Shown here one piece after another: positions 1 through 29,252 of a DNA stretch of 29,252 nt. Below the pieces are notes generated by a model. The model had not been told where the DNA came from and made no database searches. It saw nothing but the letters and a program-made list of their open reading frames with translations. This DNA is from a virus. Made by a program: the position numbers and the translations under genes. The stretch is taken from positions 1 to 29,252 of the IMG/VR virus record IMGVR_UViG_3300023049_000165. The stretch is one strand, 5' to 3'. Position 1 is the first letter of the stretch. Every line of letters starts with the position of its first letter.

Positions 1-589
1 ATAACAGTCCGAGAGCGGATCGTATACCATTAGGACCTCGTCGTCCTGAGATGTGAACGTTGATCTTGAAGTCTTGGAATTCTCGCCCGAACCCCATCCA
101 CCGCGCCATGGTTGCATGATACTCAAACTCCTCTATGCTTCGTCGTACAATATCGTCGTTATCACTAGCAAGCACGGTAAATTGGCCCGGATGGAAGCTA
201 AGCCTAACATCGTGCTGCCTAGCAATGTCACCAACTCGGGCAAAATGCGTTTCGCAGTAGTTTCGAACGTCTGGCAGTTGCCAATAGTACTGCCAATCTT
301 GTTGAGTGTATACAGGTAAGCAGTCGCTGCCCAGCCGGACCATCCTGCGGTTTGCGGGTAAAGCAGAGACGTATTTAATTAGCTCCTTAAAAGAGTTGAT
401 GTTGTGCACCATAATATCCCACAGGCGTTGCTCAGCTACCTCACGTGTTTGACGGTTGAGCCATTGTACAGTTGTGGACTTGGTATTGAGAGGCCGTTGC
501 AGTTCTTCCAGCAACTTTTTGGGCTGATCTTGATTAGAGTGTAAAAATTTACACGCCCAGCCTATTCTTGGTATATCTTGTCTAAACAT
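1..589 (-). CDS. uvdE: UV damage endonuclease UvdE/UvsE (C-terminus beyond window)
   Basis: The reverse strand reads an open frame of 196 codons from ATG at 589 to the window edge without a stop, so only the N-terminal two thirds is present. UvdE-family TIM-barrel motifs are visible in order: RIGWACKFL near the N-terminus, RLGSDCLPVYT, then RLSFHPGQFTVLAS with the metal-binding His, and INVHISGRRG near the end. The family nicks DNA 5' of UV photoproducts and other lesions to start excision repair. The start is preceded by a GGAAGA ribosome-binding site and by a sigma70-like promoter at 626-653. The gene is divergent from the GIY-YIG gene at 653. The family call is secure; the missing C-terminal metal ligands cannot be checked. 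Confidence 0.9.
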   Translation of the reverse strand, partial: MFRQDIPRIGWACKFLHSNQDQPKKLLEELQRPLNTKSTTVQWLNRQTREVAEQRLWDIMVHNINSFKELIKYVSALPANRRMVRLGSDCLPVYTQQDWQYYWQLPDVRNYCETHFARVGDIARQHDVRLSFHPGQFTVLASDNDDIVRRSIEEFEYHATMARWMGFGREFQDFKINVHISGRRGPNGIRSALGLL

Positions 590-625
590 TGTTATCTTCC
601 GTATTTGCAAGCGAATGTATAATAC

Positions 626-653
626 AGTATACACGCTTATAAGGAAAAGTCAA
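626..653 (-). promoter_or_regulatory. sigma70-like promoter for uvdE
   Basis: Read on the minus strand: TTGACT, 16-nt spacer, TATACT, followed 37 nt later by the uvdE start. The -35 box overlaps the first base of the divergent GIY-YIG start codon at 653. Confidence 0.6.
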
Positions 654-1348
654 TGGCCAATTTATCAAAATCACGTAAACTTAAATATCATTTTGTCTAT
701 AAGACAACAAATCTTATTAATAATAAAATATATATCGGAGCTCACTCAACAAATACCATAGATGACAACTATCTCGGGTCTGGAAAATTACTACAACATG
801 CTATTATAAAGTATGGAAAGACTAATTTTAATCGCGAAGTATTATTTTATTTTTCTACTCCGGAAGAAATGTTCGAAAAAGAAAAAGAACTCGTTACAGA
901 GGAATTCATTTCCTCTGTAACAGTTTATAATATTGTTACCGGCGGATTCGGCGGTCTTAACAAAGGTGCTTTAGGATTGCGTCACTTAACCAACGTAGAT
1001 ACTGGAGAAGTTATTGCTGTTAGTATGTCTAAGACTACGCAACTTCTGTCCGAAGGTTGGATTTTTAAAGGAGTAACGCCGTCAAATAAGGGGAAAATTT
1101 ATGTCTATAAAGACAACAGGCGCATTGCAGTACTAGCTACTGAATTGCCTGAATATATACAAAACGGGTGGGCCCGAGGTTATCCAAAATCTCCCACGTA
1201 CGGAAAAATCTGGATCTATTCTAAAACCGAGGACCGGTACTCTTTATGTGACAAGGACGAGTTAAGTGAGTATATATCAAATGGATGGATAAAACAAAAG
1301 TGGGCTGGTAGTAAAAAGGCAGTATTTGGGTTAACAAAAACGGTGTAA
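653..1348 (+). CDS. GIY-YIG homing endonuclease, frameshifted near its 3' end
   Basis: The N-terminal GIY-YIG nuclease domain is clear: VYKTTNLINNKIYIG at about residues 15-29, followed by LGSGKLLQHAIIKYG. The C-terminal half has three imperfect repeats of about 36 residues ending in a GW(I/A) core (GW at residues 135, 172 and 211), probably DNA-contacting modules. The frame stops at 1348, but the -1 frame from 1315 continues with a fourth repeat to a stop at 1425. Adding one A to the five-A run at 1313-1317 restores a single reading frame. AAGGAAAAG before the ATG serves as the ribosome-binding site. It is the only convincing plus-strand gene in the window and lies between uvdE and a promoter that points toward uvdE, which fits a mobile insertion. 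Confidence 0.8.
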   Translation: MANLSKSRKLKYHFVYKTTNLINNKIYIGAHSTNTIDDNYLGSGKLLQHAIIKYGKTNFNREVLFYFSTPEEMFEKEKELVTEEFISSVTVYNIVTGGFGGLNKGALGLRHLTNVDTGEVIAVSMSKTTQLLSEGWIFKGVTPSNKGKIYVYKDNRRIAVLATELPEYIQNGWARGYPKSPTYGKIWIYSKTEDRYSLCDKDELSEYISNGWIKQKWAGSKKAVFGLTKTV

Positions 1349-1425
1349 GAAAACGAGTATCGTCTGACCAGGTCTCAGAATTTTTGTCTAACGGATGGAT
1401 TAAAGGAAAATTAATCCATCCGTAG
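1315..1425 (+). other. Out-of-frame C-terminal repeat of the GIY-YIG protein
   Basis: In the -1 frame relative to 653-1348 this stretch reads KGSIWVNKNGVRKRV and then SEFLSNGWIKGK before TAG at 1423. That aligns with the in-frame repeats containing GKIYVYKDNRR...NGWARG and GKIWIYSKTED...NGWIKQ. It is the fourth repeat of the same protein, separated by a one-base loss in a poly-A run. A real disabling indel, a sequencing error or -1 slippage at AAA-AAG would all give this picture. Confidence 0.7.
1391..1423 (+). terminator. Perfect 13-bp hairpin at the 3' end of the GIY-YIG gene
   Basis: ACGGATGGATTAA at 1391-1403 pairs perfectly with 1411-1423 around a 7-nt A-rich loop. It overlaps the last codons of the fourth repeat. 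There is no U tract, so it could be a transcript-end stabiliser, a factor-dependent terminator or a barrier to convergent transcription. Confidence 0.5.
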
Positions 1426-1485
1426 TGTTCTCGTAATATTCTGATCGAACATTAATGCTCCGTACTGTTATGTGATTATGTACAC

Positions 1486-1514
1486 AGTATACAGTAAGAT
1501 CAAGAGAATGTCAA
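1486..1514 (-). promoter_or_regulatory. Consensus sigma70-like promoter, antisense to the GIY-YIG gene
   Basis: TTGACA (1509-1514), 17-nt spacer, TATACT (1486-1491) on the minus strand. No minus-strand gene follows until uvdE at 589, so a transcript from here would run antisense through the whole GIY-YIG gene. This fits an original uvdE promoter displaced when the endonuclease gene inserted. The 44 nt between it and the glycosyltransferase stop at 1559 contain nothing recognisable. Confidence 0.6.
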
Positions 1515-1558
1515 CCTGATTAAAGGAGCCGCTGGCGAGTGCTAATAGTATTCACCCT

Positions 1559-2263
1559 TTAGCCCCAGTTTTTTTGAACCCATGGATCTTTGCAAACGTG
1601 AGGGTTAGGACTGCCGTGAAATACTGCTATAGAAGTGCCAGGGCCAACTTTCGGATTGCCAGGCGTAAGAAAGTCTCGCTGATCTCTCGGTCCGTTGCCC
1701 AATTTAGGGTTTCCTCTCATCTCCCATTTATAACTTTGGATCCATTCGGTAGGCCAGTACTCGTAGTTAGTTTCTATTTGGTAGTACATCCATTCCTGAT
1801 CCCCGAGGAATCTTTTACATATTTTTGCAGAGTCTTCGATAAAGTTAGTATATACGTGCGAGTGCTGTCCTGTTTCTAATCTAAATATACTTGAGTTAAA
1901 CTTCTTAAAGCCTTTGAATCGACAACGATTAAAGTCCTGTATAATAAAGAATTTGCCCGGACTAATCTTAAGTAGTTTGTCTATGTTATCGAATACAATT
2001 ATATCTAAGTCTAGAAATAAAATAGTACCTTCTAATAAAAAATTAGGATCAAAGAACATAGGTTTGTACCACCATCCGGATGCTCCTTTTATCAAAGACA
2101 AAGGCTCAACTCTAATTTCAGGAGATATGCCTGATGAATCCTCAGTAAAACAAACAAACTCGTGGTCTATTGTAAGGTTACGTTCGACCATTGCATGCAG
2201 CTTATTTACGTACTCTGCAGAATACTTAGTACCCCACTTTAGACACACAACATAATTAGTCAA
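1559..2263 (-). CDS. Glycosyltransferase-like protein (DXD motif)
   Basis: This 234-residue protein opens with TNYVVCLKWGTKYSAEYVN, a typical beginning for phage and marine GT8-like glycosyltransferases. A hydrophobic strand ending in FLDLDI (about residues 83-88) supplies the DXD nucleotide-sugar/metal motif. NSSIF, GDQEW and a C-terminal VFHGSPNPH follow, as expected for a GT-A fold. The frame starts with TTG at 2263, preceded by GAGGG at good spacing; no nearby ATG gives a complete N-terminus. The acceptor is unknown and could be a structural protein, host surface glycan or DNA. A TATAAT-like box lies about 30-40 nt upstream, but no good -35 box was seen. Confidence 0.75.
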   Translation of the reverse strand: MTNYVVCLKWGTKYSAEYVNKLHAMVERNLTIDHEFVCFTEDSSGISPEIRVEPLSLIKGASGWWYKPMFFDPNFLLEGTILFLDLDIIVFDNIDKLLKISPGKFFIIQDFNRCRFKGFKKFNSSIFRLETGQHSHVYTNFIEDSAKICKRFLGDQEWMYYQIETNYEYWPTEWIQSYKWEMRGNPKLGNGPRDQRDFLTPGNPKVGPGTSIAVFHGSPNPHVCKDPWVQKNWG

Positions 2264-2318
2264 ACTAACCCTCGCTTTTGCTATTTCTGTTAATGATTAA
2301 ATTATAGTCTCGGATATC

Positions 2319-2831
2319 TCATTCTAATCCTTCAAACAGATCTTCGCCCCATTCTCTATGTCCGATACGATGTGCTTCGTTAGTCTGAGTCTCTCGCACA
2401 GATACTTTAAAGCACCATAGACGCTCTGCTTCGCTGTCGCCCCACATATCTGGAATAAACACTCCGTTAACGTATTTGTAGATCATATCAGCAAGTCCTT
2501 CACAGCCCAGTCTTGGCAAAATAGTCAACTTCATAATACCACGACGCTCTGCTTCCTTGTACCAGTCGAGGTGAGGGTCATCTGAACTACATAAAGTAGT
2601 GTGATCGAACTGATCTTGCAGTACTTTCTTTAGCTCTTTCAGCCCGCCGTAATCTGCACACCAGTTTCTTGCGTCTAATTCGTTAGTTCCAAAGTAGAAC
2701 TTCATGGAGAAGCTGTAACCGTGAAGGATATTACAATGGCTATCTGCTCTCCATTGTCTGTAAGCACACGCAAATTCATCTATGTATTCCTTAGTACTAA
2801 CATACTTGTATGTTACAGGTGTAACTGTCAT
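2319..2831 (-). CDS. 6-pyruvoyl-tetrahydropterin synthase / QueD-like protein with altered zinc site
   Basis: The 170-residue protein aligns with QueD/PTPS. C33 sits in HCNILHGYSF, corresponding to the catalytic Cys of the family segment CGRLHGHSF; D76-H77 in FDHTTL and E147 in VRET match the catalytic Asp-His and substrate-binding Glu. Two of the three family zinc His ligands appear to be Tyr: FACAYRQW (Y24) replaces the usual AAHR, and HGY (Y39) replaces HGH, leaving only H37. QueD makes 6-carboxytetrahydropterin for 7-deazaguanine (queuosine/archaeosine-type) synthesis. No other gene of that pathway is in the window, so a changed activity or metal site is possible. The family is clear; the activity is uncertain. 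Confidence 0.75.
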   Translation of the reverse strand: MTVTPVTYKYVSTKEYIDEFACAYRQWRADSHCNILHGYSFSMKFYFGTNELDARNWCADYGGLKELKKVLQDQFDHTTLCSSDDPHLDWYKEAERRGIMKLTILPRLGCEGLADMIYKYVNGVFIPDMWGDSEAERLWCFKVSVRETQTNEAHRIGHREWGEDLFEGLE

Positions 2832-2907
2832 TTCTTATCTCCGTTGAGTAAAGTTAACGACACGCAGAGTGTTTAGAGTGGGGTGAGCGCCGGAGGCCAC
2901 TAATACT

Positions 2908-3165
2908 TCAGTTACTTATTTTCTTGTCCGTTTTGCGTCTGTCTTTTGGACAGGTGTTTTCTTGTATTCTAGCTTCTTCTAGCCTGCGATTTACATCCAC
3001 TATCTCACTAGAAATCTGCTTTACTTCTTCTGCAACACTTGCTGTATCTCTAGATGCCTGGTCCAACATTACTCTAATACGCAGCCATGTTCTTATGCCC
3101 AACGTACCGAGTACTATTATTAGAGTTGCAAGTGCTATTTCTGTATAAATGATTATTTCAGTCAT
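2908..3165 (-). CDS. Small membrane protein with cytoplasmic coiled coil
   Basis: This is an 85-residue protein that I do not recognise. An N-terminal hydrophobic segment of about 22 residues (from IIIYTEIALATLIIVLG) is followed by a heptad-rich, charged helix (about residues 33-67) and a Lys-rich tail. This architecture resembles small phage inner-membrane proteins, for example holin or spanin partners, but no diagnostic feature supports such a role. It lies 19 nt upstream of the next frame to the right of the protease stop, so it probably shares transcripts with it. Confidence 0.6.
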   Translation of the reverse strand: MTEIIIYTEIALATLIIVLGTLGIRTWLRIRVMLDQASRDTASVAEEVKQISSEIVDVNRRLEEARIQENTCPKDRRKTDKKISN

Positions 3166-3184
3166 ATCTTATACTTTAATTTTA

Positions 3185-4489
3185 CTACAGAATTAGAAAT
3201 AATACAAGACTTATAACAACTGCTGCTGTTGCTATTGTTATTTGTTTCTTCTTGTACCACTTAGTTTTTTCTTTAACAGGCGGTTTTGGCTCTGGCTCTG
3301 GCTTAGGTGCTGGTTTTGGCTCTGGCACTGGCTCTGGCACTGGCTTTGGTTCCGGCGCTGGCTTAGGTGCTGGTACCGGCTCCTGCTTTTCTTTAAATAT
3401 AGGAAGTAAAAAGACAGATGACACCATGTTAGTGGTTGATTCGCTGTACTTTCCTGCGAATTCAACTTTGGTGCACTGGTCTGTTAAAAGGCTAATTGCT
3501 CTCTTTACTTCTTCGCGACTAGTAAGTTTTGCTGAACCGTCTAGCAACATTGCCATTATGCCTGCAACAACAGGACACGCTGCTGATGTTCCGCTGGCAC
3601 TTCCTAGTTCGTCTTTTTCTCGATAGTTTGCTACTGTGCCGGCATGTCCAGGCGCCCACATAGTTAAGTCGGTACCGTAGTTTGTATACGAAGCCGGACC
3701 AACACTTAACGGATCATTAGGGAACCGTTTTCTTAGGGCGCCGATTGCCATAACGTCTGTATACCCTGCGGGGTATCTAACTTCGTTCTCACGATTATTT
3801 CCGGCAGCAGCAATACAAACTACGCCTGCATCAATTAACTTCCTCATACTAATATTATATGAATGACTAGGTGTCCGAGAGCTAAAGCTCATAGAAAGAA
3901 TAGACGGTCTGTCGTCTTCTTTGTTTATATGATGTTTTAAGATAGTATCGAGTACTTTTAGTCCCTCGGAATGCGTAAAATTATATCGACAGTTGTAAAG
4001 TTTAACAGACTTTGCTGTGCCGTGCTTCCAGCCGCCGGCGCACCCTGCGCACATTGTTCCGTGCTGAGGCGACCGAACATCACCTCCGTAATCTTTTCCA
4101 TCGTAACTAAAGATAGTTTCTACCCGGCCGCCGAACTCTTCGTGGTCTAACCGTATGCCACTATCCATAATGTAAATATCTACGCCACTGGCCTTGTTAG
4201 GGAAGTGATATTCGTTACCTTTAATCCCAGAAACGCTAGGCAAGAACCAATTCTCAACATTTGTTTGCTGATTAAGGGCTCCTTGCTTACTAAGTTCTAA
4301 ATTATCAACGTTGTCTTCGCCAGGCTCTTCTACGTAAAGTACTCCAGGAATGGCAAGGAGGTCTTCTTTACTTTTTTCTGTCTCCACAATTACTAATTCA
4401 GGAATTGCTTGGGGCTTGCCTACTTTGCTGCATACTTTCTCTAGTTCTTTACGTACAGATGCGTCAGAGATTTCTATAATGTATTTCAT
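3185..4489 (-). CDS. Subtilisin-like (S8) serine protease with C-terminal membrane anchor
   Basis: The 434-residue protein has an I9-like propeptide (about residues 1-60, ending in a VLYVEEPGE-type segment). The S8 catalytic domain carries Asp109 (IMDSG), His143 (QHGTMCAG), oxyanion Asn231 (AAGNN) and Ser302 (GTSAACPV). A Pro/Glu/Lys repeat linker spans residues 371-404. A basic cluster (KWYKKK) and a final hydrophobic segment of about 19 residues form a C-terminal anchor. There is no N-terminal signal peptide. The protein looks tail-anchored, with the protease on the cytoplasmic side, unless a special export route is used. A GAGGA ribosome-binding site and a GATAAATA box (4513-4520) precede the start, suggesting late expression. 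Substrates are unknown; prohead or host protein processing is possible. Confidence 0.9.
   Translation of the reverse strand: MKYIIEISDASVRKELEKVCSKVGKPQAIPELVIVETEKSKEDLLAIPGVLYVEEPGEDNVDNLELSKQGALNQQTNVENWFLPSVSGIKGNEYHFPNKASGVDIYIMDSGIRLDHEEFGGRVETIFSYDGKDYGGDVRSPQHGTMCAGCAGGWKHGTAKSVKLYNCRYNFTHSEGLKVLDTILKHHINKEDDRPSILSMSFSSRTPSHSYNISMRKLIDAGVVCIAAAGNNRENEVRYPAGYTDVMAIGALRKRFPNDPLSVGPASYTNYGTDLTMWAPGHAGTVANYREKDELGSASGTSAACPVVAGIMAMLLDGSAKLTSREEVKRAISLLTDQCTKVEFAGKYSESTTNMVSSVFLLPIFKEKQEPVPAPKPAPEPKPVPEPVPEPKPAPKPEPEPKPPVKEKTKWYKKKQITIATAAVVISLVLFLIL
3278..3379 (-). repeat. Proline-rich repeat linker of the protease
   Basis: The DNA consists of degenerate tandem units that read on the plus strand as variations of GGCTCTGGC and GGTGCTGGT. 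They encode alternating Pro with Glu, Lys, Ala and Val (PAPKPAPEPKP style). It is probably a rigid spacer between the catalytic domain and the membrane anchor, and its length is likely to vary between relatives through repeat slippage. Confidence 0.8.
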
Positions 4490-4512
4490 TTTTGTCCTCG
4501 GTTTATTAAAAC

Positions 4513-4520
4513 TATTTATC
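4513..4520 (-). promoter_or_regulatory. Late-promoter-like box GATAAATA before the protease
   Basis: GATAAATA on the minus strand ends 24 nt before the protease ATG. The same octamer recurs at suitable distances before four other genes in this window. It resembles the T4 late promoter TATAAATA and the cyanophage form NATAAATA. Confidence 0.55.
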
Positions 4521-4544
4521 GTAACACAGTAACCTGTAGATCTT

Positions 4545-4814
4545 TTAAGATTTTGACCATTTTAGCCTATACATAGTCGCGTGTCTTGGTTCGAAGACAG
4601 CACTAACAGCAACCTTGTGTAAACCTAATACATAATTCGGCCACTCGAGTATCTTTAACCCTTTTGCATGCTCCACGCACCATTTTCCTTTTGGGGATTC
4701 TATCCATTCATCGATAATGTGTTTGATAGATTTGTCTTTGGTTTTCTGAGACCGAGCATACATATCTTCGTCGCTGTAACTGAAAACAGTTATCCTTTCA
4801 TACATATGGTTCAT
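4545..4814 (-). CDS. Small hypothetical protein, paralogue of the next gene upstream
   Basis: This is an 89-residue protein of unknown function. It shares a layout with the 91-residue product of 4825-5100: a helix with a Trp (IDEWIES against IEAWKER), then GKWCVEH against GQWVKEN, and a C-terminal strand pair ending YRLKWS against FVLKFS. The two genes are 10 nt apart and look like an old tandem duplication. The ribosome-binding site is weak, and translation may depend on coupling. I cannot assign a function. Confidence 0.65.
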   Translation of the reverse strand: MNHMYERITVFSYSDEDMYARSQKTKDKSIKHIIDEWIESPKGKWCVEHAKGLKILEWPNYVLGLHKVAVSAVFEPRHATMYRLKWSKS

Positions 4815-4824
4815 ATGTCTTAGC

Positions 4825-5100
4825 TCATGAAAACTTTAACACGAAGAACGTATGCTGTTTCACTGTCATGTATCCAAAAACTATTACGTCTCTTGAAGCA
4901 AGAAGTTGGTTACTTTGGTCTATTGAACTTATTTCTACACAATTCTCTTTGACCCATTGACCTACTGTACTTCTCTCCTTCCATGCTTCAATAGATGCGT
5001 TGATAAGATAATCAGTTGACATGACATCAACGCTGAAACGATGTACGATATATCTCTTATAGACAACATCGTTTATTACGATATTCTCCTGGTTCTTCAT
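4825..5100 (-). CDS. Small hypothetical protein, paralogue of the next gene downstream
   Basis: This is a 91-residue protein of unknown function. Its ATG overlaps the stop of gene 52 as ATGA, so it is probably translationally coupled to the topoisomerase medium subunit. The core VHRFSVDVM, an amphipathic helix with EAWKERSTVGQWVKEN and a C-terminal strand TFFVLKFS are mirrored in the 4545-4814 product. The coupling suggests co-expression with the topoisomerase but proves no interaction. Confidence 0.7.
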   Translation of the reverse strand: MKNQENIVINDVVYKRYIVHRFSVDVMSTDYLINASIEAWKERSTVGQWVKENCVEISSIDQSNQLLASRDVIVFGYMTVKQHTFFVLKFS

Positions 5101-6446
5101 AAGTTCAGAGCACGTAGGTCGTTAATCAAAATGTCTTCAAATGTGTTCTTGCTGTAGTCGGCGATATCTTGTTTTAGTTCTGCACTCTTTTTGCGCAACT
5201 TAGCAATCTCTTCTTTGGTCAATGACCGCATGGGCAGCGTTAAGAATTTTTCTACTCTGCCTTCAAGCAGCGAAGAATATGTTTCAGCTTGTTTTACTAT
5301 AACAGATTCTGCCTGATTACGCAACTCAATTTCTTCTTCGATTACGCCTTTGATGAATTTAATCTTTGCGTCGGCATAATCCATGTCGTCCTGCATCTTT
5401 TGCAGAATATAGTTCTTGCGTAGCTCGTTATATTCAATACGCTTTGCGTACCACGTGTCCAGCAAGTGCTTGAGACTTTCAAAGATAGTAATTTTGTTGT
5501 TCTCGTCAATGCAAGTGAAGTTCTCGGAAATTCTTTTGATTAACTTAAACTTGTTGAGTATCCACTCGTCGTCCTTTTCGCCGAACGCACGATCCACGTG
5601 TACTTCGAATTCAAACTGATCATTGTCTGACAAATCATCGTAGTCTTTGATGATCTTGTCCTCCAATAGTTTGTCCAAAACGGCCTGGTACTGCTTGAGC
5701 GTATAGCCCACTGGGATACTTGTAATCAGTATGCGATGCTTTGTCTTGCGCGTAAAGCTGCCTTTGACCTGCCACTGTACTGAGCTGTCACCTTTCTCAA
5801 CTGTACACTGCATGCCTTCCCAATGTGGAGTTAGGTTCGCTGTGATGCGCTTGCCTTCCGCTTTCTGTCTGACCCACTTGGCAATCTCTGAACTCTTGCG
5901 TGGGAAGATTTTCTGTGCGTAGCCTATGCTCACGCCTTCTGCTCCGTTGATTGCCAGCATGGGCAACACAGGCACAAAGAAGCGAGGCTCAATTTTGGAT
6001 CCTTCAAAACTCTGATGCATCAAGTTGACTGTGTCTTCTTTGACAAACAGGTTCTTGAGAATAGGATTCATCCTTGCAAAGATATAGCGTGTTGCTGCTG
6101 CGTCGTTGATGAACGCTGAACCAAAGTTGCCGTCGCCTTCTAGCAGGGGAATATTGTTGCCACATCCTACGTAGTCAGCAGTCATATTGACAATAGTGCC
6201 TTCCAGGCTACCATGCAAATACTGTGAATAGTCTTGCACCCTTGGGCCTAGGTTTGACACTTTTACAAACTTGTCGACGTTCTGCTGAAGCACAGTATAC
6301 AGGATTTTACGACTGGCATTCTTCTGCCCATCTATGTAGTTTGCTAACTTCCGCACGTTGTCGTACACACTAAACGAGATATATTCGTTTTTAAAGAAGT
6401 CTTCAAGCTGGACTACTGGGGTTGCTTGTTGATTAGTTGTTGTCAT
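5097..6446 (-). CDS. 52: DNA topoisomerase II medium subunit (T4 gp52-like)
   Basis: The 449-residue GyrA/ParC-type subunit is close to the 441 residues of T4 gp52. After a short polar N-terminus comes the winged-helix DNA breakage domain: GSLEGTIVNMTADYVG, then NIPLLEGDGNFGSAF and DAAATRYIFARM, where R120-Y121 are the conserved Arg and the transesterifying Tyr. The middle has the tower region (AINGAEGVSIGYAQ) and the C-terminal half is a long coiled coil ending RALNL. I chose ATG at 6446 over an in-frame ATG at 6476, because AGGAC precedes it and the earlier codons lie within the upstream endonuclease gene, which it overlaps by 14 nt. It works with the gp39/gp60-like subunit at 7159-11011. 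Codons 183-201 contain the 54-nt sequence copied in inverse orientation at 19440. Confidence 0.93.
   Translation of the reverse strand: MTTTNQQATPVVQLEDFFKNEYISFSVYDNVRKLANYIDGQKNASRKILYTVLQQNVDKFVKVSNLGPRVQDYSQYLHGSLEGTIVNMTADYVGCGNNIPLLEGDGNFGSAFINDAAATRYIFARMNPILKNLFVKEDTVNLMHQSFEGSKIEPRFFVPVLPMLAINGAEGVSIGYAQKIFPRKSSEIAKWVRQKAEGKRITANLTPHWEGMQCTVEKGDSSVQWQVKGSFTRKTKHRILITSIPVGYTLKQYQAVLDKLLEDKIIKDYDDLSDNDQFEFEVHVDRAFGEKDDEWILNKFKLIKRISENFTCIDENNKITIFESLKHLLDTWYAKRIEYNELRKNYILQKMQDDMDYADAKIKFIKGVIEEEIELRNQAESVIVKQAETYSSLLEGRVEKFLTLPMRSLTKEEIAKLRKKSAELKQDIADYSKNTFEDILINDLRALNL
5846..5899 (-). repeat. 54-nt segment of gene 52 duplicated in inverse orientation at 19440-19493
   Basis: These 54 bases are an exact reverse complement of plus-strand 19440-19493. 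Here they encode the gp52 residues SSEIAKWVRQKAEGKR and neighbours. The match ends sharply on both sides. Confidence 0.9.
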
Positions 6447-7149
6447 TTTGGTCCTGTTTGTGTTTGCAGTTGTCAAAGTGCCATCTTGGCATTATTCCGT
6501 TTCCACCTGCTTTGCCGCAATGCGGACAAATAACTAACTTACGTTTCTGTCCTACATTTGACTGTCTTAGTTTCTCACGGTGCTCATTAGACTTTGTTTT
6601 GCCTCTGGCGGCCGCTGATAACTTCTTACGGGTTTCTTGAGTAAACTCGGCCTTCCAGCCCTCAGCGATTAACTTCTGTCTCGCCTTAGAATAGTTTTCT
6701 CGGTGTTCTACTGTTCTTCGCTTGCCTTTATTGCCCGCTGAAATATTTTGTCGCCATTCTTTAGTAGTAGCACCAAAGTGTTTTCCTTTATTTGATTCTG
6801 ATATTTTCTTTTTCTGCTCATCTGTTTTGGGGATGCCTGCAACGTTAAATTTAGTAGATGCTGCTTTACAGGCGTTATAATATTTTTTACTCGCCGCAAC
6901 TTCATATTTTTCGTGAAGATATATTTCTCTTTTCTCGGCTTCTTGTCTTGTCTCGAAGACGTTATCTATCTTTTTTGTACACCTTCTTTTGATTTTGCCC
7001 CATTCACTTATCCATTGTTTGCTTTGCACAGACCCCATATACGTGTCGTCCTTGGGTTCTACGCCAGCTGGCGCCGTTCGAACTCCTATATATTTCATAT
7101 CGTTTATAGGGTCGTATAGTTCGTAAGTATAATGTTTTCTAGGGCACAT
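6433..7149 (-). CDS. GIY-YIG homing endonuclease with NUMOD3-like repeats and C-terminal zinc finger
   Basis: The 238-residue protein has an N-terminal GIY-YIG-type domain (YTYELYDPINDMKYIGV) and a lysine-rich middle with repeated NUMOD3-like DNA-binding motifs (KISESNKGK, NISAGNKGK, KLSAAARGK, KLRQSNVGQ). A C-terminal finger, CPHCGKAGGNGIMPRWHFDNC, completes it. The gene is squeezed between the topoisomerase C-terminal half (9 nt away) and gene 52, whose first 14 nt it overlaps. The last codons, which encode the Lys/His-rich tail, also hold the gene 52 ribosome-binding site, so the insertion preserves expression of the neighbour. A second endonuclease with the same finger overlaps the gene 39 start at 11008. 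Confidence 0.88.
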   Translation of the reverse strand: MCPRKHYTYELYDPINDMKYIGVRTAPAGVEPKDDTYMGSVQSKQWISEWGKIKRRCTKKIDNVFETRQEAEKREIYLHEKYEVAASKKYYNACKAASTKFNVAGIPKTDEQKKKISESNKGKHFGATTKEWRQNISAGNKGKRRTVEHRENYSKARQKLIAEGWKAEFTQETRKKLSAAARGKTKSNEHREKLRQSNVGQKRKLVICPHCGKAGGNGIMPRWHFDNCKHKQDQNDNN

Positions 7150-7158
7150 GTTTTTATT

Positions 7159-7911
7159 CTATATCCTCATTACGTCGAACGGCGCTGCGTTTAATATTTG
7201 TTCTTTGCGAAAGTCTATTGTACTGCCTGAGAACCATTGTGTAAAGAGCTCTGTGTCGGTAATTGACACTGTTGGTAACATTTCATTAAGAGTATCTTTA
7301 GCAATAACAACCTGTAAGTCCTTTTCACTCCAAGAACCTAAACCTTTCTGATATTGCACGTCTAGCTTGCTATCAATCTTGTTCACGTCACCAAACGTGT
7401 ACGCCCACTCTTTGATCACGTTGTTCTTCTTGCCGATAGCAATAGGCGTTCTTAACAACTTCATCTTACCGTTATTTAGGTGATCCGGAAAATACTTGTG
7501 CATAAACAGTGACACTAGACCGCGTATTCTACTACCGTCTGCATCGGCGTCTGTTGCGATACATATCTCAGCGTCTGGAAAGGTGGTGATAATGCTGTAT
7601 AATTCGCTCAGCTCTTTGTTAGCCATAAACTTCTGGTGACTAACTTCCAGCACATTCAGAGGTACGCCTTTGAGTGCGTAGAATGCGTTACCTTTGCGTC
7701 CTAAACATTTGATCAAACCACCTGAGGCCGAGTTGTGGCTTACTATACCTGATGCAAGTGTAAAGGTTTTCTGTCCTGTTACAGATATGTCAATCATATT
7801 GACATATTCGTCGTCGTCTACTACATCGTCTATGTCTACTAATTCATAGAACAGTTCAAAAAAATCATCGTCTACAACAAACCTCTCGTCTATGTTAATT
7901 TCTGCATTCAT
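7159..7911 (-). CDS. C-intein fused to the C-terminal part of the topoisomerase II large subunit (TOPRIM, gp60-like)
   Basis: Residues 1-60 are a C-intein: an acidic leader (DERFVVDDDFFELFYEL) and intein block F/G, GQKTFTLASGIVSHN, with the splice-site His-Asn at 59-60. Residue 61 (Ser) begins the extein SASGGLIKC, the second half of the TOPRIM motif EGDSASGG. The TOPRIM acidic triplet is at D121, D123 and D125 (ATDADADGS), followed by QYQKGLGSW typical of GyrB-type subunits. After trans-splicing with the product of 9329-11011 the extein would be about 595 residues, similar to fused gp39-gp60 proteins. The start overlaps the end of the intervening endonuclease by 17 nt. Without splicing, neither half has a complete TOPRIM active site. 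Confidence 0.92.
   Translation of the reverse strand: MNAEINIDERFVVDDDFFELFYELVDIDDVVDDDEYVNMIDISVTGQKTFTLASGIVSHNSASGGLIKCLGRKGNAFYALKGVPLNVLEVSHQKFMANKELSELYSIITTFPDAEICIATDADADGSRIRGLVSLFMHKYFPDHLNNGKMKLLRTPIAIGKKNNVIKEWAYTFGDVNKIDSKLDVQYQKGLGSWSEKDLQVVIAKDTLNEMLPTVSITDTELFTQWFSGSTIDFRKEQILNAAPFDVMRI
7732..7911 (-). other. C-intein of a split intein
   Basis: Sixty codons ending in the obligatory His-Asn, followed by Ser+1 (codon 7731-7729). Block F/G reads EYVNMIDISVTGQKTFTL then ASGIVSHN. The first 35 residues carry at least a dozen Asp/Glu and little positive charge, whereas the N-intein at 9332-9796 is rich in Lys/Arg. Opposite charges commonly drive association of split-intein halves; here the polarity is the reverse of that in Npu DnaE. 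Confidence 0.9.
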
Positions 7912-9277
7912 TGTATTTTTCCATTATTAATTGTGTATACTTTTTAACTTCGTCGTCAAAATTAGCTGTGTCAAAAACAACGTAATATTCAAATCCATGT
8001 TTTTCTGCTACTTCTCTTTTTATTTTGTCTTTTTCTTTCCTTTCCTTGAGCGTACTGAATTTCGACTCCATTAAGTTATTTTTATTGTAATGCCAGAATG
8101 ATCCGTGATACTCTATTATAACATTAATTTCCGGAATAGTAAAGTCGTAAAGCCTGTATCCATAATTGCTGTCCATAATAAAATACTCTTTCTTTCCATG
8201 TGCACCTATACAAATTTCGATGTCTGTCGGAAGCATCTTTACTAGTTTATTATAAAAATTGTCTAGAGATTCCTTCGAAGCACAGTTTCTACCAATTGCC
8301 TCTGCTTGTCTTTTGCAGTATAACTTGTACCGTTCTATACCCGAGCTCAACCCGTATTTTTCTATACAACTTTGTTTTGTGAACACCGGTCGTGATGTTA
8401 TGAATTCTTTTCTCGCGTACTCGGGATTTTCATAGCCGTTTTTAATCCAGTACTCGATACACATTTTATTTTTTTCTTTGTTATAAAACGGACTCTTTGT
8501 TGTGTATTCTTCCCATTGCCGTTGTCCTTCTTCTTTTCCGTACCGAGAAATAAATTTTCCTAACGTCTGTCTTGATGCATTTACGTGTTCACTATATAAC
8601 TTTTCACCTAGTACTTTTCCGTATCTTTTTACTTTTGCTTCTAAGTTACAGGAAGCTTTCTGTTGAGACATTTCTTTCCATCGAGCGTTGCCATCTTCAT
8701 CCCCTAATGTATCGATGTAATACTGCTTCGAGTGTGTATATTTTAACTTCTCACGATACTTGTCATAATCCTCAGCAGTTTTATAGGTTTCAAACCAGTC
8801 TCGGGTTCTGCGTTGGTTAAAAGCATAGGCTTCGGCGGACTTGTGATTACTTCTATAAAAAGGTGATGAGTTTCGTGAATGAATGAGCTGTCGTGCTTCG
8901 TCGCCGTTTACATCGTAACAAAGTTTCATGAATTCTACCGAATTTGGATTAATACCTTTTCTGTCTTGTTTACATTTAGTTGCTGTTATTGATTCGTCAC
9001 CTTTGCATAAGACTAAGTCGTTAGGCAGACTTAATAATTTAAGGTACAACATATTATCTTTCACAACAAAATCATATTCTGTGTTTTTTGAAAATGTGTT
9101 GCAAATGTTACAACAGTAGTCACTAGGTACAATCCCATTAACATATTTTTCTATGTACTCGGCCGTAGTTAGATTATAGTTTCTTTTTATATATCGTTGT
9201 ACTGATGTTTTTTTGCCCCTAGCACTTAGAGTATTAAAGTTATCTTTTAACTTTACATTTGCAATCATTTTTATCAT
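7895..9277 (-). CDS. Vsr-like homing endonuclease between the split-intein halves
   Basis: The 460-residue protein begins with SARGKKTSVQRYIKRNY and has several motifs of the form YG.E.G..(R/K)W or KYG, probably DNA-binding repeats (GKEEGQRQWEEY, GLSSGIERYKLY). The C-terminal about 110 residues resemble very-short-patch-repair nucleases: YDFTIPEINVIIEYHGSFWH supplies Asp/Glu/His residues, followed by KEKDKIKREVAEKHGFEYYVV. This matches the Vsr-related family described for fractured genes, where a free-standing endonuclease gene separates split-intein halves. A GAAGGAG ribosome-binding site, hidden in a hairpin, and a GATAAATA box precede the start. ATG at 9277 was preferred over ATG at 9268 by spacing to that site. 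Confidence 0.85.
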   Translation of the reverse strand: MIKMIANVKLKDNFNTLSARGKKTSVQRYIKRNYNLTTAEYIEKYVNGIVPSDYCCNICNTFSKNTEYDFVVKDNMLYLKLLSLPNDLVLCKGDESITATKCKQDRKGINPNSVEFMKLCYDVNGDEARQLIHSRNSSPFYRSNHKSAEAYAFNQRRTRDWFETYKTAEDYDKYREKLKYTHSKQYYIDTLGDEDGNARWKEMSQQKASCNLEAKVKRYGKVLGEKLYSEHVNASRQTLGKFISRYGKEEGQRQWEEYTTKSPFYNKEKNKMCIEYWIKNGYENPEYARKEFITSRPVFTKQSCIEKYGLSSGIERYKLYCKRQAEAIGRNCASKESLDNFYNKLVKMLPTDIEICIGAHGKKEYFIMDSNYGYRLYDFTIPEINVIIEYHGSFWHYNKNNLMESKFSTLKERKEKDKIKREVAEKHGFEYYVVFDTANFDDEVKKYTQLIMEKYNECRN

Positions 9278-9315
9278 TTAGCGGAATCTCCTTCTACAAC
9301 AAATATATTTATCAT
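9274..9315 (-). pseudogene. Relic of the uninterrupted topoisomerase intein-insertion site
   Basis: A 14-codon frame reads MINIFVVEGDSAK then stop. IFVVEGDSA is the TOPRIM motif as it would read with no intein, with Ser-Ala directly after EGD. The functional copy at about 9797-9820 reads IFVVEGD followed by Cys1 of the intein. The two copies differ at synonymous third positions, so this is a diverged duplicate and not an assembly echo. Its GAAGGAG also acts as the ribosome-binding site of the endonuclease starting at 9277. Confidence 0.75.
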
Positions 9316-9324
9316 AGAAGGAGA
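9287..9324 (-). promoter_or_regulatory. RBS-sequestering hairpin with internal late promoter, endonuclease gene
   Basis: TCTCCTTCTA and TAGAAGGAGA form a perfect 10-bp stem (9315-9324 with 9287-9296) around an 18-nt loop. The 3' arm contains GAAGGAG, the ribosome-binding site of the gene at 9277. The loop contains GATAAATA (9306-9313) on the coding strand. Read-through transcripts would hide the site; transcripts starting at the internal box would lack the 5' arm and be translatable. T4 uses the same device for I-TevI and lysozyme. Confidence 0.75.
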
Positions 9325-9328
9325 CCTT

Positions 9329-11011
9329 TCACACAACTGAAACAACAAAATCGCCTGCAGTGATTTTGTTTGCGTGAACCCGTAACATTCCTGTCTTTCT
9401 AAATACAACAAAATAGTCGTTGTCTGTGTAATTAATGATGCCGCCGTTTAAATGCAACTGCTGATTGTTATTTGAGATTACTTCGTAATACTCAGTTGTA
9501 CTTCGAGCCTTGGATCTAACCAACTTGTATCTTGATTTATCAGCAGCAATATCTTTTCCAGTAACAAACTTGAATTGCTTGTCTGAAGTGTCGTATACAT
9601 ACATTCTGTGCTTGTGGCTGCATTCTACATCGCCAACTGCTGTCTTTATCTTCACACGCTTGCGTAGACTTTGTGTTTTAGATACAACGGTTTCTGTCTT
9701 GCCGTCACCGGAGATAATAATATCTCCCTGGTTAACATCCTTTAGTGCAACAGGCTGGCCGTTACCACGGATTATCAGTGTGTCTTCTGCTAAACAGTCG
9801 CCTTCTACAACGAAGATACGTTGCGTGCCGCCGATAGCTGCTACGTACTTGTCACTCTTGACTTTTTTCTTCTTTTCTAGCTTGTTGAGATCCTTCTTTG
9901 CTTCAAGATCGTCCTTCATCTTTGTGTAGGCTAGGATTTCGTCAATCAAGTCGTCGTTCTTCATCAGCTTGGCAGCAATCTTCTTGGCATCTACTTCGCC
10001 GATTGCATCGCGACATTCTGCTGTGGAGTTTGTCACACGTTCTTTGGTCTGACTGTCAAACTTGAGCTGTCCAAACCCGTTGATCACTGCGTGTATGCGC
10101 AGGTGCTGCTTGAGCCTCGCAGGAGTGATGTCCACCTTCTTACGCCGCTTTAACACGTCACGTAGTTCACTGATAACAGCACCAGCAAAGTAATCAATGT
10201 GTGTGCCTGATTTTACACCAAGACCGTTTACCAGCGAATACGTTTGAAACGCACCTTCTGACTTGGTGATGCCAAACTGTGCGTGTTCTGTTTGGAACGT
10301 GTCGCACTCGCCAAAGAAGTCTGTGAACTTGACTTTTACTGCTGTACTATTAAACTTGAACTTTACTGTAGGAAACGCAAGTGCCAGTGACTTGACGCGT
10401 TCTTCAATTAACTTCACGTGTGTTTCGTCAATTGTCTCTAGTCCAAAGAACTCATAGTCCGGCGTGAACTTAACAGTTGTGCCTTTGCGTGAAGTGGCCT
10501 TGGTAGTAATCTTGTCTACCTGGCCGTCTTTGCCTACTAGCTTGACTTCCTTGGTGCCGTCGGCACTCTTAGCTTCGAACTTAGATGAGGTCACAAACGT
10601 AATCATCGACCCAACACCGTTCATGCCAATTGACTCACGGTTTTCATCGTCAAAGTTCGAACCTGCTCGAGCGCGTGTAAATGCAGCAACCATCTGGTAT
10701 TCAGCACCATCTGGTGTTTCTACCTTGTTTGCCGGGATGCCACGGCCGTTGTCGCTGACTGTGATAGATCCAAAGCTGTCTACGCTCACATCAATCTTGT
10801 CAGCAAACTCCTTGTTAGTGCGAACGTGTTCGTCGATGGAGTTGTCAATGATCTCGTTGATTATCTTAAGTAGACCAGCTACTAGTTTTACCTGCTTGAA
10901 CTCTGCATCAATAAAAACCGTTTCTTCCTGTACAACTTGGCTACCTCCGTACATGCTGAATCTCTGCCGAATATGGAGAGTATCGCTCAAAATCTTAAAA
11001 TTGTCTGTCAT
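9329..11011 (-). CDS. 39: N-terminal part of topoisomerase II large subunit (gp39-like) fused to N-intein
   Basis: The 560-residue product has a GHKL ATPase domain (EIIDNSIDEH near residue 50, then SDNGRGIPA and GMNGVGSM), a transducer domain and the first half of the TOPRIM motif, IFVVEGD, ending at residue 405. Cys406 starts an N-intein of 155 residues (CLAEDTLII, then block B ECSHKHRMYVYD), after which the frame stops. Trans-splicing to the product of 7159-7911 would restore EGD|SASGG. The protein is the ATP-hydrolysing, gyrase B-like subunit; T4 makes it from genes 39 and 60. The start at 11011 overlaps the stop of the upstream GIY-YIG gene as ATGA and is preceded by GAGGAA. A relic of the same start lies at 12015. 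Confidence 0.94.
   Translation of the reverse strand: MTDNFKILSDTLHIRQRFSMYGGSQVVQEETVFIDAEFKQVKLVAGLLKIINEIIDNSIDEHVRTNKEFADKIDVSVDSFGSITVSDNGRGIPANKVETPDGAEYQMVAAFTRARAGSNFDDENRESIGMNGVGSMITFVTSSKFEAKSADGTKEVKLVGKDGQVDKITTKATSRKGTTVKFTPDYEFFGLETIDETHVKLIEERVKSLALAFPTVKFKFNSTAVKVKFTDFFGECDTFQTEHAQFGITKSEGAFQTYSLVNGLGVKSGTHIDYFAGAVISELRDVLKRRKKVDITPARLKQHLRIHAVINGFGQLKFDSQTKERVTNSTAECRDAIGEVDAKKIAAKLMKNDDLIDEILAYTKMKDDLEAKKDLNKLEKKKKVKSDKYVAAIGGTQRIFVVEGDCLAEDTLIIRGNGQPVALKDVNQGDIIISGDGKTETVVSKTQSLRKRVKIKTAVGDVECSHKHRMYVYDTSDKQFKFVTGKDIAADKSRYKLVRSKARSTTEYYEVISNNNQQLHLNGGIINYTDNDYFVVFRKTGMLRVHANKITAGDFVVSVV
9332..9796 (-). other. N-intein of a split intein
   Basis: The 155 codons start at Cys1 (9796). 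Block A is CLAEDTLIIRGNGQPVAL and block B is GDVECSHKHRMYV, with the His expected for the N-S acyl shift. No endonuclease domain is inserted; the protein ends at a stop and the endonuclease is a separate gene. The segment is rich in Lys and Arg, complementing the acidic C-intein. The length is larger than most N-inteins (about 90-125), so some C-terminal residues may be dispensable. Confidence 0.9.
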
Positions 11012-11925
11012 ACGTTCCTCTTGTGTTTACAATTATTAAAATGATACCGTGTCATATTAGGGCCTCTTCCTTTCTTGCTACAGTGCGGGCATTCTGTTTC
11101 TAGCCTGCCTCTTGTATACCCCGTCGGCATTTTTTCATCCTGTGCAATCCTAAGTTCCTGGACTCCGTCATTAGCCCAAGTAGAGCCATAATAAGGATTT
11201 CCGTCACCGCTCATTCTTTCTGAATGTAGTTTGTTTATTGACTTATTACCGTCAATCGATGCGCTTCTGATATTTTTTATTTGATCTATTGTTTCTTGGG
11301 TGCGCTTCTTACCTAGATTGCCTTTAGAAATCTTTTCTCTAACCTCTGGCCTCTTCGCCGGGTTGTTTTCACCTGCTAGCATCTTGCCCGCTCGCTGATA
11401 CGACGTTAATCCGTCTTGCCCTTTCTTACTGCGCACCTCTTGTATTTTACTGCCACGTAGTAAATGTAGCTCTGGCATAGTATCCAACGCTTTTTGATAA
11501 GCGACTTGATAATCATTTAATCCGCCGGTGTGTACTTTCTTTAAACGAGTTTGTTTTGTCTTGGTCGCAGCGTACTGATACGATGTTATACCGTGTTTAT
11601 CAGGAATTGTTCTAACTACGTTATTGTAGATCGTGCCACAACTTCCGAGACTCATATTAATACATTTTTCGTTTTTAATTATTCTTTTTATAACTCGTTG
11701 TTCCCATTTTACTGCGCTGGTCGCGTCACTAAATGTCTTGCGTATTTGGTAATCAAAGTCATCTTTTCCGTACACTTCGATTAGCTGTTTAATTATTCTA
11801 GACGAAGTAAAATACTTCTTCCAAAATAATTTGGGGTTAGCATCACGCTTGCTAAATTTAACCCCGTAATAAAATAGCCCGGTTGTCTTGTTTTTAACTA
11901 TGTAAGTATAAGGAATATATTCCAT
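11008..11925 (-). CDS. GIY-YIG homing endonuclease with C-terminal zinc finger, at the start of gene 39
   Basis: The 305-residue protein has a GIY-YIG-type N-terminus (YTYIVKNKTTGLFYYGVKF), where the second motif is YYG, and an FTSSRIIKQLIEVYGKDDF helix. A middle with KISKGNLGKKRTQETIDQI is a NUMOD3-like module. A C-terminal CPHCSKKGRGPNMTRYHFNNC finger is nearly the same as in the endonuclease at 6433. It overlaps the gene 39 start by 4 nt, and its tail supplies that gene's ribosome-binding site. Upstream lies a relic of the gene 39 start, so the element seems to have entered at the 5' end of gene 39 and brought its own copy of the start. Confidence 0.87.
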   Translation of the reverse strand: MEYIPYTYIVKNKTTGLFYYGVKFSKRDANPKLFWKKYFTSSRIIKQLIEVYGKDDFDYQIRKTFSDATSAVKWEQRVIKRIIKNEKCINMSLGSCGTIYNNVVRTIPDKHGITSYQYAATKTKQTRLKKVHTGGLNDYQVAYQKALDTMPELHLLRGSKIQEVRSKKGQDGLTSYQRAGKMLAGENNPAKRPEVREKISKGNLGKKRTQETIDQIKNIRSASIDGNKSINKLHSERMSGDGNPYYGSTWANDGVQELRIAQDEKMPTGYTRGRLETECPHCSKKGRGPNMTRYHFNNCKHKRNV

Positions 11926-11974
11926 ACGTTGCTCTCCCGCTATACTTATTTATCAAACGGTTGTCAACGTATGG
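11922..11974 (-). promoter_or_regulatory. Start-codon-sequestering hairpin with internal late promoter
   Basis: CCATACGTTG (11965-11974) and CAACGTATGG (11922-11931) form a perfect 10-bp stem; the 3' arm includes the ATG at 11925. The 33-nt loop contains the ribosome-binding region and GATAAATA (11947-11954). A TTGACA at 11963-11968 with TATAGC 17 nt away gives a weaker early promoter overlapping the same loop. Late transcripts starting inside the loop would lose the blocking arm. Confidence 0.7.
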
Positions 11975-12015
11975 CAAAATTCTTTGTCGCTCAATAGCTT
12001 AAAATTGTCTGACAT
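11953..12015 (-). pseudogene. Relic of the gene 39 start
   Basis: A 20-residue frame starts MSDNFKLLSD, while functional gene 39 starts MTDNFKILSD. The first 30 nt agree at 26 positions. It has its own AAAGGA ribosome-binding site and stops at 11953. It looks like the original 5' end of gene 39, left behind when the GIY-YIG gene inserted with a new start. It may still be translated as a short peptide. Confidence 0.75.
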
Positions 12016-12048
12016 GTTTTTCCTTTAGTTGTGCTGTATATAGACGGC

Positions 12049-12369
12049 TTACCAGTACTGTGCCCAGATATGTGGTTTTACCTGATCGTGTGCGGGCAAC
12101 GGCATTAACTCGTATACTGACTCCCATACGTCTTTGACTCCTTGGCCAAATGCGTCTAGCTCGTCTTCAACAAGTTCTATACCAATAACGCCTCCGTCGT
12201 CGGAGTAGGCACTAATTAACTCCCAAGTCAGTCCGTTTGTGACCTCGCTAACTTGATCAGCATCAAGATCGTCTGTAGTGCTAAAATACTGTTTAACAAA
12301 GTCCATACCTTTGTCGTATGTTTCAAAGTACACACCAATTACTACTTTTGCGCTTACATCAACTCCCAT
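12049..12369 (-). CDS. Acidic hypothetical protein
   Basis: This is a 106-residue protein of unknown function. It is strongly acidic (DDLDADQVSE, ELVEDELDAF) with alternating strands and helices and no membrane segment. A good AAGGAGA site precedes the ATG, and it follows the DNA ligase stop by 10 nt, so the two are probably co-transcribed. Its C-terminus ends HIWAQYW. I see no motif that supports a specific role. Confidence 0.65.
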   Translation of the reverse strand: MGVDVSAKVVIGVYFETYDKGMDFVKQYFSTTDDLDADQVSEVTNGLTWELISAYSDDGGVIGIELVEDELDAFGQGVKDVWESVYELMPLPAHDQVKPHIWAQYW

Positions 12370-12379
12370 TACTTTCTCC

Positions 12380-13705
12380 TTAGAGTTTTTCGCCTGGCAG
12401 CCATCCTCTAAAGGTTTTGAAGCGTGGGAAACGCAGTGAATACGTGCCGTCTTGGTTCTGCGTAACAGCGTCTGCTTTCACTTCTGCTAGCTGGTCCTTT
12501 ACTTCCTCACGTGCTTCCCAAAATTCATCACGCTGTTTGTCGCTGAAGCCGCTGCCTACGTTAACGCGGATGTCTTTGCCATCGTCTACACCTTCGCAGA
12601 CCAGTGCACCCATCTTGCCAACGTTTTTGCCAGTGCCTTCTTCAACATCTACAACAGTAAGAGTGACTTCGATAAACGGTTTAATCTTCAACCAAGCTGC
12701 TCTGCGTTTGCACTCGTAAGGTGCGTCAGCGTCTTTGAGCATAATGCCTTCGTATCCGCCGGCAATTGCACTACGGTTGATTTCTTGGAAGCGAGCATCG
12801 CCTTCTTCAGTGTCCAAATCTACCAACTCTTGCTCAACGATTGTGCAGTTGTTTAGCGCCAGCAGCATCTCGTGGTTGCCAATCAGGTCCTTGAGCAATT
12901 GTGTGCGTTCACGCTGCGGCATATCGAACGTGCCCTTCTGGAAGTCTTCCAGCGGAACAACATCAAACAAGTGCAGTACTGCGTCTGCTGCTTCGATATT
13001 GTCTTTTCTGTGAATCTGCTTCATCAGGTCCTGGAACGACCCTGACATCACTTCGCCGTCGAACACGTATGCTCGATCAAACTTCTTGGCAATAATTGCG
13101 AACTGCTTCTCAATGTGTCCAAAGTTGATCAACTGTCGGCCGTTGCGACTAAACATTTCAACTGTACCGTTTGGATGTACAATTGTTAGCGCCCTGACAC
13201 CGTCTAACTTAACTTCAATTAGCTTTTCGCCTTTGACTTTCTTTCCGTGGTTAGCAGCATCGTGGGCCAACTGGCAGGAAAATACAGGAATACCTAAATC
13301 TGGGCGATTGGCCTCTTTAACTGCTTTGTTTACAGTCTTTTCACTAAAGCCAGCCCGCATGTCTTTGATCAAAATGCGACGATAATAGCCGTTCCACTGT
13401 TCTTGTGTAGCAACGGACATTGACAGCTCAATAGCATCGCGCGCGGCGTGGCCTGTTAGCTCACGATTGTGTAGCTTTTCAGCTAAATCTACAAACGCCG
13501 GCCAGGGCAGGCCTTGTCCGTTGTTGGTTTCTTTGACAGGCACTTTCTTTACGCCAAACGTGTACAGCATATCTAATGCCATGCGCAGTCCGTCAAAGAA
13601 CTCTGTAAGGTTCTGTTCTGCTGCTTCTTGTATGATTGCTTGTTTTGCCAGCTTGCCATTGTCGGCTTCAAGGCGTGCTATAATGTCTTGTGGTTGTGTT
13701 CTCAT
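12380..13705 (-). CDS. 30: ATP-dependent DNA ligase (T4 gp30-like)
   Basis: The 441-residue protein has an N-terminal helical DNA-binding region (about 1-140), then the nucleotidyltransferase core. Motif I is EVKLDGVR with the adenylated Lys166, motif III FDGEVM, motif IV GYEGIML and motif V AAWLKIKP. A C-terminal OB domain follows, with VGSGFSDKQRDEFW and FRGWLPGEKL. T4 gp30 has 487 residues and the same order. It seals nicks in replication and repair. A sigma70-like promoter (13741-13769) lies just upstream, so it is probably expressed early. Confidence 0.93.
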   Translation of the reverse strand: MRTQPQDIIARLEADNGKLAKQAIIQEAAEQNLTEFFDGLRMALDMLYTFGVKKVPVKETNNGQGLPWPAFVDLAEKLHNRELTGHAARDAIELSMSVATQEQWNGYYRRILIKDMRAGFSEKTVNKAVKEANRPDLGIPVFSCQLAHDAANHGKKVKGEKLIEVKLDGVRALTIVHPNGTVEMFSRNGRQLINFGHIEKQFAIIAKKFDRAYVFDGEVMSGSFQDLMKQIHRKDNIEAADAVLHLFDVVPLEDFQKGTFDMPQRERTQLLKDLIGNHEMLLALNNCTIVEQELVDLDTEEGDARFQEINRSAIAGGYEGIMLKDADAPYECKRRAAWLKIKPFIEVTLTVVDVEEGTGKNVGKMGALVCEGVDDGKDIRVNVGSGFSDKQRDEFWEAREEVKDQLAEVKADAVTQNQDGTYSLRFPRFKTFRGWLPGEKL

Positions 13706-13740
13706 CGAATGTCCTTTGGCTAACAGTAATTTATAGTACT

Positions 13741-13769
13741 ATAATACTGCCAACCAAAGGATTTGTCAA
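13741..13769 (-). promoter_or_regulatory. sigma70-like promoter for the DNA ligase gene
   Basis: TTGACA (13764-13769), 17-nt spacer, TATTAT (13741-13746), 36 nt before the ligase ATG. Confidence 0.75.
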
Positions 13770-13772
13770 CTG

Positions 13773-15122
13773 TTATCTAGAACGAACTTCATCAAAGGTA
13801 ACTTCGTTAACAAACTCGCCTGCTACCCAGACTGTTTGCATCAGATCTTTCTTGTCACCAAGGTCTGCGATGCGAACGGTTTCCATATCCTCGTTAAGAG
13901 TCAGATAACCTTTCTTAGAACGCTTGCCTGGGTCAGTTACTGGATCTTTGAACACGTCGCGCTCTTCGCCGTCTACGGTAATTGCGCACATCTTCATTGC
14001 AAACTTGTAGGTGTCACGGTCTGCTTTTTGTAGCAGTGCGCCACCCATGCCAAACGCAATGTTGTCAATGCTGATTTCAGCATCGGCCAACCTGCCAGCA
14101 ATGTCACGAATAGTGTTGTACTCGATGCCGTCGCCTTGAATAACACGAATGTGATCAGGCAGTACCTTGTAACCCTTTTCGTTGCGAGTGGACCCGAACA
14201 TTTCCATCAGTTCTTTGACAACCTGCACTGGAGTAGCAACAGGGTCGCCTGAATCAGGACGAACTACTAGAGTGCCGCCTTTTTCCAGGATCAGTGGCTC
14301 GAGCTCTTTCCACTTGCGAAGTGCTTCCCAGATGTTGTAGCTGTCCGATACGCAAGCGTAGATGTAGCCTTCGCCGCCGAACTGCTCAATCATGTTGCGG
14401 AACGCGTCGATTTCAAAATCTGCACCCCAGCTTGTGATTGTGCTGTGCTCGCTTGCAGGAATCCCTGCGCCCAGTCCGTCCAGGCTAGCACCGTAGTACT
14501 CAACAGCACCCATCCAACCTGCAAGGGTATCGGTGCCCATGAAGTTGATCAAGTGTGCCATGCCGCCCAGTTGTGCCTGCTCAGTAACAGCCACACCGCG
14601 CGAGCCAAAATCGTGCAGTTTGAAGCCTAGTGTTTCTGGAGTTCCGTTCTTTTCAAGGAAGCCTGCAATCAGTTCCTTAATTTCAAAGGAAATAGTAGCA
14701 ACAGTAGTTGGGTACCAGACTCGCAGTAGCTTAGTTTCGAACCAGCCAACTAACCAAATAAAGCCGGGCAGTGTAGGTTCTACAGTAAACAGTGCTTGTC
14801 CGGTTGGTACAACAGTACCTTCTGGCACCGCACGTACCTTCAGTGGGAAGTAGCCCATTTCTGCGATTTCTTTCCAGCCTTCGTAGTTGAAAATGTCAGT
14901 ACGACCAGTGTATTTCTCAACGTAGGTCTTTACCATATCAACTTCGGCCAGGGTAGGCACTTGCATCTGCTTGAGGATGTACTGTAGTCCGAAGAATTTT
15001 ACTCGATCCGCTCCGCCTCGAGCTTCTCCGTAGGACATTGCGTGTGTTGCGTTCTTTGGGTACTGCTTCCACTGTGACAGCTTGTAACCGTCTGTGTCGA
15101 AAAAATCAATTATGTTGTTCAT
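13773..15122 (-). CDS. nadV: Nicotinamide phosphoribosyltransferase (NAMPT/NadV)
   Basis: The 449-residue enzyme turns nicotinamide and PRPP into NMN. Family landmarks are DFFDTDGYKLSQW at the N-terminus, KLHDFGSRGV, GTDTLAG, SEHSTITSWG, ACVSDSYNIW, LVVRPDSGDP, IQGDGI and AFGMGGALLQ. I chose ATG at 15122, because GGGAGA lies 9 nt before it; the longer frame to 15191 runs into the upstream gene. The previous gene encodes the next step, NMN adenylyltransferase, so together they make NAD+ from nicotinamide. This two-enzyme set is known in vibriophage KVP40 and as the phage NAD+ reconstitution pathway NARP2, which counters NAD+-depleting immunity. Confidence 0.95.
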   Translation of the reverse strand: MNNIIDFFDTDGYKLSQWKQYPKNATHAMSYGEARGGADRVKFFGLQYILKQMQVPTLAEVDMVKTYVEKYTGRTDIFNYEGWKEIAEMGYFPLKVRAVPEGTVVPTGQALFTVEPTLPGFIWLVGWFETKLLRVWYPTTVATISFEIKELIAGFLEKNGTPETLGFKLHDFGSRGVAVTEQAQLGGMAHLINFMGTDTLAGWMGAVEYYGASLDGLGAGIPASEHSTITSWGADFEIDAFRNMIEQFGGEGYIYACVSDSYNIWEALRKWKELEPLILEKGGTLVVRPDSGDPVATPVQVVKELMEMFGSTRNEKGYKVLPDHIRVIQGDGIEYNTIRDIAGRLADAEISIDNIAFGMGGALLQKADRDTYKFAMKMCAITVDGEERDVFKDPVTDPGKRSKKGYLTLNEDMETVRIADLGDKKDLMQTVWVAGEFVNEVTFDEVRSR

Positions 15123-15165
15123 ATTAAACGTCTCCCGTTTATGTTTTATATTGTACTGTGGTGCT

Positions 15166-16179
15166 TTACACAAACCACTTGATGATGTCAAGATGATCTG
15201 AAAACAGATTCATTGACGTTGCTTCTGCGAGTGGAACCCACTCTGCTTTAAATGCGTCTGTAGCTGGACGAATGCTTGGCATTGCTCCGTTGTTGTCCGG
15301 CTGTACTTCAATGTAGTAGCCCATTGTCACTCGGGGGATTCCGATACTGCGACCCGGGTCGTCGAACATGTGTTGCGCTTTGATGCTGCCTGCTAGTACT
15401 TTTTCTGGTATCCGGAGATTTGTTTCTTCTTTCAACTCTCGGATGCAAGCGTCTACAAAGGTCTCGTTGTTGTTCTTGAAACCTCCTGGCAATGCCCAGG
15501 TGTTCTTGCCAGGGGCTGCTTTGCGCTGGATAAGCAAAATGTTACCCTGGCAAACAACAATTGCATCAGTGCAGGTAAAGTTGAGTGTGCCCGGAAACGG
15601 GTAGTCTCCAAACGCTCGCTTTTCCCACTTAAAGAAGTCACAGTCTTTGAGTAGATCTTGGTATTCTTCGGTTTCTTTGAATCTGCTCATAAAATCAATT
15701 GACGCATCAGGCAGGTAGTAGTCTGACACAATACCGTCTTCGAAGTAGGTCTTGCGAAAGCTGGTTGCGTCAATGCTGTGAAAGTTCGGTACTTCTCTCA
15801 GCGTCCACTCTGGAAACTCTTTGAGGTAGTAAGAAGAACTGTCTTTGAAGTAACCGTACAGCGTAAACTTCGCATTTGCTGGTGTAGCATCGTTTACACG
15901 ACGTACAATTTCAGATTTCCAAGTCCACTCTTTGTAGAGGTTGTCTGGAGATTCAACGAAGTTGACTCGATTGATTTCACCAGCCATGTTATCGTATACG
16001 TACTCGATAATCATGCCTTTGCGTTCTGCAACAGAAAAAGGATTCTTTACTGAACGGCAACGGTTTGCTGAGCCAAGGACTATTGTTACTTGATCGCACT
16101 CTTTCAGTGCTGTTTTAAGGATTTCGGCGTGGCCGGAATGGAAGGGCTGAAAACGCCCGATAATTACACCTATTTTCAT
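15166..16179 (-). CDS. nadM: Bifunctional NMN adenylyltransferase / Nudix hydrolase
   Basis: The 337-residue fusion has an N-terminal nucleotidyltransferase domain with GRFQPFHSGH (residues 8-17, HxGH class) and a NRCRSVKNPFSVAER nucleotide-binding segment. The C-terminal Nudix domain (from about residue 200) has WALPGGF, then a spaced E and RELKEET, the catalytic Nudix box; the usual final Gly of EExG is Asn. It adenylates NMN to NAD+, and the Nudix half probably hydrolyses ADP-ribose or a related product. The gene precedes nadV by 43 nt. It has both an early promoter (16229-16257) and a late-like box (16211-16218). Confidence 0.94.
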   Translation of the reverse strand: MKIGVIIGRFQPFHSGHAEILKTALKECDQVTIVLGSANRCRSVKNPFSVAERKGMIIEYVYDNMAGEINRVNFVESPDNLYKEWTWKSEIVRRVNDATPANAKFTLYGYFKDSSSYYLKEFPEWTLREVPNFHSIDATSFRKTYFEDGIVSDYYLPDASIDFMSRFKETEEYQDLLKDCDFFKWEKRAFGDYPFPGTLNFTCTDAIVVCQGNILLIQRKAAPGKNTWALPGGFKNNNETFVDACIRELKEETNLRIPEKVLAGSIKAQHMFDDPGRSIGIPRVTMGYYIEVQPDNNGAMPSIRPATDAFKAEWVPLAEATSMNLFSDHLDIIKWFV

Positions 16180-16210
16180 TTTAGCGACTCCCGCTTGTTG
16201 TGTACTACTT

Positions 16211-16218
16211 TATTTATC
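16211..16218 (-). promoter_or_regulatory. Late-promoter-like box GATAAATA before nadM
   Basis: The octamer ends 32 nt before the nadM ATG, downstream of the sigma70-like promoter, giving nadM-nadV a possible second, late transcription start. Confidence 0.5.
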
Positions 16219-16228
16219 TTACTATTAA

Positions 16229-16257
16229 AGTATAGTGCCAGAAAAGGATTTTGTCTA
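16229..16257 (-). promoter_or_regulatory. sigma70-like promoter for nadM-nadV
   Basis: TAGACA (16252-16257), 17-nt spacer, TATACT (16229-16234). Confidence 0.65.
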
Positions 16258-16266
16258 CTGAAATCT

Positions 16267-16509
16267 TTAATTTTCTAGCACACTACTAATTAGCTCGATG
16301 TTACTAAACCTCAGCAGTAAAAGGCTTTCCTGTCTGCTTGAACTGGTCTTACAAATCATGTTTGACTGCGAGTACATGTCTACCGGCATCATTGGCCAGC
16401 GATTCCAAGGCTCCGTTTGCCAATCAAAGTCTGCACGATCGCAGATCTTTTTCAGCCATACAAAGTCATCGTCGCTCACACTACCGGGCACTCGCCAAGT
16501 CTTTATCAT
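16267..16509 (-). CDS. Small hypothetical protein
   Basis: This 80-residue protein begins MIKTWRVPGSVSDDDFVWL and has a Trp-rich middle (DWQTEPWNRWPMM). The ATG overlaps the stop of the upstream gene as ATGA, so translation is probably coupled. It is the last gene of a cluster that ends before the nadM promoter; the promoter's -35 box lies 10 nt past its stop. Function unknown. Confidence 0.65.
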   Translation of the reverse strand: MIKTWRVPGSVSDDDFVWLKKICDRADFDWQTEPWNRWPMMPVDMYSQSNMICKTSSSRQESLLLLRFSNIELISSVLEN

Positions 16510-16874
16510 GAATAGTTGATGTGCAGCTCAGCTGACCACTTAAAGTTTCCAGGAGTCTCTATTTCTTGTCTCACAGCTTTTTTTACATACTCAGGAATGA
16601 AGTCCTGATGCTGAGACAAAAACGTTTCTCTGGAGATAACTTCTGCACCGATTGCCAGAAAGGATCCAAAACTCTGGTCAAACTGTGCTAGTGCAATCTG
16701 CTCGCCTGTTAGCTCCTGATCTCGCTGCTCTACTGTCGCATAAGATCGTGTTACAAGTAATCCAAGCGTTGACCCGTCGCCGGTGCCAAAGTAGTGAGAT
16801 TTTACATAGTAATATAGTTTATCCTCTAGTCTTTCTTTCTTTTTAATCAGCTTCTTTAATGACTGCACAATCAT
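16506..16874 (-). CDS. Hypothetical protein
   Basis: This is a 122-residue protein of unknown function. It has a Lys-rich N-terminal helix (KKLIKKKERLEDKLYYYVKS) and then mixed polar sequence ending FKWSAELHINYS. Both ends overlap neighbours by the 4-nt ATGA junction, so the three genes 16267-17632 form a tightly coupled set. Confidence 0.7.
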   Translation of the reverse strand: MIVQSLKKLIKKKERLEDKLYYYVKSHYFGTGDGSTLGLLVTRSYATVEQRDQELTGEQIALAQFDQSFGSFLAIGAEVISRETFLSQHQDFIPEYVKKAVRQEIETPGNFKWSAELHINYS

Positions 16875-17632
16875 CCCCTTAATCTCTTTAATAGTGCAGC
16901 TAATGCAGCATCAATCCTTTCCTGCTGCTCTCGGTCACTGAGCTCGCCGTTGCCCGATCTGTGAGCATAGCTCCAGTTGCTGATCTCGTGCAGCAATTCG
17001 CGTACACCTTCGTTGTTGCCGGTGCTACTGCATAGATCCAACTGATGCAACAGAGTTTCGTACACACGGTTCTTGCGCTGGAGTTCGTTGTACTCTGACT
17101 CGTACTGTTTTGCACCTTCTATAGCTGCACATAACTCTATGTACAATCCAGTGGTTATGTTCAGCGCATTAAACCACTCAGCAAAATACTGAGACAACTC
17201 TTTCGAACGCGGATGTGTGTCGATATGGTGCACATAAAAGTCCTTAGCGTTCTGAACCTTATCAGCAACTAACATGTCGTTGACTTCTTTTACAGGACTC
17301 AAACGAATCTTGTGTCCAGTGTTTACCTTAGGACTGAGATACTCGTTTGCAACACTGCGATACTCTAGCGCAAGTGCAAGAACATAAGGCGAAGTATTAC
17401 GTGCCACAAACGAGAGATTCCGTTCCAAGTCTATGTCGTCTTGTAACATAGGGTGTATGCAGAATGCAAGCATAGCATCAATAGTTGAATCAGTATCTTC
17501 AAGCACAGCAATACCTTCTCTGATATGGTTCATTAAAGGCACCTGAGAACGCACTGCCTTTCGATCACCATAGAAGGTACTGATCATTTGATATTCTGCT
17601 GATGTTTTTACTGTTTCCATTAGATGTAGCAT
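16871..17632 (-). CDS. Hypothetical protein with HD-like His motifs
   Basis: The 253-residue protein has SQVPLMNHIREGI at about residues 29-41 and MLAFCIHPMLQDD at about 54-66. Paired His motifs of this kind (NHIxEG ... HPxxQ) occur in phage proteins annotated as HD-domain hydrolases, but the paired Asp of a true HD site is not evident. The rest is helical with a Glu/Arg-rich coiled coil near residues 170-200 and a C-terminal amphipathic helix. It overlaps the upstream L7/L12-like gene by 13 nt. Nucleotide hydrolase is a guess only. Confidence 0.6.
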   Translation of the reverse strand: MLHLMETVKTSAEYQMISTFYGDRKAVRSQVPLMNHIREGIAVLEDTDSTIDAMLAFCIHPMLQDDIDLERNLSFVARNTSPYVLALALEYRSVANEYLSPKVNTGHKIRLSPVKEVNDMLVADKVQNAKDFYVHHIDTHPRSKELSQYFAEWFNALNITTGLYIELCAAIEGAKQYESEYNELQRKNRVYETLLHQLDLCSSTGNNEGVRELLHEISNWSYAHRSGNGELSDREQQERIDAALAALLKRLRG

Positions 17633-18102
17633 CCTACACTCTCCAATTTTCTGATTGCTTCGATACGATTTTTAGCATTTACAGGAACGTTAACCGGTGT
17701 TCCTGTAGTCACTGCGGGCCAAGGCTGTGAATCGTCTCGGGTATATTGAGTATGAGTAAACCCGTAGGCTCGATCCACAATGTCCTTTGCTTCCTTGAGA
17801 CCAAGTTTTGTGACTTCGCGGACCATCTTGATAGCAAGGACCTTATTAGGCTGCCCATAGAATCCGCGAAGCTGAATACCAGTTGCGTAATTGCCCTTGA
17901 GCATAGTCATCAGTATCTGACGCTTTACGCTGGGGGCAAGCGTGGTGACAATCGTGTCCCACATTTCTTCGCCTTTGGCTTCGCCGTAGACTTGTGTAAT
18001 AGCCTCCATGAAAGCAATAGACTCGCGAATCATAAGCTCTCTGTTGCAAAACTCTTCCTCGCGTTCTTCCTCGATCAGATCTTCTTTCAAGTCAGTGTTC
18101 AT
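17620..18102 (-). CDS. Protein with ribosomal L7/L12 C-terminal domain
   Basis: The 160-residue protein has a Glu-rich N-terminus (LIEEEREEEF), a helical middle, and at about residues 87-111 KVLAIKMVREVTKLGLKEAK..., which matches the L7/L12 C-terminal domain (KIxVIKxVRExTGLGLKEAK). That domain recruits translation GTPases on the ribosome stalk. Phage-encoded bL12-like domains are known in marine virus genomes. I start it at ATG 18102, because the longer frame (to 18186) overlaps the preceding small gene, which ends at 18122. A change to host ribosome function is possible. Confidence 0.8.
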   Translation of the reverse strand: MNTDLKEDLIEEEREEEFCNRELMIRESIAFMEAITQVYGEAKGEEMWDTIVTTLAPSVKRQILMTMLKGNYATGIQLRGFYGQPNKVLAIKMVREVTKLGLKEAKDIVDRAYGFTHTQYTRDDSQPWPAVTTGTPVNVPVNAKNRIEAIRKLESVGCYI

Positions 18103-18121
18103 AATTAGTCCATGATGTTGT

Positions 18122-18321
18122 TTAGTAGTTTTTGAAGGTGTCAAACATTCGCTCAGGGAAGACTTCTTTACTCTCAAGTACATCAATCGAAAAACCTGTG
18201 ACCTTGCCTGTTTTTAAATCTGCTGCTAAAACAGTTCGTAGTTCGGTTTTCCAAAAGGTTTGCTCACAGACTCATAGGCGTTGGTACTCATTCCTACGGT
18301 GTGAAAAAAGTATATTTTCAT
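18122..18321 (-). pseudogene. Small gene disrupted by a frameshift
   Basis: The frame from ATG 18321 reads MKIYFFHTVGMSTNAYESV and then stops out of family-like sequence at 18226. The -1 frame continues as FWKTELRTVLAADLKTGKV to FDTFKNY and stop at 18122, with codon use and composition like a real gene. The switch lies near 18255-18265. Joined, it would be 66 residues. The ATG overlaps the upstream stop (ATGA). Function unknown; an indel, a sequencing error or -1 frameshifting are all possible. Confidence 0.5.
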
Positions 18322-18498
18322 TCTGTCACCTCAAACAATTCAGTATCAACGTCGACAACTTCGTCTCGCTCTTTGGCTTTCTTTTCAAGAATCCTTGCGT
18401 CGCCTGCAGGCGACGCAGCTACTCCTTATAACTTCGTGGTACTGATCTGATTCCCACTTGTACTGTATTGTAGCAGTAACTACGTACATCTGTTCCAT
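18318..18498 (-). pseudogene. Small gene disrupted around a 20-bp palindrome
   Basis: ATG 18498 overlaps the RNA ligase 1 stop. The frame reads MYVVTATIQYKWESDQYHEV and ends at 18385. The +1 frame after the palindrome reads RILEKKAKERDEVVDVDTEL and ends at TGA 18318, again overlapping the next ATG. The two parts look like one protein of about 59 residues interrupted by about 25-30 nt that contain GCGTCGCCTGCAGGCGACGC. Insertion of a palindromic element or a programmed shift could explain it. Confidence 0.5.
18397..18416. repeat. Perfect 20-bp palindrome
   Basis: GCGTCGCCTGCAGGCGACGC is its own reverse complement. It is far more GC-rich than its surroundings and marks the point where the reading frame of the small gene at 18318-18498 changes. 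Confidence 0.85.
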
Positions 18499-19409
18499 TA
18501 CTGTGACTCCAAGAACTTCCTAACCCAAACTAACCGTTCTTGCTCAGTTAGTGCAGTGAATTCCTCAATGTTATCCCGGATATAGTCTACAAGGTCATAA
18601 TATTCTTCATCTACAATCTCCTTGGCCTTAGGCGTCAACAGCTTGTCTGTACGTGGGTTGCGTGATACGTACTTCGCTACTAGGTAATACGGCGACTTCA
18701 CTTTAAACGCTTGCCCACCGTCGGCGTATGCTACGAATCCTTCGTGTTTTACAGTCTTGTTGAGTGCTAACAACTCACCTACGGTAGTATCGAATGCTTC
18801 TGCGTACCCGCATGAGCAGCAAGTTAGAGCAAAGTTCTTCCAGGCCTTTGCAATGTCGAGTCCGCGTCCTGGCATTTCGCTGTCCCACGAGTTCCTTCTC
18901 CAGCCTAAAAAGTACATGCCGATGTCTTCTGGCACAATATGTGGATCGTCTGGATGAACACACTCGAACATTAACGTTGCTCCCTCGTTCATCCTAACAC
19001 TAGTCTGCCAAGACCCCCAGTTCTGATGACGCAGCATCATTTCTTTTGCATACTCTACAAACTGGCTGCTAGTGCTGCCGGTAGTGGAAACAAGGATGTC
19101 ATTGTTGTACCAGGATAAAGAAACCATAAAGCCGTTTACCTTTCGATACGCAGTAACAGGCGTATCGTCGTTGAACACTGGCGAACGTGCTTCAACACCG
19201 TAGTTGAAGATCTTAGTAAACGGACGAGAAATTACGTTAAACTCTTCGTCAACGATGGTACCGCGACACTCCTCGAGATAGTCGTTCCAAAGTCCCTTGT
19301 AAAAAACTGATTTTTTATATTTAAGAATATAAATTCCTTCACCGCAAGGCTTCATCGAAACCAGCGACGGGTTGTCCTCTACAAACTGCTTTAACTGTTC
19401 TTGGAACAT
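18498..19409 (-). CDS. rnlA: RNA ligase 1 (T4 gp63/RnlA type)
   Basis: The 303-residue protein has the Rnl1-type nucleotidyltransferase order: a ECRGTIVDEE segment, motif I YRKVNGFM with the adenylated Lys90 (KxNG variant of KxDG), motif III TLMFECVHP, motif IV KHEGFVAY and motif V AFKVKSPYY. T4 Rnl1 has 374 residues; the shorter C-terminus lacks part of the tRNA-specific domain. It joins 5'-phosphate and 3'-OH RNA ends and in T4 repairs tRNA cut by anticodon nuclease together with Pnkp. A kinase-like gene is at 21646. Its start lies inside the end of the upstream frame (19339-19752). Confidence 0.9.
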   Translation of the reverse strand: MFQEQLKQFVEDNPSLVSMKPCGEGIYILKYKKSVFYKGLWNDYLEECRGTIVDEEFNVISRPFTKIFNYGVEARSPVFNDDTPVTAYRKVNGFMVSLSWYNNDILVSTTGSTSSQFVEYAKEMMLRHQNWGSWQTSVRMNEGATLMFECVHPDDPHIVPEDIGMYFLGWRRNSWDSEMPGRGLDIAKAWKNFALTCCSCGYAEAFDTTVGELLALNKTVKHEGFVAYADGGQAFKVKSPYYLVAKYVSRNPRTDKLLTPKAKEIVDEEYYDLVDYIRDNIEEFTALTEQERLVWVRKFLESQ

Positions 19410-19752
19410 AACGTTTCCCTACCTTAGTTAATGAGGGCTGCAAGAGTTCAGAGATTGCCAAGTGGGTCAGACAGAAAGCGGAAGGCAAGCGCAACCTATC
19501 ATACTTTATGGCGCATTCGAAGAGTTTTTCAATAGAGCCTAGTCGATTTTTAACAATACCTTGTGCGCCGTTAAGGTAAACGAAGTCTGCCATGTACACT
19601 TCTGACCCGACTTGATAGCGCCTTGCGTCGACTTCTTGTAGTTGAGCAGTTCGGTAGTATGCCCTTGCGTTTACTTTCTTGTGAGTAAGAGTGACGTTTG
19701 TTTCAAGAAACGAACTATCAATAGTTATGTCTCTCCAGTTTTCCTTAGCCAT
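19339..19752 (-). CDS. Hypothetical protein with an embedded antisense fragment of gene 52
   Basis: The first about 86 residues (MAKENWRDIT to CAIKYDR) look like an ordinary small phage protein that I do not recognise. The following 18 codons are translated from an exact inverse copy of 54 nt of gene 52, and the rest overlaps the RNA ligase 1 start in another frame. The C-terminal 50 residues are therefore probably not ancestral, and the gene may be a truncated or rearranged version. It has a very strong promoter at 19784-19812. Its mRNA carries 54 nt complementary to gene 52 mRNA. Confidence 0.65.
   Translation of the reverse strand: MAKENWRDITIDSSFLETNVTLTHKKVNARAYYRTAQLQEVDARRYQVGSEVYMADFVYLNGAQGIVKNRLGSIEKLFECAIKYDRLRLPSAFCLTHLAISELLQPSLTKVGKRYVPRTVKAVCRGQPVAGFDEALR
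19440..19493 (+). repeat. 54-nt exact inverse copy of a gene 52 segment
   Basis: The plus strand here equals the gene 52 coding strand at 5899-5846 over 54 consecutive bases, starting GCAAGAGTTCAG and ending AAGCGCA. Because the local gene is on the minus strand, transcription across it gives RNA antisense to gene 52 mRNA. The insertion length is a multiple of three, so the host frame stays open. Confidence 0.9.
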
Positions 19753-19783
19753 TTCTGCTGCCTTTTAATTAATTTATAAGTTA

Positions 19784-19812
19784 ATTATACTGCCTGACTC
19801 GGTTCCTGTCAA
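19784..19812 (-). promoter_or_regulatory. Perfect-consensus sigma70-like promoter
   Basis: TTGACA (19807-19812), 17-nt spacer, TATAAT (19784-19789), 32 nt before the ATG at 19752. It drives the gene carrying the gene 52 antisense segment, RNA ligase 1 and probably the genes after it. Confidence 0.85.
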
Positions 19813-19817
19813 CCGAT

Positions 19818-20150
19818 TTATGCTACAAGCCACACGTAGGTAGCAAACAAACAGATCATGTGAATTGCTTGGTCAGCACCTATGGTTACAAAGAACCAAT
19901 GTCGTTGTTCGTTCCTCCAAAAGTGGCCAGCAACTCTGCTGCTCACGTAGTCTGTTGCAAAGTGCAACACTGCATTTACCAGCGCAAAGACTACGCCAAA
20001 CACTAAAAACGGCAGGATATATAACCCAACGTGTTGAGCCAAGATCCAGTTGTTGTGACTTTTGTTAATTGCAATCTTGTCTGTCTGAAACATAAAGTCT
20101 GCTACGAAGTGCATCAGCACCAGTGCTATAAGAACGTGTAGTTCAATCAT
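19818..20150 (-). CDS. DUF3307-like integral membrane protein
   Basis: The 110-residue protein has about four hydrophobic segments. MHFVADFMFQTDKIAINKS near the N-terminus and LHFATDYVSSR in the middle match the DUF3307 signature (HFxADFxxQTxxIAxxKS ... HFxxDYxxSR). The family occurs in phages and bacteria without a known function. Conserved Asp/His residues in membrane segments hint at metal or lipid handling, which is inference. The start overlaps the upstream stop by one base. Confidence 0.75.
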   Translation of the reverse strand: MIELHVLIALVLMHFVADFMFQTDKIAINKSHNNWILAQHVGLYILPFLVFGVVFALVNAVLHFATDYVSSRVAGHFWRNEQRHWFFVTIGADQAIHMICLFATYVWLVA

Positions 20151-20506
20151 TACCAGCTAATCTCCAATATAATAGGTTCGTTTGTCTTAATACCAAAGTG
20201 ATTGCACAACCCCGCACAGTACTCTGAGAGTTCAGAGGGGCCATCTTCTAGAGCAGGGTAGATCTCAACGAAGCTATCGTTTCTAGGATAGTCTAACTGC
20301 TGTAAAACCTTCTGCCCCCATTGCTGGTCAGTGTTTTTGAGAATCCGGTCGTATTCTTCTTGTCGGGCAATGTATCGAGCAGTTTTGAAGAAGTTAAGCA
20401 CCTTGCGATTCTCTGGTTGCGGGGCTTCACATCTAGGGCACCCAGTATAGTGCATATCGAGTGCGTTTCCGCATTTTAAGCATTTGCCCCAGTCTCCGTT
20501 TTCCAT
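20150..20506 (-). CDS. Zinc-ribbon hypothetical protein
   Basis: The 118-residue protein has an N-terminal four-Cys ribbon, CLKCGNALDMHYTGCPRC, at about residues 9-26. A helical, Gln/Asp-rich region and a C-terminal segment with CAGLCNHFGIKTNEPIILEISW follow. The ribbon suggests nucleic-acid or protein binding. It is in a three-gene operon (20726 to 19818) behind the promoter at 20771. Confidence 0.65.
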   Translation of the reverse strand: MENGDWGKCLKCGNALDMHYTGCPRCEAPQPENRKVLNFFKTARYIARQEEYDRILKNTDQQWGQKVLQQLDYPRNDSFVEIYPALEDGPSELSEYCAGLCNHFGIKTNEPIILEISW

Positions 20507-20507
20507 T

Positions 20508-20726
20508 CTAGCTTCCTCTGGTTAACAACCATTTCATTACATCGACTTTAGAAACAACGCACATTTCGCTCGCCATTTTCCTGACAGGCCGAGTTGTTTT
20601 CAACTTTAGTACTAACTCAATCGACACAGAGCTACGCCGCCAGGTTTGTTTGACTTCATACAGGCGGCTATAGAATACAACATAATCACCTGTCTTAATT
20701 TCTCTACCCAGCATGTCTTTAGGCAT
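20508..20726 (-). CDS. Small basic hypothetical protein
   Basis: This 72-residue protein opens MPKDMLGREIKTGDYVVFY, a pattern common in small beta-barrel phage proteins (xGDYVxFY). Several Arg and Lys residues and alternating strands suggest an SH3-like fold. It is the first gene behind the promoter at 20771-20798. Function unknown. Confidence 0.65.
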   Translation of the reverse strand: MPKDMLGREIKTGDYVVFYSRLYEVKQTWRRSSVSIELVLKLKTTRPVRKMASEMCVVSKVDVMKWLLTRGS

Positions 20727-20770
20727 CTAATCCTGGTCTCGTTCAACGGTTGGTTACAACTTATAAATAC

Positions 20771-20798
20771 AGTATAGCACAAACGAATAGTTTGTCAA
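20771..20798 (-). promoter_or_regulatory. sigma70-like promoter
   Basis: TTGACA (20793-20798), 16-nt spacer, TATACT (20771-20776), 45 nt before the ATG at 20726. Confidence 0.75.
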
Positions 20799-20890
20799 GA
20801 AAAATCTCCTTCGCGGTACTGGAAATACCCAAGGAGTCTAACAGTTAATAAGGAACTATCAGCATGACTATTTATTACGTCTAACAGTAG

Positions 20891-20928
20891 CATGCCAGCG
20901 GTTATAGTTAGCTGTAACCGCTGGCATG
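20891..20928 (-). terminator. Perfect 14-bp hairpin after the metallophosphoesterase gene
   Basis: CATGCCAGCGGTTA (20891-20904) pairs fully with 20915-20928 around a 10-nt loop, 23 nt beyond the stop at 20951. No U tract follows. It probably marks the end of the transcript. Between it and the promoter at 20798 I see no gene. Confidence 0.6.
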
Positions 20929-20950
20929 AGAACAACTGTAAACTACGTCC

Positions 20951-21499
20951 TTAGTGATGTCCTTTAATATCGTTGTCTTTTACACTGACAATTGCATCTT
21001 CCATGAGCATAGCAATCTGTCCGGTGGCGTCATATCCCATATCACGACAGCGATACTGCTCGAGTCCACTCGGGCTACCATGAAGGTGTCCGTGAAACAT
21101 AATCGACCCACGGTGCATCTGATCCCAGTCCGATATGGGATAGTGAAAAAGTACCACCGTAGTGCCGTTGTAATGCAACCGCAGGTACTGGTGTATTTCT
21201 TCAAAGCAATTGCAGAAGCTGTTGTCTTTGAGCTGCTTGCGATCGTGATTCCCTTCAATAAGGATCTTACGACCGTTGAGTTTCTTTAGCAACGCTGCTG
21301 CCTTGTTTGCTGGCATAAACGCCACGTCGCCTAAGATGTAGACAAGGTCGTTTTTGCCAACAATCTCGTTCCACTCACGGATCATTTCTCTGTTCATGTG
21401 CTCGACGTCGTTATAGTGTCCGCGAGTCTTCGGACAGAACTTTTGGATATTCTTGTGACCGAAATGAAGTCAAAGGTCCGATGTAATATACGTATTCAT
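20951..21499 (-). CDS. Metallophosphoesterase with an in-frame TGA after codon 9
   Basis: From ATG 21499, with AAGGAGG just upstream, the frame reads MNTYITSDL, then TGA (21470-21472), CTT, then HFGHKNIQKFCPK and an uninterrupted phosphoesterase to 20951. All calcineurin-like motifs are present only if the two parts are joined: SDL+HFGH (D-x-H), GDVAF, EGNHDR, HYP and GHLHG. Removing TGA-CTT gives exactly the family sequence SDLHFGH. The codons on either side of the gap are both CTT, and the first one ends an 11-bp hairpin. A translational hop, stop readthrough or an inactivating 6-nt insertion are possible. A longer N-terminus from ATG 21547 is in frame. The downstream part alone, from ATG 21397, would lack the first metal ligands. 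Confidence 0.8.
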
Positions 21500-21507
21500 C
21501 GGACCTT
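21473..21507 (-). promoter_or_regulatory. 11-bp hairpin spanning the start codon and ending at the take-off codon
   Basis: AAGGTCCGATG (21497-21507, containing the ATG) pairs perfectly with CATCGGACCTT (21473-21483) around a 13-nt loop. The last three bases of the 3' arm are CTT, the codon before the in-frame TGA. The hairpin would both limit initiation and sit at the recoding site. Confidence 0.7.
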
Positions 21508-21607
21508 CCTCCTTAACAGCGCCTGGCTGCTTATCAGTAGTAGACATTAATCTTGTTCCTTTCGTTTGTTTGTTTGTAACTTTATGATTCTTTCAGTTAA
21601 CAAGTTT

Positions 21608-21636
21608 ATTGTATACTCTTTTTTGAGTACTGTCAA
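21608..21636 (-). promoter_or_regulatory. sigma70-like promoter for the metallophosphoesterase
   Basis: TTGACA (21631-21636), 17-nt spacer, TACAAT (21608-21613). Confidence 0.75.
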
Positions 21637-21645
21637 GTATTATCT

Positions 21646-22116
21646 TTAGTACTGATCGATATCCCAAATTTCGTCAAACCCTTCTTCCTTGCTAGGATAC
21701 TGCAAGCTGGAGATCATACTCTGCATTACGTGCTTAGGAATAATCTTGCCTGGCCGAGCTGCAATGCGGGCGTCCAAAACATCCTCTGGTGGCGTTTTAA
21801 ACACTACAGCAACAGCACGGTAACTACCTAATGCACGTAACTTGCGGGCCCTTGCTTTTGCACTAACGTTGGTCTGATCCCAGACAATGTCCTTGTTTTC
21901 TTGTTTAGCTGATTCGACGTCCTGCATCATTAATTTAGTTGCATAGGAAATTACGTCAGCAAACACGTCGTTATAAGTTTTGCCCATTTTCTTGGCTAAC
22001 TTTTCAACATAGTAATCGCTTGAAATGTAAGAAACTGAGTCGTCAAGAGCCTCTGTAACCCAGGTGCTTTTACCTGAGCCAGGAACTCCTACGAGCATGT
22101 ATAGCGTCGGCTGCAT
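21646..22116 (-). CDS. P-loop polynucleotide kinase-like protein
   Basis: The 156-residue protein has a Walker A motif GVPGSGKSTW at about residues 10-19 (ATG 22116 chosen; AGGAA is 7 nt upstream) and a SSDYYVEKLAK segment as in the T4 Pnkp/PseT kinase domain. IVWDQTNVSAKARARKL is typical of the polynucleotide kinase lid region. The phosphatase half of T4 Pnkp is missing. Probable role: 5'-phosphorylation of RNA or DNA ends for the RNA ligases at 18498 and 24090. The gene follows the PTH2-like gene by 9 nt, so both share the promoter at 22859. Confidence 0.82.
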   Translation of the reverse strand: MQPTLYMLVGVPGSGKSTWVTEALDDSVSYISSDYYVEKLAKKMGKTYNDVFADVISYATKLMMQDVESAKQENKDIVWDQTNVSAKARARKLRALGSYRAVAVVFKTPPEDVLDARIAARPGKIIPKHVMQSMISSLQYPSKEEGFDEIWDIDQY

Positions 22117-22125
22117 ATTCATTTC

Positions 22126-22551
22126 CTACTGGTGTAAGTCCAATTCACTTAGTAAAGATAGTAATTCTTGCGGAGTACGTCCCCAAACAAACGCCCAGCC
22201 ACATGTTATCTCTTGGGTTAGCTGCAACTCACCGTAGTAGTTCTCCCATGGATAGCTTGGGTCTATAGTAGAACTATAAGGTCCTTCGAACATTGCAATT
22301 TTTTTAATAATCTCTTCGGTTGCACTGAGTACTATAGTCCTACCAAATGCCCTGCCATCGCGCCATTTTGCGTAGTCGTCTAGCAATCCGCTCGGTCCAG
22401 GTAATCTCCCAAAGCCAGTTTTATTACTACTGAGCTTCTCTTCCATGTACGCGTCAACCTCTGCTTGTGCGTGGGCTGCTTGGACCATCATTTTCCCAGG
22501 GTTACCATCTTGTATATCACTTCTCATTATCAAATATAAAGTAGGTTCCAT
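22126..22551 (-). CDS. Peptidyl-tRNA hydrolase PTH2-like protein
   Basis: The 141-residue protein starts METPLYLI-like (MEPTLYLIMRSDIQDGNPG) and then KMMVQAAHAQAE. This resembles the PTH2 fold (Lys-VR-DL-GK-AAQ-AHA), in which the Lys, Asp and His region forms the active site. The insertion with GRLPGPSGLLDDYAKWRDG and the C-terminal CGWAFVWGRTPQEL are phage-specific variations. PTH2 releases peptides from stalled peptidyl-tRNA; a related amide-hydrolase role is also possible. AGGA precedes the start. Confidence 0.7.
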   Translation of the reverse strand: MEPTLYLIMRSDIQDGNPGKMMVQAAHAQAEVDAYMEEKLSSNKTGFGRLPGPSGLLDDYAKWRDGRAFGRTIVLSATEEIIKKIAMFEGPYSSTIDPSYPWENYYGELQLTQEITCGWAFVWGRTPQELLSLLSELDLHQ

Positions 22552-22601
22552 TATACTAGTCCTAGTAGTTCTTTTTCTTTAGTTGTAAGTTCAGCTTAGG
22601 G

Positions 22602-22826
22602 CTAACTTCCGTTGTTCTTCTTGCAGACCTCCATTTCAAGGGCTTTGTCAACAATCGTTATTGTCCTGGGACGAACGCTGGCGTCGCCTGCGAAGTAGCC
22701 TTTGCCTTTAGCATAACGAAATGCTTCGTCGTGGTCGGTGATCCGTGCTATCACTGTGGGAGTACCGCGACCATCCTCTGAGTACACGTCTGATACTTCG
22801 TAAAATTCAATAACTTGAACAGGCAT
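22602..22826 (-). CDS. Small hypothetical protein
   Basis: This 74-residue protein begins MPVQVIEFYEVSDVYSEDGRG and has a TPTVIARITDHDEAFRYAKG segment, a beta-alpha pattern seen in small phage proteins that bind ligands or RNA. It is the first gene behind the promoter at 22859, followed after 50 nt by the PTH2-like gene. Function unknown. Confidence 0.7.
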   Translation of the reverse strand: MPVQVIEFYEVSDVYSEDGRGTPTVIARITDHDEAFRYAKGKGYFAGDASVRPRTITIVDKALEMEVCKKNNGS

Positions 22827-22858
22827 TTTTCTACTCTCTCTTTCATTTAATTTACACT

Positions 22859-22887
22859 AGTATAAACGAAAAATGCCCTACTGTCAA
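22859..22887 (-). promoter_or_regulatory. sigma70-like promoter
   Basis: TTGACA (22882-22887), 17-nt spacer, TATACT (22859-22864), 32 nt before the ATG at 22826. Confidence 0.85.
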
Positions 22888-23269
22888 CCGACAATAGAGC
22901 ATTTAGAATAAAAACAGGAGTAAACAAGTAAGTAATAAGTGAAACAAAGTACATCACGCTACCTATGCCGAAACATTTACGGGTAACTCGAAGCAATGAA
23001 CAACGGACAACTAACAACTAACAACGTATGTCTTATCCCAGGGCAGCAATACACAAATTCGCTTATTGCCGAGAGCACGTACATTAGATTGGCTGTTAAG
23101 GAGTTCAGTATGAACTGACGACTTATCCTCTTCTCTCATTTACACCTGGGTGATTTACTCGCCAAAGCAAGCATAACCACCAAAACTCAAAATTTATGCC
23201 TCCTGCTCGTTACTGTGGTAACCACACATGCCGGCTATCTATTCTCCGGTGGCCCGAGCTGTCGATTCT
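22888..23269. other. Gap without a recognised gene
   Basis: No convincing coding frame. On the minus strand there are short frames of 10-35 codons; the longest (MYVLSAISEF..., about 35 residues, near 23095-22988) is hydrophobic and has no clear ribosome-binding site. Small inverted repeats occur (AGTTCAGTATGAACT near 23110; GTTACTGTGGTAAC near 23210). It could hold a small RNA or a leader, but nothing decisive is visible. Confidence 0.4.
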
Positions 23270-23842
23270 TTACAGCAAATCTGCGTTACGCAGAACTGCT
23301 TCCTCGTCGGTTGACAACTCAACCTCAGTGCGAATATTTGTCTCAAGCAGTTTGTCCTGCAGAGCTTGCTTTTGCTTCTTTGCTGCCATCAGCTTGATCC
23401 TAAAGTTTTCAAGATTTGAGGCGCTAAAGATGCCCGTTTCTACTACGTCGTTAGTACTAGAGTACAATGAGCGAGTCGGTTCAGTCTTTTCTTTCAACTT
23501 GCCCAACTTGCCATCTAGTACTTTGTGCTCAAGGCGGGGCTCCGCCCGGTCTATAAAACCGTAGAACGCAATGTCCTTTTCTGCTCTTGCGATATCAGCA
23601 AGCATGAAGTCAACGCCTGCCGCATTGTTAGCCACAGACACACTTTTGCGCAGGCTGTACATTGTATCGTACAAGTCTGCTCGTTTGTCTATGTTGTTAT
23701 TGAAGGCAGCAGCGGCTTGCGCCAACACAATGGAGAAGCTTTGGAACTCGTTGAGTTCTACTTGAGTAGAAAAATTCAGCCAGCGAATCTCATCAGTAAT
23801 CGCTGACTGTAGTGCGTGTGCTTTTCTTAGTGTAATTTTCAT
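23270..23842 (-). CDS. Helical hypothetical protein
   Basis: The 190-residue protein is predicted almost wholly helical: LRKAHALQSAITDEIRWLN at the N-terminus, a middle with LYDTMYSLRKSVSVANNAAG, and a C-terminal coiled coil (KLMAAKKQKQALQDKLLETN). A GC-rich inverted repeat (GGCGG/CCGCC, near 23533) is read through in frame as RAEPRLE. It has its own promoter at 23883. Function unknown; a structural or scaffolding role would be speculation. Confidence 0.7.
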   Translation of the reverse strand: MKITLRKAHALQSAITDEIRWLNFSTQVELNEFQSFSIVLAQAAAAFNNNIDKRADLYDTMYSLRKSVSVANNAAGVDFMLADIARAEKDIAFYGFIDRAEPRLEHKVLDGKLGKLKEKTEPTRSLYSSTNDVVETGIFSASNLENFRIKLMAAKKQKQALQDKLLETNIRTEVELSTDEEAVLRNADLL

Positions 23843-23882
23843 TAGAGCCTCTTTTGTTCTGTGTTTTATTTAATATACAACT

Positions 23883-23911
23883 AGTATAAGCTCAGTTGCA
23901 CCTGCTGTCAA
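23883..23911 (-). promoter_or_regulatory. sigma70-like promoter
   Basis: TTGACA (23906-23911), 17-nt spacer, TATACT (23883-23888), 40 nt before the ATG at 23842. Confidence 0.85.
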
Positions 23912-24045
23912 CCTTTTTATACGTCATTTGCCAAACTATTGTAACAATCTTTAGACCCGAGAGAAGAGTCTCTGCTGCTCTAAAAGGATTACCCAAGTCC
24001 AACAGTCATAGAAAGAATCTGTCAAGGCTTAAAGTAGGGAATGCA

Positions 24046-24069
24046 GGGTAACTGGCCTGCCAGTTACCC
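24046..24069 (-). terminator. Hairpin after the RNA ligase gene
   Basis: GGGTAACTGG and CCAGTTACCC form a perfect 10-bp stem with a CCTG loop, 20 nt past the stop at 24090. No U tract follows. The remaining 134 nt to the next promoter contain a second imperfect hairpin (CTTTAGA with TCTAAAG, about 23950-23985) and no gene. Confidence 0.6.
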
Positions 24070-24089
24070 ATTACGGACGTTGGGTTAAA

Positions 24090-25148
24090 TCATTGCTCTC
24101 GCAAAAGGAAAGCATTTGATATAACTTTAAAGCTCTTGTCACTGTCGTTTAAGTTCTTGAACACAACACCTTCAGCAATCTTGTGATTTATACTTGGACG
24201 CTCTGCAATAGCAAGGAACTGATCAATGGCAACCATATCCTCAGTAACTTTAAACCAGTCGTCAATAACAGGAACGTGCTCGATGTTATTAGCGTACAGC
24301 AACAGAATCTTCAGCAGCTCTTTGCGCTCACTTGGGCTCAAGTATCTGCTAGCACTAATATTGTACACATCGAACACAAAGAATCTGTGAATGCTGAACT
24401 TCTCTCTGTTTTTCTGAATACCGGGCCCCATGATCTCACCCTGTAGGGCGAAATCAAACCCAACGATGTCAGCAACGTCGGCTAGTGTCTTTGTGTAATC
24501 AATGCTGCGAGCAAACTGGATAAGAGTGTTTCCGTCGTTAGCAGCGTTGTCTTTGAGCCAAAGGTTACGGCTGCACACACCTTGCTCGCCTTCGTGAGTG
24601 AACAGTGTCATAGAGCTGCCGTCTAGCTTGAGTGTAACCTCCCAAGAACCAAGAAACCAATCTTTCTCGGTGATCAAGTTTTGAACACGCTCTTGATCAG
24701 TTTTGCTAATACAGCTAGGGAACAGCCCCACCACTTCGCCTGCGAGGCAAGCAGGAATGGGCGGATCGTATTTCACAATACCAAGCTGCTCAGTAACGTC
24801 TAGCCCTTCGACTAACGGTTCTCTAATGTGCTCGCAAGTTGGTTTAATCGGAAGTAGTAGGCCTTGACTAGTGGTGCCACGCAATTTTACAGTGCGTAGA
24901 CGGTTACCAACAATGCCTTCGTACTCTTTTGCTCCGCCGCCTTTGCTGAGGAAAGGAGCCATTGCTTCGGGAATCCAAGAATCAATCGAACAATATACAG
25001 CAAGATCACCTAGCTCGTACCTGGCCACTTGATCAACTACCCACCATCCACTAGTTCGGTAAGCACATATTCTGTCAGCGCCAGGAATGCTTTTAATTTC
25101 TTCAATTTTAGCTATCCATGCCATTACTCGATTGCCATTTATGTACAT
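24090..25148 (-). CDS. RNA ligase of the Deinococcus DRB0094 (Rnl5) type
   Basis: The 352-residue protein opens with an OB-like N-terminal module (WIAKIEEIKSIPGADRICAY, GWWVVDQVARYELGDLAVYC), which is characteristic of the DRB0094 family. The nucleotidyltransferase core follows with motif I TLKLDGSSM (Lys174), GVCSRNLWLK, motif III ALQGEIMGPG, motif IV AEGVVFKN and motif V KSFKVISN. These enzymes seal 3'-OH/5'-phosphate RNA nicks. ATG 25148 was preferred, because GAGG lies 6 nt upstream and the longer frame to 25223 covers the promoter; ATG 25124 (MAWIAKIEE) is the alternative. It is the second RNA ligase in the window. Confidence 0.9.
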   Translation of the reverse strand: MYINGNRVMAWIAKIEEIKSIPGADRICAYRTSGWWVVDQVARYELGDLAVYCSIDSWIPEAMAPFLSKGGGAKEYEGIVGNRLRTVKLRGTTSQGLLLPIKPTCEHIREPLVEGLDVTEQLGIVKYDPPIPACLAGEVVGLFPSCISKTDQERVQNLITEKDWFLGSWEVTLKLDGSSMTLFTHEGEQGVCSRNLWLKDNAANDGNTLIQFARSIDYTKTLADVADIVGFDFALQGEIMGPGIQKNREKFSIHRFFVFDVYNISASRYLSPSERKELLKILLLYANNIEHVPVIDDWFKVTEDMVAIDQFLAIAERPSINHKIAEGVVFKNLNDSDKSFKVISNAFLLREQ

Positions 25149-25179
25149 TTTTAACCTCTGATTCATTGATTGATATATT

Positions 25180-25208
25180 AATATATAATACTCTCGGCAC
25201 CTTGTCAA
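25180..25208 (-). promoter_or_regulatory. sigma70-like promoter for the RNA ligase
   Basis: TTGACA (25203-25208), 17-nt spacer, TATATT (25180-25185). Confidence 0.75.
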
Positions 25209-25361
25209 CCGTTTTGTTAACAATGCATGGACTCTTGTAGCAACTGCACAGCCTGAGAAAGCATTTAACGGTTTTACCAGCAGTAGTCATAGGAGTTATA
25301 CTCCCAAGGCCAAGTTAACTAGAGAATCTCCATTGTAATCTAGAAGTCCATGCTAAGTAAC

Positions 25362-25390
25362 ATTTTACAGTCTATGATAACAAGTGTCAA
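25362..25390 (-). promoter_or_regulatory. sigma70-like promoter before a gene-less leader
   Basis: TTGACA (25385-25390), 17-nt spacer, TAAAAT (25362-25367). It overlaps the last codons of the MscS-like gene. About 150 nt follow before the next promoter with only a 60-codon frame (from 25290) that runs over that promoter. A small RNA is possible. Confidence 0.5.
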
Positions 25391-25758
25391 CTGTTTTTTT
25401 CTTTTTTGTCAGAAAAATCGTTAGGGTCAAGAGATGGGTTATTAGGTGGTACCCGAGACGGTCCTGTTCGAACTACCTTTTCTATCTTTAAGTAGGATAT
25501 GCGACAATTGTCAACTGTTCGCCAAGTATAGTCTCCGTTGCTCCGTTCGAGGCCAAACACTGTAGTCCGTATTCCTATTTTTACAACAATAGCAGCATCG
25601 CCGTCTACGAATACTAAATCTCCTTCTCGTATTAAAGGATTCATGCGAAACGCAAGTCCTCTAAAAAAGTTGGATACAACATCTTTAATAACCAAAGAGA
25701 CTATTAATCCTAGCAGCATGCTAAGGTAAGGAACTAAATTAACAAATATCTCTGGCAT
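25387..25758 (-). CDS. Minimal MscS-like mechanosensitive channel protein
   Basis: The 123-residue protein has one hydrophobic stretch (VPYLSMLLGLIVSLVIKDVV) that corresponds to the pore helix TM3 of MscS. NFFRGLAFRMNPLIREGDLVFVDGDAAIVVKIGIRTT matches the junction and beta domain (NLxxGxxxxxxxPFxxGDxVxxxG). A Ser/Pro/Lys-rich tail ends it. Cellular MscS has two more N-terminal helices and a C-terminal domain, both absent here. The first ATG is at 25758; an in-frame TTG at 25773 is an alternative. Ribosome-binding signal is weak. It could act in osmotic protection or lysis, or join host channels; all are inference. Confidence 0.7.
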   Translation of the reverse strand: MPEIFVNLVPYLSMLLGLIVSLVIKDVVSNFFRGLAFRMNPLIREGDLVFVDGDAAIVVKIGIRTTVFGLERSNGDYTWRTVDNCRISYLKIEKVVRTGPSRVPPNNPSLDPNDFSDKKEKNS

Positions 25759-25792
25759 ACAAGTACTTATCAAAAAGTACTACAAACTAAAT

Positions 25793-25823
25793 TGGAGGCG
25801 CGGACGGGATTCGAACCCGCGTT
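25793..25823 (-). repeat. Duplicated 3' end of the tRNA gene
   Basis: These 31 nt are identical to 26612-26642 and read on the minus strand as the T-arm, 3' acceptor strand and CCA of the tRNA-Cys gene. The HNH gene lies exactly between the two copies, and its stop codon overlaps this one. Confidence 0.9.
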
Positions 25824-26571
25824 AGCTGTTATCGAACTCGTTAACTTGGACTATTAGTTGCTCTAGTGTTATCGAACAATTAGTGTACTTGCGTTGGTTT
25901 ATTGTGTGCGGTGTTAACGCACAGTTGACTGGGTGCGAGATGTAATATGGATCGACGTTTTCTAAAAAGCCTTGCTTAACTGAAAACTTATGGTCTCTGC
26001 TTATCCCATTTGGGTTGTCTTTTTTATTCTTTGCGCTATACCAGCCGTGCTGTTCGATTAATTCTAGTGTCAACAAGTTCGGATAGTTCTTAACATCAAA
26101 ATTAAACTTACATCTTATTTTATAGTCTTCAAATGCAGTTCTATTTTTCTTGTTGTTTGCAAGCCAACATGCCTTGCAACAGAACTTTGTTTTTGTTTGA
26201 GTTGTAAATATAGTTTCGCATTGCCTGCAACTCTTTTCTTCTCTATCTTTGCCTATAAAAGCTAACCAGCATTTTCTACTACAGAATTTACCCTTTGATG
26301 TAACAAACGTGTTCTTGCACCTTGGACAAGACTTCTCTTCTTTCACAATAGGCGAGAGATTCTTCCCGCGTCTTTTGTGATTCTTGTCGCCGGAGATTTT
26401 TTCTACATGCTCTTTAGAAAGTGTTCTTCCTGATAGCGTAGCACTTACCCTAGATTTTATATCTTCAGTGCGCACTCTGCTGTTAGCACACTTTCTAGAA
26501 CAGAATCTTTTCGGCTGCCATTTGCTGTAGTTGTCGAACGTTATTTGACACTTGGGGCATTCTATAATCAT
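25822..26571 (-). CDS. HNH homing endonuclease with zinc fingers
   Basis: The 249-residue protein has several Cys4 zinc-binding modules (CPKCQITFDNYSKWQPKRFC, CPRCKNTFV...FCSRKCW, CRQCETIF...FCCKACW) and a NUMOD-like KRVSATLSGRTLSKEH-type segment. The C-terminal HNH nuclease reads GISRDHKFSV, then ISHPVNCALTPHTINQRK. A GATAAATA box and a start-hiding hairpin precede it. It is directly next to the tRNA-Cys gene on one side and a copy of that gene's 3' end on the other, so the tRNA gene is the likely target. Confidence 0.88.
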   Translation of the reverse strand: MIIECPKCQITFDNYSKWQPKRFCSRKCANSRVRTEDIKSRVSATLSGRTLSKEHVEKISGDKNHKRRGKNLSPIVKEEKSCPRCKNTFVTSKGKFCSRKCWLAFIGKDREEKSCRQCETIFTTQTKTKFCCKACWLANNKKNRTAFEDYKIRCKFNFDVKNYPNLLTLELIEQHGWYSAKNKKDNPNGISRDHKFSVKQGFLENVDPYYISHPVNCALTPHTINQRKYTNCSITLEQLIVQVNEFDNS

Positions 26572-26605
26572 ATAATCGAACCTGCTTAATATATGATTAT
26601 TTATC
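26564..26605 (-). promoter_or_regulatory. Start-codon hairpin with late-promoter box, HNH gene
   Basis: ATAATCATATA (26590-26600) and TATATGATTAT (26564-26574, containing the ATG at 26571) form a perfect 11-bp stem. GATAAATA (26598-26605) overlaps the 5' edge of the stem, so initiation 6-7 nt downstream would remove most of the 5' arm. Confidence 0.65.
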
Positions 26606-26611
26606 TAAAAG

Positions 26612-26689
26612 TGGAGGCGCGGACGGGATTCGAACCCGCGTTCACGGATTGCTGCAATCCGGTGCCTAACCAAGCTCGGCCACCGCGCC
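26612..26689 (-). tRNA. tRNA-Cys(GCA) with an expanded anticodon loop
   Basis: Length 78 nt including encoded CCA. Acceptor GGCGCGG pairs with CCGCGCC, discriminator U73 (typical of tRNA-Cys), D-arm GCC...GGC with GG in the loop, T-arm GCGGG-TTCGAAT-CCCGT. The anticodon arm is CGGA-TTGCAGCAA-TCCG: U33 then GCA, but the loop has 9 nt, which is the usual TTGCAAA with GC inserted. A 7-nt loop (TGCAGCA) is possible but would put G at position 33. Its 3' 31 nt are duplicated at 25793. Confidence 0.8.
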
Positions 26690-26696
26690 TATAACG

Positions 26697-26921
26697 TCAC
26701 GGATGTTGTGTTAAAAACGGATGTTGTGTTAAAACCAACACCCCTGCTAGTAATAATGCAGATGTTGTGACTATGCAAAAAACAACTACTGCGCAATACG
26801 CAGCTTTTCGAAGTACTCCGTCTGATGCGGACGGAGTACTTGCCATCGTCAAGAACGGAGCAATTACTGTAGAGAACACAAACAGTAAAGCAAATATAAC
26901 ACATACAGCAATTAGCTTCAT
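26697..26921 (-). CDS. Small membrane protein
   Basis: This 74-residue protein has an N-terminal hydrophobic segment (LIAVCVIFALLFVFSTVIA), a short polar loop (TPSASDGVLRK) and a second hydrophobic segment (AVVVFCIVTTSALLLAGVLVL). The end is encoded by a perfect 18-bp tandem repeat, giving LTQHPFLTQHP. AAGGAAGAG precedes the ATG and a TATAAATA-like box lies at 26935-26942, rather close to the start. A holin-like role is conceivable but not shown. Confidence 0.6.
   Translation of the reverse strand: MKLIAVCVIFALLFVFSTVIAPFLTMASTPSASDGVLRKAAYCAVVVFCIVTTSALLLAGVLVLTQHPFLTQHP
26699..26734. repeat. Perfect tandem repeat of 18 bp
   Basis: ACGGATGTTGTGTTAAAA occurs twice in a row; a partial third unit (GATGTTGTG) is at about 26761. 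It lies in the last codons of the small membrane protein. Confidence 0.85.
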
Positions 26922-26942
26922 GCTCTTCCTTATTTATTTATA

Positions 26943-27478
26943 AAAAATGCAACAACTGGTGCTAATCTCCAGTCAGGGTTTCCACCTGTTGTACGGGTTT
27001 GAGCACACGACAGTCTCGGCTTCAGACTTCCCTATTCCTTGCGGCGATGTGTATGCTTCACAGCGTTATGAGGGCCTCTTGCTCCACGTTACACACTTCT
27101 TTGTCCACCGTATTCTCAAACGTGTCTTGACCATATAGGAATTCGCTACTATGTAGGCGCCGGACACGATTGAGGCACACTAGCTAATGTGCTAACTGTT
27201 GCATAACACAGACCGGCTTGCAATCGCCGCGTAACAGATTCTCACTGCGTACTACCGTGTACTAGGCTGATGTTCCTAATCAGTCCCTGGATACCCATTA
27301 TCAGGACAGTTGTATTTCGGGTACCACGGCAATGCTTTGCCTACCTGAATCTCGGCTGACCATTGGCAACTAAGTTGTCTGCTTGTCTGGCGTCTGTATT
27401 GTACATAGCACTGTTGCCAATGCTATGTACAATATACACATTCCTTTAATATTGATGCCTCTATGCACTTTAGATAAT
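26943..27478. other. 536-nt gap rich in inverted repeats, no recognised gene
   Basis: No long coding frame with a ribosome-binding site is present. Inverted repeats include ACTGG/CCAGT (near 26955), GCACA/TGTGC (near 27175), CTGAT/ATCAG (near 27268), GGCAATGCTTTGCC nested in GGTA/TACC (near 27320-27345), and the strong 14-bp hairpin at 27397-27434. On the minus strand three short frames (24, 20 and 18 codons) follow each other closely from about 27438. A structured RNA, a set of decayed tRNA genes or short peptides are possible. Confidence 0.45.
27397..27434. other. 14-bp hairpin with a loop complementary to upstream sequence
   Basis: TATTGTACATAGCA pairs perfectly with TGCTATGTACAATA around a 10-nt loop. 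GTTGCCAATG (27413-27422, loop plus the first stem bases) is the exact complement of CATTGGCAAC at 27361-27370, so an alternative fold or pseudoknot can form. Confidence 0.7.
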
Positions 27479-27564
27479 TGGAACCCCTAGGAGGAATCGA
27501 ACCTCGCAACCATCCACCTAACTTTAAGGCACAGCTTAGGAGGCCGCGGTCAGGGACTAGGGGT
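27479..27564 (-). tRNA. tRNA-like gene of unclear identity
   Basis: Acceptor ACCCCTA pairs with TAGGGGT, followed by T73 and encoded CCA; the T-arm is CGAGG-TTCGATT-CCTCC with one mismatch. The middle does not fold normally: no D-arm with GG is visible. Two anticodon arms are possible. One is GCGGC-CTCCTAA-GCTGT (anticodon CCU, Arg), which leaves no room for a D-arm. The other is CCTAA...TTAGG around CTTAAAG (UAA) with 7 extra nt. A decayed, rearranged or highly unusual tRNA. Confidence 0.5.
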
Positions 27565-27699
27565 ACTTGCTAAAAAACCCGGCCAGGCCAGGCCAGGCCA
27601 CTTGTCTATTCCTCCTTTAGTGTGCCAGATCTTGTATCCTAAGTTCTTAATTGCCTGGACTAAACTTACACCAGAATTTATGTATCCTAAAAACTCTTC
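27550..27699 (-). pseudogene. Start-less fragment resembling the end of a rhodanese domain
   Basis: A 49-codon frame without a start codon reads EEFLGYINSG, then SLVQAIKNLGYKIWHTKGG and IDKWPG. The pattern S...A...L...GY.....GGI..W is seen at the end of rhodanese domains. It runs on through the GGCCA repeats and into the tRNA-like gene before TGA. Weak evidence; it could be chance. Confidence 0.25.
27572..27600 (-). terminator. GC-rich repeat followed by a U run, likely terminator
   Basis: Four GGCCA units (27581-27600), read on the minus strand as TGGCC repeats ending GGCCGGG, are followed by TTTTTT (27577-27572). The repeats can fold on themselves. Position suits termination after the pentapeptide genes and before the tRNA-like gene. 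Confidence 0.55.
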
Positions 27700-28487
27700 T
27701 CAGTGTACTGCCATCCTTGGCACCTGTCAACCTCTTTTGAAGATGTAACTGCGCCTTTTAGTATCGCCCACGTCAGTTGCTGATCTGACATAATCACATT
27801 GGTTATGTCGACATTACGCAAGTCAATGTTACGCAAGTCAGTGTTGCTCAAGTCCGCATTGCTCAAGTCAGCATCGCGCAAGTCAGTACCACTCAAATCA
27901 GCACCACTCAACTCAGCGCGACGCAAGTCAGCATCGCGCAAGTCAGCATCGCGCAAGTCAGCAAATCTCAAGTCAGCAAATCTCAAGTGAGCATCACTTA
28001 AGTCAGCACTACGCAAGTCAACATTTCTCAAGTCAGCACCCCACAAGTCAGCACCACTCAAGTCCGCATTGCTCAAGTCCGCATTGCTCAAGTTAGCAAC
28101 TCTCAAGTCAGCACTCCACAAGTCAGCACCACTCAAGTCAACATTACTCAAGTTAGCATAAATCAAGTTAACATTACGCAAGTCAACATTTCTCAAGTCA
28201 GTGTTGCTCAAGTCAGCACGGCGGAAGTCAGCACCACGCAAGTTAGCACCACGCAAGTCTGCATTGCTCAAATCAGCACCACGTAAGTCGGCACTACGCA
28301 AGTCAGCACTACGCAAGTCAGCACCACGTAAGTCAGCACCACGCAAGTCAGCACCACGCAAGTTAGCACCACTCAAGTCAGCACCACGTAAGTTAGCACC
28401 ACTCAAATCAGCACGTTTGCCATCTGCTACTCCATTAAGCCATTGCTGGTGTAAGCGGACTACTTGGTCTAGTTCTTCTTGGTTCAT
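27687..28487 (-). CDS. Pentapeptide-repeat protein, second tandem copy
   Basis: The 266-residue protein starts MNQEELDQVVRLHQQWLNG, then ADGKRADLSGANLRG and about 40 A(D/N)LxX pentapeptide units forming a right-handed quadrilateral beta-helix. It ends SDQQLTWAILKGAV and a polar tail. I start it at 28487, where ATGA overlaps the stop of the upstream copy; the longer frame to 28535 re-reads the end of that copy. Such proteins (MfpA, Qnr) can mimic DNA and bind type II topoisomerase; whether this one does is unknown. Confidence 0.88.
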   Translation of the reverse strand: MNQEELDQVVRLHQQWLNGVADGKRADLSGANLRGADLSGANLRGADLRGADLRGADLRSADLRSADLRGADLSNADLRGANLRGADFRRADLSNTDLRNVDLRNVNLIYANLSNVDLSGADLWSADLRVANLSNADLSNADLSGADLWGADLRNVDLRSADLSDAHLRFADLRFADLRDADLRDADLRRAELSGADLSGTDLRDADLSNADLSNTDLRNIDLRNVDITNVIMSDQQLTWAILKGAVTSSKEVDRCQGWQYTEKSF

Positions 28488-29251
28488 CTCATGCTCTCTT
28501 TTGAAGATGTAACTGCGCCTTTTAGTATCGCCCACGTCAGTTGCTGATCTGACATAATCACATTGGTTATGTCGACATTACGCAAGTCAATGTTACGCAA
28601 GTCAGCACCACTCAAGTCCGCATTGCTCAAGTCAACATTTCTCAAGTCAGCACCCCACAAGTCAACATCTCGCAAGTCAGTACCACTCAAGTCCGCATTG
28701 CTCAAGTTAGCACCACTCAAGTCCGCATTGCTCAAGTCAGTACCACTCAAATCGGCGCGGCGCAAGGCAGTACCACTCAAATCAGCACCACTCAAATCGG
28801 CGCGGCGCAAGTCAGCATCGCGCAAGTCAGTGTTGCTCAAGTCCGCATTGCTCAAGTTAGCAAATCTCAAGTGAGCAAATCTCAAGTTAGCATCACGCAA
28901 GTCAGTGTTGCTCAAGTCCGCATTGCTCAAGACAGCACCCCACAAGTCAGCACCACTCAAGTCCGCATTGCTCAAGACAGCACCAAGTAAGTTAGCACTC
29001 CACAAGTCAGCACTACGCAAGTCAGCGTTGCTTAAGTCAGAACCACGCAAATCAACATCACGCAAGTCCGCATACTTCAAGTCAGCACCACGTAAGTCAG
29101 CACCACGTAAGTCGGCACTACGCAAGTTAGCACCACGTAAGTTAGCACCACGTAAGTCAGCACCACTCAAGTCAGCACGTTTGCCATCTGCTACTCCATT
29201 AAGCCATTGCTGGTGTAAACGGACTACTTGGTCTAGTTCTTCTTTGTTCAT
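28484..29251 (-). CDS. Pentapeptide-repeat protein, first tandem copy
   Basis: The 255-residue protein starts at ATG 29251, one base from the window end, so its promoter is outside. The N-terminus MNKEELDQVVRLHQQWLNG and the C-terminus NVIMSDQQLTWAILKGAV are almost the same as in the following gene; the repeat region differs in order and number of units. The pair arose by tandem duplication with later repeat exchange. ATGA overlap couples both genes. Confidence 0.88.
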   Translation of the reverse strand: MNKEELDQVVRLHQQWLNGVADGKRADLSGADLRGANLRGANLRSADLRGADLRGADLKYADLRDVDLRGSDLSNADLRSADLWSANLLGAVLSNADLSGADLWGAVLSNADLSNTDLRDANLRFAHLRFANLSNADLSNTDLRDADLRRADLSGADLSGTALRRADLSGTDLSNADLSGANLSNADLSGTDLRDVDLWGADLRNVDLSNADLSGADLRNIDLRNVDITNVIMSDQQLTWAILKGAVTSSKESMR

Positions 29252-29252
29252 C

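What the first reader, a model, noticed from the sequence alone, without database searches (positions are those of the whole stretch)
7159..11011. Topoisomerase large subunit split by a split intein, with a Vsr-like endonuclease gene between the halves
Seen: the 9329-11011 product ends IFVVEGD followed by Cys1 and an N-intein; the 7159-7911 product begins with a C-intein ending SHN followed by SASGG. Joining rebuilds the TOPRIM motif EGDSASGG. A separate 460-residue endonuclease gene with a Vsr-like C-terminus lies between. Known: this arrangement is called a fractured gene, described for other phage-type genes in marine metagenomes. Inference: topoisomerase activity depends on trans-splicing, so replication control is tied to the intein. 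The basic N-intein and acidic C-intein suggest charge-driven association with polarity opposite to Npu DnaE.
Basis: partly seen in the sequence, partly recalled or inferred. Interest (0 to 1): 0.88.

Follow-up and report, generated by a model that had tools for sequence, protein, structure and literature searches.

The report
Phage topoisomerase split by mobile intein
A phage's DNA-untangling enzyme is made as two separate proteins that an embedded self-splicing element should stitch together, with a DNA-cutting 'homing' gene sitting between them; the same arrangement, at exactly the same spot, turns up in at least fifteen other phage genomes and comes with an odd copy of the target site in front of the cutter gene.

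Summary
A T4-type topoisomerase II large subunit (gp39-like) is cut inside its TOPRIM motif (EGD|SASGG). The 405-aa N-extein is fused to a 155-aa N-intein, and a 60-aa C-intein to the 190-aa C-extein. A 460-aa EDxHD (Vsr-like) endonuclease gene lies between. Twenty-two close relatives carry the gene uninterrupted at exactly that codon, so this is an occupied homing site inside a clade of empty ones. I found at least 15 other fractured large-subunit genes cut at the same site, including one in a 462-kb phage. They share a topoisomerase-specific endonuclease N-terminal module, whose nuclease domain is sometimes HNH instead. Two have lost most of the endonuclease yet keep the split gene. This is a fractured gene, a known kind, in a host gene I could not find reported. 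New here: the endonuclease has a T4-like late promoter and a hairpin burying its ribosome site, as for I-TevI, and the spacer repeats the uninterrupted target (24/27 nt). An inverted 'exon echo' after the N-half stop recurs across the family (total score 125 versus 78.6±4.5 background; none in gp41/nrd controls). Splicing, cleavage and repression are untested; the replication-control idea is unsupported.

The parts
9797..11011 (-). N-extein of topoisomerase II large subunit (405 aa, ends RIFVVEGD)
   Evidence: GHKL ATPase and GyrB domains; 71-82% identical to uninterrupted relatives
9332..9796 (-). N-intein (155 aa, Cys1, block-B SxxH; stop at 9329-9331)
   Evidence: aligned with N-inteins of other fractured genes; Foldseek top hits are intein/Hint folds although the model is weak
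9285..9326 (-). 19-bp RNA hairpin (5' arm 9326-9308, loop 9307-9304, 3' arm 9303-9285) burying the endonuclease ribosome-binding site
   Evidence: -22.2 kcal/mol, z -6.0; without the 5' arm -1.8 kcal/mol
9306..9313 (-). T4-type late promoter GATAAATA inside the hairpin
   Evidence: most enriched 8-mer upstream of ORFs in relative G002 (19 seen, 0.82 expected); upstream of 5 genes in the window
9280..9306 (-). direct copy of the uninterrupted target site (IFVVEGD|SA), containing the SD GAAGGAGA (9294-9287)
   Evidence: 24/27 nt identical to the L020 empty site, 21/27 to its own exon junction, 0 of 20000 shuffles; best elsewhere in the window 19/27
9305..9326 (-). inverted copy of the exon end (reads IFIIEGD on the other strand), directly after the N-half stop
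7895..9277 (-). homing endonuclease gene, 460 aa: topoisomerase-site N-terminal module with CxxC, YGxE repeats, C-terminal EDxHD (Vsr-like) nuclease
8027..8188 (-). E364-D378-E389-H396-D417 catalytic stretch of the endonuclease
   Evidence: invariant in 8 family members
7732..7911 (-). C-intein (60 aa, acidic, ends SHN)
7162..7731 (-). C-extein of topoisomerase II large subunit (190 aa, starts SASGG; stop at 7159-7161)
5097..6476 (-). topoisomerase II small subunit (gp52-like), partner subunit, intact

Best explanation
The locus is a fractured gene: a mobile unit made of an N-intein, a free-standing EDxHD homing endonuclease gene and a C-intein, inserted at codon EGD|S of a T4-type topoisomerase II large subunit. 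The two halves are translated separately; the intein halves pair and trans-splice a 595-aa enzyme with a restored TOPRIM motif (inferred). The endonuclease cuts the uninterrupted EGDSASGG site of co-infecting phages, and repair copies the unit in (inferred). Expression of the endonuclease appears set up as for I-TevI. On long transcripts a hairpin hides its ribosome site. A late promoter inside that hairpin makes transcripts lacking the 5' arm. The copy of the target site overlapping promoter and ribosome site is probably an operator that the endonuclease itself binds. Shown by sequence: anatomy, empty relatives, family, hairpin, promoter motif, site copy. Inferred: splicing, homing, autorepression.
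For: Empty sites at the exact codon in 22 relatives. The window lies inside a 100/100-supported clade with 15 intact genes, so the unit was most simply gained. At least 15 other phage loci are cut at the same site. Cys1, S/TxxH, HN and Ser+1 are kept. Purifying selection on the exteins: pN 0.108 against pS 0.742. L142 and L146 keep both halves with only C-terminal scraps of the endonuclease. EDxHD residues and fold. Topoisomerase-linked endonucleases share an N-terminal module even when the nuclease is HNH. Hairpin, promoter and site copy match the I-TevI scheme described in PMC2988022.
Against: No experiment. Block-B Thr is Ser in the window and the block-F His is absent, so speed or efficiency may be low. 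The N-intein model is weak (pLDDT 63). The spacer copy is an operator only by analogy; in most relatives the copy is inverted and lacks the C-extein side.
Confidence: 0.88

Rival explanations
1. The two halves work as unspliced subunits, as T4 gp39 and gp60 do; the intein remnants are only association domains.
For: T4's large subunit is naturally in two unspliced pieces with a homing-endonuclease relic between them. L147 and L163 even carry a T4-type break as well.
Against: The T4 break lies well downstream of EGDSA and has its own tail (VNENDE..NGKWI), absent here. The break here is inside the catalytic EGD|S, and splice residues are kept over very divergent loci.
Confidence: 0.05
2. Broken gene or assembly artefact: the large subunit is a pseudogene or the contig is mis-joined.
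For: The window is a single metagenomic virus record of 29 kb.
Against: Both extein ORFs are open, full length and under purifying selection; the same architecture recurs in independent contigs.
Confidence: 0.02
3. About the spacer only: the target-site copy is not an operator. It is a footprint of how the endonuclease gene was captured, or an RNA element (RBS hairpin, pairing with the exon) that resembles EGD codons because GAAGGAGA is a good Shine-Dalgarno.
For: The SD lies inside the direct copy in the window and in L163. The echo persists in L142 and L146, where the endonuclease is deleted.
Against: The match runs well beyond the SD (IFVV and SA). Most echoes are inverted and cannot be SDs. 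The gp52 echo of L025 (19/24, p<0.001) has no EGD motif. gp41 and nrd fractured genes show none.
Confidence: 0.4
4. The intein is a regulatory switch that ties phage replication to splicing.
For: The enzyme cannot be complete without splicing.
Against: Twenty-two close relatives have the intact gene in the same gene order; the control elements seen all concern the endonuclease.
Confidence: 0.04

Closest known systems
Fractured genes of marine metagenomes (Dassa et al. 2009, doi 10.1093/nar/gkp095; cited in PMC10448857 and PMC7090010; text not held here)
   Same: Conserved enzyme gene cut by a split intein with a free-standing endonuclease gene between the halves; endonuclease of the Vsr-like/EDxHD kind
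   Different: Host gene here is the phage topoisomerase II large subunit, with a topoisomerase-specific endonuclease N-terminal module and a copy of the target site in front of the endonuclease. I could not check whether that paper lists a topoisomerase.
I-Bth0305I (PDB 3R3P), EDxHD homing endonuclease
   Same: E-D-x-H-D catalytic residues, modular long DNA-binding part
   Different: I-Bth0305I is an intron-type homing endonuclease (3R3P is deposited as 'Mobile intron protein'); here the gene stands free between intein halves
I-TevI of phage T4 (regulation)
   Same: Late promoter, hairpin hiding the ribosome site, homing-site-like sequence at the promoter (15/20 nt in I-TevI per PMC2988022; 24/27 here)
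   Different: GIY-YIG enzyme in a group I intron; here an EDxHD enzyme between split-intein halves
T4 gp39/gp60 with mobA
   Same: Same enzyme gene broken in two with a homing endonuclease gene at the break
   Different: T4 pieces are not spliced; different break point; no intein
LR756500.1, uncultured 462-kb phage (L025)
   Same: Same split site, related endonuclease N-terminal module
   Different: Nuclease domain is HNH-like; its gp52 gene is fractured too

Membership tests
Fractured gene (split intein + free endonuclease gene) | Conserved enzyme gene interrupted at a conserved motif, intact alleles in relatives | tested here: met
   22 empty sites at EGD|S
Fractured gene (split intein + free endonuclease gene) | N-intein and C-intein with splice residues, on separate ORFs | tested here: met
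   Cys1, SxxH, HN, Ser+1
Fractured gene (split intein + free endonuclease gene) | Separate endonuclease ORF between the halves | tested here: met
Fractured gene (split intein + free endonuclease gene) | Halves trans-splice | not testable with these tools
   needs co-expression
EDxHD (Vsr-like) homing endonuclease | E, D, H, D catalytic residues and Vsr-like fold | tested here: met
   similarity to solved structures is weak individually (E 0.015; Foldseek E 0.06-0.4)
EDxHD (Vsr-like) homing endonuclease | Cuts the uninterrupted allele and mobilises the unit | not testable with these tools
   indirect only: sporadic occupancy, window inside an empty clade
I-TevI-like expression control | RBS-burying hairpin and a late promoter that removes its 5' arm | tested here: met
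   (sequence and energy only)
I-TevI-like expression control | Homing-site-like operator at the promoter, bound by the endonuclease | tested here: inconclusive
   site copy present; binding not testable
T4 gp39/gp60-type unspliced break | Break downstream of EGDS with VNENDE tail | tested here: not met
   found instead as a second break in L147 and L163

The most novel reading that the evidence does not exclude
Fractured topoisomerase genes are a widespread family of mobile units. Each carries, in the spacer after the N-half stop, an echo of its own target site that its endonuclease reads as an operator, so the element senses its own expression level and limits it. Such a device has not, to my knowledge, been described for split-intein elements.
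Probability: 0.4. Interest if true: 0.8.

Novelty: new variant of a known kind. Interest (0 to 1): 0.64.

Why it matters
It adds an essential-type phage replication enzyme, cut within its catalytic motif, to the fractured-gene class, and supplies a set of at least 16 loci with empty relatives, domain-swapped endonucleases and endonuclease-loss derivatives. Together these show gain, persistence and domestication steps of a naturally split gene. The recurrent echo of the target site gives a testable regulatory idea for split-intein elements. The set also offers new candidate split inteins with long N-inteins and acidic C-inteins for protein ligation work.

Tried and rejected
Single-protein search with the endonuclease in viral contigs gave nothing, so alignments and degenerate patterns were used. 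Scan of 84,980 bacterial/archaeal genomes for VEGDC..(D/N/H/Y)T gave 65 stretches, none a GyrB or topoisomerase intein. Apparent match of Vibrio phage topoisomerases to C-intein residues 43-60 was spurious: those genes are contiguous. First shuffle control for the site copy used a spacer cut one base short and was redone. A search for a direct exon copy in gp41 and nrd fractured genes was negative, and so was the inverted one. Fusing the intein halves for structure prediction was not attempted, because changed sequences are not accepted. Rfam found only the tRNA. Replication-control reading rejected for lack of any supporting feature.

Full report
Observation. The window is a 29-kb virus record. 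On its minus strand lie, in order, a GIY-YIG gene (11008-11925), the N half of a topoisomerase II large subunit (9329-11011), a 460-aa ORF (7895-9277), the C half (7159-7911), another GIY-YIG-type gene (6433-7149) and an intact small subunit (5097-6476). The N half ends RIFVVEGD, then Cys1 and 155 residues of N-intein in all. The C half starts with 60 residues ending SHN, then SASGG. The joined protein is 595 aa.

Is it an inserted unit? In 22 close relatives the gene is uninterrupted and residue 405 is followed at once by residue 1 of the C-extein. A tree places the window (84% identical to L002) inside a fully supported clade with 15 intact genes, so gain in the window's lineage is the simplest reading. 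The exteins remain under purifying selection (pN 0.108, pS 0.742 against L002; synonymous sites are near saturation). Cys1, a block-B SxxH, the terminal His-Asn and Ser+1 are present, so splicing is expected but not shown.

The endonuclease. No Pfam or NCBIfam family matches. With seven relatives from other fractured phage genes, E364, D378, E389, H396 and D417 are invariant. A profile finds 3R3P, which I identify as I-Bth0305I, first in the PDB (E 0.015), and the predicted fold is nearest to AbaSI and Vsr (model confidence modest). It is therefore an EDxHD enzyme.

A family. LR756500.1, a 462-kb uncultured phage, has the large subunit cut at the same point, with an endonuclease sharing the N-terminal module (31% over residues 56-260) but with an HNH-like C-terminus; its gp52 is fractured too. 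A degenerate EGDC pattern and an alignment of topoisomerase-linked endonucleases then brought in many more. Counting only loci where the N half was seen, at least 15 distinct ones are cut at EG(D/L/N)|S: L025, L131, L132, L134, L141, L142, L146, L147, L150, L151, L153, L154, L156, L157 and L159 (for L141 and L156 the C half was not in the stretch read). Their endonucleases share an N-terminal module (KCxxCN...CYG...NPNSxEF...NNKSPFYxxNHKS) not seen in gp41- or nrd-linked ones, which I read as the target-recognition part. L142 and L146 keep both halves, but between them only 93 and 47 residues of the endonuclease's C-terminus survive (62-69% identical to relatives): the cutter has been lost and the split gene persists.

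Control of the endonuclease. Between the N-half stop and the endonuclease ATG lie 51 bases that fold into a 19-bp hairpin (-22.2 kcal/mol, z -6.0) burying the Shine-Dalgarno GAAGGAGA. GATAAATA at 9313-9306 sits within it. This octamer is the most enriched 8-mer upstream of ORFs in relative G002 (19 against 0.82 expected) and precedes five genes in the window, so it is very likely the late promoter. A transcript from it would lack the 5' arm; that part alone folds at -1.8 kcal/mol. This is the arrangement described for I-TevI, I-TevII, I-TevIII, segB and mobE (PMC2988022).

The echo. The same spacer reads ATATTTGTTGTAGAAGGAGATTCCGCT = IFVVEGD|SA, the uninterrupted target, 24/27 identical to the L020 empty site and 21/27 to the window's own exon junction (0 of 20000 shuffles). 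Because it spans the insertion point it cannot be a mere copy of the local N-half exon. I-TevI's operator is likewise a homing-site look-alike at its late promoter (PMC2988022). In relatives the spacer holds the locus' own exon end, mostly inverted and directly after the stop: L150, L152, L148, L157, L142 and others. L163 has a direct FTEGD copy together with TATAAATA in the hairpin loop (z -6.7). Summed over 17 topoisomerase loci the score is 125 against 78.6 (sd 4.5, highest of 900 draws 94); seven gp41/nrd loci give 29 against 28.2. The fractured gp52 of L025 has its own echo (19/24 nt, p<0.001), without any EGD motif, which argues against a Shine-Dalgarno coincidence. Several of the loci are related, so the true number of independent cases is smaller than 17, and some single loci (L141, L147, L151, L153, L025 gp39) show no significant echo on their own. 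Operator is my preferred reading, by analogy; footprint or RNA element remain open.

Rivals and novelty. T4 gp39/gp60 is an unspliced split of the same gene, but at a different place and with a distinct tail. L147 and L163 carry that break as well, so their large subunit comes in three pieces. The general arrangement is known (Dassa et al. 2009, not held). I found no report of a fractured topoisomerase in the held library, which is not proof of absence. I therefore call it a new variant of a known kind.

Noticed in passing
window 11008-11925 and upstream 11926-11975: GIY-YIG gene just upstream of gp39 has its start codon buried in a hairpin (-22 kcal/mol, z -6.4) with GATAAATA in the loop, a second I-TevI-like control unit.
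   Followed up: partly
window 6433-7149: Another GIY-YIG/NUMOD3 homing gene sits between gp39 and gp52; most of the HEG-free relatives compared have only a few to about 20 bases between gp39 and gp52 (L002, L015 and L020 have longer gaps), so three homing genes crowd around one enzyme gene.
   Followed up: partly
L147 5995-7924, L163 5809-7911: Large subunit broken twice: split intein at EGD|S and a T4-type gp39/gp60 break with the VNENDE..NGKW tail and another ORF (a Vsr-like endonuclease in L163) at the second break.
   Followed up: partly
L025 7705-10427: gp52 small subunit is also fractured by a split intein with a Vsr-like endonuclease in the same phage.
   Followed up: partly
L025 5851-6972, L154 4680-5822, L156 4680-5804: Topoisomerase-linked endonucleases with the same N-terminal module but an HNH-like C-terminus: apparent nuclease-domain swap at constant target.
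   Followed up: partly
L142 1995-2350, L146 4700-4900: Endonuclease deleted down to its C-terminal scrap, split topoisomerase retained.
   Followed up: yes
L037 3996-6403: Bacterial-type GyrB split by an intein at the same EGD|S point with no endonuclease; the halves overlap by one base. Could also be a frameshifted contiguous intein.
   Followed up: no
window 25822-26571: HNH-type ORF preceded by GATAAATA, next to a tRNA-Leu gene.
   Followed up: no
window 3185-4489: Subtilisin-like protease gene with a proline-rich tail and C-terminal membrane segment, with its own GATAAATA promoter.
   Followed up: no
window 27687-29251: Two tandem pentapeptide-repeat proteins sharing start and end sequences.
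   Followed up: no
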